Shown here one piece after another: positions 1 through 64,000 of a DNA stretch of 64,000 nucleotides. The position numbers and the translations under genes are program-made. The notes under the pieces are model-generated. The model worked only from the letters and a program-made list of their open reading frames with translations, did not search any database and was not told where the DNA came from. The stretch's first letter is position 1, and every line of letters begins with the position of its first letter. Source of the DNA: Bryobacteraceae bacterium (lineage in GTDB: Bacteria; Acidobacteriota; Terriglobia; Bryobacterales; Bryobacteraceae); assembly GCA_026129905.1 (NCBI GenBank), contig JAHCHE010000010.1, forward strand, positions 186,001 to 250,000, read 5' to 3'.

Positions 1-1
1 C

Positions 2-1216
2 TCGCCATACCCCATTTCGCCTCCGACTCATGGCGGCGGGGTCTTCATGCTCCAAACGTGCCGTCAGCTACTCCGCCATTGCGAACTGCACCTGGTTGTC
101 CTACTCGACCATCCGCCGGAACGGGACGCGCATGAGGAACTTGCGGCCGCCTGCGCCTCCGCCGAATTCCTGCTGCGGCCAATCGGGCAAGCGAGGAGAA
201 TGGCGTCGCTGTTGCCCCACGCCGTACGCGAGTTTCAGATCGACGAACTCGACTGGCTCATCCACCGGAAGATCTGCCTCGACCGCGTTGACGTATTACA
301 ACTCGAATACCTGACGATGGGTCAGTACGCCGGGCGCTATGACCGTTTGGTCTGCGCCCTGTTCGAGCACGACGTCTATTTCCAATCAATCGCGCGGAGT
401 CTGCTGAGGATGCGGGGGACGCTGGCCCGGTTCAAGGCCGCCTACGAGTACATGACCGCGCTGCGGTATGAACTCCGTCTGCTCCCGCGGTTCGATATGG
501 TCCAGGTTTGCAGCCCCGACAATGGGGCGTACCTCCGAGGCTTTCTGCCGAAATTGGCCTCTCGGCTCGACGATCGGCTCCGGGCAGGCATCGACGTCGC
601 CGCCTACGAGTTCCGCCCGGATGGGCGGGAGGCCGACACCATGCTGTTTCTGGGGAGCTTCCGTCACCAGCCCAATCTCCAGGCACTGGACTGGTTCGCC
701 GAAGAGATTCTCCCGAGGGTCCTTGCCGCTCGGCCGCAAGCCCGCCTGGTGGTCGTCGGAAGCGAGCCTCCCCTGCGGCATTACCTGGCGGACGCGAGCG
801 CCGCCGTCGAGTTTCGCGGGTTCGTGCCCGACGTAAGAGAGCCGCTCTCCCGCTACGGGGTCTTCGTGTGCCCGATCCTCAGCGGCTCCGGCGTGCGGGT
901 GAAGTTGCTGGAGGCCTTCGCCTCGGGCATGCCGGTGGTCTCCACGCGACTCGGCGCGGAAGGCCTGGCGAGCGGAGACGGCGCGATTTGCGCGCTGGCG
1001 GACGATGCGGAGACATTCGCCCGCCGGGTCGTGGAACTCCTCGCGGATCCGGAGCGCGCGGCGGAGATGGCGGCGCGCGCGCGGGCGCAGGTGGCGGAGC
1101 ATCGCGACATCGGCCCGCTCACCGCTCGCCTGGCGGAGGCGTACAGGGCGCTTGTGGAGGCCAAGCGGATCCCTACGCAGACTGCTGCCGCTGACTCCGC
1201 AGCGTTCAGTCGCTGA
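2..1216 (+). CDS. Glycosyltransferase, GT4-like (5' end cut by window edge)
   Basis: The frame is open to the left edge of the window. Before the first internal ATG at 47 it reads SPYPISPPTHGGGVF, the typical N-terminal PPxxGGG loop of GT-B fold glycosyltransferases, so the true start lies outside and the entry is partial. The visible protein is about 404 residues. The C-terminal half (from LFLGSFRHQPN) is a Glyco_trans_1-type donor-binding domain: GFVPDVREPLSRY, then SGSGVRVKLLEAFASGMPVVST, where the Glu region contacts the nucleotide sugar. No signal peptide or membrane segment is seen, so it is probably cytoplasmic and makes cell-surface or secreted glycan. Acceptor and donor cannot be told. 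The last 11 bp overlap the convergent cytochrome peroxidase gene. Confidence 0.85.
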   Translation, partial: SPYPISPPTHGGGVFMLQTCRQLLRHCELHLVVLLDHPPERDAHEELAAACASAEFLLRPIGQARRMASLLPHAVREFQIDELDWLIHRKICLDRVDVLQLEYLTMGQYAGRYDRLVCALFEHDVYFQSIARSLLRMRGTLARFKAAYEYMTALRYELRLLPRFDMVQVCSPDNGAYLRGFLPKLASRLDDRLRAGIDVAAYEFRPDGREADTMLFLGSFRHQPNLQALDWFAEEILPRVLAARPQARLVVVGSEPPLRHYLADASAAVEFRGFVPDVREPLSRYGVFVCPILSGSGVRVKLLEAFASGMPVVSTRLGAEGLASGDGAICALADDAETFARRVVELLADPERAAEMAARARAQVAEHRDIGPLTARLAEAYRALVEAKRIPTQTAAADSAAFSR

Positions 1217-2261
1217 GATCCGGCTTCGGCGTTTTCGCCGTGCTTTCGGGAAGCTTCGGCTCCTTGATGTAATCCATCGGGAGTTCGCCTGTCAGCGCGT
1301 TCAGGAAGGTCACGATGGCATCCCGTTGCGTGGCGGTCAACTCCTTGCCCAACTGGTATTCGCCCATCGCGGCCACAGCTTCCTGGAGCGTCGCAATGCT
1401 CCCGTTGTGGAAATACGGACCGGTTTTCTCCACATTCCGCAGCGACGGCACCTTGAACATCATCCGGTCGGCCTGCGAACCGGTGTGCTTTTCACGGCCG
1501 GGGTCGGTCGCGTCCGGCCACGATCTCACCAGTCCGAGCTTCTGGAACGTGGTGGCGCCGAGATAGGTCCCCATGTGGCAGGTCTGGCAATTCGCCTTGA
1601 GGAACTCATTCAGCCCGGCCTTTTCTTCCTTGGTCAGGGCGTTGGCGTCGCCGGCCAGGAACTTGTCCCAGCGCGACCGCGTGATTAGCTTCCGCTCGAA
1701 TGCGCCGATGGCTTTGGCGAAATTCTCATAGGTGATCGGGTCCTTATCCTCGGGGAACGCGGCCTTGAAAGCCTCGACATATCCGGGCATCGACTTCAGC
1801 ACCGCCACGACATGCTTCTCGGTGCGCATGGCCATTTCGACGGGATTGAGTACGGGACCTTTCGCTTGTTCCTCGACGTCGGGAGCGCGCCCGTCCCAGA
1901 ATTGGACGAAATGGCCGGCGGCGTTGTAGACCGTGGGCGAGTTCCGGTCGCCCCGCAGGCCCTTGTGTCCTTCGGATGTGGGCTCGTTATCGACGCCATA
2001 GTTGTCGAGAAGATGACACGTATTGCAGGAAACGTCCTGTCCGCGCGAGATGCGCTTCTCGTAGTAGAGCATCCGGCCCAGCGCGACTTTCGCTTCCGTG
2101 ATCGGATTCGACTCGGAGGTCACAACCTCCGGGGCTGGCGCGAAGATCTTTAGCTGCGGCGAGCCGGGCTTAATGGCGGCAGCCTCTTCCTTAGCGCAGC
2201 CGCTTGTCAGAACCAGAAACAGAGATGTCAGTAAAGAGCAAACGATCGCTCGGGTGTTCAT
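1206..2261 (-). CDS. Di-heme cytochrome c peroxidase family lipoprotein
   Basis: 351 residues. An N-terminal lipobox (LTSGC, Cys22) predicts a lipoprotein exported by Sec. Two CxxCH heme-binding motifs, CNTCH at about 79-83 and CQTCH at about 225-229, lie at the spacing of bacterial di-heme peroxidases (CcpA/MauG superfamily), with conserved blocks GRMLYYEKR, DGRAPDVEEQA and VPSLRNVEKTGPYFHNGS. Known family members reduce H2O2 with electrons from small cytochromes, but some MauG-like relatives instead oxidise protein or organic substrates, so peroxide removal is likely and not proven. A GGAG sits 7 nt before the ATG, and a promoter-like pair lies upstream (2316-2345). It converges on the glycosyltransferase with an 11 bp overlap. 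Confidence 0.9.
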   Translation of the reverse strand: MNTRAIVCSLLTSLFLVLTSGCAKEEAAAIKPGSPQLKIFAPAPEVVTSESNPITEAKVALGRMLYYEKRISRGQDVSCNTCHLLDNYGVDNEPTSEGHKGLRGDRNSPTVYNAAGHFVQFWDGRAPDVEEQAKGPVLNPVEMAMRTEKHVVAVLKSMPGYVEAFKAAFPEDKDPITYENFAKAIGAFERKLITRSRWDKFLAGDANALTKEEKAGLNEFLKANCQTCHMGTYLGATTFQKLGLVRSWPDATDPGREKHTGSQADRMMFKVPSLRNVEKTGPYFHNGSIATLQEAVAAMGEYQLGKELTATQRDAIVTFLNALTGELPMDYIKEPKLPESTAKTPKPDLSD

Positions 2262-2315
2262 AAAGCTTCTCCATGCTCACGACCGGCGGAAATCTGACTT
2301 TGTAGTCCGAATATA

Positions 2316-2345
2316 AATATAGACCCGCCGGAGGGGTCCAGGCAA
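2316..2345 (-). promoter_or_regulatory. Candidate sigma70-type promoter of the cytochrome peroxidase gene
   Basis: On the minus strand TTGCCT (2345-2340) is followed after 18 nt by TATATT (2321-2316), about 55 nt before the start codon at 2261. The stretch is conspicuously AT-rich for this genome. Hexamers match the consensus 4/6 and 5/6. Inference from sequence only. Confidence 0.4.
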
Positions 2346-2369
2346 TGGCGGAGCGGACGGCTGGCGGAT

Positions 2370-2600
2370 TCAAAACAGCCGGCGCGGGCGGGCGGCGCCC
2401 ATCGGCGGCATGGGCTGGGGCGGCTCTTCCTTTTTGCCTAAGGAGGTTCCGCAACCGACGCAAAGGTAGTCGTAGAGTTCCTTGTCCAGCAGCACGAGCA
2501 GGAGATGCTTTCGTACGGGCATCGCCTGGCGGCACCTGGGGCACCAGATACGGTTGACTTCGAGCGACTGGAAATCCCGTTTCGAGGTCGTGGGTCCCAT
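2370..2600 (-). CDS. Small zinc-ribbon protein, function unknown
   Basis: 76 residues with two CxxC pairs, CPRC at 20-23 and CVGC at 47-50, spaced as in a zinc ribbon. A basic and then proline-rich C-terminus follows (KKEEPPQPMPPMG). No signal peptide or membrane segment. It sits alone between the cytochrome peroxidase gene (same strand, 108 bp downstream) and the divergent permease gene. There is no clear ribosome binding site. The paired cysteines are the main reason to consider it real. It may bind nucleic acid or be a regulatory knuckle. I do not recognise a named family. Confidence 0.55.
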   Translation of the reverse strand: MGPTTSKRDFQSLEVNRIWCPRCRQAMPVRKHLLLVLLDKELYDYLCVGCGTSLGKKEEPPQPMPPMGAARPRRLF

Positions 2601-2727
2601 GATTCTGCGAGGCGGCGCTTTGCTTCAGGCTAGCGCAAAGAGGCGGAGGGCCGCTACCGCCGGCTGTTGACGCACGGTCGCCGGCTGGCCTCGGATGCGG
2701 GCGGGGATGTGATAGCCTGCTCAAGTC

Positions 2728-4086
2728 ATGTCCGAACCTACGCTACATCGCCGGCTCAACGTCCTTAACGCTACTTCCATCAACATGTCGAACATGGTCG
2801 GAATCGGGCCGTTTATCGCGATTCCGCTGATCCTGCGCACTCTCGAAGGTCCGCAATCCTATCTGGCCTGGGTGGTCGGAGTACTCATCGCGCTGTCCGA
2901 CGGCCTTGTGGTCGCGGAACTCGGCGCCGCGTTGCCCGCCGCGGGCGGAACGTACGTGTTTCTGCGCGAGGGCTTCGGTCCCCGGACCTGGGGACGGATG
3001 CTCGCATTTCTGTTCGTCTGGCAGCTTATTTTCGCCGGGCCGCTCGAGATCGCCAGCGGCAACATCGGGCTGGTCCAGTATCTGAAGGTGTTCTGGCCGG
3101 CAATGACGGAGCTTCAGATGAAGCTCGCCGCCGGCGGGGTGGGCGTCGTCCTGATCCTCGCGCTGTACCGGAGAATCACGGACATCGCGAAGATCATGCT
3201 CGGCCTTTGGATCGTGATGATCGTGACGACAGGTTGGGTGATTCTGACGGGCATCCTGCATTTCAACCCGGCGCTGGCGTTCGACCTGCCGCCGGACGCA
3301 TGGCGATTCGATCTCAACTTCCTGCAAGGGCTGGGGCAGGGGACGGCCAATGTGCTGTACCTGTTTCTCGGGTATTACCAGGTTTGTTACCTGGGGGCGG
3401 AAGTGAAGAATCCCGGGCGGACGATTCCGCGCGCGGTCGTCTACTCGATCGTCGGCGTGACGATCATCGACGTGGCGATCAGCTTCGGCTTCATCGGGGT
3501 GGTGCCGTGGCGGGAGGGTATGCAGTCGGAATCGATCGGGGCGGAGTTCATGAGCCGGGCGTATGGGCCATGGGCCGGAACGGTTTTGGCGGGAATGATC
3601 GTGGTAACGGCGTTCGCGTCGGTTTACGCGCTGCTGCTCGGCTACTCGAGGGTTCCGTACGCCGCGGCGCAGGACGGCGTTTTTCTGCGCTGGTTTTCCG
3701 AACTGCACCGCACGAAGGAGTTCCCGCACCGTGGACTGCTGCTGTTCGGCGTCGGGTCGATCGTCGCGAGCTTCTTCCCGTTGCAGGATGTAATCCTTGC
3801 CCTGATGGCGGCGCGGATCGTGATCCAGTTCAACGCGCAGGTGATCGCGCTGTTTCTGATCCGGGCGCACCGGCCGGATATTCAACGGCCATTCCACGTC
3901 TGGTTTTACCCGCTGACGCCGCTGATATCGCTGGTGGGCTACCTATACGTGTTCTCCTCGCTCGGGTTGCGGTTCATTCTATTCGGCTTGCTGACGCTGG
4001 CGATCGGCGCCGGGGTGTATTTCATCGTGGCGCGGCAGCAGCGGGAGTGGCCGTTCGAGGCGAAAGAAGCGGCGCCGCGGCTGTAA
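2728..4086 (+). CDS. APC superfamily amino acid/polyamine permease
   Basis: 452 residues, about twelve hydrophobic segments. The N-terminal segment NMVGIGPFIAIPLI matches the first broken helix (GIG-F motif) that binds substrate in APC transporters such as AdiC. AELGAALPAAGGTYVFLREGFGP is the classic AEL-x-x-x-P-x-x-GG-x-Y signature of the family. No soluble domains are attached, and there is only a short polar tail. It probably sits in the inner membrane as a proton- or amino-acid-coupled symporter or exchanger. Substrate cannot be assigned from sequence. It is divergent from the zinc-ribbon gene, and the following secreted protein starts 40 bp after its stop. No Shine-Dalgarno is evident. 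Confidence 0.9.
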   Translation: MSEPTLHRRLNVLNATSINMSNMVGIGPFIAIPLILRTLEGPQSYLAWVVGVLIALSDGLVVAELGAALPAAGGTYVFLREGFGPRTWGRMLAFLFVWQLIFAGPLEIASGNIGLVQYLKVFWPAMTELQMKLAAGGVGVVLILALYRRITDIAKIMLGLWIVMIVTTGWVILTGILHFNPALAFDLPPDAWRFDLNFLQGLGQGTANVLYLFLGYYQVCYLGAEVKNPGRTIPRAVVYSIVGVTIIDVAISFGFIGVVPWREGMQSESIGAEFMSRAYGPWAGTVLAGMIVVTAFASVYALLLGYSRVPYAAAQDGVFLRWFSELHRTKEFPHRGLLLFGVGSIVASFFPLQDVILALMAARIVIQFNAQVIALFLIRAHRPDIQRPFHVWFYPLTPLISLVGYLYVFSSLGLRFILFGLLTLAIGAGVYFIVARQQREWPFEAKEAAPRL

Positions 4087-4126
4087 CAACCGGCGCCTCC
4101 GGGACACTCGATTGTCAGGAGGGGCC

Positions 4127-5428
4127 TTGAAAACAGCAACTACGATCGTCCAATTCGCTGTTCTGGCGGCGCTGTGCGGAGGGAATTCTCCGGCCGCCGC
4201 GGCAACCTTTACGGTAAACAGCTTTGCCGATGCCGGCGACAGCAATCCGGGCAACGGGATCTGCTCGGCGGGACGGGCAGGCTGCACGCTTCGGGCGGCT
4301 ATCGAGGAAGCGAATGCCTTGCCGAGCGCACCGTTCGACCCGGATATCATTCTTGTCCCCGGTGGGCTCTATCCACTTTCGCTCGGCGCGCTGAAGATCA
4401 CGGACCATCTCCGAATTATTGGGGCGCGGGAAGGCGAGGCGACCGTGGTGGACGGACAGCAGCTCGACAGCGTGTTCGTCGTCGACGGCGGCCGGACGCG
4501 GATCGGCGTGGAGATGCACTTCCTGACGATCCGGAACGGCCGGGCGCCCGACCAATACGGCGGCGGCGTCAGCAACGACATGGGTAATCTGCTGATCCAC
4601 CGGAGTCGAGTCCAACTGAACACAGGCTTCTCGGGCGGCGGAGGAATATACAACCGGGACGGGAGCATCGTGGCGCTGTCGCGGAGCTGGGTGTTCAACA
4701 ACGGCGTCGCCGGCGACAGCAGCGCCGAACCGCAGCGCGGCGGGGGATTGTACAACGCGGGCGCGGCGTTCGTGGACCAGAGCACCATCAGCAACAACGT
4801 CGCCGGACGCGGCGGCGCGATCTACCAGCCTGCCGGCGGGTACTTGATCGTGCGCAACAGCACGATCAGCTACAACACGGGACACGTGGAAACGGGCGGC
4901 GTGATGGCGAGCGGAACCGCTTACCTGAACAATGCCACTATCGTGTACAACCGGGGTGTTCCGGAAACGCTGCCGAATGGACCGCCGCAAGCGACAGCGA
5001 CCGGGGGCCTGTACGGCGGCGGGAATACGTTCGTGGCCAACACGATTGTGGCCCACAACACACTCGGACCTGATGGCATGTACGTGGAGCGGCACGACTG
5101 CGCGGGAACGATCACGGGAGCCGGCTACAACCTGGTGCTGGATCCGGCCGGGTGCACGCTCGCTGGCGACGTGACGGGAAACGTGCTGGGACAAGATCCG
5201 CTACTTGGCTCGTCGGCATTCAACGGCGGAGATTCGCCCAACTTCTCGCTATTGCCCGGCAGTCCGGCGATCAATGCCGGCAATCCCGCGTTTCCGAACG
5301 GCATCGGCGCCGCTTGCGAGCCGACCGACCAGCGATTCATGCTGCGGGGCATCGGCCCGGGGGTGGGACGCTGCGACATCGGCGCGTATGAGCGCGGGGG
5401 GGCGCCGGGCGAGGAGGCTGCCCCGTAG
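4127..5428 (+). CDS. Secreted right-handed beta-helix protein with CSLREA-type N-terminus
   Basis: About 433 residues. I choose the TTG at 4127 because AGGAGG lies 4 nt upstream; an in-frame TTG at 4112 would place that site inside the gene. A Sec signal peptide (KTATTIVQFAVLAALCGG ... AAAA) is followed by TFTVNSFADAGDSNPGNG and CTLRAAIEEANAL, which matches the CSLREA domain seen at the start of many secreted beta-helix proteins. The rest is a run of short N/G-rich coils (GGGVSND, GGGIYNRDGS, GGGLYNAG, GGAIYQ, GGVMASG), typical of parallel beta-helices of the choice-of-anchor Q type, ending in CDIGAYE. Such proteins are surface or extracellular, often polysaccharide lyase-like or adhesive. 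No catalytic residues can be named. Confidence 0.8.
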   Translation: MKTATTIVQFAVLAALCGGNSPAAAATFTVNSFADAGDSNPGNGICSAGRAGCTLRAAIEEANALPSAPFDPDIILVPGGLYPLSLGALKITDHLRIIGAREGEATVVDGQQLDSVFVVDGGRTRIGVEMHFLTIRNGRAPDQYGGGVSNDMGNLLIHRSRVQLNTGFSGGGGIYNRDGSIVALSRSWVFNNGVAGDSSAEPQRGGGLYNAGAAFVDQSTISNNVAGRGGAIYQPAGGYLIVRNSTISYNTGHVETGGVMASGTAYLNNATIVYNRGVPETLPNGPPQATATGGLYGGGNTFVANTIVAHNTLGPDGMYVERHDCAGTITGAGYNLVLDPAGCTLAGDVTGNVLGQDPLLGSSAFNGGDSPNFSLLPGSPAINAGNPAFPNGIGAACEPTDQRFMLRGIGPGVGRCDIGAYERGGAPGEEAAP

Positions 5429-5507
5429 CGGAGCCTGCGGGTTCAACGCCGATGCGGGGCAGGGTCGAGGGCGTCGGGCCGTCTGGGGGGACTAAGAGTC
5501 CCGCGCG

Positions 5508-5531
5508 GCCTACGAGGCTGCCTACGAGGCC
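5508..5531 (+). repeat. Tandem 12-nt repeat (two copies, one mismatch)
   Basis: GCCTACGAGGCT is followed immediately by GCCTACGAGGCC in the 239 bp gap between the beta-helix gene and the hydroxy-acid oxidase gene. No gene or convincing terminator is seen in this gap. Confidence 0.6.
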
Positions 5532-5600
5532 GCCCCACAGGTCAGGTATTTTCAAGCCTTGCGCGGGACAGGACACTGGCGGCCCCGGCGATGCCACCCA

Positions 5601-5620
5601 TGCCGGCCACTGCCGGCCAC
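5601..5620 (+). repeat. Perfect tandem 10-nt repeat
   Basis: TGCCGGCCAC occurs twice head to tail, 48 bp before the start codon of the hydroxy-acid oxidase gene. Each copy contains the palindrome GCCGGC. It could be a binding site pair or simple slippage. Confidence 0.6.
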
Positions 5621-5667
5621 CAGAGTCCTTGCCTCTCCCACCGCCCTTGTGGTAAACCAATGCCATA

Positions 5668-6852
5668 ATGCGGATCCGCCGCAGGGATGCTCTGGGACAA
5701 CTCTTCGCCATGTGCGCCGGCGTGACCCGGCTCGGCGCCGAGCAGGGAATCGCGCCGGACGATCCGGTGCTCGAACCGGCGAACGTGATGGATTTCGCGC
5801 GGCTGGCGCAGACGAAGCTCGATCCAGTGGCGTGGGACTACCTCGAGGGGGGCTCAGAAGACGAAGTCTCACTGCGCGACAGCCGCGAAGCCTTCAACCG
5901 GATCATCATCCGGCCGCGCGCGCTGGTGGACGTCCATGAGATCGATCTCTCGCTCGAACTGTTCGGAAAGAAGCTCTCGTTTCCGATCATCCTCGACCCT
6001 GCCGGCGGCAAAGACTGTTTCCACCGCGATGGCGAAATGGAAACCGCGAAAGCCGCGGCGGCCGCCAAGGCCATTCACATCACAAACGGCGGCATCGATA
6101 AACTGACCGAAACCGGCAAGGGACCCGTTTGGTGGCAGGTAACCACGGGCGGCGAGTTCCGCACCGCACGCACCATGACCGCCTTCGTCCGGCGCCTGGA
6201 GAACCAGGGCTGCTCGGGTATCTGCTTCACCACCGATATCATGTACGTTTCGCACCGCGAGAGGAATATCCACAACCGGTTTGTGCGATCGTGGTGCAGC
6301 TTGCCGGGCGGAATTCCCCGCGACGCCCAAGGCATTCTGCCAAGGGAGGGGGCGCCGGAGCGCACGGGCATTTACCCGTCCCGTCCGTTTCCGACGCCGA
6401 CATGGGAAACCGTGCAGCAGTTGCGTTCACTCACCAAGCTCCCTATCGTGCTCAAGGGCATCCTCATCCAGGAGGACGCGCGAAAATCCCTCGAGTGCGG
6501 CGTGGACGGCATCATCGTGTCCAGTCACGGCGCGCGGCAACTCGATCACGTCGGCGGAACGATTGAAGCCTTGCCTGAGGTGGTGGCGGCGGTCGACGGC
6601 AAAATTCCCGTGCTGATCGACGGAGGATTCCGCCGCGGAACCGACATTCTCAAGGCGCTGGCGCTCGGCGCGACGGCCGTCGCTATCGCCCGCCCCTACC
6701 TGTATGGACTCGCGGCTTTCGGTCAGAAGGGCGTCGAGCGCGTAGTCGAGCTACTGCGCACCGAACTGGCGCTCGACATGGCGTTGGCGGGAGCGCCGAA
6801 TCTAGCCGCAATCGATCGCAGCTTGGTGCGCATCCGAGGAGGTTCGTTCTGA
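5668..6852 (+). CDS. FMN-dependent alpha-hydroxy acid oxidase/dehydrogenase family protein, divergent active site
   Basis: 394 residues, TIM-barrel of the glycolate oxidase / L-lactate dehydrogenase (LldD) family. Landmarks: YLEGGSEDE (Tyr58, equivalent to Tyr24 of glycolate oxidase), PIILDPAGG, VLKGI (Lys263), SSHGARQLDH (His287 base and Arg290), VLIDGGFRRGTDILKALALGA (phosphate site). The second active-site Tyr (glycolate oxidase Tyr129, in FQLY) is replaced: here the block reads WWQVT, giving Thr159. The N-terminus MRIRRRDALGQLFAMCAG resembles a Tat signal, which would place the flavoprotein in the periplasm. The stop overlaps the next ATG (TGATG), and a tetraheme cytochrome follows, suggesting electron transfer to cytochrome and not to oxygen. 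Substrate is unknown. A CATAAT overlaps the ATG and there is no Shine-Dalgarno, so the start is tentative. Confidence 0.85.
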   Translation: MRIRRRDALGQLFAMCAGVTRLGAEQGIAPDDPVLEPANVMDFARLAQTKLDPVAWDYLEGGSEDEVSLRDSREAFNRIIIRPRALVDVHEIDLSLELFGKKLSFPIILDPAGGKDCFHRDGEMETAKAAAAAKAIHITNGGIDKLTETGKGPVWWQVTTGGEFRTARTMTAFVRRLENQGCSGICFTTDIMYVSHRERNIHNRFVRSWCSLPGGIPRDAQGILPREGAPERTGIYPSRPFPTPTWETVQQLRSLTKLPIVLKGILIQEDARKSLECGVDGIIVSSHGARQLDHVGGTIEALPEVVAAVDGKIPVLIDGGFRRGTDILKALALGATAVAIARPYLYGLAAFGQKGVERVVELLRTELALDMALAGAPNLAAIDRSLVRIRGGSF

Positions 6853-7628
6853 TGGAACGGCGCCGTTTTCTTTCGCTCGCGCTGGCGGGCGCAACCATTC
6901 CTGCCCGGGCCAAGGACGCTCCGTCGCGGCCGGCAAAAGTTGTCACGCTCTTCAAGTCGCCTGAAGGCAATCCAAACGCCCTGGAAACCGTTCCCGAGGG
7001 TCTGTGGATCGGCGAACAGGTGACCGATCGGGCGCACCTGGTGGACTGGGAGGGCAAGCTGATCCGGAGCGTCGACACCGAATCCTCCAACACCAGCGGA
7101 ATCGCCTACGGCGGAGGGTTCCTCTGGATGGGGGCCAACGGCAAAGCCACGTGGCGGGAGCCTCGTCCCGCCGACGCCACCACCGGAGAGATCCTGAAAG
7201 TGGACCCGTCGAACGGCAAGACGCTCGCCCGGTATCCGGTACCCGGCGGCGGGGGCGTCCACGGACTGGAGTACGCCGAAGGCAAGCTGTGGATCACCTC
7301 GCTGAAGATCGGCAAGCTGACGCAGGTGGACCCGGCGGACTTCCGCGTGGTGCACCAGATTCCGGTGCAGCTTAGCCGAGCGCACGGGCTGGCGTGGGAT
7401 CCGCCGGGCATCTGGTGCATGTTCTCCAACGACCGCGTCATCCAGAAGCTCGATGTCCGCGACGGCGCCGTGCTCGACGTCATCACGCTCTCCAAGGACG
7501 ACCCGGACCCCCACGGCATGTGCATGCACAACGGCAAGCTGTACTACTGCGACGCGGGCGTAGCCCCTTCGGCGGCCGCGAGCAACAGCCCCTATGTCGG
7601 TTACATATGCCGGGTCGACTTCGCCTGA
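6852..7628 (+). CDS. Exported beta-propeller protein (Vgb/SMP-30/NHL-like)
   Basis: 258 residues. MERRRFLSLALAGATIPARA is a Tat-type signal peptide with twin Arg followed by FL. The remainder has repeated blades of the form GLWIGEQVTDRAHLVDWEGK, GGGFLWMGANGK, GLEYAEGKLWITSLKIGKL, GLAWDPPGIWCMFSN and GMCMHNGKLYYCDA, i.e. W-I/M strands alternating with D/N-rich turns, as in streptogramin-lyase-like or quinoprotein-like propellers. No PQQ motif or catalytic residues can be named. It is translationally coupled at both ends: its ATG overlaps the oxidase stop, and the cytochrome gene starts inside its last 22 bp. This makes it a likely scaffold or substrate-binding partner of the two neighbours. 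Confidence 0.75.
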   Translation: MERRRFLSLALAGATIPARAKDAPSRPAKVVTLFKSPEGNPNALETVPEGLWIGEQVTDRAHLVDWEGKLIRSVDTESSNTSGIAYGGGFLWMGANGKATWREPRPADATTGEILKVDPSNGKTLARYPVPGGGGVHGLEYAEGKLWITSLKIGKLTQVDPADFRVVHQIPVQLSRAHGLAWDPPGIWCMFSNDRVIQKLDVRDGAVLDVITLSKDDPDPHGMCMHNGKLYYCDAGVAPSAAASNSPYVGYICRVDFA

Positions 7629-8179
7629 CCCTGTTGTGCGGCGCGTTCCTGTGCGCGGCGCAGCAGCCTTCCGGGCCGCGCATTCTGCGGCCGGCCGACG
7701 GCTCGGTCGTGGACCAGGGACCCTTCGTGGCGATCGCGAAAACCGACGGCGAAGGCTCGTTGAAGCTGGACGGACAGACCGTAAAGGGGGATGTTCCAGC
7801 CAGCGGCGTCCTCACGGCAGACATCGATCTCGGCCCGGGCCCGCATGAACTCGCCCTTTCCACAGGGGGCAGGGAGTACAAGATTCGCTTCCACGCCGGG
7901 CCGTCGCCGCCGGAGGGGTGGTCGCCCTATCGGAGCCATCCGCCAGGGGGAGATTGTGGCGCGTGCCACTCGGCCGCCGCCGGCGCATGGTCGTTGAAGG
8001 ACGAGGTTGCCGGTCCCGCCTGCATGGTGTGCCACGATGCCGCGGCCTTCCCCAAAACGCACACCCACAAGCCGGCCGAACTCGAGGAGTGCCAGATCTG
8101 CCACGATCCGCACGGTTCGGCGGTCAAAGGTCACCTGATCATGGCAAAAGAAACCGCCTGCAAACAGTGCCATGGGTGA
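7607..8179 (+). CDS. Exported tetraheme c-type cytochrome
   Basis: 190 residues from the ATG at 7607, which gives a Sec signal peptide (MPGRLRLTLLCGAFLCAA). Residues 25-100 form a small beta-rich domain (GSVVDQGPFVAIAKTDG ... GPHELALSTGGREYKIRF), resembling the Ig-like domains in front of multiheme modules. Four CxxCH sites follow: CGACH 117-121, CMVCH 139-143, CQICH 162-166 and CKQCH 185-189. The pairing and DPHGS element match doubled-CxxCH cytochromes. It would accept and pass electrons in the periplasm. The gene overlaps the propeller gene by 22 bp, so the three proteins should be made together. A longer frame upstream has no support. Confidence 0.85.
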   Translation: MPGRLRLTLLCGAFLCAAQQPSGPRILRPADGSVVDQGPFVAIAKTDGEGSLKLDGQTVKGDVPASGVLTADIDLGPGPHELALSTGGREYKIRFHAGPSPPEGWSPYRSHPPGGDCGACHSAAAGAWSLKDEVAGPACMVCHDAAAFPKTHTHKPAELEECQICHDPHGSAVKGHLIMAKETACKQCHG

Positions 8180-8238
8180 GCGGCAGCAGCGCCGGCCTGC
8201 GCGGCGCGCGCCGGATATGGCAAAACAGAAGTGAGGGA

Positions 8239-9624
8239 ATGAATCGACGCAGTTTCACGGCGGCCCTCGCCGCGGGTCTTCTGGGAAGAGCATTCGCCAA
8301 CGCGGCGGCGCGGCGTCCCAACATTGTTCTGATACTCGCCGACGACCTGGGCTACGGCGACTTGGGGTGCTACGGCAACGCCGAGATCCGCACGCCTTCG
8401 ATCGATCGCATGGCGAGCGAGGGCATGCGCTTCACCAGTTTCTATGCCGCGTCTCCGGTTTGCAGTCCCAGTCGCGCCGCGTTGCTCACCGGCCGGTTGC
8501 CGGTTCGGTCGGGCGTCACCAGGGTGCTTTCGCCGGTGGACATGCGGGGGTTGCCTGGCAGGGAATTCACCATCGCGGAGATGCTGAAGCAGGCCGGCTA
8601 CGCTACCGCGTGCATCGGCAAGTGGCACCTGGGACGGCATCGCTGGCACCTCCCCACCCGGCGAGGTTTTGACCACTACTTCGGAATTCCATATTCCAAC
8701 GACATGAGCCGCAGGAATAGCCCGCATCATCCGCTTTACCGTTTGCGGATGGTACCGCCGCTGCCTCTCATGCGCGACGAAAAGATTATCGAGCGGGAAC
8801 CGGACCAGAGCCAGTTGACCCGGCGATATACCGAGGAATCGCTCGGTTTCATCCGGCGGAGCGTAGCCGCGAAGCGACCGTTCTTCCTTTACCTGCCTCA
8901 CACGTTTCCGCACAATCCGCTCCACGCGAGCGATCGGTTCCTTGGAAAGAGCCAGGGCGGATTATATGGCGATGTCGTCGAGGAACTCGACTGGAGCACC
9001 GGCGAGATCCTCCGCGGCCTTCGCGAAGCGGACATTGAAAACGACACGCTGGTCTTCTTCACGAGCGACAACGGACCTTGGCTGGCCAAGGGAGAGGAAG
9101 GAGGCTCGCCGGGTCCGCTCCGTGAGGGAAAAGGCAGTACCTGGGAGGGAGGAGTGCGGGTGCCGTTCATCGCTCGCTGGCCCGGACGCATTCCCAAGGC
9201 TGTGGTCACTCCGGCGTTTGGGACGCTGATGGACGTTATGCCTACGTGCGCCGACCTTACGGGGGCGGAACTTCCCGACGACCGCGTCTACGACGGACAA
9301 AACATCTCTTCCGTCTTGCTCGAGAATGCGTCGGGGCGTGAGCCGTTGATGTTTTACTGGTACCAGGCCCGGCTCCGGGCGGTACGAAAAGGACCGTGGA
9401 AGATGCACCTTGCGTCCAACCAACCAGCCACGGGAACGCGCGCCGCCGAACGCCACCACCAGCCCCTGCTGTTCAATCTCGACCGGGATGCGTCGGAGAG
9501 CCTCAATGTCGCCGACTCCCACCCGGAGATCATCAGCGAACTGGCCGCCCTCGCGAACCGGCACCGCAAGAGCCTTCGGGGCGACGTGTCGCCCCTGGCA
9601 TTCCTTCAGCGGCCGCTACGGTGA
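8239..9624 (+). CDS. Tat-exported arylsulfatase family protein
   Basis: 461 residues from the ATG at 8239 (weak GAGGGA just upstream). MNRRSFTAALAAGLLG is a twin-arginine signal. RPNIVLILADDLGYGDLGCYGN carries the metal-binding Asp pair (35, 36). VCSPSRAALLTGR holds the Cys-type sulfatase signature C-x-P-S-R with Cys75, which is converted to formylglycine in active enzymes. IGKWHLG (Lys and His of the active site) and SDNGPW further down complete the metal site. Likely a periplasmic sulfatase acting on sulfated polysaccharide or aryl sulfates. A maturing enzyme (FGE or anSME) is not seen in the window. It starts 59 bp after the cytochrome gene and may or may not share its transcript. Confidence 0.9.
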   Translation: MNRRSFTAALAAGLLGRAFANAAARRPNIVLILADDLGYGDLGCYGNAEIRTPSIDRMASEGMRFTSFYAASPVCSPSRAALLTGRLPVRSGVTRVLSPVDMRGLPGREFTIAEMLKQAGYATACIGKWHLGRHRWHLPTRRGFDHYFGIPYSNDMSRRNSPHHPLYRLRMVPPLPLMRDEKIIEREPDQSQLTRRYTEESLGFIRRSVAAKRPFFLYLPHTFPHNPLHASDRFLGKSQGGLYGDVVEELDWSTGEILRGLREADIENDTLVFFTSDNGPWLAKGEEGGSPGPLREGKGSTWEGGVRVPFIARWPGRIPKAVVTPAFGTLMDVMPTCADLTGAELPDDRVYDGQNISSVLLENASGREPLMFYWYQARLRAVRKGPWKMHLASNQPATGTRAAERHHQPLLFNLDRDASESLNVADSHPEIISELAALANRHRKSLRGDVSPLAFLQRPLR

Positions 9625-9838
9625 TTCGCGGCGTCGCGCCTCGACGCGGTAGAGGGCGCGGTGGTTCGTTCGGGGCGTAGACGCCCGATCCGGCGTTGTA
9701 CGATGGTTGGGTTTGACGGGCATGCCGCCGAACGCAGCGAGGATTGCGTCCGCATGGGTCTTATGACGCATCCCGATCTTCTAACTAGCTGATTCCCGAC
9801 ACATTGACCAGTGGCCGTTCAATTGCACTCCCAACAGC

Positions 9839-10951
9839 GTGCGTGGACCTTCCCAGCCTGGAAAGCACCGGCCGAGGCTGGTCTTCTGGGAACTGACGAC
9901 CGGCTGCAACCTTCGGTGCATCCATTGCCGCGCCAGCGCGACGGAGTTGATGTCGCCTCAGGACCTCAGCTATTCCGAGTGCTGCCACGTGGTCGATGAG
10001 ATTGCGGAATATGCCCCACTAATCCTCGTTTTGAGCGGCGGCGAACCGCTCTGGAGGCGCGATGTGTTTGACATCGCTCGCCGGGCCAAATCCAAGGGAC
10101 TCCGCGTCGCGCTCGCGACCAACGGAACGTTGGTTGACGAAGCGATGGCGTTGCGCATTCACGACGCGGGCATCGAGCGCGTATCGATCAGTCTGGATGG
10201 CGCCGACCATGCCACCCACGATACGTTCCGCGGTCATCAGGGCGCTTTCCATTCCGCCATTCGCGGCATTAAATGCCTCAACGAACTGGGGGTATCGACG
10301 CAGATCAACACTACCGTCTCCCGCCATAACGAACATCAATTGCCCGATATTCTGAAGCTCGCGCAGGACCTCGATGTAGATGCGTTCCACATGTTTCTGC
10401 TGGTACCGGTCGGCTGCGGCCTGACGATTCAGGACGAGCAGGCGGTGACGGGCGCCGATGCGGAGCGGATTCTCAACTGGTTTTACGAACGCTCGCTCGA
10501 CTCCCGCCTCGAACTAAAGGCCACCTGCGCGCCGCACTACTACCGCATCATGCGGCAGCGGCGCGCCGAATCCCGCCGCGCCGGCGAAAGCGTACCGGAA
10601 CTGGCCCGGGAGGGCATGCACGCGGTGACGAAAGGGTGCCTTGCCGGGGCCGCCGTCTGCTTTGTGTCACACCAGGGCGAAGTATACCCGTGTGGGTATT
10701 TGCCTGTCTCTGCCGGAAATCTGAGGCACGACAGGTTCCGGGATGTTTGGGAAAACGCGCCGATTTTCCAGCAGCTCCGCGATACCGGTAACTTGGAAGG
10801 GAAGTGCGGCATCTGCGAATATAAGAACGTTTGCATGGGATGCCGCGCCCGCGCGTACGGAATGACAGGCGACTACCTGGGGGAAGAGCCGTTCTGCATT
10901 TACGAGCCCAAACAACTTCATGGCGACCACAACTCCATCCAAGCCCTCTAA
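9839..10951 (+). CDS. ahbD: Radical SAM/SPASM protein, AhbD/NirJ-like (heme biosynthesis family)
   Basis: 370 residues, GTG start. CNLRCIHC (Cys23, 27, 30) binds the SAM [4Fe-4S] cluster; LSGGEPL, ATNGTL and SLDGAD are the other radical SAM core motifs. The C-terminal region KGCLAGAAVCFVSHQGEVYPCGYLPVSAGN and KCGICEYKNVCMGCRARAYG is a cysteine-rich SPASM-type region for auxiliary clusters. The combination with FLLVPVGCG resembles AhbD, which decarboxylates iron-coproporphyrin III to heme b in the siroheme-dependent route, and the related NirJ of heme d1 synthesis. ahbA-C are not nearby. The 3' end overlaps hoxE by 32 bp, so it is expressed with the hydrogenase. A role in hydrogenase maturation is an alternative. 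The symbol is provisional. Confidence 0.65.
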   Translation: MRGPSQPGKHRPRLVFWELTTGCNLRCIHCRASATELMSPQDLSYSECCHVVDEIAEYAPLILVLSGGEPLWRRDVFDIARRAKSKGLRVALATNGTLVDEAMALRIHDAGIERVSISLDGADHATHDTFRGHQGAFHSAIRGIKCLNELGVSTQINTTVSRHNEHQLPDILKLAQDLDVDAFHMFLLVPVGCGLTIQDEQAVTGADAERILNWFYERSLDSRLELKATCAPHYYRIMRQRRAESRRAGESVPELAREGMHAVTKGCLAGAAVCFVSHQGEVYPCGYLPVSAGNLRHDRFRDVWENAPIFQQLRDTGNLEGKCGICEYKNVCMGCRARAYGMTGDYLGEEPFCIYEPKQLHGDHNSIQAL

Positions 10952-11429
10952 AGCCGCGGATACCGCGCGCGACAACAGGGCCAAGCTGCTGGAGCGCGCG
11001 ATGTCGCGCCACAGCTATTCCGGCGACGCGCTGATCGAGGTACTGCACACAGCGCAGGAACTCTACGGGTTCCTGACGCCCGATCTGCTCAAGAGCATCG
11101 CCCGCAAGCTGCGTCTGCCCCCCAGCCGCGTGCTTGGCGTGGCGACTTTTTACCATTTCTTCTCGCTCGAACCCAAGGGCGAGCACTCCTACATTGTCTG
11201 CCTTGGAACCGCCTGCTATGTGAAAGGCGCTCTCGGACTCCTGGAAACGCTCGAGCGGCGATGCGCCAAGGCGGGCCGGACCAGCCCCGACGGCAAGGTG
11301 AGCGTAAATTCCGCCCGCTGCATCGGCGCTTGCGGTCTGGCGCCCGCGGTGATTCGCGACGGCGAGATCGTGGGACGGCTCACGCCGCGGCAGGTGACCG
11401 AGGATCTCGACAGGATCGGCGTGAAATGA
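10920..11429 (+). CDS. hoxE: NAD-linked [NiFe] hydrogenase diaphorase subunit HoxE
   Basis: 169 residues, NuoE-like thioredoxin-fold subunit. Four cysteines, Cys94 and Cys99 (CLGTAC) and Cys134 and Cys138 (CIGAC), bind a [2Fe-2S] cluster. [17 protein letters not shown] is the family block preceding the cluster. Helical N-terminus as in HoxE/NuoE. In group 3d hydrogenases HoxE works with HoxFU to pass electrons between NAD(H) and the HoxYH hydrogenase in the cytoplasm. Its start lies within the radical SAM gene (32 bp overlap) and its stop overlaps the hoxF start (ATGA). That neighbour identifies it as HoxE and not complex I NuoE. Confidence 0.9.
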
Positions 11430-13045
11430 CCATCGAAGAACTATCCGACATCCAGGAACAGGAACAGGCGCGGCAACAGAAGCTGGCCAACCGCATCTAT
11501 TGCTGTACCGCGGCCGGGTGCGTTTCCTGCGGCGCCGACCGTGTCCGCCAGTCGTTGCACGCGGAGGTGAAGAAAGCCGGACTTCAGGAGCAGGTAGAGG
11601 TCTGCGGCTCCGGCTGCATGGGCCTGTGCAGCCAAGGACCGCTGGTGCGCAGCGCCGCCGACGATGCCCTGTACGGTCACGTTTCGCCGGAGGAGGCCGC
11701 GGCCCTCGTCAGCGGCAACCCGGTGGACCGGCAACTTTTGGCCGGCAAGCGGATCGATACCACAGCGCCGTTCTTCGCGCTTCAGCACAAGATCGTGCTG
11801 GCCAACAGCGGCGTGATGGACCCGGAAATCCTCAACGACTACATCGCCGTGGGAGGATACCAGGCGCTGGCGCACGCCGTCACGGAGTTAAGCCCGCCGG
11901 AAGTCATCGAAGAGATCAAGCAGAGCGGACTCCGCGGCCGCGGCGGCGCGGGCTACCCCACCGGGCTGAAATGGGAGCTGGTGGCCAAGCAGAGCTCGCA
12001 GATCAAGTACGTCGTCTGCAACGCCGATGAGGGCGACCCTGGAGCGTTCATGGACCGGAGCGTGCTTGAAGGCGACCCGCACCGGGTGCTGGAAGGCATG
12101 GCGCTGGCCGGCTACGCGGTTGGCGCTCAACAGGGCTACATCTACGTCCGCGGCGAATACGGTCTGGCGATTCAGCGTTTGCAGACGGCTATCAAGCAGG
12201 CCGAGCGCGCCGACCTGCTTGGCAATCGCGTGCTCGGCACGGGGTTCCAGTTCCGCGTGGACCTGCGGATCGGGGCGGGCGCGTTTGTGTGCGGCGAAGA
12301 GACCGCCCTCATCGCCTCGATTGAAGGAAAAAGGGGTCAGCCGCGGCAGCGGCCTCCCTACCCCCCGGAATCCGGGCTTTGGGAGCGGCCAACGCTGATC
12401 AACAACGTCGAAACCTTCGCCAACATTCCGCCCATCATCGCCAAAGGCGGCGAGTGGTTCGCTTCGATCGGCACCGCCGGGAGCAAAGGCACCAAGGTCT
12501 TCGCGCTGGCGGGCAAGATCGTCAACACCGGCCTCATCGAGGCGCCGATGGGGGCTAGCTTGCGCACCATCATCTTCGACATCGGCGGAGGCATCCCGGA
12601 CGGCGGCCGGTTCAAAGCCGCGCAGACCGGCGGGCCTTCGGGCGGCTGCATTCCGGAGCAGTTTCTCGACGTTCCGGTGGATTACGAGTCCCTGGCCAAA
12701 ATCGGTTCCATCATGGGGTCGGGCGGGCTGATCGTAATGGACGAGTCTTCCGACATGGTGGACGTCGCGCGCTTTTTCATGGAGTTCTGCATGGACGAGT
12801 CCTGCGGCAAGTGCATTCCGTGCCGGGTGGGAACCGTCCAGATGCACGACATCCTGGCGCGGATGACGCGGGGTGAGGGAACGCCGGCCGATCTCGACAT
12901 GCTGGAGCAACTGTGCACGCTGTTGCGGGAAACCAGCCTGTGCGGCCTGGGACAAACCGCTCCCAACCCGGTCCTGAGCACGCTCCGGTTCTTCCGCCAC
13001 GAGTATGACGCGAAGCTGGCCGCCAGCCGCGGAGGAGCGCAATGA
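11426..13045 (+). CDS. hoxF: NAD-linked [NiFe] hydrogenase diaphorase subunit HoxF
   Basis: 539 residues from the ATG at 11426, which overlaps the hoxE stop. An N-terminal ferredoxin-like thioredoxin domain has cysteines at 26, 27, 32 and 35 and then [16 protein letters not shown]. The NuoF-like core follows: [16 protein letters not shown] (NADH-binding glycine-rich loop, about 170-185), [14 protein letters not shown] (FMN site), [19 protein letters not shown], and the C-terminal [4Fe-4S] site [13 protein letters not shown] with a distal Cys near SLCGLG. It catalyses hydride exchange between NAD(H) and FMN and feeds the Fe-S chain toward HoxU and HoxYH. Length fits HoxF, which carries the extra N-terminal domain absent from most NuoF. 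Confidence 0.93.
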
Positions 13046-13758
13046 GCGTCAAAACGCTAACGATTGACGGGAAGATGGTCACCGGCATCGCCGGCGAAAC
13101 GATCTTCAATGTGGCCTGGAACAGCGGCGTCCGCATCCCGCGGCTCTGCCACGTGGGCGGCGTCTCCGACGTCGGCGCCTGCCGGCTCTGCCTGGTGGAG
13201 ATCGAAGGCCAAAAGAAGCTCATGGCCTCCTGCATGACGAACGTCGAGGAGGGCATGGTGGTGCGCACCAACACCGAGCGGCTTCAGTCGCACCGGAGGC
13301 TCATCCTCGAGTTGTTGTTCGCCGAGCGCAATCACATCTGCGCCGTCTGCGTGATGAACGGCCAGTGCGAACTTCAGGACATGGCCGAGGAACTCGGCAT
13401 GGACCATGTTCGGATGCGCTACCTGTTTCCGAAACTGGAAGTGGACACCAGCCACGAGCGGTTCGGTCTCGATCACAACCGGTGCATACTCTGCACGCGC
13501 TGCGTCCGGGTCTGCGACGAGGTGGAAGGCGCTCATACCTGGGACCTCAAAGGCCGCGGCGTCAACAGCCTGATCATCGCCGACCTCGGCGAGCCCTGGG
13601 GGCAGTCCGACACCTGCACCAGTTGCGGCAAGTGCGTCCAGGTTTGCCCCACCGGAGCGCTGTTCTCCAAGGGGCGGACGGTCGGCGAGATGCGCAAGGA
13701 TCGCCGTTTCCTGAAGTACATCGTCACCGCCAGGGAGAAGCACCAATGGATTCGCTGA
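13042..13758 (+). CDS. hoxU: NAD-linked [NiFe] hydrogenase diaphorase subunit HoxU
   Basis: 238 residues, the NuoG N-terminal-like small subunit. In order: a [2Fe-2S] ferredoxin domain ([15 protein letters not shown]), the His-Cys3 [4Fe-4S] element ([12 protein letters not shown]), and two [4Fe-4S] CxxCxxC clusters ([11 protein letters not shown] and [14 protein letters not shown]). It wires HoxF to the hydrogenase small subunit HoxY. The 238-residue length, without the molybdopterin-like domain of NuoG, is diagnostic of HoxU. It overlaps hoxF by 4 bp, and hoxY starts 13 bp before its stop, so the operon is fully coupled. Confidence 0.93.
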
Positions 13759-14288
13759 TCAAGAAGCCGCGACTCGCCACCGTTTGGCTGGGCGGCTGTT
13801 CCGGGTGCCACATGTCGTTCCTCGATCTGGACGAACGGCTGATCGATCTGCACCAGATGGCGGAACTGTGCGCTTCGCCGCTCACCGACTACAAAGACTT
13901 CCCCGAGGTGGACGTCACGCTGGTAGAAGGGGCTGTGGCGAACGAAGAACACCTCGAGCACATCCGCCACATTCGCAAACACACGAAGCTCCTGATTTCC
14001 TTCGGCGACTGTGCGGTGACGGGCAATGTCACGGCGCTGCGCAACATGTTCGGCGTCGAGGAAGTGCTCGACCGGGCTTATCGGGAGACGTCCACCCAGG
14101 TCATCGGAATCCCGCGCGGCAATCATGCGGTACCCAAGCTGCTGGACCGCGTCCGGCCGGTTCACGAAGTGGTGAAGGTGGATTATTTCCTCCAGGGGTG
14201 CCCGCCGTCGGCCGACAAGATCTACAGTTTTCTGATGGATCTGCTGGCCGGCAGACAGCCTAAAGTCGAGGAAAGGAGGTTCGGCTAG
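13746..14288 (+). CDS. hoxY: NAD-linked [NiFe] hydrogenase small subunit HoxY
   Basis: 180 residues from the ATG at 13746. Cysteines for the proximal [4Fe-4S] cluster are in [14 protein letters not shown] (Cys18, Cys21), [10 protein letters not shown] and [10 protein letters not shown], the pattern of the short group 3 small subunits that carry a single cluster. It has no Tat signal, as expected for a cytoplasmic enzyme. Together with HoxH it forms the hydrogenase module. It overlaps hoxU by 13 bp, and hoxH begins 2 bp after its stop, behind the strong site GGAAAGGAGG near 14270-14279. Confidence 0.93.
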
Positions 14289-14290
14289 AC

Positions 14291-15712
14291 GTGAGCGAAA
14301 CGATTACCATCAGCCCCGTAACCCGCATCGAGGGACACGCGCGCGTATCCATCTACGTGGACGACGCCGGCGAGGTGGACTCCGCCCAATTCCATGTCGT
14401 CGAGTTTCGCGGGTTCGAGAAGATGTGCGAGGGCCGGCCTTTTCACGAGATGCCGGGCCTGATGTCCCGCATCTGCGGCATTTGCCCGGTGAGTCATGTC
14501 CTGGCCAGCTCGAAAGCCGGCGACGCCATCCTCGGGGTCCAGGTGCCGCCCGCCGCCGAGAAGCAACGCCGCCTGATCAACTGCGCCCAAGTGCTTCAAT
14601 CCCACGCGCTGAGTTTCTTCCACCTGTCCTCGCCGGACCTGTTGATGGGGATGGACTCGGATCCCGGAAAGCGGAATATCTTCGGCCTGGTCGACGCCGA
14701 TCCGGACTTTGCCCGCCGCGGCATCCGGCTGCGGCAGTTCGGGCAGCGGATCGTCGAGATCCTCGGCGGCAAGCGCATTCACCCTTCCTGGGGCGCGCCG
14801 GGCGGGGTGCTGAAGGTGCTATCGACGGCCGAGCGCGACGAGATGCTCGGCTGGGTCCCGGAGGCATACGAAACTCTTGAAATCGCCTTCCGGCGGTTGA
14901 AGTCCGTCCTCGATTCGTTCCAGGAGGAGGTACGCCACATCGGCAACTTCCCCACATTGTTCCTCGGCATGGTGAACGAGGACGGCGAGATGGATTTCTA
15001 CGACGGGCGCATCCGAATTGTCGACAGCGAAGGCAATATCGTGGCCGACGGCCTCGATCCCAATCGTTACGCCACGTACCTCGGCGAGGCCAGCGAGGAG
15101 TGGTCGTATATGAAGTTCCCGTACTACAAGCCGCTTGGCTATCCGGGGGGCATGTACCGGGTGGGTCCGCTTGCCCGCGTCAACGTCGTACACGCCATGG
15201 GCGCGCCGCGCGCAGACCGGGAGCTGAGGGAATTCCGCCAGCGGACGTGGGTGGTGCGGAACGAGAGCTTTCACTATCACCAGGCGCGGCTGATCGAGAT
15301 GCTCTACTCGGTCGAGGCGATCGAGGACCTGCTCAACGATCCCGAGATTCTGAAGGAGCACGTCCGCGTCAACGCCGGACAGAACAACTCCGAGGGCATC
15401 GGCTGCTGCGAGGCGCCTCGCGGGACGCTGTTCCACCACTACCAGGTGGACGACGACGGCCGCATCAAGAAGGCTAACCTCCTGATCGCCACGTCGCAAA
15501 ATAACCTGGCCATCAACAAGGCGGTCGAGCAGACAGCCAAGCGGTTCGTGAACCCGGGCCGGCTCGCCGAGGGCATGCTGAACCGGGTGGAGGCCGCCAT
15601 CCGCTGCTACGATCCCTGCCTGTCCTGCTCGACGCACGCCGTCGGGCAGATGCCGCTTTCCATCGAGCTGATCGGGCCGGACGGAAGCGTTCTGGACCGC
15701 GTCGCCCGTTGA
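14291..15712 (+). CDS. hoxH: NAD-linked [NiFe] hydrogenase large subunit HoxH
   Basis: 473 residues, GTG start behind GGAAAGGAGG. The four NiFe-ligating cysteines are in [10 protein letters not shown] (Cys62, Cys65) and DPCLSCSTH (Cys443, Cys446). [12 protein letters not shown] is the N-terminal signature of all large subunits. After His449, 24 residues remain ([14 protein letters not shown] ...); this tail would be removed by the protease HoxW encoded next, after metal insertion. The motif pair is typical of group 3d bidirectional hydrogenases, which couple H2 oxidation or evolution to NAD(H). hyp maturation genes are not in the window. The stop overlaps hoxW. Confidence 0.95.
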
Positions 15713-16143
15713 GACTCCTGCTGCTGGCGATTGGCAACCGATGGCGCCGGGATGATGGGGCGGCTCACCGCGCGCTGGAGTTGCTGGGCCCTCAGCCTGG
15801 AGTGTCCGCTCGAAGCGCCCTGCAGTTGACTCCCGAGATGGCGGAGGAGATTTCCCCGTTCGACGGCGTGGTTATCGTCGACGCCGACATCGAGCCCGGG
15901 GCGACGCGCCTCGCCCCCATCGAGGCCAACCCAGCCGCCCGGTCCCCGCTAGGCCACTCCATCGGCCCGGACGAACTATTGCTGCTTGCAAGGAAGCTGT
16001 ACGGATTCCAGGGGCGGGCCTGGCTGTGCCGGGTTCCCGGCGTCGACTTCAACGAAGGCGACGGCCTGAGCGAAACGGCGGAATCGAACGCCGCCGCCGC
16101 CGCGCGGTTGCTGCTGGAAATGACGAGGCAAGGGCTGCGGTAG
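15709..16143 (+). CDS. hoxW: Hydrogenase maturation protease HoxW
   Basis: 144 residues, TTG start overlapping the hoxH stop. LLLAIGNRWRRDDGA matches the GNxxxxDDG nickel-sensing motif of HybD/HoxW endopeptidases; VVIVDADIEPGAT carries the second metal-binding acidic residue and GHSIGPDELL the conserved His. It trims the C-terminal tail of HoxH once nickel is in place. The stop codon TAG and the last base of the Arg codon appear to belong to the group II intron remnant that begins here on the other strand. Excising the remnant would give an ORF one residue longer, ending Arg-Pro-TGA. Confidence 0.9.
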   Translation: MRLLLLAIGNRWRRDDGAAHRALELLGPQPGVSARSALQLTPEMAEEISPFDGVVIVDADIEPGATRLAPIEANPAARSPLGHSIGPDELLLLARKLYGFQGRAWLCRVPGVDFNEGDGLSETAESNAAAAARLLLEMTRQGLR

Positions 16144-16189
16144 AGTAGGGCACAGGCGCGTTACGCTGTCGCACGTTTCCAGTGCCCCC

Positions 16190-16957
16190 TCATCGAACTG
16201 GACGTGCGGATTTCCCGCATCCAGCTCTCCGACCATCTTCTTCCGGCGGCGTGCGCCGCAATCCTGGCAGATGGCTCACTCTTCCCACCATTTGGTACAG
16301 CCGACACCGTTTATACAGGAACTGATAGTTCCAGCGCTTCCGAGCCGACCGCCAACTGCGTTGGTGTTTGCGTCGGAGCCATAACTGCAGCTCACTCAGC
16401 ACGGCCCAGTCGATCTGATGGAAGATGTGGTTGCTGTTGCCGGCCCGGAAATAGGTACACCACCCATTCAGGATCGGGTTCAACTTCCGAATCACCTCAC
16501 CGACCAAGGCGCTACTGGGAAACGATCGGACCACCTCGCGCACCCGATCTCGGATATGTTGGCACGCCTTCTTGCGCGGCCACATGTACAGCAACCGTCT
16601 CGGGGGTTTCCGGAACTCGAAGCCCAAGAACGCGAAACCCTCCTCCACCGTCGTCAGCCGACTCTTCTCCTGGTTCACCACCAATCGCAGAGCCGCAAAC
16701 TGGTTTTGGAGACGCTCCCACGCTTGCCTCGCCTCTGATTCCGTGCGCGCCAGCAGCACCATATCATCCGCATAGCGGACGAGCACGACGGAATGACTCA
16801 TCGTGCCGTCACCACGACACCACTGAACGTCGACCACATGAGAATAGCCCGCCTGGGTTTTCTCAGCGATGATGCTGAGCGCCATGCGCGGTGTCTTCTC
16901 CGGGCGGAACCCGAATGAACAGAGCTGATTCCTTTCATTCAGCAAGTTCATCAACAT
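16190..16957 (-). pseudogene. Group II intron reverse transcriptase/maturase, internally deleted
   Basis: The open frame retains an RT-1/2-like stretch (FGFRPEKTPRMALS ... GYSHVVDV), jumps directly to the catalytic VRYADDMVLLART (palm motif 5), then EEGFAFLGFEF, and a maturase (domain X) region LNPILNGWCTYFRAGNS with the basic tail RRKHQRSWRSARKRW. The normal block between VVDV and YADD (motifs with the first catalytic Asp, PQGG and the B motif, about 80-100 residues) is missing, as is the N-terminal RT-0 region. The frame is still open, so decay was by in-frame deletion and not by stops. The frame also extends upstream of 16957, but that part shows no similarity to the family. Not expected to be active. 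Confidence 0.8.
16195..16227 (-). ncRNA. Group II intron domain V
   Basis: On the minus strand the 33 nt fold as GAGCTGGA paired with TCCAGTTC, a two-nt CG bulge on the 3' side, and an upper stem TGCGG/CCGCA capped by a GAAA-type loop. The catalytic AGC triad sits at positions 2-4. This is the canonical domain V architecture, one nt shorter than the usual 34. Both stems are fully paired, so the catalytic core has not decayed. Confidence 0.85.
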
Positions 16958-16977
16958 CACGTCGGACGCACCCCTTG

Positions 16978-16994
16978 ATATCCCTTCGGGATAT
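16978..16994 (+). repeat. Hairpin ATATCCC-TTC-GGGATAT flanking the intron remnant
   Basis: Perfect 7-bp stem with a 3-nt loop, beginning 6 nt outside the intron's 5' end. It would have been directly after the reconstructed hoxW stop codon. Some bacterial group II introns (class C) insert next to such stem-loops. Confidence 0.6.
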
Positions 16995-17030
16995 GGAAGA
17001 CACAAGCCGGAAGCCAGGAGCCAGCTCCGC

Positions 17031-17047
17031 CTCCGGCGTCGCCGGAG
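17031..17047 (+). repeat. Perfect 17-nt palindrome CTCCGGCG-T-CGCCGGAG
   Basis: 8-bp arms around one base, in the 249 bp between the intron remnant and the E1 dehydrogenase gene. No T-run follows on either strand, so a protein-binding site or transcript hairpin is as likely as a terminator. Confidence 0.5.
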
Positions 17048-17220
17048 CTTAGCTGCCAGGTTAGTACCAACCCGGAAATTGTAGACTGAAACTGGGTATT
17101 CCCTCCCGGGGGGGCCTGGGCTAAACTTAACGAGGAGCGCATGAGCGGACGCTACGCCCCAGGGCGCCAGGCCCGCTGCTCCGCAGTGCAAAACAACACG
17201 GTAGGTAAGGAGGAATCCCG

Positions 17221-19320
17221 ATGGCCGCACAGGCGGACCGAGAGCTAACCTTCGAGCTGAGCCATGGAGTGCGCGAACGCGAGGAACTGATTCGGGCGTT
17301 CCGGATCATTCAGAGTTCGCGCCGGCTGGACGACCGCGAGATCATGCTCAAGCGCCAGCAGCGGATCTATTTTCAGGTGAGCGGCGCGGGGCACGAAGCG
17401 ATCCAGGCCGCCGCGGCGATGGCGACGCGCCCCGGTTACGACTGGTTCTATCCTTACTACCGAGACCGCGCGCTTTGCCTCGGGCTGGGGATTACGCCGG
17501 AGATGATGCTGCTCCAGGCGGTCGGTTCCGCCGAGGATACGCAGTCCGGCGGCCGCCAGATGCCTTCCCACTGGAGTTCACCGGAACTCCACATCGTTAC
17601 CACATCGTCCTGCACCGGGACGCAGTTCCTCCAGGCGGTGGGGTGCGCCGACGCCGGGCGGCTGCTGAACCGGAGAGCGGACGAGGTGACGCTGGTAACC
17701 GGCGGCGACGGCCACACCAGCGAGGGCGAGTTCTGGGAGGCGTTGAACATCGCCTGCCTGGAGCGGCTGCCGGTGGTTTTCCTGATCGAGGACAACGGGT
17801 TCGCCATTTCCGTGCCGGTGGAAAACCAGACCGCCGGCGGGAGCATCTCCAAGCTGGTGGAAGGCTTCCCGAACCTGCTGATCCTTGAGGTAGACGGCTG
17901 CGATTTCCCGGCTTCCTACGAAACGATGAAAACGGCCGTCGCGCATTGCCGGCAGCGGCTGGGCCCGTCGCTGGTGCATGCCCACGTCATCCGTCCCTAC
18001 TCGCATTCACTGTCGGACGACGAGGCGCTGTACAAGACCGAAGCCGAGCGCCAGGCGGAGCGCAACCGCGACCCGTTCCACCGGTACCCGGAGTGGCTGC
18101 TGGCGGAGAGCTTCATCGACCACCGCACGCTGGAGCGCATTATCCGCGAAGTGGACGTCGAGATACAGCGGGCCACCGAGCGGGCGCTGAAGTCCGAGAT
18201 GCCGGCGCCCGGCTCCGCGCCGTTGTACGTGTATTCGGACACCGTGGATCCGACATCGCTGGAGTTCGAAACCGAGCCGCGGTTCGATTCCGAGTCGCGC
18301 ACAATGGTGGACGCCATCAACAAGACGCTAGCCGACGAGATGCGCCGCGACGAGCGGGTGATCGTCTTCGGCGAGGACGTGGCCGATTGCGGCCGGGAGG
18401 AAAACCTGCCGCTGGTGAAAGGCAAGGGCGGCGTGTTCAAGGCCACCCACGGCTTGCAGCGGGAGTTCGGCGGCAAGCGCTGCTTCAATTCGCCGCTGGC
18501 GGAGGCGGCCATCGTGGGGCGGGCGCTCGGCATGGCGACGCGCGGCCTGAAGCCGGTGGTGGAGATCCAATTTTTCGATTACATCTGGCCGGCGACGATG
18601 CAGCTTCGCGACGAGGTGGCGAACTTCCGCTGGCGCTCGTATAACGGCTTCTCCTGCCCGCTGGTGATTCGCGCCGCGATCGGGGGCTATCTCACCGGCG
18701 GGTCCATCTATCACAGCCAGTGCGGCGAGTCGATTTTCACGCACATGCCGGGCTTGCGGGTGGTGATGCCGTCCAACGCGCTGGACGCGGCCGGACTGCT
18801 GCGAACCGCTATCCGCTGCGACGACCCGGTACTGTTTCTCGAGCACAAGAAGCTGTACCGGGAGACCTACAACCGTTCGGCCTATCCGGGGCCGGACTAC
18901 ATGATTCCGTTCGGCAAGGCCAAGATCGTCAAACCCGGCAAGAACCTGACCATGATCGCCTACGGCGCGCTGGTGCAGAAGTGCCTGCAAGCGGCGTTGA
19001 GCATTGAGGCCCGGTTCAGCGAGTGGACGGTAGAGATAATCGACCTCCGCAGCCTTTCGCCGTACGACTGGGAAGCGATCCGCGAGTCGGTGGAGAAGAC
19101 CAACCGGGTGATGGTGGTCCACGAAGACTCCCGCAGTTGGGGCTACGGCGCCGAGATCGCGGCGCGCATCGCCGGGGAGTTGTTCGACGTGTTGGACGCG
19201 CCCGTCGGGCGGATCGGCTCGCTGGACACCTACGTCGCCTACAATCCGAAGCTGGAGGACGAGATCCTGCCGCAAGCGGAGGACGTCGAGCGCGAAGGCG
19301 AGCGGCTTCTGACGTACTGA
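17221..19320 (+). CDS. 2-oxo acid dehydrogenase E1, alpha and beta subunits fused
   Basis: 699 residues with AAGGAGGA at optimal distance. Residues 1 to about 330 are the alpha-type subunit: [10 protein letters not shown] (phosphorylation-loop equivalent), [15 protein letters not shown] with Asn192 for thiamine diphosphate and Mg binding. From about 360 the beta-type subunit begins ([52 protein letters not shown]). It decarboxylates a branched-chain 2-oxo acid (2-oxoisovalerate type) or pyruvate-like substrate and acylates an E2 lipoyl protein. E2 and E3 are not in the window. Alpha and beta are separate genes in most bacteria; the fusion is known in some phyla. The stop overlaps the next ATG. 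Confidence 0.9.
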
Positions 19321-20408
19321 TGACGCGGCGGAACGGCGCCGCGCTGGCGGCGATCCTGTTGTTGGCTGGACAACGGCAACTGCTCGCGCCCTCGCCGCCC
19401 GAAGCTCCTTTTCCGTGTCCTTCCGGTAGCCTGGAGGAGGCGCTCAAACGGGCGGAAGCTCTCCCGCGCCTTCATAGTCTGCTCGTAAGCCGGCGAGGCG
19501 AACGGCTCGCCGAACAGTACTTCAACGGCGCGAGAGCCGCGCGGCCCGCCAATGTCAAGTCGGTCTCCAAAAGCGTGATCTCGGCGCTGGTGGGCATCGC
19601 GATCGACCGCAAACTGCTGCCGGGAGTGGGTACGCCGATCGCCCGGTACTTTCCCGAATTGTCGGCGCGGGGCGCCGATCCGAAGAAACGGGCGATCACG
19701 ATCGGGGACCTGCTGGCGATGCGCTCCGGGCTGGTTTCGACCAGCAGCCGGAACTACGGCTCGTGGGTGCGAAGCCCGAACTGGGTCCGCTATGTCCTCA
19801 GCCGGCCGCTGGAAAGCGATCCGGGCGCGGAAACGAACTACAGCACTGGCAACACGCACCTCCTCTCGGCCATCCTGACGCGGGCGACCGGTCAGAGCAC
19901 GTACGCGTTCGCCAAGAAGGCGCTCGCCGAACCGCTCGGCATCACGTTTGGGCCGTGGGCGCGCGACCCGCAGGGGATCTATCTCGGCGGCAACGAGATG
20001 ACCATGACGCCGAGGCAGATGCTGCGGTTCGGGGAACTGTACCTCGGTCGCGGAGCGATCGATGGCCGCCGCATCGTGTCGGAATCCTGGATTGACGCCT
20101 CGTTCACGCCGCGAGGCAGCTCGCCCATCAGCGGCAAGCGGCACGGCTACGGCTGGTGGATCAGCGAAATGGCCGGCGCGCCCGTGTACTACGCGTGGGG
20201 CTTCGGCGGCCAGTACATCATCGTCGCGCCGTCGCTTGAACTCGTGGTGGCGACCACATCGTCGCCGCACGTCGGAGAAGACCGGCGGGACCACCGGACC
20301 GCGCTGTGGAGCCTGCTGGAGGAGGTGGTCGGCCGGTTCTCTTCCGCCGCTGCCTGCGAAAGCGCGCCGCGCGACGCGCCGGACGACGTGCTCTCGTCGG
20401 GGCTGTAG
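19320..20408 (+). CDS. Serine hydrolase, class C beta-lactamase / penicillin-binding-protein fold
   Basis: 362 residues. The ATG at 19320 shares its A with the E1 stop (TGATG). The N-terminus has a short hydrophobic stretch (GAALAAILLLAG), consistent with export. SVSK (Ser81, Lys84) is the S-x-x-K nucleophile motif; NYSTGN near 175-180 takes the place of the Y-x-N element; HGYGWW and WGFGGQ toward the C-terminus form the usual third block. Such proteins hydrolyse esters, D-amino peptides or 6-aminohexanoate-type amides, and true lactamase activity is only one option. No link to the E1 enzyme is obvious apart from coupling. Confidence 0.85.
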   Translation: MTRRNGAALAAILLLAGQRQLLAPSPPEAPFPCPSGSLEEALKRAEALPRLHSLLVSRRGERLAEQYFNGARAARPANVKSVSKSVISALVGIAIDRKLLPGVGTPIARYFPELSARGADPKKRAITIGDLLAMRSGLVSTSSRNYGSWVRSPNWVRYVLSRPLESDPGAETNYSTGNTHLLSAILTRATGQSTYAFAKKALAEPLGITFGPWARDPQGIYLGGNEMTMTPRQMLRFGELYLGRGAIDGRRIVSESWIDASFTPRGSSPISGKRHGYGWWISEMAGAPVYYAWGFGGQYIIVAPSLELVVATTSSPHVGEDRRDHRTALWSLLEEVVGRFSSAAACESAPRDAPDDVLSSGL

Positions 20409-20424
20409 CGGGTCCGCGCGCCGC

Positions 20425-21921
20425 TCACCGCGACGTCGCCGCGCGGGAGAGAGACCTCGGAACGGACATGGCTTCGAGATAGCGTTCGATCGTGCGCTCG
20501 ACGCCGCGCTGAACGCCAAATGAGCCCGCGCGCCAGGCTGGGTGGAAGCGGTTGCCGAACAGTCGCAGGGCCAGGATCTTCAACGGGGGCCATTCGCACA
20601 AGCCGCGGAGGGGTGGCGTGGTGTGAGCCGGCCCGCCTCTCTTGAACTGGCCGAACAGGCGCCGCGGAACGCCGGCTTCCTCGGCGATGCGCCGTGCGAC
20701 TGGCTTGTCGTAGCTTCCGCCGACCGACCAGGGCCGCATCGCAACCGAGTCCGCGATGGCATGGATCGCCGGAGCGTGAAGCCCGCGGGCGGCAGCGGGC
20801 GGGAAGTGGACAAAGCCTGTCCGCAAGCGGAACTCTCCGAGCGAGGAACCGGACATGAGGCTGTCGGCGGGGTGCTGAAGGTCCGGGAGGCCATTCGCGC
20901 CCGGTATGCCCCAGCGCGGGCGGCCGCCGCGATGCCAGAGATTGTCGCCAAACCGGCCGGTCAGCAGGAGGGCCCCCTCAAGCTGGCGTTCCATCAGGAG
21001 CAGAACCCGGTCGCCGCCCCAGGGCTCGATGTAGAACTCGTCGTGACGATCCCGAGGGAGAGATCGGAAATCCGTGCGCTCGTACTCCGTGACGCGGAGA
21101 CCGAGGCTGGCCGCGAGCGCCGATCCGTTGTCGTCGATATAACCTTTCCGGCTGTTGCTGCGGTGAAACGTGACGGCTTCCCGGCAGCCGGCTCTGGCGG
21201 CCAAGGCCGAGACGGCGGTGGAATCGTAGCCCTGGGAAACCATGGTCACGGGGCGGTAGGCGCGCTTCCGCTCAGGGTGATGGGCGTTGGCGAAGACGCG
21301 CGCCACCGTGGCGTCGAGGAACGAAATGTAGTCGCCGAAGTCGCGCGGCGGTGGACCGAGCGGCTTTTCGAGTCTCGACGCAGTCAGATCGCGCCGCACT
21401 CGCAGATTGCAGCAATCGTGCAACTCAACAGAGCGCGAGCCGAGCAGGCGGAGGCGCTTCTGCTTCACTCGTATCCCGGCGCGGTGGAAATCGAGAAGGT
21501 CCAGGTAGTAGCGAGGATACTCGGGATCGAGCCGCTCGCCGGAGATGGTGAGGAGAAACGCGAGCGAGTTGGAAACGAATAACCGGTCGCCGGCGCGCAC
21601 CGACAGCAGCTGTTCATAGATGTGGTTGGGGCCCGCAAATACAATCTCCCGGTTCTGAAGCCGGCCGCCTGAGCCGGCGAACACTTCCGCGCGATCAAAA
21701 TGGCCCTCCTCGAACGGGCCGTTCCAGGCGCCCTCGAAGAAGCCTCCTTCGCGAGTTTCCACCCAGGGACCATGGATAATGCGGACCACGCCCGTTCCCT
21801 GGCGCAACGCAGCAGCCCATGCCAGGCGGGGCAGGCGCGGTTCCAGTTGGAATTCGAGAGTCAAGTAAGAGAGTCTATCAGGCGGGGCCAGGGACGGGCC
21901 CAACAGCCAAGGCGTGATCAC
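20425..21921 (-). CDS. Asparagine-synthetase-like PP-loop protein without a glutaminase site
   Basis: 498 residues from the GTG at 21921, 13 bp after the nitrilase stop. Residues about 225-240 read PVTMVSQGYDSTAVSAL, the S-x-G-x-D-S pyrophosphate loop of AsnB-type AMP-forming synthetases. The first 200 residues resemble the Ntn glutaminase fold in outline (GPNHIYEQLLSVRAGDRLFVSNSL), but no N-terminal Cys follows the start, so glutamine hydrolysis is not expected. It should adenylate a carboxylate and amidate it, with nitrogen from ammonia, an amine or a partner. The neighbouring nitrilase-type hydrolase is the obvious candidate partner. The frame extends upstream across the nitrilase gene but that part is low-complexity antisense. 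Confidence 0.75.
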   Translation of the reverse strand: MITPWLLGPSLAPPDRLSYLTLEFQLEPRLPRLAWAAALRQGTGVVRIIHGPWVETREGGFFEGAWNGPFEEGHFDRAEVFAGSGGRLQNREIVFAGPNHIYEQLLSVRAGDRLFVSNSLAFLLTISGERLDPEYPRYYLDLLDFHRAGIRVKQKRLRLLGSRSVELHDCCNLRVRRDLTASRLEKPLGPPPRDFGDYISFLDATVARVFANAHHPERKRAYRPVTMVSQGYDSTAVSALAARAGCREAVTFHRSNSRKGYIDDNGSALAASLGLRVTEYERTDFRSLPRDRHDEFYIEPWGGDRVLLLMERQLEGALLLTGRFGDNLWHRGGRPRWGIPGANGLPDLQHPADSLMSGSSLGEFRLRTGFVHFPPAAARGLHAPAIHAIADSVAMRPWSVGGSYDKPVARRIAEEAGVPRRLFGQFKRGGPAHTTPPLRGLCEWPPLKILALRLFGNRFHPAWRAGSFGVQRGVERTIERYLEAMSVPRSLSRAATSR

Positions 21922-21934
21922 TGCCGGCAGGGCG

Positions 21935-22729
21935 TTACGGGTCGAACGACTTGCAGCGGGAAGCGAGAAGGCCGGTGGCTTGGCAGAGATCGAGGTCGGC
22001 GAGGAGCAGGCCCGGTTGGCCGTAGGGCTGGTAGCAGAGGAGGGTCCCGTCCGGGCGCACGACGGCCGAAGTGGTGGGGGAATCCGGGCTGGCGTAGTTG
22101 ACGGTGGCGAAATAACAGGTGTTCTCGGCGGCGCGGCAGAGGGCGGCTTTTTCGTGGAACGAGTTGGCTGGATCGGCGAAGGTGGAGGGCCGGTAGCCGC
22201 CGGGCTCGGCTTCGTGGAAATGCGGGTGGAAGACCACCTGGGCGCCGCGGCGGGCGGCCCAGCGGACGGTTTCCGGGTAGCGCCAGCCTTCATGGCAAAT
22301 GGCGATGCCGAACGTGAGCGGGCCGGACTGGAAGAGGCGGCGGCCGCGGCCCGGCGAATAGACAGCCTCCTCGCTGGGGTCGAGTTGGACCTTGTCCTGG
22401 AAACCGGCGATCGTTCCGTCGCGATCGACGACGAGGGCGGTGGCCAGGAGCGCGCCTGCGACGATGCGTTCGGAGCCGGCGATGACGGCAAGACGGGTCC
22501 TGGCGGCGGCCGCGGCGACAACAGACCACGCGCGCTCGAGGAAGGCCGGATCGGGGGGCGGCGCGAGTCTGCCAGGGCTTCGGTATCCAGGGACGAAGCA
22601 TTCGGGAAAGCAGATGAGGTCGGCGCGCGCAGCGGAGGCTTGGGCGATGGCTTGTCCGGCCGCTACGAGGGAAGCCTCCGGATTCGCAGGGTATGGCAGG
22701 TTGGCGAGCGCGATTCGGAATGGCGGCAT
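21935..22729 (-). CDS. Carbon-nitrogen hydrolase (nitrilase superfamily)
   Basis: 264 residues, whole-length single domain. The catalytic triad is visible: Glu43 (CFPECF), Lys113 (FQDKVQL) and Cys145 (AICHEGWRYPE). AALCRAAENTCYFATVN is the usual C-terminal block. No signal peptide, so cytoplasmic. Family members hydrolyse amides, carbamoyl groups or, less often, nitriles, and in glutamine-dependent NAD synthetase the same fold supplies ammonia to a PP-loop domain. It lies 24 bp after the outer-membrane barrel gene and 13 bp before the PP-loop synthetase gene on the same strand, hence probably one operon. Confidence 0.88.
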   Translation of the reverse strand: MPPFRIALANLPYPANPEASLVAAGQAIAQASAARADLICFPECFVPGYRSPGRLAPPPDPAFLERAWSVVAAAAARTRLAVIAGSERIVAGALLATALVVDRDGTIAGFQDKVQLDPSEEAVYSPGRGRRLFQSGPLTFGIAICHEGWRYPETVRWAARRGAQVVFHPHFHEAEPGGYRPSTFADPANSFHEKAALCRAAENTCYFATVNYASPDSPTTSAVVRPDGTLLCYQPYGQPGLLLADLDLCQATGLLASRCKSFDP

Positions 22730-22753
22730 CCGGTTTCCCGATTTTACCCCCGG

Positions 22754-23254
22754 TCAGAAAAGGATGCCGAAACCGATGGCGGCGCGGGTCATGTGGCCGG
22801 CGCGAAATTCCGGGGCGAGAAAGAGGCGGCCAGGGAGGCGGACACGGAGACCGAGGCCGGCGCTCCAGGCCAGTCCACTGCGCTTGTAATCGATGCTTTT
22901 GTCTTTTTCGTGGAAGTAGCCGATGCCGCCGATGACGTACGGTGTGACGCGCGCGCCGCGGTCGCGGAGATCGAAGGCGAGGTTGGGGATGAAGCTCCAC
23001 TGGTTGAACCTCCGCCCCGGTGAGACGACGACTTCGGGTTCAAGGCTGAGACGGCTGGTGAGATAGAACCGGAGCGAGGCGGCGCCGGCGAACTCCCAGG
23101 GTTCATCAAGGTACTTCAAGGCCGCGGCCGCGGTGAAGCGGACGGCGCCGCGGACATCGTCATCCGGAGCGGCGGCCGGCCACATGATTTGCGCGAGGGC
23201 GGGCGGCGCGCACAGCAGCGCCAGGGGGAGCGTCAGATAGTAGAGCGTTCGCAT
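22754..23254 (-). CDS. Small outer-membrane beta-barrel protein
   Basis: 166 residues from the ATG at 23254; the open frame continues upstream but only this start gives a signal peptide (RTLYYLTLPLALLCAPPALAQ). The mature part alternates amphipathic strands (FAGAASLRFYLTSRLSLEPEV, WSFIPNLAFDLR, RVTPYVIGGIGYF, AWSAGLGLRVRLP, LFLAPEFRAGHM) and ends with Phe (IGFGILF), the outer-membrane assembly signal. About eight strands, OmpA/OmpW-size porin-like fold. First gene of the minus-strand trio with nitrilase and PP-loop synthetase. Function unknown. Confidence 0.75.
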   Translation of the reverse strand: MRTLYYLTLPLALLCAPPALAQIMWPAAAPDDDVRGAVRFTAAAALKYLDEPWEFAGAASLRFYLTSRLSLEPEVVVSPGRRFNQWSFIPNLAFDLRDRGARVTPYVIGGIGYFHEKDKSIDYKRSGLAWSAGLGLRVRLPGRLFLAPEFRAGHMTRAAIGFGILF

Positions 23255-23429
23255 GACACGGGTACGCCCGAAGGAGGGCATGCATGTTGCCGCAACGTGT
23301 CTGTTGGAAATCAAAGAGTTGCGGCTGGCCGGGCGCCATCGCGTTCTGACACTGTCATCGAACGCCGACGAAGGGCGGCGGGCGGCGGCGCCTGGTTTTG
23401 GTAAGGTGGGATAACCCGAGGGTGATTCC

Positions 23430-24671
23430 ATGACGACAAAGATCGTGTTTTCGCTGATTACTGTTTTCTCGCTGAGCGCCCAGACTTACGATCTGGTCCT
23501 CAAGGGCGGCCATGTCATCGATCCGAAGACCGGCGTCAACGCCATCAGGGACGTAGCGGTTCACGATGGCAAGATCGCGCGAGTGGCGACCGGTATTCCC
23601 GCAGCGGAGGCCAGGAAGGCGGTGGACGTGAGCGGGTTGATCGTCACGCCGGGGCTGATCGACATTCACGTGCACGTGTATCCGCGCCCGGAAGCGAAGC
23701 TCATCGGCAACGACAGCAACGTGCAGGCGGATGCCCACTCGTTCCGGAGCGGCGTAACGACCATGGTGGACGCCGGCACCGCGGGCTGGAGGAACTTCCC
23801 GGACTTCCGGGCGCGCGTGGTGGATAAGGCGCGCACGCGGGTACTGGCGCTGCTGAACATTTCCGGAGGAGGGATGGGAACCGGGACCGAGGACGACCTC
23901 CCGGAACTGGACGCGGCAGCGGCGGCTCGGATGGCGAAAGCGAATCGCGACGTGGTGGTGGGATTCAAATCGGCCCACTTCGGGGGGCGGGGATGGGAGT
24001 CGATCGACGCCGCGGTGAAGGCGGGCCGGGAGGTGGACATGCCGGTGATGGTGGACTTCGGCTACCTGAATGAAACACGGAGTCTTCCGACGCTGTTGTT
24101 GGACAAGCTCAAGCCGGGGGATATCTACACGCATTGCTTCTCGGGGCATCGGGAGGAGCTGCTGGCCGACGGCAAGCTGAACCCGGCGATGTTCACGGGT
24201 AGGAAGCGGGGGATCTTTTTCGACATCGGGTTCGGAGCGGGAAGCTTCTACTGGTATGTCGCGGTCCCGGCGCTGGAGCAGGGTTTCCCGCCCGATTCGA
24301 TTTCGACCGATCTCCACACGGGGAGCATGAACGCCGGGATGAAGACGATGACGAACGCGATGTCTTCCATCTTGAACCTGGGATCGCCCTTGGAGGAGGT
24401 GATCCGCATGTCGACGTGGAACCCGGCGAAGCAGATCAAGCGGACGGAACTGGGTCACCTGGATGTGGGAGCCGAGGCGGACATCGCGGCGCTGCGGGTA
24501 GAGAGCGGCGCGTTCGGGTTCGTCGACTCGGCGGGCGCCGTGAACAAAGGCGATAAGAGGATCGTCGCGGAGCTGACGCTGCGCAAAGGCCGGGTTGTGT
24601 GGGATCGGAACGGCCGCGCGGCGGAGAACTGGAAGCAGTTTGAGTACGACAGGAAGAAGTGGGTTAAGTAG
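23430..24671 (+). CDS. Exported amidohydrolase/deacetylase-type metallohydrolase
   Basis: 413 residues with a signal peptide (KIVFSLITVFSLSAQ). YDLVLKGGHVIDPKTG and VTPGLIDIHVHVY (His80, His82) are the metal-binding start of the amidohydrolase TIM barrel; VVGFKSAHFG holds the likely carbamylated Lys; THCFSGH and STDLHTGSM give the remaining His and Asp ligands; EADIAALRV and KGRVVWDRNG are the C-terminal sandwich. This dihydroorotase-like subgroup includes N-acyl-amino-acid deacetylases. A periplasmic location is unusual for the group and points to scavenging of an amide or N-acyl compound. Divergent from the barrel-nitrilase-synthetase operon (175 bp between starts). Confidence 0.88.
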   Translation: MTTKIVFSLITVFSLSAQTYDLVLKGGHVIDPKTGVNAIRDVAVHDGKIARVATGIPAAEARKAVDVSGLIVTPGLIDIHVHVYPRPEAKLIGNDSNVQADAHSFRSGVTTMVDAGTAGWRNFPDFRARVVDKARTRVLALLNISGGGMGTGTEDDLPELDAAAAARMAKANRDVVVGFKSAHFGGRGWESIDAAVKAGREVDMPVMVDFGYLNETRSLPTLLLDKLKPGDIYTHCFSGHREELLADGKLNPAMFTGRKRGIFFDIGFGAGSFYWYVAVPALEQGFPPDSISTDLHTGSMNAGMKTMTNAMSSILNLGSPLEEVIRMSTWNPAKQIKRTELGHLDVGAEADIAALRVESGAFGFVDSAGAVNKGDKRIVAELTLRKGRVVWDRNGRAAENWKQFEYDRKKWVK

Positions 24672-24893
24672 CTGTCGGCGCGCAGCGGTCAGCCGTCAGC
24701 TCCGGCGCCGGCCGGCCTAGCCGAGACCGGTCGGGCGAAAGGAAGCGCTAGACTGGAGGGAATATTGGCGCCGCGCTTGCACGCGCCGGAGAGGAGACTC
24801 GACGCGCGGACGCCAAATCATTGATCTCCGGGCCCCCCAGGGGGCGGCGGAGGAGATGCGTGTAAATTTTGCCATAAAAACCTAGGATCAAAC

Positions 24894-25466
24894 ATGTGGA
24901 AGAAGAGCAAAGAAGAATCCGTCACGGAAACCGCTCCGATCGCGCCGGCGGCGACGCGGCCGCTGGAAGGCGGCATATCGGCGCCGCCGCCGCAGCGCGT
25001 GTCGCTGCCTGAAGCGCGGGTGGAAGCGCGGATCGGGAAGTCCGTGACCATTAAGGGCCAGATAATGGGCCAGGAGGACCTGTATCTCGACGGGGAAATC
25101 GAAGGAGTGGTGGAGCTGCCGGAAAACCGGTTCGTGGTGGGAAAGAGCGGGAAGGTTCAGGCGAACATCAAAGCCAAGGAAGTCGACGTTCTCGGGACGG
25201 TCCACGGCGATATCGTGGCGGGCGAGCGCATTACAATTCGTCGCGACGCCACGCTGGTGGGGAACCTGAAGAGCTCGACGATTTCGATCGAAGACGGCGC
25301 GTTTTTCAAGGGCAGCATCGACATTGTGCGGCCCGCGCCCGTCAAGACGGCGCCCGCGGCGGCTGCGCCCCCACCGCCGCCCGCGGCGCCGATCAGCAGG
25401 CCGCCCGCGGCCCCAATCGCTCCCACCGCAGGCGGCGGGCTCGGTCCGCAAGGAAGGAATCGGTAG
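24894..25466 (+). CDS. Bactofilin (polymer-forming cytoskeletal protein)
   Basis: 190 residues. The central DUF583 beta-helix spans about 45-145, with repeats such as GKSVTIKGQIMGQEDLYLDGEIEG, GKSGKVQANIKAKEVDVLGTVHGDI and ITIRRDATLVGNLKSSTISIEDGAFFKGSI. The flanks are disordered; the C-terminus is Ala/Pro-rich ([16 protein letters not shown]). Bactofilins self-assemble into filaments without nucleotide and organise cell-wall or polar proteins at the membrane. AGGATC lies just upstream of the ATG. The 222 bp before it holds a GC-rich hairpin (GCCCCCCAGGGGGC, 24832-24845) but no other gene. The downstream neighbour converges on it. Confidence 0.92.
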   Translation: MWKKSKEESVTETAPIAPAATRPLEGGISAPPPQRVSLPEARVEARIGKSVTIKGQIMGQEDLYLDGEIEGVVELPENRFVVGKSGKVQANIKAKEVDVLGTVHGDIVAGERITIRRDATLVGNLKSSTISIEDGAFFKGSIDIVRPAPVKTAPAAAAPPPPPAAPISRPPAAPIAPTAGGGLGPQGRNR

Positions 25467-25479
25467 AGCTTAAGGCGTT

Positions 25480-26016
25480 TCACCGGGCGGGCAGCTTGTC
25501 CTTAAGTTGCCCGACAATCTTCTCCGCGGCGGAGTTGAGTTCCCGAGTCGAAGCGTTCTTGGGCCTGTGGTAGGTAGACCAGAGGACACGCCGCGATTCC
25601 CGGCCGACCAGGAAGAGATTCCCTTTGCCGCGGCCAAACGTGGAGAGCGGCACGGGTTCGACGTCGCCGACAATGTCGCCGAATTGCCCGGAGCGGGCGT
25701 CCTTGGCGGGAGCTGCTTCGCCTTCGTCTTCCTTCGGCTGCGGCGGTTTGGGGGGAGGCGGATACAGTTCCTGGACCTGGCGTTCGAATCGCTGGCCGAT
25801 CTCGTCGGTGAAGAGAGCATCGGCGCGGAGGGGATCGGTGACGACCTCGAAGACGCCGTGGCGGGTCAGTTGGTTGGCGAGGTACTGGTCCAGACCGTTA
25901 CTCATGGGGAGCAGGTAGACCGCGCGGATGTTGCCCAGGTCGGCGGGGTCGGCGGCGCAGGCCAGGCAGGCGGCGAGAAGGCCGGCCAGCGTAGAGGCGC
26001 GTCTCATCGTTTTCAT
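25480..26016 (-). CDS. Secreted protein of unknown function with Pro-rich linker
   Basis: 178 residues from the ATG at 26016. A second in-frame ATG at 26007 has GGAAG 9 nt upstream and may be the true start. A signal peptide (RRASTLAGLLAACLACAAD) is followed by a small alpha/beta domain (NIRAVYLLPMSNGLDQYLANQLTRHGVFEVV), a linker PPPPKPPQPKEDEGEAAP, and a second block (GNLFLVGRESRRVLWSTYHRP). The pattern suggests a periplasmic or lipid-free envelope protein similar in outline to proteins that read a two-column output or localise complexes, but I do not recognise the family. It converges with the bactofilin gene (13 bp gap). Confidence 0.7.
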   Translation of the reverse strand: MKTMRRASTLAGLLAACLACAADPADLGNIRAVYLLPMSNGLDQYLANQLTRHGVFEVVTDPLRADALFTDEIGQRFERQVQELYPPPPKPPQPKEDEGEAAPAKDARSGQFGDIVGDVEPVPLSTFGRGKGNLFLVGRESRRVLWSTYHRPKNASTRELNSAAEKIVGQLKDKLPAR

Positions 26017-26109
26017 CTTCCCATATAGACGCGTGAAGAACGAGGAAAGCCGGGACGGCGCTATCGCGGACCGAAAAAGGATTCGCGCAGATGGGAGACC
26101 CGCGCCACA

Positions 26110-26137
26110 TTGGGCTCTGATTCTTATCCTGTATAAT
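26110..26137 (+). promoter_or_regulatory. Candidate promoter of the membrane glycosyltransferase gene
   Basis: TTGGGC (26110-26115), 16 nt, then a perfect TATAAT (26132-26137), 41 nt before the GTG start at 26178. The -35 is weak and the -10 is consensus. Confidence 0.5.
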
Positions 26138-26177
26138 TCACGGGAGCGGAGTATCTGCCTCGCCCCGTGACACTGGG

Positions 26178-27923
26178 GTGTGGAGGTCTGTGATGAGGCC
26201 ATCCAACGGTGGACGACCGGCCATCGAACACGGAAATGGCGCGGCCGGGATGAGGAGTTTCTATCGGTGGGTGAAGAATGTGGCAGTCCATCACAGGGTG
26301 GAGATTCTCCTGTTTGCCGCCGCAATCGCCTTGTATGCGCCTGGGCTCCATTGGGGCCTGCCGGTGGCCACGAGCGCCGAACGCGTCAGGCTCTGGGCCT
26401 ACGATGACATCTCTCCGCTGCCAGCGCTGACCGAGGTCTATCACACTTTTGTCCGTTCGGCGCCGGACCGGTGGCTTGCCTACCCTCCTTTGCACCACTT
26501 CCTGCTGGGCGCCGCGTACTCTCCCTACCTTGGCTGGCTTGCCCTGACCGGTCAGGCGTCGGCGCCATCCTGCGTATTCCCTTATGGGCTACAGGATCCG
26601 GCGACGGCGTTCCGGACGCTGACGGTGATTGCCCGCGTGGTGTCCATCCTGATGGCGGCAGGCATTGTGACGGCGGTTTACCGCACCGGTCTGACGCTGT
26701 GGGACAAAAGGGCCGGAATCCTCTCGGCCCTCGCGGCGCTAGTGGCGTACCCGATGTTCTACTATTCCAAGACAGCCTGCCTGGATATCCCGTATGTCTT
26801 CTGGGCGAGTCTTGAATTGCTGGTCTACGCGAGAATCATCACAACTGAACTCAGCGTGAAGCAGGGGGCGGCCCTTGGGTGCTTCGCCGCATTGGCGGTG
26901 GCCGCGAAGGACCAAGCGGCGGGACTGTTTCTGCTGCTCCCGATCGCCTTAGGCGTGATCCACCTCCGGGCTTGGCGGGCGGGCCGGGTCTCGTGGTGGG
27001 GTCCACCATCCGCGATCCTCGGCGCCGGCGGTGTCGTCTACGCGCTCGGCAGCGGGCTGGTTTTCGATCCGGAGCGCTATTTCGCTCATGTTCGCTGGAT
27101 AACGCGCCCGGGCGGGTTGCTTGCGGAGGAGTTTGTCTCGTGGTATCCCGAGACGTTCTGGTATCCGGAGACCTTTGCCGGTACACTGGCGTTGATCGGC
27201 GCGGTAATGCAGGCGCAGATTAAGTTCCTTGGCCCGATCCTGGCAGCCTTTGCCGTTGTGGCCATCCTGGAGGCGGCCCGGCGGGATTCGGCGAAACTGT
27301 GGCTGGCCCTCCCCGCGGTTAGCTACATCGCTACGTTCATCATCCCGATTCACTGGTTCCAGATACGATATGGAATGCCGCTGATGCCGATCGTGGCTCT
27401 GTTCGCCGGCCGGGGACTGGCATTAGCCGTAAGGCGTTCCAGTATCCGTCTCCCCGCCGCGCTTCTCGGCGTGGTGGCTTTTGGCTGGCCGGCGTTTTCG
27501 AGCCTTGAGCTGGTTCGTCACCTGTTTGCCGATACCCGGCTGGAGGCCGAACGATGGCTGGCATCCCAGATGGCGCCGGGCGACCGGATCGCGGCCGTGC
27601 ATCACGTCAATGCGTTGCCCCGGGTTGGTCCGGACATCCGGGTTGTTTTGGCGCCCACCGGCGCCGCGGCGCTCGCCTTTCTGCGCGCGGAGAAGCCCGA
27701 ATTCGTGACGGTGATTCCGGATTGGACAAGCGTTCCGGGAACGGTTTGGAGCAAAGCTTATCCCGAGGAACTCCACCAGGCCCTGGAGGACAACTCGCTG
27801 GGCTACGCGCTGGCCGCGAAGTTCGACTCCGGTTTCTGGTCCAGCCGGCCATTGCTGGATTACCCGGCAGTGAGTCCGCCGGTGCGAATCTACCGGAGAT
27901 TGGCGCCCGGGGGGGCCGAATGA
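26178..27923 (+). CDS. Polytopic GT-C type glycosyltransferase (family 39/83-like)
   Basis: 581 residues, GTG start; ATG codons at 26193 and 26250 are possible alternatives. About ten hydrophobic segments begin with LLFAAAIALYAPGL. The first extracytoplasmic loop has DD (WAYDDISPLP), the position of the catalytic acidic residue of GT-C enzymes, and later YYSKTACLDIPYVFWASLELL and HWFQIRYGMPLMPIVALFAGRGL, as in PMT/ArnT-like proteins. A periplasmic C-terminal domain of about 120 residues follows. It would transfer a sugar from a polyprenyl-phosphate donor to lipid, glycan or protein outside the membrane. The next gene overlaps its stop. Confidence 0.75.
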   Translation: MWRSVMRPSNGGRPAIEHGNGAAGMRSFYRWVKNVAVHHRVEILLFAAAIALYAPGLHWGLPVATSAERVRLWAYDDISPLPALTEVYHTFVRSAPDRWLAYPPLHHFLLGAAYSPYLGWLALTGQASAPSCVFPYGLQDPATAFRTLTVIARVVSILMAAGIVTAVYRTGLTLWDKRAGILSALAALVAYPMFYYSKTACLDIPYVFWASLELLVYARIITTELSVKQGAALGCFAALAVAAKDQAAGLFLLLPIALGVIHLRAWRAGRVSWWGPPSAILGAGGVVYALGSGLVFDPERYFAHVRWITRPGGLLAEEFVSWYPETFWYPETFAGTLALIGAVMQAQIKFLGPILAAFAVVAILEAARRDSAKLWLALPAVSYIATFIIPIHWFQIRYGMPLMPIVALFAGRGLALAVRRSSIRLPAALLGVVAFGWPAFSSLELVRHLFADTRLEAERWLASQMAPGDRIAAVHHVNALPRVGPDIRVVLAPTGAAALAFLRAEKPEFVTVIPDWTSVPGTVWSKAYPEELHQALEDNSLGYALAAKFDSGFWSSRPLLDYPAVSPPVRIYRRLAPGGAE

Positions 27924-28924
27924 GGACGGTGGAAGCGACGTTTAGCGTCTCTGTCCTCCTTCGCGTGCTTGTGGGCGTCCCTGGGCTGTGCTTCCTGATC
28001 TCGTACTGCTACCTGGCGATCTGGCACGGTAGGCTGTGGCTTTGGGATGCGGTGGTTCACGAGAACGGACGGCTGACTCTCGGGGGGAGTCTGTTCTATT
28101 TCGACCACTTCCTCGGCTGCTCGCCGATGGCCGCCATGTTCGCCCTTTGCGTGGCGGGCGGGTGTACATTGGGCGGCGCCGGCCGCGCGGTCACTCAGCC
28201 TCAGCGCGCCCGGGGGGTCGCTGCCGTGCTGCTCATCGGCGTGTTGGTGTTCCTGGTCGCCACGTTTGTCGCGTCGGTGCATGTGGCCGGATGGGAGAGA
28301 ACGCAGGATTACCTATACCAGCGCGTCGAGCGAGATGGAGTAATCTCGAAAGGCGGCAACTGGAACCAGTTGCAGCTCAGTAACGTGCCGATCGCCCTGG
28401 GAATCCTGAGCGTGTGCGTGGCTCTGACGACCGCGAGCGGGCCGGCGCGCGCGGCGGGCGGGCTGCTGCCGATCGGTCTGGCCGCCGCCATGTCCGCTGC
28501 GCTCACAGGGTGGAGCTGGAATGGCTGGGAAGCCTTCCTGAATCCCCGGTGGCTGGCGCATAGCATCCGCGAACTAGCTACCTATCCATTGACCGGCGTG
28601 CCGCTGGCGGTGGCGGGCGTGGTGGTGATCGAATACGCGGTTTCCGGAGCGCGGCGCTGGACAGTCCGCGTGGGGACACCCTCGGCCGTACTGCTAGGCG
28701 TGGCCGTGGCGATGGTGGCAGGCCAGTTCATCATGCTGCGGCAAACGGACGTGCTGGCGATTGCTCAACGGCCTTCTTTCGCTCCACTAGGCTTGTCATT
28801 GGCGTACCTGCTCGCTTCCCACGTTTTCGAGCATTTTCTGGACTTTGTTTTCCTTGGCGTTTTCGCAGGCGGCGTTTATGCCTTGCTCCGGGCGCGTCAA
28901 GTACAACCTGGTTCCAGGGCGTGA
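27920..28924 (+). CDS. Polytopic membrane protein of unknown function
   Basis: 334 residues from the ATG at 27920, which overlaps the upstream stop (ATGA). About nine hydrophobic helices (VLLRVLVGVPGLCFLISYCYLAI, VLLIGVLVFLVATFVASVHVAGW, GGLLPIGLAAAMSAAL, AVLLGVAVAMVAGQFIML, HFLDFVFLGVFAGGVYALL). One conserved-looking loop, YQRVERDGVISKGGNWNQLQLSN, lies between helices. No family recognised. Coupling to the GT-C gene suggests a role in the same glycan pathway, e.g. a lipid-linked sugar carrier or accessory. Confidence 0.7.
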   Translation: MRTVEATFSVSVLLRVLVGVPGLCFLISYCYLAIWHGRLWLWDAVVHENGRLTLGGSLFYFDHFLGCSPMAAMFALCVAGGCTLGGAGRAVTQPQRARGVAAVLLIGVLVFLVATFVASVHVAGWERTQDYLYQRVERDGVISKGGNWNQLQLSNVPIALGILSVCVALTTASGPARAAGGLLPIGLAAAMSAALTGWSWNGWEAFLNPRWLAHSIRELATYPLTGVPLAVAGVVVIEYAVSGARRWTVRVGTPSAVLLGVAVAMVAGQFIMLRQTDVLAIAQRPSFAPLGLSLAYLLASHVFEHFLDFVFLGVFAGGVYALLRARQVQPGSRA

Positions 28925-29008
28925 TCCCCGATCCGGTTAACCGCCCACCTTGCTCCCGTGCGGAGGGTTTAGCAAGGGCCGGCTGCGATTCCCGGCTACA
29001 ATAGCATC

Positions 29009-29686
29009 TTGTATCGGGACCAGCGAATCACGGTGATCATCCCGTGCCTGAACGAGGAACAGGGAGTGGAGCAGGTCCTCCGCCGGATGCCGGCGTTCGT
29101 GGACGAGGTGATCGTCGTGGACAACGCGTCGACGGACCGGACATCGGAGGTGGCGCGGTCGTTCGGGGCGCAGGTGATCCGCGAAGAAGTGCGGGGATAC
29201 GGTCGGAGCTACAAGCGGGGTTTCTCGCAGGCGAGCGGCGACATCATCGTGACGCTGGACGGCGATCAGAGCTATCCGCCCGACGCCATTTCGTACCTGC
29301 TGGAGGCCTTCCTGCACCTCCGGGCCGATTTTCTGAACACGTCGCGGTTCCCGGTGCGGGACGGGACGGCGATGAGCCTGAAACATAAGTTCGGAAACCT
29401 GGTTTTGTCGCTCGCGACGTCGCTGCTGTTTTTCCGGTGGGTGCGGGACTCGCAGTCGGGAATGTGGGTCTTCCGGCGATCGATCCTGAAAGAAATGGAG
29501 CTGGTGTCGGACGGGATGGCGTTTTCCGAGGAGATCAAGATCGAGGCCCTTCGGAACCGGCGGATACGGTTTGAGGAGATCTCGATCATGTACTCGTCGC
29601 GGTTGGGGGAAGTGAAGCTGAACCCGTGGCGCGACGGGTTCTACAATCTGTGGTTCCTTGTGAGGAAACGATTCGGGCGGCTGTGA
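29009..29686 (+). CDS. Family 2 glycosyltransferase (dolichyl-phosphate mannosyltransferase-like)
   Basis: 225 residues, TTG start; a GTG at 29033 is an alternative. VIIPCLNEEQGVEQVL, VDNASTDRTSEVA and TLDGDQSYPPD (the metal-binding DxD is DGD) are the GT-A fold signatures, and FSEEIKIEALRN with RLGEVKLNPWRDGF is typical of the polyprenyl-phosphate hexose synthase branch. The protein lacks C-terminal membrane helices. It could charge undecaprenyl phosphate with the sugar used by the GT-C enzyme encoded upstream. TACAAT (28997-29002) lies only 6 nt before the start, with no Shine-Dalgarno, so the mRNA may be leaderless. Confidence 0.85.
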   Translation: MYRDQRITVIIPCLNEEQGVEQVLRRMPAFVDEVIVVDNASTDRTSEVARSFGAQVIREEVRGYGRSYKRGFSQASGDIIVTLDGDQSYPPDAISYLLEAFLHLRADFLNTSRFPVRDGTAMSLKHKFGNLVLSLATSLLFFRWVRDSQSGMWVFRRSILKEMELVSDGMAFSEEIKIEALRNRRIRFEEISIMYSSRLGEVKLNPWRDGFYNLWFLVRKRFGRL

Positions 29687-29762
29687 ACCCCGGGTGGCCC
29701 GGCCCCGGATGCCAGGCCGCATTGCAAGGCCGCGGCGCCCCGGCGCGCCGCGGCGGCCCATG

Positions 29763-29791
29763 TTGGCTCGGGCGTGAAGTTGGTGTACACT
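29763..29791 (+). promoter_or_regulatory. Candidate promoter of the aldo/keto reductase-like gene
   Basis: TTGGCT (29763-29768), 17 nt spacer, TACACT (29786-29791), 35 nt before the ATG at 29827. A GAAAGGAATAAAGAAC leader with AAAGGA provides a ribosome site. Confidence 0.45.
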
Positions 29792-29826
29792 ATGGTAGAC
29801 TTTCAGGTCCGAAAGGAATAAAGAAC

Positions 29827-30918
29827 ATGCGGCGACGGGATTTCATGAGCAAAGGCGCGCTGGCCGGCGGGGGCGCGATCATCGGCGTCGGCGGCGCGGG
29901 CGCGAAGGAGTACGACCGCGGCAAAATCCTCAATTACAACTCAAACATGGAGTACCGGCCGTTGGGCAAGACCGGCTTGATGGTGTCGGCGGTCTGTCTG
30001 GGAGGGCACTGGAAGCGGCTCCAGACAGTGCTCGGCGCCGGCTTCCAGGGCGAAGGCTACAGCGAACCCGATTTCCAGAACGTCAACAGCGGCCCGTTCC
30101 TCAAGAACCGCACCGAGGTGGTGAGCCGCGCCATCGACGTCGGCATCAACTACGTGGACGCCTGCGCCGGCCCGGAGATCCTGGCATACGCGAAGGCGCT
30201 GAAGGGCCGGCGGCAGAAGATGTATTTCGGTTATTCGTGGCATGTGCGCGAATCGCGGTTCGCGGAGTTCCAGCAGTCAAAAGCCCTTTTGCGCGGCCTC
30301 GATGAAGGCATGAAGGAAGCCGGTTTGGACTACATCGACGTGTGGCGCATTTCGCTGCCGATGAACCGCATCACCAGCCTGGCCGAGCTAACCCGGGTGG
30401 AGGAGGGCGCGGTCGAAGCCCTCGAGATGGCCAAGAAGCAGGGCAAGGTACGCTTCACTGGCGTGTCGACGCACAACCGGACGTGGCTGGCGTCGCTGAT
30501 CCGGCAGTATCCGAAAAACATCGAGGTGGTGCTGTTCCCGTACACCGCCGCGACGAAAGAACTGCCGGAAGAGAGCGTCTTCGACGCGATCAAGGAATTC
30601 AACGTCGGCGTGTTCGGCATCAAGCCTTTCGCCGACAATTCGCTCTTCGTAGGCGACAGTTCTCCGGGGAACCCGCACGCCGCCGAGGACGACCGCCGCG
30701 CTCGCATGGCCCTGCGCTACATTCTTTCGAACCCTGCCATTTCGGCGCCGATACCGGGGCTGATCAGCATGCAGCAGGTGGATAACGCCGCCAAGGCTGT
30801 AATGGAGCGGCGCCAATTGGATCTGACGGAGAAGGCGGAACTGGAACAGGCGTCGCGGCGCATGTGGGCGAACCTGCGCCCGCAGTATCGTTGGCTGCGG
30901 GATTGGGAGTACGTGTAG
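29827..30918 (+). CDS. Tat-exported aldo/keto reductase-like protein lacking the catalytic tetrad
   Basis: 363 residues from the ATG at 29827. MRRRDFMSKGALAGGGAIIG is a Tat signal. The AKR barrel is clear: YRPLGKTGLMVSAVCLGG, AIDVGINYVDACAG, GLDYIDVWRIS, KKQGKVRFTGVSTHNR, FAIKPF-like GIKPFADN. Of the family's Asp-Tyr-Lys-His tetrad only the Asp (NYVDACA) remains. The Tyr motif (YG-SE) reads GPEI, the Lys site reads FGYSW, and the His after YIDV reads RIS. It may therefore be a non-reductase relative that binds a substrate or nucleotide, or uses different chemistry, in the periplasm. The terminator-like hairpin at 31010 follows. Confidence 0.8.
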   Translation: MRRRDFMSKGALAGGGAIIGVGGAGAKEYDRGKILNYNSNMEYRPLGKTGLMVSAVCLGGHWKRLQTVLGAGFQGEGYSEPDFQNVNSGPFLKNRTEVVSRAIDVGINYVDACAGPEILAYAKALKGRRQKMYFGYSWHVRESRFAEFQQSKALLRGLDEGMKEAGLDYIDVWRISLPMNRITSLAELTRVEEGAVEALEMAKKQGKVRFTGVSTHNRTWLASLIRQYPKNIEVVLFPYTAATKELPEESVFDAIKEFNVGVFGIKPFADNSLFVGDSSPGNPHAAEDDRRARMALRYILSNPAISAPIPGLISMQQVDNAAKAVMERRQLDLTEKAELEQASRRMWANLRPQYRWLRDWEYV

Positions 30919-31009
30919 CGACCGTTTCCCGCCGGCCGGCGAAATTTTTCGCCAGGGTGTAACTTCGGACCCGAAACCGGCGTTACTACATGTAGATCCC
31001 CGTTACGAC

Positions 31010-31057
31010 AGGCGGGCGCTCCACCCATCCACCCGAACAGCGCCCGCCTCTTCTCTT
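31010..31057 (+). terminator. Candidate terminator between convergent genes
   Basis: Perfect 11-bp inverted repeat AGGCGGGCGCT (31010-31020) / AGCGCCCGCCT (31039-31049) with an 18-nt loop, followed by CTTCTCTT (31050-31057). It lies between the aldo/keto reductase-like gene and the convergent cysK. The loop is long and the T tract impure, so confidence is moderate. Confidence 0.45.
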
Positions 31058-31085
31058 GGGATCTCCCTGCCTGGCGCCGCTCAGC

Positions 31086-32042
31086 TCAGTCGCTGAACAT
31101 CCCCTCGAACAGCGCCGTGCTGAGGTACCGTTCGCCGGAATCGGGCAGGACCACGACCATCGTCTTCCCTTTGATTTCCGGCTCCCTCGCAAGGCGGAGA
31201 GCGACAGCGGCTGCCGCGCCGCAGGAGATGCCGGAGAGGATGCCCTCCTGCGAAGCGAGGCGGCGCGCAACCTCGATAGCTTCCTCGTTGCCGACCTGTT
31301 CGACGCGATCCACCATTGAAAGATCCAGCGTCCCGGGGATGAATCCGGCGCCGATGCCCTGGATTTTGTGCGGGCCCGGCCGCAGTTCTTCTCCGCGCAG
31401 CGTCTGCGTGATCACCGGACTCGCCGCCGGCTCGACGGCCACCGAGAGAATGTTTTTGCCCTTCTTCTCCTTGATGTAGCGCGAAACTCCGCTGATGGTC
31501 CCGCCCGTGCCGACGCCCGACACCAGCACGTCGACGGCGCCGTCGGTGTCGTCCCAAATTTCCGGACCCGTCGTTCGAAAGTGGATCTCGGGATTGGCAG
31601 GGTTATGGAACTGGTCGAGAAGTACGTAGCGCTCCGGATCGGAGGCGGCGATCTCTTCCGCCTTGGCGACCGAGCCCTTCATGCCCTTGGCGCCTTCGGT
31701 GAGGATCAGCTTCGCGCCCAGCGCCTTGAGGACCTTGCGCCGTTCGACGGACATGGTTTCCGGCATGGTGAGTGTTACCGGGTAACCGCGGGCCGCCCCA
31801 ACGAAGGCCAGCGCGATGCCGGTGTTGCCGCTGGTGGGCTCTATGATCTCCTTTCCGGGCCGCAGGAGGCCCCGCTTTTCCGCGTCCCAAACCATCGATG
31901 AGCCGATGCGGCACTTCACCGAATATGCCGGGTTCCGCCCTTCGATCTTGGCCAGCACCGTGACCGGAGCGCCGTTCAAAATGCGGTTCAACCTGACAAG
32001 CGGAGTTCGTCCAATGCTGTAGGAGTTATCCTCGAAAAACAC
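31086..32042 (-). CDS. cysK: Cysteine synthase A (O-acetylserine sulfhydrylase)
   Basis: 318 residues from the GTG at 32042, preceded by GGGGGACAG. It begins [20 protein letters not shown]. The PLP lysine lies in [23 protein letters not shown] is the substrate-binding loop; [16 protein letters not shown] holds the phosphate-binding glycine loop; [10 protein letters not shown] is the C-terminal conserved block. The residue after the PLP Lys is Cys where Asp is common (SVKDR). It forms L-cysteine from O-acetylserine and sulfide in the cytoplasm. It lies 20 bp downstream of an Rrf2-type regulator gene, the arrangement expected for a cysteine-metabolism operon controlled by a CymR/Rrf2 protein. 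Confidence 0.93.
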
Positions 32043-32062
32043 CTGTCCCCCAAAAATCTGCG

Positions 32063-32479
32063 CTAGATTTCCCAATCGGGCACATAAGCGCCCTGCTTTT
32101 CCTTCCACGCCCGCGAAAGCTCGGCGAAAGTCGTATTGTCCACCACGCTGGATACGGCCCGGTCGACGCGCCGCCACATCTCGCTGAAGGCCGTCTCGCC
32201 CTGGCGCGACCGCGACTTCCCGCCCCGGGCGCCCTGCACAAAACGGAGCACCTCCCCTACCGTGATCTGATCCGGCGGACGGGCCAGCAGATACCCGCCT
32301 TCCACTCCACGCCGGGACTCGACAAACCCCCCTTGTTTCAGCGCGGCAAGGATCAGTTCGAGAAATTTCTGCGGAATATTCTGGCGGCGGGCAATCGTCG
32401 AAATTTTCACTGGAATGCCCCGCGAGTGGGAGGTGAGGTCGAGCAGCGCCTGAAGCGCGTACTCGCCCTTGACGGACAT
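32063..32479 (-). CDS. Rrf2 family transcriptional regulator (CymR-like)
   Basis: 138 residues from the ATG at 32479; a GTG at 32497 would add six residues. The start [18 protein letters not shown] and the winged helix-turn-helix with [53 protein letters not shown] are textbook Rrf2. It contains no cysteine at all, so it is not an IscR/NsrR-type Fe-S sensor. CymR of Gram-positive bacteria, also cluster-free, senses cysteine through complex formation with CysK. The direct neighbour here is cysK, which supports the same logic. A palindrome in its own promoter region (32536-32548) suggests autoregulation. Confidence 0.88.
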
Positions 32480-32522
32480 ATTTAAGGGTCCGTTCACGGC
32501 CCGATCACCCTAACCCTACTAG

Positions 32523-32552
32523 AGATTAGCTTTGTCCGGAGTGTCCGGTCAA
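32523..32552 (-). promoter_or_regulatory. Candidate promoter of the rrf2-cysK operon
   Basis: TTGACC (32552-32547), 18-nt spacer, TAATCT (32528-32523) on the minus strand, about 44 nt before the Rrf2 ATG. The -35 is strong and the -10 poor. Confidence 0.4.
32536..32548. promoter_or_regulatory. Candidate Rrf2 operator, CCGGA-GTG-TCCGG
   Basis: Perfect inverted repeat with 5-bp arms and a 3-nt centre. It overlaps the -35 and spacer of the proposed rrf2-cysK promoter, the expected place for a repressor site. Binding by the encoded Rrf2 protein is inference. Confidence 0.4.
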
Positions 32553-32624
32553 CTGGCGCAATGTTGCCGACGCGATGATTCTACAGCATTTTCCGATTAG
32601 CGCCTGTGGCACGTTAACGGTACA

Positions 32625-34418
32625 ATGAGCATAACAATGGATCGAATCGGGCGGTACAAGATCGTTGGGGAATTGGGTCGCGGCGCGATGGGCGTCGTCT
32701 ACCGGGCGGAAGATCCAGCGATCGGCCGGACCGTAGCCATCAAGACGATCCGTCTTGCCGATTTGACCGACGAAGGGGAACGCGGCCGGCTGCGAGAGCG
32801 CTTGTTCCGGGAGGCTCGGTCGGCGGGCATTCTGTCGCACCCGGGCATCGTGACCATCTACGACATCGCCGAGGAAAACAACATGGCGTATGTCTTCATG
32901 GAGTTCGTCGAAGGCACAACCCTCGAGCAGATGATGTCGGCCGACAACCCGTTGGACCGCGAGGTCATTATCGAGACGCTGCGGCAGACGGCGACGGCGC
33001 TCGACTACGCGCACTCGAAGGGCATCATCCACCGGGACATCAAACCGGCGAACATCATGGTGAGCGTCGACGGGCAAGCGAAGGTCACCGACTTCGGCGT
33101 AGCGCGCATCGTATCGCAACAGATGACGCAAGCAGGCACGATCATGGGCACGCCGAATTACATGTCGCCGGAGCAGGTGCAGGGAAGCCCGGTGGACGGG
33201 CGCGCCGATCAGTTTTCGCTGGCGGTGATCGCGTTTGAACTGCTCACGGGCGAAAAACCGTACGCGGCGGATACGCTGCCGACGCTGCTGTACCGTATTG
33301 CGCGCGAACAGCCGGCGCCGCCGCGGCGGCTGAACCCGACCCTCGGCCCGCAGGTTGACAGCGTGCTGGAGCGGGCGTTCTCCAAGCAGCCGGCCAGCCG
33401 CTTTCGAACATGCACGGAGTTCGTTTCATCGTTGGCCGTCGCGGTGAATGCCAGCCCGGGATGGCAGCCTATGAAACGGGGCAGCGTGCAGGCTCTGGAT
33501 ACCGTGGTGACCTCATCCGGTTCGCACCCGGCTACTGTCGTGGAGGCTCCGCCGGAGGAACCACCCGTCTCGGAACCGCCCTTGCCGGAACCGCCAAAGC
33601 CACCGCCGCAGGTAGCGGTTCCGGTGGCGCGGCCCCCTCGCGCGGCGCGGCGAGAGCGCGATGAGGAGCCGGGGCCGGCCGCCGGGAAGTGGGCGCTTGT
33701 GGCGGTGTTCGCGATCCTCGCCGTTGCGGCGGGAGTGCTTGGATACCGGAAATTCGTCGTGCCTCCCGAGGAAGGCCGGGCAGCGCGGGAAGCCGCCGGC
33801 GTTCCGTCCGCCCCAACCCCAGCGCAAACGCCGCCGGAAGCCCCGACGAAACCGGCCCCGGCTCGCGACCGGTCCGCGGAAGCCGCGAGCGAGGCGTTGC
33901 CACCGCCGCCCAGGGTGGAACCAAAGGTCGAGCCCGCACCTCCCGTCCAGCCGGCGGCGGCAACCCCGAAGCCGCGCACGGAAACGGCCGCGCCGGTTGC
34001 CTCGGGGACTCACTCCGTTCAGATACGTACCGATCCCCCCGGCGCCGTTGTGGTCGCGGACAGAGATCCGGAGCTGACCTGCCGGACGCCCTGCGAGCTG
34101 TCTCTGGCGGCGGGGCGGCACGTCCTCACCTTCACGATGGCTGGCCACAGACTGTTCCCGCGCATAATCCAGGTACCCGCGGATACCGACGTCACGGTTA
34201 CTCTGGACCGTATGTCCGGGACGCTGGCGGTCAGTTCCACGCCGGCTGGCGCCACGATCATCCTCAACGGGGAGCGGCGAGCGGAAAAGACGCCTGCGAT
34301 GATCACCTTGCCCGCGGGGAAGTACTCGATCGTGCTGATGATCGAAGGCCGGGCGCCGTTTGAAGACCAGGTCGAGGTGCGGGACCAGGTGATGACCAGG
34401 GTCGGGGTCGACTGGTAG
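32625..34418 (+). CDS. Membrane Ser/Thr protein kinase with periplasmic PEGA domains
   Basis: 597 residues. The start could also be the ATG at 32637 (MDRIGRYKIVGELGRG). Kinase domain about 10-275: glycine loop GRGAMG, Lys40 (VAIK), HRDIKPAN 136-143, DFG 156-158, GTPNYMSPEQ. A Pro/Ala-rich linker leads to one transmembrane helix (ALVAVFAILAVAAGVLGY, about 365-382), then a second Pro-rich stretch and two PEGA-type repeats (HSVQIRTDPPGAVVVAD, GTLAVSSTPAGATIILNGE). The tail would sit outside the membrane and report on envelope state. Targets are unknown. TACAAT at 32621-32626 is 10 nt before the ATG at 32637, favouring that start. Confidence 0.92.
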   Translation: MSITMDRIGRYKIVGELGRGAMGVVYRAEDPAIGRTVAIKTIRLADLTDEGERGRLRERLFREARSAGILSHPGIVTIYDIAEENNMAYVFMEFVEGTTLEQMMSADNPLDREVIIETLRQTATALDYAHSKGIIHRDIKPANIMVSVDGQAKVTDFGVARIVSQQMTQAGTIMGTPNYMSPEQVQGSPVDGRADQFSLAVIAFELLTGEKPYAADTLPTLLYRIAREQPAPPRRLNPTLGPQVDSVLERAFSKQPASRFRTCTEFVSSLAVAVNASPGWQPMKRGSVQALDTVVTSSGSHPATVVEAPPEEPPVSEPPLPEPPKPPPQVAVPVARPPRAARRERDEEPGPAAGKWALVAVFAILAVAAGVLGYRKFVVPPEEGRAAREAAGVPSAPTPAQTPPEAPTKPAPARDRSAEAASEALPPPPRVEPKVEPAPPVQPAAATPKPRTETAAPVASGTHSVQIRTDPPGAVVVADRDPELTCRTPCELSLAAGRHVLTFTMAGHRLFPRIIQVPADTDVTVTLDRMSGTLAVSSTPAGATIILNGERRAEKTPAMITLPAGKYSIVLMIEGRAPFEDQVEVRDQVMTRVGVDW

Positions 34419-34503
34419 CGGCTTTCAGCTTCACGGAGACTACGTCCATACGATCTCAGTTCCGGCGGTGAAGGGACGCCGGGAAGATTGCCGGCGCTTC
34501 GGG

Positions 34504-34959
34504 CTAACGCTGGCGGCTTCCCGCGGCGCCCGGCCGCGCGAAGACGAACCATTCGCTGAGGGCGAAGTTCGCCAGCGAGGTGATCGCGATCGCGATTGCA
34601 TTGGCGGGGAGGTAGTGCAGGTGAAAATATCCCGCGAAAATGCGCATTAGAACGACATTCGACAGGATCGAGACCAGGCCGTTGCTGACGTGGAAGCGGA
34701 ATAGACGCCCCGCGACCGCGGCGACGGTTGCGTCGGCTGTGCGCTCGCGCCAGGTCCATCGTTCGTGCCAGACGAAATTGTGCAACACCGCCGTTTCCAC
34801 CGCCAGGGCCGTCGCGGCCAGGTAATGGAGGCCCAGGCCGGACTTGTAGAGGGCGAGCGCCGCGAGTTGGACGGCGATGCCGCCCGCTCCCACCGCGTTG
34901 AAGCGAAGCCAGCGGCGGGCGAGCGGCTTCCATTCCAGGCTGGGGCGCGCGGCGCTCAC
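34504..34959 (-). CDS. GtrA family membrane protein
   Basis: 151 residues with four hydrophobic helices and the typical blocks RFNAVGAGGIAVQLAALALY, ALAVETAVLHNFVWHERWTW, RFHVSNGLVSILSNVVLM and LANFALSEWFVF. GtrA proteins are thought to flip undecaprenyl-phosphate-linked sugars, or otherwise serve surface-glycan modification, in the inner membrane. The start overlaps the stop of the CDP-alcohol phosphotransferase gene by 4 bp. Close to a block of glycosyltransferases on the other strand. Confidence 0.9.
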   Translation of the reverse strand: MSAARPSLEWKPLARRWLRFNAVGAGGIAVQLAALALYKSGLGLHYLAATALAVETAVLHNFVWHERWTWRERTADATVAAVAGRLFRFHVSNGLVSILSNVVLMRIFAGYFHLHYLPANAIAIAITSLANFALSEWFVFARPGAAGSRQR

Positions 34960-35630
34960 TCGACGCGCTCGAGGCGGTAGAGATAGATCGTGTGCCGGAC
35001 AACGGAGGTGAACAGCATGATCAGCATTGCCGCCAATCCGATCACGCCGCCGATGTCGAAGGCTCGATACGAGCGCGTTCCTGGAACGACGCCGGGATCC
35101 AGGTAGGCCACCAGCGCGCCCAGAGACAGCAGAATGCGCAGCTCAGTGGGTGAGAACTTCCAGAACGACAGATAGAACGTCCCGATGGCGTAGGTCGCCA
35201 GATAGACCTCGATGGAAAGCAGGAAGTAGCCGATCAGCAGACCCAGCGCCAGCCGGTCGTTCATATAGCCGGAGAGGGCGAGGCCGCCGAGCAGACAGGT
35301 TGTGCCGAGGGCGTCGACGATGTGATCCACATAGAAGCCGTAGCGCGGCCGCTGCTTCTGCCTGACGCGCGCCAGCGTGCCGTCCAGGCTGTCGCCGAGC
35401 CAATTCACGGCCAGGAAGAAGATCACGAGCAGGAGGCCAAGCTTGTCGCGGCCGGAATACCAGAAGCTGAAGCCGGTAGCGATCAGCGCGCCGAGGCCGA
35501 GCGCGGTCAGATGGTCGGGATTGATCCGTGGAGGCGTGCGATGCGCCAGCCAGACCAGGACTCGTTTCTCGACTGAGGACAGCAGGCTCTGCTGCGCGCG
35601 CGCGGCATCCCGGAAAGGCTCCGTCGGCAT
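34956..35630 (-). CDS. CDP-alcohol phosphatidyltransferase family protein
   Basis: 224 residues from the ATG at 35630, chosen because AGGA lies 8 nt upstream; starts at 35639 or 35657 are open too. The family signature D-x2-D-G-x2-A-R-x(8,9)-G-x3-D-x3-D is present as GDSLDGTLAR ... GFYVDHIVD (Asp80, Asp83, Gly84, Arg88, Gly98, Asp102, Asp106). Five to six membrane helices. It transfers a phosphoalcohol from a CDP-linked donor to an alcohol acceptor, making a phospholipid such as a phosphatidylinositol- or glycerophosphate-type lipid. The acceptor is unknown. Translationally coupled to gtrA, an uncommon pairing. Confidence 0.88.
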   Translation of the reverse strand: MPTEPFRDAARAQQSLLSSVEKRVLVWLAHRTPPRINPDHLTALGLGALIATGFSFWYSGRDKLGLLLVIFFLAVNWLGDSLDGTLARVRQKQRPRYGFYVDHIVDALGTTCLLGGLALSGYMNDRLALGLLIGYFLLSIEVYLATYAIGTFYLSFWKFSPTELRILLSLGALVAYLDPGVVPGTRSYRAFDIGGVIGLAAMLIMLFTSVVRHTIYLYRLERVE

Positions 35631-35706
35631 CCTATCCATCCTACAACCGGCCCACAACCGGATCTTGGGCGGGTACCCGGGGGCGAGACGGCCGCGGAGC
35701 CCCGGT

Positions 35707-35883
35707 TCAGCGCTCCTTGCTGGAGCGCTTCCGGACAGGTACCTTTTCCATGAGCTGTTTCAGTTCATGAGAATGGTTCGAGGTCGGCGCTGCGCCGCGA
35801 TTGGCGTCAGCGACCTCGGCCAGTTTCAGCAGGCTGAGCTGAAAATTGATCGACTCGGCAAGTTGCTGTTCCGCGCGTGTCAT
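35707..35883 (-). CDS. Small hypothetical protein, helical
   Basis: 58 residues from the ATG at 35883, which has AAGG 5 nt upstream (an ATG at 35895 has none). The sequence AEQQLAESINFQLSLLKLAEVADAN is an amphipathic helix; the tail HELKQLMEKVPVRKRSSKER is strongly basic. No cysteine, no signal peptide. It lies upstream of the CDP-alcohol phosphotransferase gene, same strand, 76 bp away. Real but uncharacterised, or a chance frame. Confidence 0.4.
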   Translation of the reverse strand: MTRAEQQLAESINFQLSLLKLAEVADANRGAAPTSNHSHELKQLMEKVPVRKRSSKER

Positions 35884-36065
35884 CACTGCCTTCATCGGCG
35901 GAAGAAGGGAGAAACCTTAGGGCCTCGGGGAACCCGAATTGCACGCGTGTCGCAGCGCCGACGCTGCGCCACAGCCGCACGCATGCCGACGCATGCCGCT
36001 ATCCCGTTGCATCGAGAAGACAAGGATGCTATGCTGATTTTGCCCGCCAGCGTTTCCCGCCCAGT

Positions 36066-37043
36066 ATGGCTGGAGTCAGCGCCATCATTCCGAACTGGAA
36101 TCGAGGTGAGTTGTTGGAGCGAGTGCTGCGCGACTTGGCTGCACAGACGCAGCCGCCGGAGGAGGTCGTCGTAGTGGACAACGGATCGAGCGACGATTCG
36201 GTCGCGCGGGCCCGGCGGCTGGGCGCCCGGGCAATCGAGTTGGGGACGAATACGGGGTTTGCGCGAGCGGTGAACCAGGGAATCGTCGAGTGCAGGTCGC
36301 CATGGGTGGCGATTGTGAACAACGATGTCCACTTGCCGCCGGAATGGCTGGAGCGGCTGCACAGCGCCGCGGATGGGACGGAAGCGTGGTTCGCTACGGG
36401 CAAGATGCTGCGGATGGACGCTCCGGAGATGCTCGACGGGACCTTTGACGCGGTTTGCCGCGGGGGTTGCGCCTGGCGTTGCGGATCGGGGCGGCGGGAC
36501 CAGTCGGCGTTCGGCCAAGAGCGCACGATCTGGTTAACCCCGTTCACGGCAGCGCTTTTCCAGAAACGTTTATTCCTGCGCGTCGGTCTACTCGACGAGC
36601 AGTTCGGCTCATACCTGGAAGACGTGGACTTTGGCTTGCGTTGCGCGGCGGGAGGCTTCCACGGGCGGTATGTACCGGAGGCGGTGGCGTATCACCACGG
36701 AAGCGCGACTCGGGGAAGGTGGCATTCGGCAACAGTGAGACAGATTTCGCGGAACCAGGTATACCTGATTGCCAAGCACTATCCCAAAAGGTGGTGGCGA
36801 CGCTACGGCTGGCCGGTGGCGGTGTCGCAGGGGCTGTGGGGATTGCTGGCGCTGCGCCACGGGCGCGCCTGGGCATATCTGGCGGGGAAGGCGGAGGGCG
36901 TGCGGGGGTACCGTAAGCTGCGCGCGGCCGAACCACCCGGCGCCATGGACGCGGTGCTGTCGGAGAGCGAGTCGCTCTTGCGTCAGATGCAACGGCGGAC
37001 CGGTTTCGACTGGTACTGGCGGCTTTACTTCCTGCTGACATGA
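36066..37043 (+). CDS. Family 2 glycosyltransferase (rhamnosyltransferase-like)
   Basis: 325 residues from the ATG at 36066; the upstream open frame lacks family features. VSAIIPNWNRGELLERVLRDL, VVVDNGSSDDSV, GTNTGFARAVNQGI and IVNNDVHLPPEWL (metal site ND-V) define the GT-A fold; GLLDEQFGSYLEDVDFGLR carries the catalytic ED region. The C-terminus KHYPKRWWRRYGWPVAVSQGLWGLLALRHGR has a hydrophobic membrane-associated helix. First of four consecutive glycosyltransferase genes; it overlaps the next by 4 bp. Probably adds a sugar to a lipid-linked exopolysaccharide or O-antigen intermediate. Confidence 0.85.
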   Translation: MAGVSAIIPNWNRGELLERVLRDLAAQTQPPEEVVVVDNGSSDDSVARARRLGARAIELGTNTGFARAVNQGIVECRSPWVAIVNNDVHLPPEWLERLHSAADGTEAWFATGKMLRMDAPEMLDGTFDAVCRGGCAWRCGSGRRDQSAFGQERTIWLTPFTAALFQKRLFLRVGLLDEQFGSYLEDVDFGLRCAAGGFHGRYVPEAVAYHHGSATRGRWHSATVRQISRNQVYLIAKHYPKRWWRRYGWPVAVSQGLWGLLALRHGRAWAYLAGKAEGVRGYRKLRAAEPPGAMDAVLSESESLLRQMQRRTGFDWYWRLYFLLT

Positions 37044-38017
37044 ACGGCGCCGGCATCGCGATCGTCACGCATAATTCCGAGGCCCACATAGGGATCTGTC
37101 TGGCCGCGGCCTTGCGGTGGAGCGCCGAAATCGTGGTGGTGGACAACGCGTCGGCGGATCGCACGCCAGAGATCGTCCGCCGGTTTCCGCAGGCGCGATT
37201 CATCGCCAACCCGGACAATCGCGGGTTTGCCGCGGCGGCGAACCAGGGCATTGCGTCCCTGGTGGCGCCGGCGGTGCTGCTGCTCAACCCGGATGCCGAG
37301 CTACTGACGAGCCCGGCGCCGCTGGCGGAGGCGCTGGAGGATCCCCGGTGCGGGGCGGCGGCGGGACGGCTCATAGACGCCGCGGGAGTTCCGCAAAACG
37401 GCTTCAACGTGCGCCGCTTCCCGACGGCGTGGACCCTGGCGTTCGAGGCGCTGGGATTGAACCGGCTATGGCCGGAAAACCCAGTGAACCGGCGTTACCG
37501 CATGTTGCGGTTCGATCCGGAAACGGCGGCCGAGGTCGAACAGCCGGCGGGGGCGTTTCTGATGCTCAAGCGGGACGTCTGGTCGCGCCTGGGGGGATTC
37601 GACGAGGATTTTCGCCCCGTTTGGTTCGAGGACGTCGATTACCTACGCCGTCTGGCAGGGCTGGGGCTGAAGACGCGCTACGTTCCGGGCGCGGTGGCGC
37701 GGCACGCGGGGGGGCATTCGGTCACGAGCCTGCCGGATGGGGTCCGGCAGTCGTACTGGCATGCCAGCCTTCTACGCTACGCGAGTAAGCACTTCGGGCC
37801 GGCGGGTCGGGGAATGGTGGCCGGCGCGGTGGCGGCGGGTTCGTTGTTCCGGATGGCGGCGGGCGTTGCCGGAGGGCGTTCGCTGAGTCCGGTGTCGACT
37901 TGTGCTAAAGTAATGAAAATCGCGGGGAAATCCCTGCTCAGCAGCAGGACGCCAAGCAACAGGAGGGTCGCCGCTGCTGCGGTTTTTGGCTCAGTGAAGT
38001 TGCGGAATCAGCCATAG
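37040..38017 (+). CDS. Family 2 glycosyltransferase (rhamnosyltransferase-like)
   Basis: 325 residues; the ATG overlaps the previous stop. IAIVTHNSEAHIGICLAAAL, VVDNASADRTPEIV, NPDNRGFAAAANQGI and LLLNPDAELL form the nucleotide-sugar site; LGGFDEDFRPVWFEDVDYLRRL holds the catalytic acidic cluster. The C-terminal 90 residues are basic and Ala-rich and probably disordered. The DNPDNRGF/NPD pattern is typical of the WbbL branch. Same operon as its neighbours. Confidence 0.85.
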   Translation: MNGAGIAIVTHNSEAHIGICLAAALRWSAEIVVVDNASADRTPEIVRRFPQARFIANPDNRGFAAAANQGIASLVAPAVLLLNPDAELLTSPAPLAEALEDPRCGAAAGRLIDAAGVPQNGFNVRRFPTAWTLAFEALGLNRLWPENPVNRRYRMLRFDPETAAEVEQPAGAFLMLKRDVWSRLGGFDEDFRPVWFEDVDYLRRLAGLGLKTRYVPGAVARHAGGHSVTSLPDGVRQSYWHASLLRYASKHFGPAGRGMVAGAVAAGSLFRMAAGVAGGRSLSPVSTCAKVMKIAGKSLLSSRTPSNRRVAAAAVFGSVKLRNQP

Positions 38018-38033
38018 GATCAAGTTCGAGTTC

Positions 38034-39083
38034 ATGTACGCAGACGACCTGGTATCGGTCACCATCGTGACCTACAACAGCGGCCGTTTTATCAAACGGT
38101 GCCTCGAGTCGGTTCTGGAGCAGTCCCATCCGCATCTCGAAGTGATCGTGGTCGACAACGCGTCGACCGACGGCACGGTCGACATCCTCGAGCGGTTTGT
38201 CGATTCGTGCAAGATCTACTACAACGATGAGAACATTGGTTTCGCCGCGGCGCAGAACCAGGCGATCAACTGCTCGTCGGGCAAGTGGGTCTTGACGCTC
38301 AACCCCGACGTCCTGCTGCTGCCAACCTTTATCGAGGCGCTGCTGGAAGCCGGGAACATCGAGCGGCGGATCGGGACGGTGTGCGGCAAGCTGCTGACGC
38401 TGAAGCCGGACTTCGACATCCCGGACCAGCCGCGGGTGGATTCCACCGGGATCTACTTCACGCCGATGCTCCGCCACCTGGACAGGGGCAGCCAGGAGAT
38501 CGACAACGGCCACTATCTCAGCTTCGAGTACGTATTCGGGGCCACGGCGGCGGCGGCGCTGTACCGGCGGGAGATGATCGATGACATCACGGTGGACGGG
38601 GAGTTCTTCGACCCGGATTTCTTTGTCTACCGGGAAGACGCGGATGTGGCTTGGCGGGCGCAGCTGCTCGGGTGGCGGTGCATCTACACGCCGCGGGCGC
38701 GGGGCTACCACGTGAGGAAAGTGCTGCCTGGGAACCGGCGGGCGTTGCCGGCGGTGATTAACATGCATTCCGTTAAGAACCGGTTTCTGATGCGCGTTAA
38801 GAACATGACTCCGGATCTTTACCGGAGGAACTGGCTCTCGGTTTCACTGCGAGATCTCGTGGTAGTGAGTTGCTGCCTGGTCCGCGAGCATACGTCTCTG
38901 AAAGCGTTCTGGTACCTGGCGCGGAACTGGCAGCGGACGGTCGCCAAGCGGCGGTGGATCATGAGCCGGAAACGCGTCAGCGACGCCTACATGGCGTCCT
39001 GGTTTTCGAGCCGTCCGGCCAGCCGGCCCGCGCCGAAGCCCGCCGCGCGATCGCAGGCGCGCTTGAAGGGCGCTCGCCGGTAG
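38034..39083 (+). CDS. Family 2 glycosyltransferase
   Basis: 349 residues. VSVTIVTYNSGRFIKRCLESVL, VIVVDNASTDGTVDIL, NDENIGFAAAQNQAIN and LTLNPDVLLLP are the GT-A motifs; DPDFFVYREDADVAWRAQLLGW holds the catalytic acidic residues. The basic C-terminal tail (SRPASRPAPKPAARSQARLKGARR) is presumably disordered and may bind the membrane surface. 16 bp after the preceding glycosyltransferase and 21 bp before the next, so part of one surface-glycan cluster. Confidence 0.85.
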   Translation: MYADDLVSVTIVTYNSGRFIKRCLESVLEQSHPHLEVIVVDNASTDGTVDILERFVDSCKIYYNDENIGFAAAQNQAINCSSGKWVLTLNPDVLLLPTFIEALLEAGNIERRIGTVCGKLLTLKPDFDIPDQPRVDSTGIYFTPMLRHLDRGSQEIDNGHYLSFEYVFGATAAAALYRREMIDDITVDGEFFDPDFFVYREDADVAWRAQLLGWRCIYTPRARGYHVRKVLPGNRRALPAVINMHSVKNRFLMRVKNMTPDLYRRNWLSVSLRDLVVVSCCLVREHTSLKAFWYLARNWQRTVAKRRWIMSRKRVSDAYMASWFSSRPASRPAPKPAARSQARLKGARR

Positions 39084-39104
39084 GTTCCCCCTTCGATGCA
39101 GTAG

Positions 39105-40193
39105 ATGGACCTCGCCATTCTCGGGACTCGCGGAATCCCGGCCCGTTACGGGGGTTTTGAGACGTTCGCCGAGCAACTCTCAACCAGGCTTGCGAGGCGG
39201 GGCCACCGGGTAACGGTCTATTGCCGGCAAAGGCACGACGCCGGGTCCTATCGCGGGGTGCGGCTGGTCTATCTGCCGACGTTGCGCCACAAGTATCTGG
39301 ATACTGTATTCCACACGTTTCTGTGCACGCTGCACCTGGCCGTTCACCGGGGGGAGGCAGCGCTTTACTGCAACGCTGCTAACGCGGTCTTCACGCCCAT
39401 CGCTCGTGCGGCGGGGATACCCGTCGCTTTGAACGTCGACGGCGTCGAGCGGCGTCGCAAGAAGTGGAACGCGCTGGGCCGGGCCTGGTACAGGATGTCG
39501 GAGCGGCTGGCTACATGGTGTCCGAACGCCATCGTTTCGGATGCCCGCAGCATTGCGCGGTACTACCGGGAACGATACGGCGCGGAGACGGTCTTCATAC
39601 CGTACGGAGCGGAGGTCGGGAAGGCGCCTACCACCGACGTCCTGCGCAGCCTGGGGCTGGAGCCCGGCCGGTATTTCCTATACGTCAGCCGCATGGAGCC
39701 GGAGAATAACGCGCTGCTCGTGAGGGAAGCCTTCGAGCGAGTTGAAACGGACATGAAACTGGCCCTGGTGGGCGACGCCCCGTACGCGCAGGACTACATC
39801 CGGCGGGTGAAACAAACGCGCGATCCCCGGATCGTAATTCCAGGGGCGATCTACGGCCTGGGCTATGAGGAACTCACGTCGCACTGCTTCGGGTACATTC
39901 ACGCGACGGAGGTCGGGGGCACCCATCCGGCGTTGATCGAGGCCATGGGACGGGGAGCGCTGGTCCTGTACCTGACTACCGACGAAAATGAAGAGGTCGC
40001 CGGCGGCGCCGGCATTGGCTTCAAGGCCCCTTCGCTGGCCGACACGCTGCGCGCGGCACTGGCGATGAAAGAAGATGATCGGGAGGCGTTGCGCGGCCGG
40101 GCTGTGGAACGCGTACGCTCTGGGTATAGCTGGGAAGCGGTTACCTGCTCGTACGAACGTCTCCTGGAGGAATTGGCGACGGGTAAACGGTAA
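39105..40193 (+). CDS. DUF1972/GT4 glycosyltransferase (rhamnosyltransferase-like)
   Basis: 362 residues. It starts with MDLAILGTRGIPARYGGFETFAEQLS, the hallmark of the DUF1972 group (WchF/Cps2T-type beta-1,4-rhamnosyltransferases that add the second sugar of capsule repeats), followed by a GT-B C-terminal domain (RYFLYVSRMEPENNA, GAIYGLGYEELTSHCFGYIHATEVGGTHPALIEAMGRG). The EVGGTHPALIEAM block carries the conserved Glu of GT4. Acceptor specificity is inferred only. Its stop shares a base with the alr ATG, so the glycan cluster and alr may be cotranscribed. Confidence 0.88.
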   Translation: MDLAILGTRGIPARYGGFETFAEQLSTRLARRGHRVTVYCRQRHDAGSYRGVRLVYLPTLRHKYLDTVFHTFLCTLHLAVHRGEAALYCNAANAVFTPIARAAGIPVALNVDGVERRRKKWNALGRAWYRMSERLATWCPNAIVSDARSIARYYRERYGAETVFIPYGAEVGKAPTTDVLRSLGLEPGRYFLYVSRMEPENNALLVREAFERVETDMKLALVGDAPYAQDYIRRVKQTRDPRIVIPGAIYGLGYEELTSHCFGYIHATEVGGTHPALIEAMGRGALVLYLTTDENEEVAGGAGIGFKAPSLADTLRAALAMKEDDREALRGRAVERVRSGYSWEAVTCSYERLLEELATGKR

Positions 40194-41323
40194 TGCTTGA
40201 ACCCGCCTTCCGCTCCTGGGTAGAAGTGAGTCTCTCGCGGATTGCCGCGAATTTTCGGGCTGTGCGCGATGCCGTTGGTCCCGGCGTCGCCGTCATGCCC
40301 GTGGTGAAGGCGGACGCCTATCGGCATGGCGCGGTGGAGGTATCCCGGACGCTCGAGGCCGAAGGCGCCAAGTGGCTCGCCGTGAGCAGCGTGGAAGAAG
40401 GCGTCGCGCTTCGGGAGGCCGGGATCACGGCGAGGATCGTCGTGATGGCGGATTTCCTGCCGGCGGAACGCGAGGCGCTGCTCGAATACTCTCTGACGCC
40501 GGCCATCCACTCGATCGAGGGTATCCGAGAGTTGGATGAAATTGCCGCCATGCGCTCCCGGAACGTCGCCTATCACCTGAAGATCGACTCGGGCATGGGC
40601 CGCCTCGGCGCGCTTGCGGGCGCGGCAGAGTTGCTGGAGGCCATTACTGTGGCGCGCCACGCCTGGCTGGAGGGAATGATGACGCACTTCGCCTCCGCTG
40701 GCGTGTATTCCAGCACTCAGACGGATTCTCAGATTCAGACCTTTAATGGCATCCGGGCGGCTCTGGGCAGAGCCGGCGTCGAGCCGAGCTATGTCCATAT
40801 GTCGTCAAGCATTCCGATCGCGTATGGACGCCGCGAGGCATGGGGTAACATGGTCCGGCCCGGTCACGCCATCTACGGCTACGTCTCTCCGGTCCGCGGC
40901 GCGGCACCGAAGAAGATCATTGAGGTCAAGCCGGCCCTTGCGTGGAGATCGTCGATACTTGAGGTCAAGCAGGCGCCGGAGGGCGCCCTGATCGGCTACG
41001 GTGGCATGTTTCGTACCACTCGTCCAACCAGGATCGGGGTATTAGCGGTGGGGTACGCCGACGGAATCCCGCATCGGTTGTCCAACAAGGGCAAAGTGAT
41101 CGCGGCAGGACGACTGGCGCCGATCCTAGGAGCTGTGTCCATGGATCTGACGACGGTTGACCTTAGCGAGGCACCGTCATTGAGGGTAGGCGACTCCGTA
41201 GTCCTTCTCGGTGAAGAGGGAGAAGCGGCCATTGATGCGCAGCAGATCGCACGTCTAGCTGGTACAATATCTTACGCGGTTCTGTGTGGGATCAGCGCAC
41301 GAGTGAAACGGCTTTATCGCTAG
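40193..41323 (+). CDS. alr: Alanine racemase
   Basis: 376 residues. WVEVSLSRIAANFRAV, the PLP-binding lysine Lys39 in VVKADAYRHG and the catalytic Tyr269 in IGYGGMFRT (YG-x-F) are all present, with HLKIDSGMGRLG and GAVSMDLTTVDL as further family blocks. It interconverts L- and D-alanine for peptidoglycan. It overlaps the upstream glycosyltransferase stop and is the last gene before the replication origin region. Length and motifs are ordinary. Confidence 0.95.
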   Translation: MLEPAFRSWVEVSLSRIAANFRAVRDAVGPGVAVMPVVKADAYRHGAVEVSRTLEAEGAKWLAVSSVEEGVALREAGITARIVVMADFLPAEREALLEYSLTPAIHSIEGIRELDEIAAMRSRNVAYHLKIDSGMGRLGALAGAAELLEAITVARHAWLEGMMTHFASAGVYSSTQTDSQIQTFNGIRAALGRAGVEPSYVHMSSSIPIAYGRREAWGNMVRPGHAIYGYVSPVRGAAPKKIIEVKPALAWRSSILEVKQAPEGALIGYGGMFRTTRPTRIGVLAVGYADGIPHRLSNKGKVIAAGRLAPILGAVSMDLTTVDLSEAPSLRVGDSVVLLGEEGEAAIDAQQIARLAGTISYAVLCGISARVKRLYR

Positions 41324-41336
41324 AGAACCCCCACAA

Positions 41337-41356
41337 TATACTACGGCTGTAGTATA
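41337..41356. repeat. Inverted repeat TATACTAC-GGCT-GTAGTATA
   Basis: Perfect 8-bp arms with a 4-nt loop, starting 13 bp after the alr stop. There is no T tract, so it is not a standard terminator. It could be an operator or a hairpin at the origin. Confidence 0.6.
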
Positions 41357-41366
41357 CAATTCCCTA

Positions 41367-41379
41367 TTGTTTTCAACAG
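41367..41379 (+). repeat. 13-nt repeat TTGTTTTCAACAG, copy 1
   Basis: An identical 13-mer occurs at 42913-42925, so the two copies flank dnaA in the same orientation. The core TTTTCAACA differs from a DnaA box by one base. Confidence 0.6.
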
Positions 41380-41535
41380 GATAACATTTGCGTAACGGAT
41401 TGGTTAGAAATTCTCCTTGCCTCCGGTGGAACTATGATATAGTGATAATCCGCAGGGCAGTACCAGCCATCGTTGGAGGTATCCGGGGAGGTTCTCGAAC
41501 TTAGGTTCGGTTCCAACAAATAATGGAATAGACTC

Positions 41536-41558
41536 TTTTTCCACATGTTGTGGAAAAA
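41536..41558. promoter_or_regulatory. Head-to-head pair of DnaA boxes
   Basis: TTTTTCCACA-TGT-TGTGGAAAAA, a perfect 23-bp palindrome. It contains TTTTCCACA (41537-41545, plus) and its complement (41549-41557), both fitting TTWTNCACA. It lies 43 bp before the dnaA ATG, where DnaA could repress its own gene and nucleate origin assembly. Confidence 0.75.
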
Positions 41559-41600
41559 CTGAGGGTAACTTGTTCCCTTTCGAGGAACTCGGAGGCGTAC

Positions 41601-42905
41601 ATGGATGTGTGGGAGCAGGTGAAGCAGTTATTGGCCTCCAAATTGACGGAGGAGAGCTTCCAGAATTGGCTTTCAAAGACCCGGCTCGACCGAGTGGATG
41701 GAAGCAGGCTGGTCGTCGCGGTTCCCGACGCGGCGACCAAGGAATGGCTTGAGGAGGAGTACGGTCGAACAATCCGCTCCGCGCTCACGGAGATGAGGCT
41801 GCCTTTTCAAGAGGTTGCCTACGAGGCAGTTTCCCAGAACGGGACATCGGGACACGTAAGCGGAAACAACCTCGTACTGGACAATACGGAACTGGATCTT
41901 AACCCCAAGTACACGTTCGATACTTTCGTTGTTGGGGCGTGCAACCAGTTTGCGCACGCGGCAGCCAAGGCGGTGGCGGCGCTCCCCGCCCGAAGATATA
42001 ACCCCTTGTTCATCTACGGCGGAGTAGGCATGGGGAAGACCCACCTGATGCAGGCGATAGGCCGCTCGCTGGTCACGGCCTACGGCGGAATGCGCGTGGT
42101 CTATACGACAAGCGAGCGGTTCATGAACGAACTGATCCACTCCATCCGCACCGACAAGATGACTCTCTTTCACCAGCAGTACCGCCGGGCCGATGCGCTG
42201 CTGATCGACGACATCCACGTGATCGCCAACAAGGAGCGAACACAGGAAGAATTCTTTCACACGTTTAACGATCTCTACGAGCACCAGAAGCAGATCGTCA
42301 TCTCAAGCGATTCACCGCCCAAGGAGACGGCTGGGCTTGTTGACCGGCTGCGCTCGCGGTTCGAATGGGGGCTGATGGTAGATATCCAGCCGCCGGACCT
42401 CGAGACCAAGATGGCAATCCTGGACCGCAAAGCCGAGATCGAAGGCATCCAGTTGCCTGAGGACGTGCGGATCATGCTCGCGACGAAAACCAAGTCGAAT
42501 GTGCGGGAACTCGAGGGAGCGCTGGTCAAGCTGATCGCCTACTCCTCGCTCACCGGGACCAACATCAACATCAACATGGCGCAGCAGGCGCTGCGGTACC
42601 TGACTACTGGCCTGGAGCCCAGGGTGACTATCGACTCCATCATTCGCCAGGTGGCCGAACGGTTTGCGCTCCAGCCGTCCCAGATCAAGCAGAAGACCAA
42701 CGCCCGCAAGATTGCATACCCCAGACAGATCGCCATGTACCTGGCCAAGGAACTCACCGGCGCATCGCTGCCGGAGATCGGCCGGGTATTCGGGGGCAAG
42801 CACCACACCACCGTTTTGCACTCGGTGCAGAAGATCGAGAAGCTACGGCTGCGCGACCCCGATTTAAACAGGCTCATCCACGCTATAACCGACTCATTGC
42901 ATTGA
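41601..42905 (+). CDS. dnaA: Chromosomal replication initiator DnaA
   Basis: 434 residues from the ATG at 41601, with GGAGG 5 nt upstream; a GTG at 41550 would place the DnaA-box palindrome inside the gene. Domain I starts DVWEQVKQLLASKLTEESFQNWL. The AAA+ domain has Walker A GVGMGKTH (about 141-148, Met where Leu is usual), Walker B LLIDDIH (200-206) and the arginine-finger region VDRLRSRFEWGL. Domain IV ends with the DNA-binding signature LPEIGRVFGGKHHTTVLHSVQKIE. Domain II is very short (about 15 residues). It binds DnaA boxes, melts oriC and recruits the helicase. Confidence 0.97.
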   Translation: MDVWEQVKQLLASKLTEESFQNWLSKTRLDRVDGSRLVVAVPDAATKEWLEEEYGRTIRSALTEMRLPFQEVAYEAVSQNGTSGHVSGNNLVLDNTELDLNPKYTFDTFVVGACNQFAHAAAKAVAALPARRYNPLFIYGGVGMGKTHLMQAIGRSLVTAYGGMRVVYTTSERFMNELIHSIRTDKMTLFHQQYRRADALLIDDIHVIANKERTQEEFFHTFNDLYEHQKQIVISSDSPPKETAGLVDRLRSRFEWGLMVDIQPPDLETKMAILDRKAEIEGIQLPEDVRIMLATKTKSNVRELEGALVKLIAYSSLTGTNININMAQQALRYLTTGLEPRVTIDSIIRQVAERFALQPSQIKQKTNARKIAYPRQIAMYLAKELTGASLPEIGRVFGGKHHTTVLHSVQKIEKLRLRDPDLNRLIHAITDSLH

Positions 42906-42912
42906 GGTTATT

Positions 42913-42925
42913 TTGTTTTCAACAG
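42913..42925 (+). repeat. 13-nt repeat TTGTTTTCAACAG, copy 2
   Basis: Exact copy of 41367-41379, starting 8 bp after the dnaA stop codon. Confidence 0.6.
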
Positions 42926-43001
42926 CCGAGGTTCCCGAACCGGGAGTGCGACGTGTGAAGAACCGCTGCGTGACGAGGTTCTTGCACAAACGCGCGCCCG
43001 G

Positions 43002-43010
43002 TTTTTCACA
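43002..43010 (+). promoter_or_regulatory. DnaA-box-like site TTTTTCACA
   Basis: Matches the relaxed consensus TTWTNCACA in the 243 bp dnaA-dnaN gap. This gap also holds an AT-rich stretch at 43031-43073 that could serve as an unwinding element. Confidence 0.4.
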
Positions 43011-43041
43011 GCTCGGCGAGACAGCAAGCCTTTCTATTTTG

Positions 43042-43047
43042 TATAAT
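43042..43047 (+). promoter_or_regulatory. Candidate -10 element of the dnaN promoter
   Basis: A perfect TATAAT, preceded by TG, in an AT-rich tract about 100 bp before dnaN. There is no good -35 at the usual distance. Confidence 0.4.
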
Positions 43048-43148
43048 TTAGAGAGAAATCAACATATCGACAAGCCCTATGAATCCTACTATTCCCCAGA
43101 GATCTCTGAGACAGGATCAGGCCAGTCGTAGAGCGGAGGCCCTGCGCC

Positions 43149-46785
<3,637 letters not shown>

Positions 46786-46852
46786 CGCGCCCGGCAAGGC
46801 GCCGTCCCCGGGGATCTGGTAGGATCTTGCGAAGGCCGCGGGGCCGACGCCG

Positions 46853-48460
46853 ATGCTGGGACGAGTTTCCTACGAAGATCTGAATCCGGGTACCTTCCTG
46901 GAGCGCAGCGGCTCCGTCTACGCAAACCGTACCGGGGTAATCTATCGCGACCGCTCGTACGCGTACGCCGAGTTTCGCCGGCGCGCGCAGCGCCTCGGGG
47001 CGGCGCTGCGAAAGGCGGGGCTTGGCAAAGGCGACCGGGTGGCCGTGATGTCGCCCAACACGCCGGCTATGCTCGAGTGCTGCTTCGGTCCAATGCAAAT
47101 CGGCGCGATCCTGGTGGCCATCAACATCCGGCTGGCGGCGAGGGAAATCGGCTACATTGTGAACCACTCGGGCGCGAAGGCGGTTCTCTTCGACAGCGAG
47201 TTCGCGCCGGTAGTGCGCGGTTTCCGGGCGGATGCGAAGGGCGTCGAGACGTGGGTGCAGATCGTCGACGAAGCGCCGAAGGCGGAGGACATCGAAGGCC
47301 CGGACTACGAAACGTTCCTGTCGGAGGCGGGCGATGGGGAGGCGCCGGCCGAGGTCCTGGACGAACGCGAGACGGTGACCCTGAACTACACCTCGGGCAC
47401 CACCGGCCTTCCGAAGGGCGTGGAGTACCACGCGCGGGGAGCGTATCTGAACGCGCTGGGGGAGGCGCTGGAAGTGGGGCTGAACCCGCGCAGCGTGTAC
47501 CTCTACACCGTTCCGATGTTCCACTGCAACGGGTGGTGCTTTCCCTGGGCGGCGACGGCGGCCGGAGCGACGCATGTCTGCCTGCGGAAGGTGGTCCCGG
47601 AAGAGATCTTCCGGCTGATCCGCGAGCGGGGCGTAACGCACCTGTGCTGCGCGCCGACGGTGCTGATCTCGCTCTACTCGTCGCCGCACGCCAAGGGACA
47701 GGACCTGTCGGGCGTGACGATCGTGACGGCGGGGGCGCCGCCGGCGCCGCAAGTGATCCGGACCATGGAGCAGATGGGCGCGCACGTTTATCACGTCTAC
47801 GGGCTGACGGAGACGTACGGACCGCACACGATCTGCGCGGAGCAGGCCGAATGGGACGGGCTGCCGGTGGAAGAGAGAGCGAGGCGGAAAGCGCGGCAGG
47901 GCGTGCCGTATATCATCGCGGGGACCAATCTGCGGGTGGTGGACGAGCAGATGAACGACGTTCCGAGCGACGGGCGAACGCCGGGCGAGGTGGTGATGCG
48001 CGGCAACAACGTGATGACCGGCTACTACAACGACCCGGAGGCGACCGAAAAGGCGTTCCGCGGAGGCTGGTTTCATTCCGGCGATATCGGCGTGCGCCAC
48101 CCCGACGGCTACATCGAACTGATGGACCGATCGAAGGACATCATCATCTCCGGCGGCGAGAACATCTCCAGCCAGGAAGTGGAAAAGCTGATCATGGAGC
48201 ATCCCGCTGTCCTTGAAGTGGCGGTGGTGGCCGTGCCCGACGACAAATGGGGGGAGACGCCGAAGGCGTTCGTGGTGAAGAAGCCCGGAGCCGAGGTGAC
48301 GGCGGAGGAAATCATCGAATTCACGCGCCGGCACATTGCGCACTTCAAATGTCCCAAGCACGTCGAATTCAGCGAACTGCCGAAGACCGCCACGGGGAAG
48401 ATCCAGAAGTTCCGCTTGCGGGAGAAGGAATGGCGAGGCTACGAGAAGCGGATTCATTGA
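46853..48460 (+). CDS. Acyl-CoA synthetase (AMP-forming, fatty-acid type)
   Basis: 535 residues of the ANL superfamily. YTSGTTGLPKGVEYHARG is the P-loop (A3); MFHCNGWCFPW and YGLTETYGP (A5) shape the acyl pocket; FHSGDIGVRHPDGYIELMDRSKDIIISGGENISSQEVE covers A7-A8; PKTATGKIQKFRLRE contains the catalytic Lys (A10). The HCNGW motif is typical of medium/long-chain fatty-acid ligases of the AlkK type. It activates a fatty acid to acyl-CoA with ATP. No membrane segment. Convergent with the LexA-like protease gene. Confidence 0.9.
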   Translation: MLGRVSYEDLNPGTFLERSGSVYANRTGVIYRDRSYAYAEFRRRAQRLGAALRKAGLGKGDRVAVMSPNTPAMLECCFGPMQIGAILVAINIRLAAREIGYIVNHSGAKAVLFDSEFAPVVRGFRADAKGVETWVQIVDEAPKAEDIEGPDYETFLSEAGDGEAPAEVLDERETVTLNYTSGTTGLPKGVEYHARGAYLNALGEALEVGLNPRSVYLYTVPMFHCNGWCFPWAATAAGATHVCLRKVVPEEIFRLIRERGVTHLCCAPTVLISLYSSPHAKGQDLSGVTIVTAGAPPAPQVIRTMEQMGAHVYHVYGLTETYGPHTICAEQAEWDGLPVEERARRKARQGVPYIIAGTNLRVVDEQMNDVPSDGRTPGEVVMRGNNVMTGYYNDPEATEKAFRGGWFHSGDIGVRHPDGYIELMDRSKDIIISGGENISSQEVEKLIMEHPAVLEVAVVAVPDDKWGETPKAFVVKKPGAEVTAEEIIEFTRRHIAHFKCPKHVEFSELPKTATGKIQKFRLREKEWRGYEKRIH

Positions 48461-48485
48461 GGGCACCGCTCGGAGCCCGGCGGAC

Positions 48486-49292
48486 CTATTCGAGGACGCG
48501 CAGGAATTCGGCGATGACGCGGACGCGGTCGTGGTCTTCGGGGCGGATCTCCCACGGTTCAAACTCGGGATTGAGGGGCTCCATCACGATCTGCTCGTGC
48601 TGCCAGGCGCCCTCCTCGGAGACGACTTTCCTTGAGCGGTACCGCTTGACGGTGTAGCGCTCGCCGCCTTCGGCCGACTCGCCGAAATTCTCCACCAGCA
48701 GCTTCCTGCCCTGGCGGGAGCCGGCGACCTTGGCGCGGAACACGCACAGACTGCCGTCGGGGATCTCCGGCTCCATCGAACGGCCAACGACGCGGGCCAC
48801 GAACATGTCGTCGGTGAGCCGGAGGTCGGCCGTGGCTTCGATCCAGCCCTCGTCCTCGACGGTCATCTGTTCGCCGAACTTGCCGGCGGCGGCGCGGCAG
48901 GAGTAGAGCGGAAGATGCGTGCGGAACCGCAGCACCGTGGCCGGAACGAGACGGTTGTAGAGGCGGTTGAGGGTAGCGTCGAAGTTGCGCAGCAGGATCG
49001 AATCGCGGGCCGAGATCCGAAGCACATTCGAGAGCGAGTCTTCAAGCAATCCATAGAGGCGCTCCGGCCCCAGTTGGTGGATCTTGGCAGCGAGATCATC
49101 CTCGACGAGCGACAGAACCTCGGCCTCGTCCGGTTCGGCGATCTGGTCCCAGTCGCGGCGAAGCCGCAAGGCCATCTGCCCCGCCTTGGGGTCGAACAGG
49201 AGGACGCCCGCGGGTTCGGCCTCGCGTCCGGGTAGGGCAACTTCCAGGATGGAATATTGACCCAGCCGGGTGGGCAGCAGCAGGGCGCTCAT
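48486..49292 (-). CDS. S24/LexA-like autoprotease domain protein with a non-HTH N-terminus
   Basis: 268 residues. The C-terminal half is an S24 (LexA/UmuD-fold) serine protease: LPLYSCRAAAGKFGE resembles the Ala-Gly self-cleavage site, FVARVVGRSMEPEIPDGSLCVFR has Ser172, and ERYTVKRY has Lys216 as general base. The N-terminal 125 residues show no helix-turn-helix; they open with GQYSILEVALPGREAEPAGVLLFDP, reminiscent of the DUF3037-type fold, then a helical part. So this is not LexA itself. It could be a stress- or DNA-damage-triggered self-cleaving regulator with another partner. Last gene of a minus-strand set with the VWA protein and the decarboxylase. Confidence 0.7.
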   Translation of the reverse strand: MSALLLPTRLGQYSILEVALPGREAEPAGVLLFDPKAGQMALRLRRDWDQIAEPDEAEVLSLVEDDLAAKIHQLGPERLYGLLEDSLSNVLRISARDSILLRNFDATLNRLYNRLVPATVLRFRTHLPLYSCRAAAGKFGEQMTVEDEGWIEATADLRLTDDMFVARVVGRSMEPEIPDGSLCVFRAKVAGSRQGRKLLVENFGESAEGGERYTVKRYRSRKVVSEEGAWQHEQIVMEPLNPEFEPWEIRPEDHDRVRVIAEFLRVLE

Positions 49293-49370
49293 CTCTACCT
49301 AGATTATCGGAGGAGACGGGGCGGGTTTGAAGAGAATAACGAAGGAGCGGCCCCGGGGACAGCGCTTCCG

Positions 49371-50408
49371 TTAAGGCGCATAGGGATAGTACCCTTTGCG
49401 GTGGCGGATCTTCACGTTGGGCAGAGCCACCTCAACGCGGACGTTGCGGAAGATTCGGGGGTCGTCGGTGGCCGCCGGGGTGTAACGGAGGATGTACTGC
49501 GTCGTGATCTCGCCCTGAAGCGCGGCGATGGCGCCGAACATTCCTTGGGCGATGTGGGCGGAGTAGCCGCCGGTGCCGACCGTGATGGCGTAGTTGCCGG
49601 CGTCGGAGGGTTTGGAAAGATAGCCCGAGATGTCCTTGTACAGGTCGTTCATCGGGTACTCGACTCGCCCGCCGGTTTCGCGCGCCAGGCGGAGGAGGTT
49701 ACCCTCTTCAGCGGCATTGAACTCGTAGGAGACGGTACTGACGCCGTGGATGGTGACCAGGTTCCGCTGGGCCAACTCCAGCACTTCGTCTAGCGTCTTG
49801 CTGCTGGCATTGTCGTGTCCGTCGCCGATGATGACAATCACCCTCCGCGGCTCGATGGGCTCGCCCTCCACCAGCTCGCGATTGGTGCAGGCCATGTAAA
49901 TGGCGTCGAACAGCGCGGCGCCGCCGCCGGGCTTCATGGCGCGGATCTTCTCAACCATCTCGCCGGGATCGTGGGTCGTGTTGACCAGGAGTTCCGCCTG
50001 GCTGCCGTAGGAGATCAGATAGCCGCTGAAGCGAGGATCCTCAGGCATCAATGCCAGGACGAGTTCCTGCGCTGTATCCTGAAAGGTCTTCCAGTAGAGG
50101 CGCAGGGTGTTGCTCTGTTCGATGAGGAATCCGACGACGACGGGCTGGTTGCGCTCGCGATTGAAGTAGGTTACCTTCTGCTCGACGCCCTGGTCGAAGA
50201 TCTTGAAATCCTGTTCGTCGAGGTTGGAGACGAAACGCCCCTGGTCGTCGGTGACGGTCACCGGGACGATGACTTCGTTGACCTGGACGCGGATCGGAGA
50301 GGTGCGGGACTCGGCGGCCGACTCTTCGGCGGGCTTGGCCGGCGGTTCTTCCTGCTGACCCCAAAGGCAAAGCGTAGCCAGGCAGACTACCAAAAGACGC
50401 CCCAGCAT
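49371..50408 (-). CDS. Secreted von Willebrand factor A domain protein, Acidobacteria type
   Basis: 345 residues from the ATG at 50408, with AGGAG 9 nt upstream. A signal peptide (MLGRLLVVCLATLCLWGQ) is followed by an acidic linker, then a beta-rich opening (VNEVIVPVTVTDDQGRFVSNLDEQDFKIFDQGVEQKV) and a VWA domain (VVVGFLIEQSNTLR, RRVIVIIGDGHDNASS). The MIDAS motif is altered: IEQSN in place of DxSxS, so metal binding may be weak. The end YYPYAP preceded by VKIRHRKGYY is characteristic of the VWFA-related group abundant in Acidobacteria. Envelope or extracellular, role unknown. Confidence 0.85.
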   Translation of the reverse strand: MLGRLLVVCLATLCLWGQQEEPPAKPAEESAAESRTSPIRVQVNEVIVPVTVTDDQGRFVSNLDEQDFKIFDQGVEQKVTYFNRERNQPVVVGFLIEQSNTLRLYWKTFQDTAQELVLALMPEDPRFSGYLISYGSQAELLVNTTHDPGEMVEKIRAMKPGGGAALFDAIYMACTNRELVEGEPIEPRRVIVIIGDGHDNASSKTLDEVLELAQRNLVTIHGVSTVSYEFNAAEEGNLLRLARETGGRVEYPMNDLYKDISGYLSKPSDAGNYAITVGTGGYSAHIAQGMFGAIAALQGEITTQYILRYTPAATDDPRIFRNVRVEVALPNVKIRHRKGYYPYAP

Positions 50409-50429
50409 TTTGTGATACTCCTGCACAGA

Positions 50430-51881
50430 TTATAGCGTCGGGAAGGGGTCGGGCGTCGGGTTCCTCTCCGCCAGCCATTTGAGGCGGGCGAGGGTCCGAT
50501 CGAGGTCGTCTTCCGTGGCATGGGGGTTGATGGCGCAGAGGCGAAGCACGGTCCGGCCGCCGAGGACGGTGGTGGTGAGCGCGGCGAAGCCGTCGCGGAA
50601 GCCGAGTTCGGCCAGGCGCAGGTTAACGGCATTAAGATCGCTCTCCCCCGCGCGGGGCGGGACGTAGCGGAAGCAGACGATGCCGAATTGGGCGGGGGAG
50701 ACGATTTCCCATACGGGATCGCGGCGAAGCCGGCTTTCGGCGTATTCGGCGAGGGCGAAGCCTCGCTCGATGGCTTCGCGGAAGGCGCGGACGCCGAAGA
50801 TGCGAACCGACATCCAGAGCTTCAGCGCGCGGAACCCGCGGGTGAGCTGAATACCGTAATCGCAGAAGTTGATCGCCTTCCAGCGGTGGACGTCCTGGAG
50901 GTATTCCGGGAGGATGCGAAACGTGTCCTTCAAGTCGTCGCCGCGCCGGGCGAGGACGCAGCCGATTTCGAAGGGCTGGAACAGCCACTTGTGAGGATCG
51001 AGAGCGAGCGAATCGACCTGTTCCAGGCCTTCGAGCAGCGCGCGGCCGCGCGGGGCCAACGCGGCGGCGGCGCCATACGCGCCGTCGGCATGAAGCCATA
51101 GGCCTTCGGCCTGGCAGAAGCGGGCCAGTTCGGCGAGCGGGTCGACGGCGCCGGTGTTGGTGGTCCCGGCGTTGGCAACGACGCAGAAGGGCGTCAAGCC
51201 GCCGCGGCGGTCGGCGGCCACCTGGCGGTGAAGCGCGGCCAGGGGCAGGCGGTAGCGCTCATCGGAGGGGACTTTCCGCAACTGCGAGGGCGAGAAGCCG
51301 AGAATGCGGAAAGCTCGTTCGACGGCGGAGTGGGTCTGGTCGGAAAAATAGGCGACGCCGGAGCGGAAATCGTCGCCGAGGCGCGCGTGCCGCGCGGCGG
51401 CCAGGGCGGTGAGGTTGGCCACCGAGCCGCCGCTGACGAATAGCCCCATGGCGCCTTCCGGCAGACCGCAGACTTGCCGCAGCCAATCGATGGTGGCGAG
51501 TTCGACGGCGGCCGGTCCGGAACCTTCCATCCAGGTTCCAGCGAAGACGTTATAGCCCGACGCGAGGGCGTCCGCGAAGGCGGAGACGAGATTGCCGGGC
51601 CCGGGCACAAAGGCGAAGAACCGGGGATGCGTGACGTGCATGATGGTGGAGAAGACGTCGCTTTCCAGCTTGTCAAGCACCTGCTCCGGAGGGACGCCTT
51701 CCTCGGCGAAGGGCTCGCCGAGGCGCGCCCGGGAGGTCTCCCAATCGAGGACGTTGGTGACCGGCTTGTCGCGCAAGGCGCGGTGATGGTCGATAAGTAG
51801 ATCCACGATCCGGTAGCCGAGCGCTCGCGTTGCCTCGTCGGTGAGTTGCAGGGCCGGGGCCCCTGTTTGAGTGGCTTCCAT
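50430..51881 (-). CDS. PLP-dependent aromatic-L-amino-acid decarboxylase family protein
   Basis: 483 residues from the ATG at 51881 (AGGAG 8 nt upstream). Group II decarboxylase fold: HPRFFAFVPGPGNLVSAFADAL, GLFVSGGSVANLTALAAAR, SDQTHSAVERAFRILG (His184 stacks on PLP), VVANAGTTNTGAVDPL, HADGAYGA and the PLP lysine Lys298 in LDPHKWLF. Relatives decarboxylate Tyr, Phe, Trp or DOPA to amines; some are aldehyde synthases. Substrate not assignable here. The VWA gene starts 21 bp after its stop and is probably cotranscribed. Divergent from the DUF4832-like gene. Confidence 0.9.
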   Translation of the reverse strand: MEATQTGAPALQLTDEATRALGYRIVDLLIDHHRALRDKPVTNVLDWETSRARLGEPFAEEGVPPEQVLDKLESDVFSTIMHVTHPRFFAFVPGPGNLVSAFADALASGYNVFAGTWMEGSGPAAVELATIDWLRQVCGLPEGAMGLFVSGGSVANLTALAAARHARLGDDFRSGVAYFSDQTHSAVERAFRILGFSPSQLRKVPSDERYRLPLAALHRQVAADRRGGLTPFCVVANAGTTNTGAVDPLAELARFCQAEGLWLHADGAYGAAAALAPRGRALLEGLEQVDSLALDPHKWLFQPFEIGCVLARRGDDLKDTFRILPEYLQDVHRWKAINFCDYGIQLTRGFRALKLWMSVRIFGVRAFREAIERGFALAEYAESRLRRDPVWEIVSPAQFGIVCFRYVPPRAGESDLNAVNLRLAELGFRDGFAALTTTVLGGRTVLRLCAINPHATEDDLDRTLARLKWLAERNPTPDPFPTL

Positions 51882-52010
51882 ACGTCGTACTCCTATTGTC
51901 CAAAATCGGCGTGGCCGGGCGGCGCGGATCCCGGCAGCAGCGTGGCCCGGCGCCAGGACCGGGATGCAGGAAAAGCAGGATATTGAGATGATGTTGTCTT
52001 TGGAGTTCCC

Positions 52011-53420
52011 ATGCAAACCACACCGAAACTATTCCTTCTGGCGACGGCGGCAACGATCGTTTTCGGGCAGGCGCAGCCGACCGTGATCGTGAGGCCGCAG
52101 GAGATCGACGATGTGCTGGTGAACCCGGGAATCGGGTTCACGACATTTCAGCGCTTCAACGGCGACGAGCTGAACGAAGGACTGAAGTGGACCGAAGGCT
52201 ACCCGATTGAATACCAGGAGTTCAAAGGCAGCCTGGAGAACAAGAACCACCCGATGACCTCGATCGCGTACTTTCGCGTGTACTGGAAATTCGTCGAGCC
52301 GGAGAAGGGCAAGTATCGGTGGGACCTGCTCGACCGGGCCATCAACACGGCGCGCCAGCGACAACAGACGTTGATGCTGCGGATCGCGCCGTACGGCACG
52401 ACGAAGGACAACGACGTTCCGGACTGGTATCGGGCAATGATGGGCGAAGAGCCGGTTGAGAAGAGTTCCGTCGCGAAATGGCGGACCGATCCGGAGCATC
52501 CCAACTACGTGAAATACTTCACGGCGATGGTGCGGGCCTTGGGCGCGCGCTACGATGGGCATCCGGACCTCGATAGCGTCGATCTCTCGATCGTAGGGGC
52601 GTGGGGCGAGGGCGCGGGTGCGGCGTTGCTGACGCAGGCGACGCGCGAGGCGCTGGTGAACGCCTATATCGAATCGTTCAAAAAAACGCCGCTGATGATG
52701 CTGCTGACGGACGAGAAGACGAACAAATACGGCATCTCGAAAGCGAACGTCGGCTGGCGGGTGGACTGCCTCGGCGACATGGGCGGGTTCAACAACCCGA
52801 ACTGGTCGCACATGCAGGATTACTATCCTCAGGGCATTGTCAACTTCGGGATGGCGGACGCCTGGAAAAAGGCACCGGTTTCCTTCGAGGTCTGCTGGGT
52901 GATGCAGCACTGGAAGAACAAAGGATGGGACGTGGACTACATCATCGACCAGTCGCTGAAGTGGCGGATCTCCACCTTCAACGGGAAGTCGTCGGCGGTG
53001 CCGGACGAGTGGTGGCCGAGCGTGAACCGGTGGCTGAAGAAGATGGGCTACCGGTTTGTGCTGCGCAAGTTCACGTACCCGCCCGAGGCGCCCAACAACA
53101 GCAAGCTGGCCTTCACGTCCTGGTGGGAGAACAAGGGCGTTGCGCCATGCTACAAGAAGTTCCCGCTGGCGCTCCGATTGCGAGGAAGCGAGCGGACCGA
53201 GACGCTGGTGACGGACGCCGACATCACGACGTGGCTGCCGGGAGACGCGCTTTACGACAGCGAGGTCTTCGTGCCGTTCGATACGCCCGCGGGGACGTAT
53301 GAACTCGAGATCGGCCTGCTGGATCCGGAGACGATGAAGCCGAAGGTAAAGCTGGCGATCGCCGGAATGAAGGAGGACGGCTGGTATCCGCTGGGCCCGA
53401 TCAAGGTCGTGAGACAGTGA
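52011..53420 (+). CDS. Secreted DUF4832-type glycoside-hydrolase-like protein
   Basis: 469 residues with a signal peptide (KLFLLATAATIVFGQ). The N-terminal barrel has VNPGIGFTTFQRF, TSIAYFRVYWKFVEPEKGKYRWDLLDRAI (the WxxxEPxxGxYxWdxlD pattern of GH42/GH-A proteins), SIVGAWGEGAG (acid-base Glu region) and FEVCWVMQHW. The C-terminal 110 residues are a beta-sandwich (FTSWWENKGVAPCYKKFPLALRLRG ... TYELEIGLLDPET), the typical DUF4832 partner. Probably a surface or periplasmic glycosidase or binder of plant or fungal polymers; substrate unknown. Overlaps the next gene by 4 bp. Confidence 0.85.
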   Translation: MQTTPKLFLLATAATIVFGQAQPTVIVRPQEIDDVLVNPGIGFTTFQRFNGDELNEGLKWTEGYPIEYQEFKGSLENKNHPMTSIAYFRVYWKFVEPEKGKYRWDLLDRAINTARQRQQTLMLRIAPYGTTKDNDVPDWYRAMMGEEPVEKSSVAKWRTDPEHPNYVKYFTAMVRALGARYDGHPDLDSVDLSIVGAWGEGAGAALLTQATREALVNAYIESFKKTPLMMLLTDEKTNKYGISKANVGWRVDCLGDMGGFNNPNWSHMQDYYPQGIVNFGMADAWKKAPVSFEVCWVMQHWKNKGWDVDYIIDQSLKWRISTFNGKSSAVPDEWWPSVNRWLKKMGYRFVLRKFTYPPEAPNNSKLAFTSWWENKGVAPCYKKFPLALRLRGSERTETLVTDADITTWLPGDALYDSEVFVPFDTPAGTYELEIGLLDPETMKPKVKLAIAGMKEDGWYPLGPIKVVRQ

Positions 53421-55885
53421 GACGCGGCGCGATGTTCGCGCGGACGGCGGCCGTCGCGCTCCTTGGGCCGCTCCTGGCGCCGGCGGCGGATTTGAGGACC
53501 GCCTGCGCCGACCCGCCGAGATACCATTCCGAGCGCATCGAGGGGCGTCACGCGTACACGATTCGGATGGGCGGGCGGATCGATGGCGAGATGACGCGCG
53601 ACCCGGTGGGCTACTGGGCGTTCGACCAGTACTGGGAGCCCAATCTCTACGTGAGGCTGGAGAACGCCGGGGAGGCGCCGGTGGTGAATCCGTGGCTTCG
53701 GCGCGCCGACAAGCCGGACACGCGGTCGGTGAAAGCCATCGTCGACCACCTTGTGAAGCCATCGATGAGCGACGGGGAAAAGGCGCGGCGCCTTTGGGAG
53801 TTCGAGATCAAGAACCGCTTCCACGCGACCTCGAACGACGAAGAGGTGGACGACGCGATCAAGCGGTTCAACGTCTACGGATACACGCTGTGCGGCAACG
53901 AGAGCAAGGTGATGAGCGATCTCTGGCGCGCGGCGGGTTTGCGGGTCAGGCGGGGATTTCCGAACGGCCACAGCACGGCGGAAGTGTTCTTCGACGGCGG
54001 CTGGCGGCTGCTGGATTCCGATGAGAGCATCGTCTGCCTGTTGCGTGACAACAAGACGATCGCGTCGGAAGAGCAGATCGTCCGCGACCACGACCTGATG
54101 AAGCGGACGCACACGTACGGACCGCTGCACGACGACAACCGGCAGCGGGACGAGGGGTCGGCGGCGCTTCACTATTACGAGGGGGAACGCAGCGGAGAAC
54201 AACCGAGCCTGACGCGGCACCGCATGGACCTGGTTCTGCGGCCGGGCGAAGCGATCACCTGGGCATGGAATCCTGGGGGACGGTTTCACGGCCGTCCGGA
54301 TGCCCACCTGGAGGCGATCTGGAACAAACGGTGGCGGCTGATCGCGCACGCGATGAACGGGGAGCTGAGCTATTCGCCGGATCTTGGTCGGGCGGCCGAA
54401 CTGGCGGCTCTCGAGAAAGGAAACGTCGCGGCGCGCGAAGGTCCGTTCGGCGCGGGCGTCTATCTCGACGGCAAGGCCGGTTTCCTGACGGTCCCCGTGA
54501 AAAGCCCGTACCCGGTGGTGGGAGGCCGGCTGGAGGTGGACTTCGCCCGGCGCGAGACGCGCGCCGAGCAACTGAAGGCGTCGTTGAGCTTCGACGGCGG
54601 CGCGACATGGCGGGAAGCCTGGACGAGCGAGCCGAGCGACTACCGGCGGATGTACATCGACCTGGACGAGTTTTTTCCGGCGACGGATCCGGCCCGCTAC
54701 GAGTACCTGGTGCGATTCGATCTCACGAGCGCGGCGGGGGCGCCGGTGGTTTGCCTGAAGGGCTTTTTGCTTCGGTCCACGCTCCAGATGGCGCGGCTGA
54801 GCCTGCCGGGAGTCAGCCTTGGGGAGAACGAGTTTGTCTACAGCGACGAAAACCAGGCGGGGCGCAAGGTAAGGATCACGCACGCCTGGCGGGAGTGCGG
54901 CAGCGCGGAGGTTCCCGCGGCGCCAGGGAGCGCGGTCGAACCGCCGGACGGCGGGGTGGCCGGCGGCGCCGTCATCACGTTCCGGTGGGCGCCCGTTGCG
55001 GGGGAGGACTACGAGTTTCAGTTGAGCGAGTACGCGGACATGCGGTGGACGCTGTCGCCGAATTTCCGCAAGCTGATCAGCCGCACGGCGAACCGGTCGA
55101 GCGCGTCGTACACGCTGCCGTACAAGGGGCTGCTGAACCCGGACGCCACCTACCACTGGCGGGTAAGGGCGCGGAGCGCGGAAGGCGTGTGGGGGCCATG
55201 GTCGAAGACGTATTCATTCCGGGTGAGTGCGCCCGCGGTTCCTGTGAACGTGGCCGCGCGCTTCGACGCGCTCTCGCGCAAAGCGGCGCTGAGTTGGGAG
55301 CCCGGCGACAGTACTGTCAAACCGGCGCGATTCCGGGTCTATGGAAGCGCCGAGCGCGGGTTCAGCGCGAGCGACGCGCCTTTCGTCTATTTCGCCGGCA
55401 TGGATGGAATGAAAAACGCGCCGCCGAACCTGCTGCTCGAGACGGCGGCGCCCGTGCATAGCGTGGACCTGCCGGCGAACCTTTGGCGAGCTTATTACCG
55501 GGTGGCCGCGGTGGACGCCGAGGGCCGGGAAAGCGGGCCGTCGGACCAGGCGGAACTGGCGCATCCGCTGATCGTGACCGGGAGTCTGCCGGAAGGCCGG
55601 GCGGCGGCGTTTTACCAGGCAAGAGTGGACGCGTCGAGGTCGATCGGCCACCTTACTTCGGCGGACGAGAATGGCAAGGCCTACCAAATGAAGTTCCGGG
55701 GCGGGGACGAGCTGGAGTTTGAGATGTCCGGTGGCCCGCGGGGCGTGGAGATCGACAGGAAAACGGGCGTGATCTCGGGTTTCCTGCCGGCGGGGACGGC
55801 GGGCTCGTACGACGTGCGGGCGAGAGTTTCCAATGTAGACGGCAAGCATCCGGACAGCGTGACGCTGAAGCTGATCGTCAGGTAG
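53417..55885 (+). CDS. Secreted transglutaminase-like protein with fibronectin-III and Ig-like domains
   Basis: 822 residues with a signal peptide (MFARTAAVALLGPLLAPAA). Residues about 105-205 look like a transglutaminase-type fold: YGYTLCGNESKVMSDLW (Cys159), GHSTAEVFFDGGWRLLDSDES (His185, Asp200), the Cys-His-Asp triad. A beta-rich region to about 500 is followed by FN3-like domains (VITFRWAPVAGEDYEFQLSE ... YHWRVRARSAEGVWGPWSKTYSFRVS and KAALSWEPGD) and a C-terminal Ig/He_PIG-like domain (GVEIDRKTGVISGFLPAGTAGSYDVRARV). Possibly a crosslinker, protease or peptidase acting on cell-surface or polymer-bound protein. Coupled to the DUF4832-like gene. Confidence 0.8.
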   Translation: MRRGAMFARTAAVALLGPLLAPAADLRTACADPPRYHSERIEGRHAYTIRMGGRIDGEMTRDPVGYWAFDQYWEPNLYVRLENAGEAPVVNPWLRRADKPDTRSVKAIVDHLVKPSMSDGEKARRLWEFEIKNRFHATSNDEEVDDAIKRFNVYGYTLCGNESKVMSDLWRAAGLRVRRGFPNGHSTAEVFFDGGWRLLDSDESIVCLLRDNKTIASEEQIVRDHDLMKRTHTYGPLHDDNRQRDEGSAALHYYEGERSGEQPSLTRHRMDLVLRPGEAITWAWNPGGRFHGRPDAHLEAIWNKRWRLIAHAMNGELSYSPDLGRAAELAALEKGNVAAREGPFGAGVYLDGKAGFLTVPVKSPYPVVGGRLEVDFARRETRAEQLKASLSFDGGATWREAWTSEPSDYRRMYIDLDEFFPATDPARYEYLVRFDLTSAAGAPVVCLKGFLLRSTLQMARLSLPGVSLGENEFVYSDENQAGRKVRITHAWRECGSAEVPAAPGSAVEPPDGGVAGGAVITFRWAPVAGEDYEFQLSEYADMRWTLSPNFRKLISRTANRSSASYTLPYKGLLNPDATYHWRVRARSAEGVWGPWSKTYSFRVSAPAVPVNVAARFDALSRKAALSWEPGDSTVKPARFRVYGSAERGFSASDAPFVYFAGMDGMKNAPPNLLLETAAPVHSVDLPANLWRAYYRVAAVDAEGRESGPSDQAELAHPLIVTGSLPEGRAAAFYQARVDASRSIGHLTSADENGKAYQMKFRGGDELEFEMSGGPRGVEIDRKTGVISGFLPAGTAGSYDVRARVSNVDGKHPDSVTLKLIVR

Positions 55886-55918
55886 GCGGCGGGCCGCCTT
55901 TCCCGGTACCCTCAAAGG

Positions 55919-57856
55919 GTGATGGCCATTCGGGGGATGCTCGCCTGCTGTTTGTTGACGCTGCTGGCGGCGCTGCCAGGCAACGCGCAGACGGCGGAAT
56001 TCGACGCGCTCCAGGCGCACTTCGAGCGGGTCGCCGCCGTGCGCCATGCGGCGCTGTTCCGCGGCTTCTCGACGGCGCCGGAATGGGAGCAACATAAACG
56101 CCGGCTCCGGGAGAGCTTGGTTCGGATGCTCTGGCACGACCTCACGTGGCCGGCCGGCCCTCCTCCCGCCCAGGTGACGCGTAGGACCGAGCATCGCTCC
56201 TATGTTGTCGAAAACGTCGTTCTGGAAACCGCGCCCGGGGTGTATTCGACGGGGAACCTCTACCTGCCGCGCGGCGGCGCCGGGCCGTACCCGGTCATTC
56301 TCTATCAATGCGGCCACGCGAACAAGAACCGGTACAAACGTCACGGAGCGTGGTTCGCGACGCACGGCATCGCGACGATGGTAATGGACAACATCGAGAT
56401 GGGCGAGATGCAGTTCACCCATCACGGGGTCTACTCAAGAGCGTGGTTTCACTGGTACAGCCGGGGATTTTCGCCGCTGGCGGTGGAGATTCTGAACGCG
56501 CGGCGGATGCTGGACTACCTGGCGGCGCGGCCGGACATTGACCGGGAGCGAATCGGCGCGACGGGAAGGTCCGGGGGCGGCGCGACGACGTTCTTTCTGG
56601 CGGCGATCGACGAGCGGGTGAAGGCCTCCGCTCCCGTGTCCGGCCCGATCTCGACCGACGTATGGGTGCGGCGTCGTCTTACCGGCGCCCATTGCGAGTG
56701 CCAGTATCCGGTGAATTCGCACGGGCTGTCGTACGAGGAAGTTGGGGCGCTGACCGCGCCGCGGCCGCAACTGTTGGTGAACGCCGACGCCGATCCGGGA
56801 TTCCCGATGGACGCCTTCGAGGAGCTGGCCGCGAAGACGCGCGAAATCTACCGGCTTTACGGCGCGGAGGCGGCGCTCGAAACGGCGGTGGCGCCCGGCG
56901 GTCACAGCGACACGGAGGCGATCCGGCTGCCCGTGTACTCGTTCCTGCTGCGAGAATTGCTCGGGGCGGACGCGCCGGTGCTTTCCGAAGGACCGGTGGA
57001 AGAGCCGGAAGCCGAGAGCTTGGTCTGCTTTCGGGACGGTTATCCACTGGAAGAGCGGCTGACGCGAATCGACGAGGAGCTGATTCCGCGCGGCCGCCCA
57101 GCGACCCTCGCGGACCTGGCGGCGGCGCTGCGCACCGAAGTATTCCGCTACTTTCCGGCAGAGCGGGGCGCGCTCGACCCGCAGTGGGGCGAGGCCGCGA
57201 CGGCGCAAGGCCGGACGGCGCGCAAGGTCAGCTACGCTTCGCTCGACGGCCTGCGGGTGCGCGGGGTCTATTCCGTGCCGGCAAAGGCGGCGGGCAGGCT
57301 GCCGGCGCTACTCGTGGCGGACGACCGCCGGGGCATTCCCGTGTGGGGCAACGAGCAGGCGCTGGAACGCAACCGGTGGGGCGAGCGGGCGGTTCTCATC
57401 GTGGAGACGCTGGACCGCGGCTCGCGCGCGCTGGAGAAGAACCTGCGCAGCTTCTCCGACGACGATCCGCTCCACCACATGAAGCGCCAGGCGATGATCC
57501 TCGGTACGACCCTGGAGTCGATCGAGGTGTATGAACTGCTGCGCTCACTGGAACTCCTGCGCAGCCTGCCCGAGGTGGACGCCAGCCGCATCGCGGTTGC
57601 GGGTAGATTCGAGGCGGGCGTCAACGCGCTCTACGCCGCGATCCTCGACGGAGGGGTGGAGCGCGTGATTCTCGGTTCCCCGCCGGCCTCGCACCGGTAC
57701 GGCCCGCACTACCTGGGCATCCTTCGGTACACGGATATCCCCTGGACCGTGGAGTTGCTGGGCGACAAGGTGGAGCTGTACGGGGAGGTTCCCTTCGGGA
57801 TGAGCGCGAGGGGAGGCACCGGGTTCTTTCTCCCGCGGACGAAGCCGCGCCGTTGA
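55919..57856 (+). CDS. Secreted tandem alpha/beta hydrolase (acetyl-xylan-esterase-like)
   Basis: 645 residues with a signal peptide (MLACCLLTLLAALPGNAQ). First alpha/beta-hydrolase domain: YPVILYQCGHANKNRYKRHG (oxyanion region), IGATGRSGGGATTFFLAA with nucleophile Ser218, NADADPGFPMDAF (Asp) and APGGHSDTEA (His). A second, shorter domain from about 420 (SLDGLRVRGVYSVPAKAAGRLPALLV) has lost the serine: its elbow reads VAGRFEAGVNAL. So one active and one degenerate half. Likely releases acetyl or other ester groups from polysaccharide in the periplasm or outside. Same strand and 33 bp after the transglutaminase-like gene. Confidence 0.85.
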   Translation: MMAIRGMLACCLLTLLAALPGNAQTAEFDALQAHFERVAAVRHAALFRGFSTAPEWEQHKRRLRESLVRMLWHDLTWPAGPPPAQVTRRTEHRSYVVENVVLETAPGVYSTGNLYLPRGGAGPYPVILYQCGHANKNRYKRHGAWFATHGIATMVMDNIEMGEMQFTHHGVYSRAWFHWYSRGFSPLAVEILNARRMLDYLAARPDIDRERIGATGRSGGGATTFFLAAIDERVKASAPVSGPISTDVWVRRRLTGAHCECQYPVNSHGLSYEEVGALTAPRPQLLVNADADPGFPMDAFEELAAKTREIYRLYGAEAALETAVAPGGHSDTEAIRLPVYSFLLRELLGADAPVLSEGPVEEPEAESLVCFRDGYPLEERLTRIDEELIPRGRPATLADLAAALRTEVFRYFPAERGALDPQWGEAATAQGRTARKVSYASLDGLRVRGVYSVPAKAAGRLPALLVADDRRGIPVWGNEQALERNRWGERAVLIVETLDRGSRALEKNLRSFSDDDPLHHMKRQAMILGTTLESIEVYELLRSLELLRSLPEVDASRIAVAGRFEAGVNALYAAILDGGVERVILGSPPASHRYGPHYLGILRYTDIPWTVELLGDKVELYGEVPFGMSARGGTGFFLPRTKPRR

Positions 57857-57887
57857 AGCGGCGCGAAGGGCGCCTTGATGTTTTCCG

Positions 57888-57915
57888 TTTACAGGAGGGG
57901 GCGTCTTGGTATACA
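57888..57915 (+). promoter_or_regulatory. Candidate promoter of the TonB-dependent receptor gene
   Basis: TTTACA (57888-57893), 16 nt, TATACA (57910-57915) with an extended TGG immediately in front of the -10. It lies 37 nt before the ATG at 57953. Confidence 0.5.
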
Positions 57916-57921
57916 CTCCTA

Positions 57922-57940
57922 ATTGCAACTCAACTGCAAT
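57922..57940. promoter_or_regulatory. Inverted repeat ATTGCA-N7-TGCAAT, candidate operator
   Basis: Perfect 6-bp arms, starting 6 bp after the candidate -10 and so near the transcription start, ending 12 bp before the receptor gene. Placement fits a repressor site controlling receptor expression. The regulator is unknown. Confidence 0.5.
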
Positions 57941-57952
57941 CAGGGTGTGGCT

Positions 57953-60337
57953 ATGAGAACAGAATTCGCGGCTTTGGCGCTGGCGGCCGCGCTGCTCCTG
58001 GGTCCGCTGGCGGCGGCCGGACGAGGCGCGGCGGTGGAAGGCCGCCTGGTCGATGTATCCGGCGGGACGATTGCCCGGGGGACGGTAACCCTAAGACTGC
58101 TGGCCACCGGGACGGCGCTGCGGACGCGCACGGACGGGGTGGGGAGCTTCCGGTTCGAGGCGATTGGACAAGGAGACCACCGGGTGACCGCTGCGGCCGA
58201 GGGGTTCGCGGAAAGCGGAAGGATCATCCGGGTTCCTTTCGAGGGAGTCTCGAACCTTGAAATAGTGTTGCATCCGGCGACGCTGGCGCAGGGACTCGCA
58301 ATATACGCGAACCGGCTCGTGGGGCCGGAAGTGGCGCTGCGAGAGGTCCCGGGCGCCTTCGAAGTGGTCGACTCGGCGATGCTTGCCCAGAGCCGTGTCT
58401 TCACGTTCGACGAAGCGCTCCGAAAGGTGACTGGCGTGTACGTGCGCGGCGAGGAGGGCTTCGGCTTGCGGCCCAACATTGGGATTCGCGGCTTAAACCC
58501 CACGCGTTCGACGAAGGTCTTGCTGCTGGAAGACGGCGTGCCGATCGCGTATGCGCCGTACGGGGACAACGCCTCCTACTATCATCCGCCGGTCGACCGC
58601 TTCGATTCGATCGAAGTCATCAAGGGATCCGGACAGGTGCTCTACGGTCCCTCGACGGTGGCGGGCGTCATCAACTACATTACGCCGCCCCCGCCCGACC
58701 GCGGCGCCGGATCGGTGACGCTGACGGGAGGAAGCCTGGACTACTTCAACGGCCATATTCGCTACGGCAATACCATCGGACGGACCGGTTTCGCTCTCGA
58801 TTACATGCGCAAGCAGGGCGACGGCAGCCGGGAGAACACCCATTTCGGGCTGAACGACGTTACGGGCAAAGTGCTGCGGCCCATCGGCGCGCGGCAAACG
58901 GTGTCGCTGAAGATGAACTACTACGGCGAGGATTCACAGTTGACGTACTCCGGCCTCCGCTGGGCGGAGTGGCTGGAGAACCCCCGGGCAAACCCTTTCC
59001 GCAACGACGCGGTGGATTGGGGCCGGTTCGGCGGCGCCATCGCGCATACCTACATCCTGTCCCCTAACGCGGTTCTTTCCACCAACCTGTACGGGCAACG
59101 CTTCGCGCGCGACTGGTGGCGGCAGTCCAGCAACTCGAACCAGCGGCCCAACGACGCCGCCGACCCGCTGTGCGGCGGGATGGCCAATTTGCATACCACT
59201 TGCGGCAACGAAGGCCGGCTCCGACGCTACGCGACGTGGGGCTTCGACCCGAAAGTGCGCGCCCACCAATCATGGGGCGGCCTCATCAACGAATTCGATT
59301 TCGGGTTTCGGGGCCATTTCGAAACGCAGGACCGCCGGCAGGAGAACGGCGAATCGCCGGTGGCCCGTTCCGGCCGCGTCGTGGAACTCAATGAACGCCA
59401 GGTCCGGGCGTGGTCCGGCTTCCTGCAAAACCGTTTCGTTTTCGGCCGGTTCGGCATCACCCCCGGAGTGCGGTTGGAACGGATCCGCCTCGAGCGGCAA
59501 AACCGGCTGCTCGACGCCGGGGGCCACACGTCGATGACGCAGTGGATTCCAGGCGTGGGCGCGACGTTCAGCCCGTCGGGGAAGCTGACGGTGTTCGGCG
59601 GGGCGCACCGCGGCTTCGCGCCGCCGCGGGTGGAGGACGTGATTAACAACACGACCGGCGGCGTAGTGGAATTGGATTCGGAGCTGAGCTGGAATTACGA
59701 AGCGGGCATGCGCCTCCGGGCGGACCACCGGGCAACGTTGGAGGCCACCTTCTTCCGGCTCGACTTCGAGAACCAGATCGTTCCGGCGAGCGTGGCGGGC
59801 GGAACCGGGGCGACCTTGACCAGCGCCGGGGAGACTACGCACCAGGGCGTGGAGTTGAGCGGGCGCTACGATTTCCGCAGTCTCTTTCAAACGCGGCACT
59901 CCGGGTACATTCGCGGCGCTTACACCTGGCTTCCGGTGGCCCGATTCGAGGGCCGCCGGTATTCGTCCGTCTCCGGCTTCGCGGACGTAAGCGTGACGGG
60001 GAATCGAATCCCGTACGCCCCCTCCTACATGCTGAACGCCATCGCCGGGTACCTGCACCCTTCGGGGCTGAACGCCATGGTCGAGGGCGTCTTCACGGGC
60101 GGACAGTTCGGGGACGACCTGAATACCTGGGCGCCGTCGCCGGACGGGCAGCGAGGCCGCGTCCCGGGCAACGTGATCTGGAACGCGACGCTGAACTACC
60201 CGATCGAGGGCTGGCGAAGCACGGTTTTCGTGGCCGTCAAGAACCTCGGGGACCGTCTCTACATCGTCGATCGCGCGCGCGGCGTCCTGCCGGGAATGCC
60301 TCGCCTCGTGCAAATCGGGCTGCGCGTGAGCTTTTAG
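57953..60337 (+). CDS. TonB-dependent outer-membrane receptor (FecA-like siderophore type)
   Basis: 794 residues from the ATG at 57953. A signal peptide (FAALALAAALLLGPLAAAG) is followed by a carboxypeptidase-regulatory-like domain (VEGRLVDVSGGTIARGTVTLRLLATGTALRTRTDGVGSFRF). The plug has GIRGLNPTRSTKVLLLEDGVPIAYAPYGDNASYYHPP and SIEVIKGSGQVLYGPSTVAGVINYITP, close to FecA. The 22-strand-type barrel ends in IGLRVSF, with the terminal Phe. No FecA-type signalling extension precedes the plug. It imports a bulky ligand with TonB energy; ferric siderophore or citrate is likely by resemblance, oligosaccharide possible by context. It ends before the M20 peptidase gene. Confidence 0.9.
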   Translation: MRTEFAALALAAALLLGPLAAAGRGAAVEGRLVDVSGGTIARGTVTLRLLATGTALRTRTDGVGSFRFEAIGQGDHRVTAAAEGFAESGRIIRVPFEGVSNLEIVLHPATLAQGLAIYANRLVGPEVALREVPGAFEVVDSAMLAQSRVFTFDEALRKVTGVYVRGEEGFGLRPNIGIRGLNPTRSTKVLLLEDGVPIAYAPYGDNASYYHPPVDRFDSIEVIKGSGQVLYGPSTVAGVINYITPPPPDRGAGSVTLTGGSLDYFNGHIRYGNTIGRTGFALDYMRKQGDGSRENTHFGLNDVTGKVLRPIGARQTVSLKMNYYGEDSQLTYSGLRWAEWLENPRANPFRNDAVDWGRFGGAIAHTYILSPNAVLSTNLYGQRFARDWWRQSSNSNQRPNDAADPLCGGMANLHTTCGNEGRLRRYATWGFDPKVRAHQSWGGLINEFDFGFRGHFETQDRRQENGESPVARSGRVVELNERQVRAWSGFLQNRFVFGRFGITPGVRLERIRLERQNRLLDAGGHTSMTQWIPGVGATFSPSGKLTVFGGAHRGFAPPRVEDVINNTTGGVVELDSELSWNYEAGMRLRADHRATLEATFFRLDFENQIVPASVAGGTGATLTSAGETTHQGVELSGRYDFRSLFQTRHSGYIRGAYTWLPVARFEGRRYSSVSGFADVSVTGNRIPYAPSYMLNAIAGYLHPSGLNAMVEGVFTGGQFGDDLNTWAPSPDGQRGRVPGNVIWNATLNYPIEGWRSTVFVAVKNLGDRLYIVDRARGVLPGMPRLVQIGLRVSF

Positions 60338-60420
60338 CGCCGGTCGGGTCCCGCGGGCGACATCGCGGCCCCCACTCGCCCGTCCGGGCCCACCGAGCCG
60401 GAGAGCCGCGCGGCAGGCCG

Positions 60421-60426
60421 TATAAT
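60421..60426 (+). promoter_or_regulatory. Candidate -10 element for a near-leaderless M20 peptidase mRNA
   Basis: A perfect TATAAT ends 9 nt before the ATG at 60436. Transcription from it would start about 3 nt before the ATG. No -35 and no Shine-Dalgarno are seen. Confidence 0.4.
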
Positions 60427-60435
60427 GATCGAGAC

Positions 60436-61812
60436 ATGTCTCAACCCGTGGAAGCCTTCATCGACGCCAATCGCGACCGATTCCTCGAGGAACTGTTCGC
60501 GCTGCTGCGAATCCCTAGTATCAGCACGCTGCCGGAACACGTGCCCGACGTGGCGCAAGCCGCCGGCTTCGTAGCGGAGGCGCTCAAAGGGGCCGGCGTC
60601 GAAAACGTCGAGATCATTCCCACCGCGCGCCATCCGCTGGTGTACGGCGAATGGCTCCACGCGCCGGGCAAGCCCACCGTGTTGTGCTACGGGCATTACG
60701 ACGTGCAGCCGCCCGATCCACTGGAGGAGTGGGTGACGCCTCCGTTCGAGCCGGCGGTACGCGACGGCAATATCTACGCGCGCGGCTCGGCCGACGACAA
60801 GGGACAGATGTACATGCACATCAAGGCCGTCGAGGCGCTGCGGGCGGCCTCGGGGACCCTGCCGGTGAACGTCAAGTTCCTGATCGAGGGCGAGGAGGAA
60901 GTCGGCGGCGCCTCGATCGCGAAGTTTGTCGGGGAAAACGCGGCGCGATTGAAAGCGGACGTCGGACTGGTATCCGACACGTCGTTATACGCCGAAGGCA
61001 TCCCGACGCTTTGCACGGGCCTGCGCGGGCTGATCTACACGGAGGTGGACGCCAGGGGCCCGGCCAAGGACCTCCACTCGGGCCTGTACGGCGGCGCCGC
61101 GCCGAACGCGGTTTACGCGCTGATCGAACTGCTGGCCAAGGCGAAATCGGCCGATGGCGCGATTCAGGTCACTGGCATTTACGACGACGTGACGCCGCCC
61201 GCGCCGGCGGAGAAGTCCAGTTGGGAGAGCCTGCCGTTTCGCGAAGAGGAGTTCCTGAAAAGAGAGGTGGGCGCGTCGCGGCTCACCGGGGAACCCGGCT
61301 ACAGCGTGCTGGAGCGGATCTGGGCGCGGCCGACGCTGGAGGTGCACGGCATCGCCGGCGGCTTTACCGGGGCGGGCGCGAAGACCGTGATTCCAGCCAA
61401 GGCGACGGCCAAAGTCAGCATCCGGCTGGTTCCGAGGCAGGATCCGGACAAGGTGGCTGGCGCATTTCAGGAATTCGTGAAAGCGAACACGCCCGCCGGG
61501 GTTCAGACCGAGGTGCGGGTGCTCAGCGCGAGCCCGGCGGTGCTGGTGGATCCCGGCCACCCGGCCATACGGACGGCCGCCGAGGCGTTCCAGCAGGTGA
61601 TGGGACGGCCGACGGTCTACATCCGCTCGGGCGGTTCGGTACCGATCGTCGGGGACTTCAACCGGCATCTCGGCATCCCGACGGTAATGATGGGCCTGGG
61701 GCTTCCCGACGACGGGCTGCATTCGCCCAACGAGAAATTCCGGCTGGAGAATTTCTACACTGGGATCAAAGCGATCGCGCTGTTTTTCGAGCGTTACGGG
61801 CAGACGTCCTGA
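60436..61812 (+). CDS. M20 family metallopeptidase (dipeptidase/carboxypeptidase)
   Basis: 458 residues. Metal site: LCYGHYDVQPP (His and the following Asp), ARGSADDKGQMYMHIKA (bridging Asp), IEGEEEVGG (catalytic Glu and ligand Glu), then LVSDTS and the C-terminal GLPDDGLHSPNEKF with the last His. The lid domain begins near GLRGLIYTEVDARGPAKDLHSGLYG. No signal peptide, so cytoplasmic. Family members cleave dipeptides or N-acyl amino acids, and this long form resembles the CPG2/cytosolic dipeptidase (CNDP) branch. Its stop is followed 21 nt later by the proposed murJ start. Confidence 0.92.
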   Translation: MSQPVEAFIDANRDRFLEELFALLRIPSISTLPEHVPDVAQAAGFVAEALKGAGVENVEIIPTARHPLVYGEWLHAPGKPTVLCYGHYDVQPPDPLEEWVTPPFEPAVRDGNIYARGSADDKGQMYMHIKAVEALRAASGTLPVNVKFLIEGEEEVGGASIAKFVGENAARLKADVGLVSDTSLYAEGIPTLCTGLRGLIYTEVDARGPAKDLHSGLYGGAAPNAVYALIELLAKAKSADGAIQVTGIYDDVTPPAPAEKSSWESLPFREEEFLKREVGASRLTGEPGYSVLERIWARPTLEVHGIAGGFTGAGAKTVIPAKATAKVSIRLVPRQDPDKVAGAFQEFVKANTPAGVQTEVRVLSASPAVLVDPGHPAIRTAAEAFQQVMGRPTVYIRSGGSVPIVGDFNRHLGIPTVMMGLGLPDDGLHSPNEKFRLENFYTGIKAIALFFERYGQTS

Positions 61813-61833
61813 CCGTCGCGCCGGGAGCAGGCT

Positions 61834-63501
61834 CTGAGCACATCCGCCGACCCAAATCACGCGGAACCGACGTATCACGTCGTCCGCTCCGCCGGAATCG
61901 TCTCCGCCGCTCTCTTCCTGAGCCGGGTGACCGGCTTGGTGCGCGAAATCGTGATGGCGTACCTGTTCGGAGCGGGGATGGCGTACGACGCCTTCCTGCT
62001 GGGATTCCGGATACCGAACCTGGCGCGGGACCTGTTCGCCGAGGGTGCGCTTTCCTCCGCGTTTATCCCGACATTCACCGAATACCTGACCAACCGGAGC
62101 AAGAAGGAGGCCGCCGCGCTGGCGAACCTGGTGGCGACGGCGATTATCGTCATCGTCGGCGCGCTCTGCGTGCTTGGCATCATCTTCACGCCGCAGTTGG
62201 TGCGGCTGCTGGCGCCCGGCTACAGCGAAGTGCCCGGGAAGTTCGAATTGTCGGTGACCATGACGCGGATCATGTTCCCGTTCCTGCTGCTGGTGGCGCT
62301 GGCGGCCCAGGCGATGGGGATTCTGAACGCGTGCAACCAATTTGCGGTTCCGGCGCTGGCCTCGACGTTCTTTAACGTCGGATCGATCCTGGGAGGGCTC
62401 GCGATCGGCTTCTGGGCGGGACCGCTGATCGGGATCGAGCCGATCACCGGGATGGCGATCGGGGTTGTATTGGGGGGCGCGCTGCAGATGGTCTGGCAGG
62501 TTCCCAGTCTGCGGCGGAGCGGGTTCCGGTTCCGGCCGCGATTCGACTGGTCCGATCCGGGGTTGAAGCGCATCTTCCGGCTGATGGCGCCGGCGATCCT
62601 GGGCGCGGCCGCGGTGCAGGTGAACATCGCGGTGAATACGAATTTCGCGTCTCAGATTCAGGACCCGCTGCGGGGACCGGACGGGCCGGTGAGCTGGCTC
62701 GGCTACTCGTTCCGGTTCATGCAACTGCCGCTGGCGCTCTTCGGAGTGGCGATCGCCTCGGCAACGCTGCCGACGATTTCGCGCAGCGCGGCGGCGGGGA
62801 ACCTGGATCAGTTCCGGAGCACGCTATCGCGATCGTTGGGGATCGTGTTCCTATTGACGCTGCCGTCGTCGGTGGGCCTGGCGGTGCTGGGTGAGCCGAT
62901 GATCGCCGCGATCTACCAGGGCGGCCGGTTCGACGCGTACGACACGCAGCAGACGGGACTGGCGCTGTCGTGTTACGCGGTGGGCCTGGCGGGCTATGCG
63001 GCGATCAAGATTCTGACGCCGGCCTTCTACGCGTTGGGCGATGCGCGGACCCCCATGATCGTGAGTCTGCTTTCGATCGCGATCAACCTGGCCGCCGTGT
63101 TGCTGCTGCTGCGCTATACCCAACTTGGCCATGCGGGCCTGGCGCTTTCCACATCCGCGGTGGCCGTGTTCGGCTTCCTCATCCTGGTTGTGGCCCTCGG
63201 GCGAAAGACGGGAGGCCTGCTCGGGCGGGAGCTGCTGGTGAGCACGCTGAAAGTGGCGTTGGCCGCGGCGGCCATGGGGGTCGCGGTCGCGCTCCTGAAT
63301 CGGCAGGTGGAGGCCTTTCTCGGGTTGTCGCGGCTGGCGAGGCTGGCGCAGCTCGCCATCTGCCTGCCCGCCGGAGTAGCGGTGTTCTACGGGCTCTGCC
63401 GGTTGGCGCGGGTGGCGGAACTCGAGTGGGCTTCCAGCGCCATGGCCGGCCCCCTGCGGCGGTGGCTCCCGTTCGGCGTGCTAAAATCCTCTAAACGATG
63501 A
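61834..63501 (+). CDS. murJ: Lipid II flippase MurJ
   Basis: 555 residues if translation begins at the CTG at 61834, which has GGGAG at a 6-nt spacing. The first canonical codon in frame is GTG at 61927, but that would remove the first transmembrane helix (VRSAGIVSAALFLSRVTGLVREIVMAYLFGAG) that every MurJ needs. About 14 hydrophobic helices follow, with the conserved segments DAFLLGFRIPNLARDLFAEGALSSAFIPTF, SLGIVFLLTLPSSVGLAVLGEPMIAAIYQGG and LTPAFYALGDARTPM. It flips lipid II across the inner membrane for peptidoglycan synthesis. Its stop overlaps the next gene by 4 bp. Confidence 0.9.
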   Translation: MSTSADPNHAEPTYHVVRSAGIVSAALFLSRVTGLVREIVMAYLFGAGMAYDAFLLGFRIPNLARDLFAEGALSSAFIPTFTEYLTNRSKKEAAALANLVATAIIVIVGALCVLGIIFTPQLVRLLAPGYSEVPGKFELSVTMTRIMFPFLLLVALAAQAMGILNACNQFAVPALASTFFNVGSILGGLAIGFWAGPLIGIEPITGMAIGVVLGGALQMVWQVPSLRRSGFRFRPRFDWSDPGLKRIFRLMAPAILGAAAVQVNIAVNTNFASQIQDPLRGPDGPVSWLGYSFRFMQLPLALFGVAIASATLPTISRSAAAGNLDQFRSTLSRSLGIVFLLTLPSSVGLAVLGEPMIAAIYQGGRFDAYDTQQTGLALSCYAVGLAGYAAIKILTPAFYALGDARTPMIVSLLSIAINLAAVLLLLRYTQLGHAGLALSTSAVAVFGFLILVVALGRKTGGLLGRELLVSTLKVALAAAAMGVAVALLNRQVEAFLGLSRLARLAQLAICLPAGVAVFYGLCRLARVAELEWASSAMAGPLRRWLPFGVLKSSKR

Positions 63502-64000
63502 CGCCAGACGTAGAACTGGTACTCAAGCTCCAGGGCCTGGATAATCAGATCGGGGAACTGGAGCGGGAAATCTCCAGCCTGCCGATTCACATCGCGGAGA
63601 TTGAGAAAGCGTTGGTGATTCACCAGCGGAAGCTGGAAGCCGACAAGGCCGCGCTGGCGGCCAACCAGAAGGAACGAAGAAAAATCGAGGGTGAAGTTCA
63701 GGGTATCGAGCAGAAGCTATCCAAGTTAAAAGACCAGATTTTCGAGGCGAAAACCAACCAGCAGCTCTGGGCATTTCAGCACGAAATCCAGTTTGGCGAA
63801 GAGCAGATCCGCAAGGCGGAGGATCGCATACTGGACCTCATGTCGGAATCGGAGCCGCTGGAGGCGAACATGCAGGCGGCCACCAAGGCGCTGACGGAGG
63901 AAGTGCGGCAGGTAGAGCGCGAGAAAGCCATCGCCCGCAAGAAGACCGAGGAGGACCGTCAACAGCTCGGGTCGCTGCAGGGCGAGCGCGCCGAAGTGGT
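63498..64000 (+). CDS. Coiled-coil protein with predicted C-terminal zinc ribbon (DUF164/CT398-like), 3' end cut
   Basis: The ATG at 63498 overlaps the murJ stop (ATGA); 167 codons are visible before the window ends. The sequence is almost entirely heptad-rich helix (LVLKLQGLDNQIGELEREISSLP, IEGEVQGIEQKLSKLKDQIFEAKTNQQLWAFQHEIQFGEEQIRKAEDRILDLM). The KTNQQ-x-x-AFQHEI element in the loop between two long helices matches the CT398 family, whose members end in a four-cysteine zinc ribbon that would lie beyond the window edge. Possible role in nucleic-acid or secretion-related complexes. Function not established. Confidence 0.75.
   Translation, partial: MTPDVELVLKLQGLDNQIGELEREISSLPIHIAEIEKALVIHQRKLEADKAALAANQKERRKIEGEVQGIEQKLSKLKDQIFEAKTNQQLWAFQHEIQFGEEQIRKAEDRILDLMSESEPLEANMQAATKALTEEVRQVEREKAIARKKTEEDRQQLGSLQGERAEV

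Follow-up and report, generated by a model that had tools for sequence, protein, structure and literature searches.

Three overlapping genes, all on the + strand, were found at positions 5668..8179 of the window, the 64,000-nt stretch of DNA analysed. The first, HAO (5668..6852), specifies a 394-aa relative of the FMN-dependent α-hydroxy-acid oxidases and dehydrogenases; the second, PROP (6852..7628), a five-bladed β-propeller of 258 aa with a twin-arginine (RR) signal; and the third, CYT (7607..8179), a 190-aa protein comprising a signal peptide, an Ig-like domain and a C-terminal tetraheme domain. HAO and PROP overlap by 1 nt, and PROP and CYT by 22 nt; the ORFs are as the original prediction had them. 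In both HAO and PROP a hydrophobic stretch follows the RR pair, while the start of CYT is more hydrophobic and Sec-like. Genes for TatC and for cytochrome c assembly are present in the window's own genome. A sulfatase gene lies 59 nt downstream of CYT.

HAO matched PF01070 (FMN_dh) with an E-value of 1.1e-101 (340.8 bits, cut-off 24.9), and lactate oxidase and glycolate oxidase are among its best relatives with solved structures. Its scores with the models for LldD (NF033901, 194.9 bits) and the pre-mycofactocin synthase MftD (TIGR03966, 189.2 bits) were below the respective cut-offs of 550 and 470.85, the latter by so much that a mycofactocin-type HAO was set aside. A fused cytochrome b5 was likewise discarded, no such domain being found among the Pfam matches up to E 0.1. 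A radical SAM gene nearby is AhbD/NirJ-like by score; it reached 166 with the mycofactocin maturase model, the cut-off of which is 265.

The clade to which HAO belongs comprises 44 sequences (support 100), all of which keep the equivalents of Tyr24, Asp157, Arg164, Lys230, His254 and Arg257 of glycolate oxidase; in the window HAO the last three correspond to Lys263, His287 and Arg290 (6454..6537). The place of Tyr129 is occupied by Thr159 (6142..6144), and is T in 42/44 clade members, the remaining two showing a gap and an E. Thr is also found there in 7/7 sequences of a clade associated with hexaheme genes (see below), as opposed to Tyr in 26/26 sequences of a clade with a putative loop heme and in 11/11 presumed cytoplasmic HAOs. 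At the place of GOX Ala79 all 44 members have Gly, which we take to correspond to Gly81 of mandelate dehydrogenase, a residue at which a change reportedly affects oxidase activity. No counterpart of glycolate oxidase Trp108 was found in HAO; this residue is described as unique to glycolate oxidases within the family (PMC10153336). At the N-terminus, Arg5 and Arg6 (5680..5685), a twin-arginine motif followed by the hydrophobic stretch ALGQLFAMCAGV, were invariant in the 16 aligned members of set A1. In 42/44 clade members one of the pairs RR, KR or RK (strictly RR in 40) precedes 12 residues of hydrophobic character; the Tat-like N-terminus proposed at the outset thus recurs through the clade, although this crude test was also positive for 5/11 presumed cytoplasmic HAOs.

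The AlphaFold model of PROP (pLDDT 89.7) consists of five four-stranded blades. Its best fold matches were glutaminyl cyclases (Z 24.6 to 23.2; top match 3mbr, rmsd 2.2 over 208 aligned residues), with which it shares 13–17% sequence identity, and no cyclase family appeared among its Pfam matches up to E 0.1; the shared fold shows no function for PROP. By sequence, the nearest relatives of known structure were the streptogramin B lyases (E 5.7e-7), the match to Vgb_lyase (PF24684; 20.3 bits) being weak and under the Pfam cut-off of 50. Five residues, one per blade and each at the equivalent position of its first strand, would form a ring, judging from the strand register of the model: Asn42 (6975..6977; blade 1), Ser82 (7095..7097; blade 2), His137 (7260..7262; blade 3), His178 (7383..7385; blade 4) and His221 (7512..7514; at the start of the blade 5 strand). 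All were invariant in 81/81 aligned sequences except His137 (80/81), and they are also kept in 35–40% identical paralogues without a neighbouring HAO. A profile alignment placed His178 and His221 on two His of streptogramin B lyase. These data suggest that the putative N/S/H/H/H ring at the channel is an active or binding site. Since the invariant ring persists in homologues without HAO, and since HAO and CYT occur without PROP in three genomes, PROP is unlikely to be merely a dock; this speaks against the original assignment of the propeller as a mere docking or substrate-binding part.

CYT matched models for doubled CXXCH motifs, TIGR01905 among them (39 bits, over a cut-off of 25.2). Its model (pLDDT 81.4) shows the signal peptide, the Ig-like domain (approximately residues 22–100) and then a short heme domain; the fold search returned a list filled by Ig-like matches (best Z 10.3), which hardly covered the heme domain. 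The four heme sites, CGACH (7955..7969), CMVCH (8021..8035), CQICH (8090..8104) and CKQCH (8159..8173), were invariant in 15/15 aligned sequences. So were four further His (H111, H152, H154 and H169), which suggests, as far as a sequence can, that the hemes are bis-His ligated.

Conservation and co-occurrence of the three genes

Each of the three proteins was searched for in 61 genomes (the window's own and 60 relatives) representing 49 genera. Members of the HAO clade were found in 26/61 genomes and 14/49 genera. Close homologues of PROP (at least 240 bits) and CYT (at least 65 bits) were found in 23/61 and 25/61 genomes, respectively, and exclusively in those 26. At E 0.001 the counts rise to 37/61 and 55/61 genomes, the additional hits, which these bit cut-offs exclude, being PROP paralogues of lower score and numerous weak matches to CXXCH. 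Co-occurrence with HAO gave Fisher p values of 7e-14 for PROP and 3e-16 for CYT, values inflated by relatedness, as 11 of the 26 genomes belong to one genus.

The triplet lay together in 17 of the 26 genomes. It was strictly contiguous in 15 and near-intact in two: in one of these a gene separates HAO from PROP (G044), and in the other a contig end cuts the triplet inside CYT (G055). Four genomes had HAO and CYT without PROP beside them (G031, G023, G009 and G026); in the first three, close PROP is absent from the genome and HAO and CYT are directly joined. Three others (G048, G049 and G050) carry PROP–CYT on one contig and the clade HAO on another, and two have only HAO–PROP at the locus, CYT being elsewhere in the genome in one (G013) and absent from the other (G021). 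With gene starts chosen by script, PROP and CYT overlapped in 14/18 adjacent pairs, the HAO–PROP gap was –4 or –1 in 9/17 pairs, and the HAO–CYT gap –4 or –17 in 3/4. When the neighbouring genes, as given by a simple gene caller, were clustered, no further family tracked the triplet across its genome families. The widest of the other clusters (3 to 6, and 8) were restricted to family f3; two others, one of sulfatases (7) and one made up mostly of long proteins (10), occur in more than one family but at varied positions.

In a sample of 297 genomes of the phylum, three had a clade HAO (>600 bits; the next-best HAO scored 347 bits), and in all three PROP and CYT lay beside it. No more than 9, 6 and 11 candidates per genome were scored in these searches, so that weak members may be missed. 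One genome of this sample (G320) had PROP, at 261 bits, without a clade HAO.

The PROP alignment, used as the query against public genomes, yielded 80 named loci, nearly all from bins titled Acidobacteria, Bryobacterales or Terriglobia, which overlap in part with the genome sets and are thus not independent of them (e.g. L112/G037 and L123/G013). All three genes were present at 24 of these loci, HAO–PROP at 10 and PROP–CYT at four (L125, L126, L129 and L131; partly the same genomes as G048–G050, with L131 cut just upstream), while 42 had PROP with neither HAO nor CYT near. Complete CYT genes always had exactly four CXXCH. The 26 genomes behind 27 of the loci without HAO or CYT were searched further: 13 contained a clade HAO, and CYT was found in six, all of them within those 13. 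At E 1e-12, CYT was therefore not found in 7/13 HAO-bearing genomes of this set, and it was seen in 0/13 of those that have PROP but no clade HAO.

The three-gene unit is thus conserved in many Acidobacteria, and the recurrence of the triplet in other genomes, a check that the original prediction had called for, was confirmed. Linkage and co-occurrence, together with the rarity of multiheme ORFs in the background (see below), led us to set aside a chance adjacency of the three genes. CYT is a frequent partner of HAO; the idea that it is an obligatory one was rejected given the seven HAO-bearing genomes that lack it. PROP was similarly rejected as an exclusive partner of HAO, in view of the 42/80 loci with neither gene near and of its presence without HAO in G320.

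Putative heme links in the wider HAO family

A tree was built from 112 different HAO frames, after duplicates had been dropped, together with 26 of the 217 ORF hits in which no HG[AG]R motif could be read in place. In the window clade, a tetraheme gene lay within 1.5 kb of 27 of the 44 HAOs; none was found within the tested distance in 16 to 17. The sister clade (support 99) has a hexaheme gene beside 7/10 of its members, and in another Tat-type clade an upstream pentaheme gene accompanies 6/18. In a further clade, 25/26 members carry a CXXCH inside the HAO chain itself, 72 to 81 residues before HGGR and in the segment that links the TVD strand to the catalytic Lys, which by alignment is loop 4; in about 19 of these 25 a Pro-Met was seen by eye some residues further on. 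Among the presumed cytoplasmic HAOs a heme link was found in 0/11. As a background value, 754 kb of the same loci away from these genes contained two ORFs with four or more CXXCH.

A HAO of this putative loop-heme type is also present in the window's own genome (G000:C12:39123-40265). Outside Acidobacteriota only plasmids were searched; 277 records matched, and of the three examined two had no CXXCH in the HAO and one did. The latter, on a Methylobacterium bullatum plasmid, is 52.8% identical to the HAO of locus L222, has an RR start and bears its CXXCH 77 residues before HGGR. Over loop 4 of the HAO of L279, a match to Pfam Cytochrome_CBB3 was sub-threshold (E 0.13). On balance we lean towards the view that the HAOs exported in Acidobacteriota belong to a single large clade, in which coupling to c-type hemes came about on several occasions and in different ways, either through a separate tetraheme protein (with or without the propeller), through a hexaheme or a pentaheme protein, or through a heme c inserted into the FMN barrel at loop 4, the last of which would be a single-chain flavocytochrome c, found in Methylobacterium as well. 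To our knowledge, neither the gene combination nor the loop-4 CXXCH has been described before; the enzyme family, the multiheme cytochromes and the propellers are of kinds already known. Searches of the open-licence literature listed no paper on the three-gene set or on a loop-4 heme c in the HAO family; this is weak evidence, as most subscription papers were outside their scope.

Proposed electron route and its alternatives

Our main reading, which we consider likely, is that HAO is a Tat-exported hydroxy-acid dehydrogenase reducing the periplasmic tetraheme cytochrome CYT, and that PROP is a periplasmic enzyme or ligand-binding protein concerned with the same substrate or product. From the sequences, their conservation, linkage and co-occurrence, and the predicted folds, we infer that the proteins are exported and carry FMN or heme, that electrons pass directly between them, and which substrate class and PROP function are involved. 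HAO would fold around FMN and be exported via Tat; outside the cytoplasm it would, as a dehydrogenase, take two electrons from a 2-hydroxy acid and pass them singly to CYT, the presumed bis-His hemes of which would relay them to the respiratory chain. PROP, which also has a Tat-type start, would most likely be a small periplasmic enzyme or ligand-binding protein that handles the HAO substrate or product through a polar/His site where its channel opens.

This reading is supported by the linkage and co-occurrence of the three genes, by the direct junction of HAO and CYT in the genomes that lack PROP (G031, G023 and G009), and by the conservation of the catalytic Lys/His/Arg and of the Arg164 equivalent in 44/44 HAOs, along with the RR start and the CXXCH motifs and additional His of CYT. 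The sister Tat-type clades, with their hexaheme, pentaheme or in-chain CXXCH links against 0/11 in the presumed cytoplasmic clade, point the same way, as do the Gly at the Ala79 place and the TatC and cytochrome c assembly proteins of the window's own genome. The electron delivery to a multiheme cytochrome envisaged originally is thus consistent with the sequence evidence. Against the main reading count the response of 5/11 presumed cytoplasmic HAOs to the Tat test, the absence of CYT from 7/13 HAO-bearing genomes and from G021, the 16 to 17 clade HAOs with no tetraheme gene near, the replacement by T of the Tyr129 of characterised enzymes in 42/44, the HAO on a separate contig in G048–G050, and the presence of PROP alone at 42/80 named loci.

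The Thr at the Tyr129 place might mean that HAO is non-classical and that its substrate is not a small 2-hydroxy acid in free form; candidates would be a hydroxy acid that is bulky or bound to a sugar or peptide, or, as for pre-mycofactocin synthase, an amine. PROP, as a lyase or hydrolase, would then prepare this substrate. The sharing of this Thr with the hexaheme clade, set against the Tyr of the loop-heme and presumed cytoplasmic HAOs, would suit such a role, as would the kinship of PROP to streptogramin B lyases. We nevertheless think it unlikely: the retained equivalents of Tyr24, Arg164, His254 and Arg257 imply that a 2-hydroxy acid head group still fits, the MftD score was 189 bits against a required 471, and the radical SAM gene nearby does not resemble a mycofactocin maturase. 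That HAO is an ordinary cytoplasmic or O2-using oxidase sharing an operon with export genes appears very improbable; although the N-terminal test is unspecific and HAO–PROP occurs without a cytochrome at 10/80 named loci, the RR is invariant and it is the Tat-type HAOs, not the presumed cytoplasmic ones, that are repeatedly tied to c hemes.

It could also be PROP that feeds CYT, as a metal enzyme, with HAO only often found beside it and working on substrates of the same family. PROP–CYT pairs without HAO (G048, G049, G050, L125, L126, L129 and L131) and the invariant His/Asn/Ser ring would accord with this, and propeller enzymes that reduce cytochrome c with a channel metal or PQQ are a known kind; thiocyanate dehydrogenase has a propeller channel with three copper ions and passes electrons to a cytochrome c of the periplasm (PMC9456337). 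HAO–CYT pairs without a close PROP (in G031, G023 and G009) speak against such an arrangement, however, and a clade HAO exists elsewhere in the genomes of G048–G050; moreover, the six genomes with CYT in the 26-genome set all have HAO, against 0/13 of the PROP genomes without a clade HAO. A direct PROP-to-CYT route is thus, in our estimation, decidedly unlikely.

If the main reading holds, 2-hydroxy acids would be oxidised in the periplasm without uptake, their electrons entering at the level of cytochrome c, in bacteria represented here mainly by metagenome bins. The related enzymes with differing heme attachments would then provide a natural series for studies of flavin–heme coupling, and heme-c, lactate-oxidase-like enzymes would be of interest for direct-electron-transfer sensors.

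Glycolate oxidase, lactate oxidase, LldD and (S)-mandelate dehydrogenase have PF01070 in common with HAO; we know of no RR signal or cytochrome gene partner for any of them. Their acceptor is oxygen or quinone (PMC8491902). The claim that known enzymes use these two acceptors was incomplete, since flavocytochrome b2 (yeast L-lactate:cytochrome c oxidoreductase), of the same family, reduces cytochrome c via a b-type heme domain (PMC6472588, PMC8491902). HAO resembles that enzyme in its FMN barrel family and catalytic Lys/His/Arg. In flavocytochrome b2 the electrons reach cytochrome c outside the energy-coupling membrane (PMC6472588), and those of HAO presumably would too. The two differ in that flavocytochrome b2 has a built-in N-terminal b5-type heme, whereas HAO is accompanied by a separate tetraheme c-type gene and has a Tat-like export signal and the Thr in place of Tyr129. 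A review of cytochrome-carrying enzymes classes flavocytochrome b2 as b-type, and the families it gives with c-type partners are different ones (PMC6472588); two examples described there, gluconate 2-dehydrogenase and p-cresol methylhydroxylase, combine an exported flavoprotein with a heme c partner, as proposed here, but with flavoproteins of families other than that of HAO. PROP has the fold of glutaminyl cyclase and a sequence alignable to virginiamycin B lyase and, unlike both, is linked to redox genes. Thiocyanate dehydrogenase and the PQQ methanol dehydrogenase/cytochrome cL pair likewise set a periplasmic propeller beside cytochrome c electron transfer (PMC9456337), although theirs are larger propellers, with copper or PQQ, while here the flavoprotein is the likely donor.

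CXXCH motifs within Tat-type hydroxy-acid oxidases

Among the collected hydroxy-acid oxidase (HAO) frames, CXXCH was found in loop 4 (the stretch aligned between the TVD strand and the catalytic Lys of the FMN barrel) of the Tat-type HAO at locus L087 and of 24 others. The L087 gene (6052-7272) belongs to the window's own genome, G000, where it corresponds to positions 39123-40265 of contig C12. These Tat-type HAOs are possible single-chain flavocytochromes c.

A plasmid of Methylobacterium bullatum (L292, NZ_LR743510.1) also encodes a loop-heme HAO, at a site without an annotated gene in the sequence collection.

Gene neighbours and variant loci

A hexaheme cytochrome gene lies immediately 3′ of a Tat-type HAO at L243, L251, L252, L253, L254, L255 and L256. 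Members of a separate Tat-type clade have a pentaheme cytochrome gene immediately 5′ (L259, L262, L265, L272, L277, L281).

Within the window clade, L036, L038 and L039 each bear two tandem HAO genes spaced by 51 to 928 nt, the propeller and tetraheme cytochrome genes being on a different contig of the same genome. The HAO of genome G026 (L049, 6606-7803) is split over two reading frames, owing to a frameshift in the gene or else to misassembly. At L130, L132 and L164, which lack both HAO and cytochrome, the propeller gene is followed by one for a small secreted protein, presumably resembling a BON-domain protein.

Genes flanking the window unit

Upstream of the HAO-propeller-cytochrome unit (5668-8179) lies a gene (4112-5428) whose secreted product carries CSLREA and choice-of-anchor Q domains. 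The gene at 9839-10951 encodes a radical SAM protein close to AhbD, the heme b synthase (474.9 bits against a cut-off of 500), and adjoins a HoxE-like gene (10920-11429; 222.1 bits against 224).
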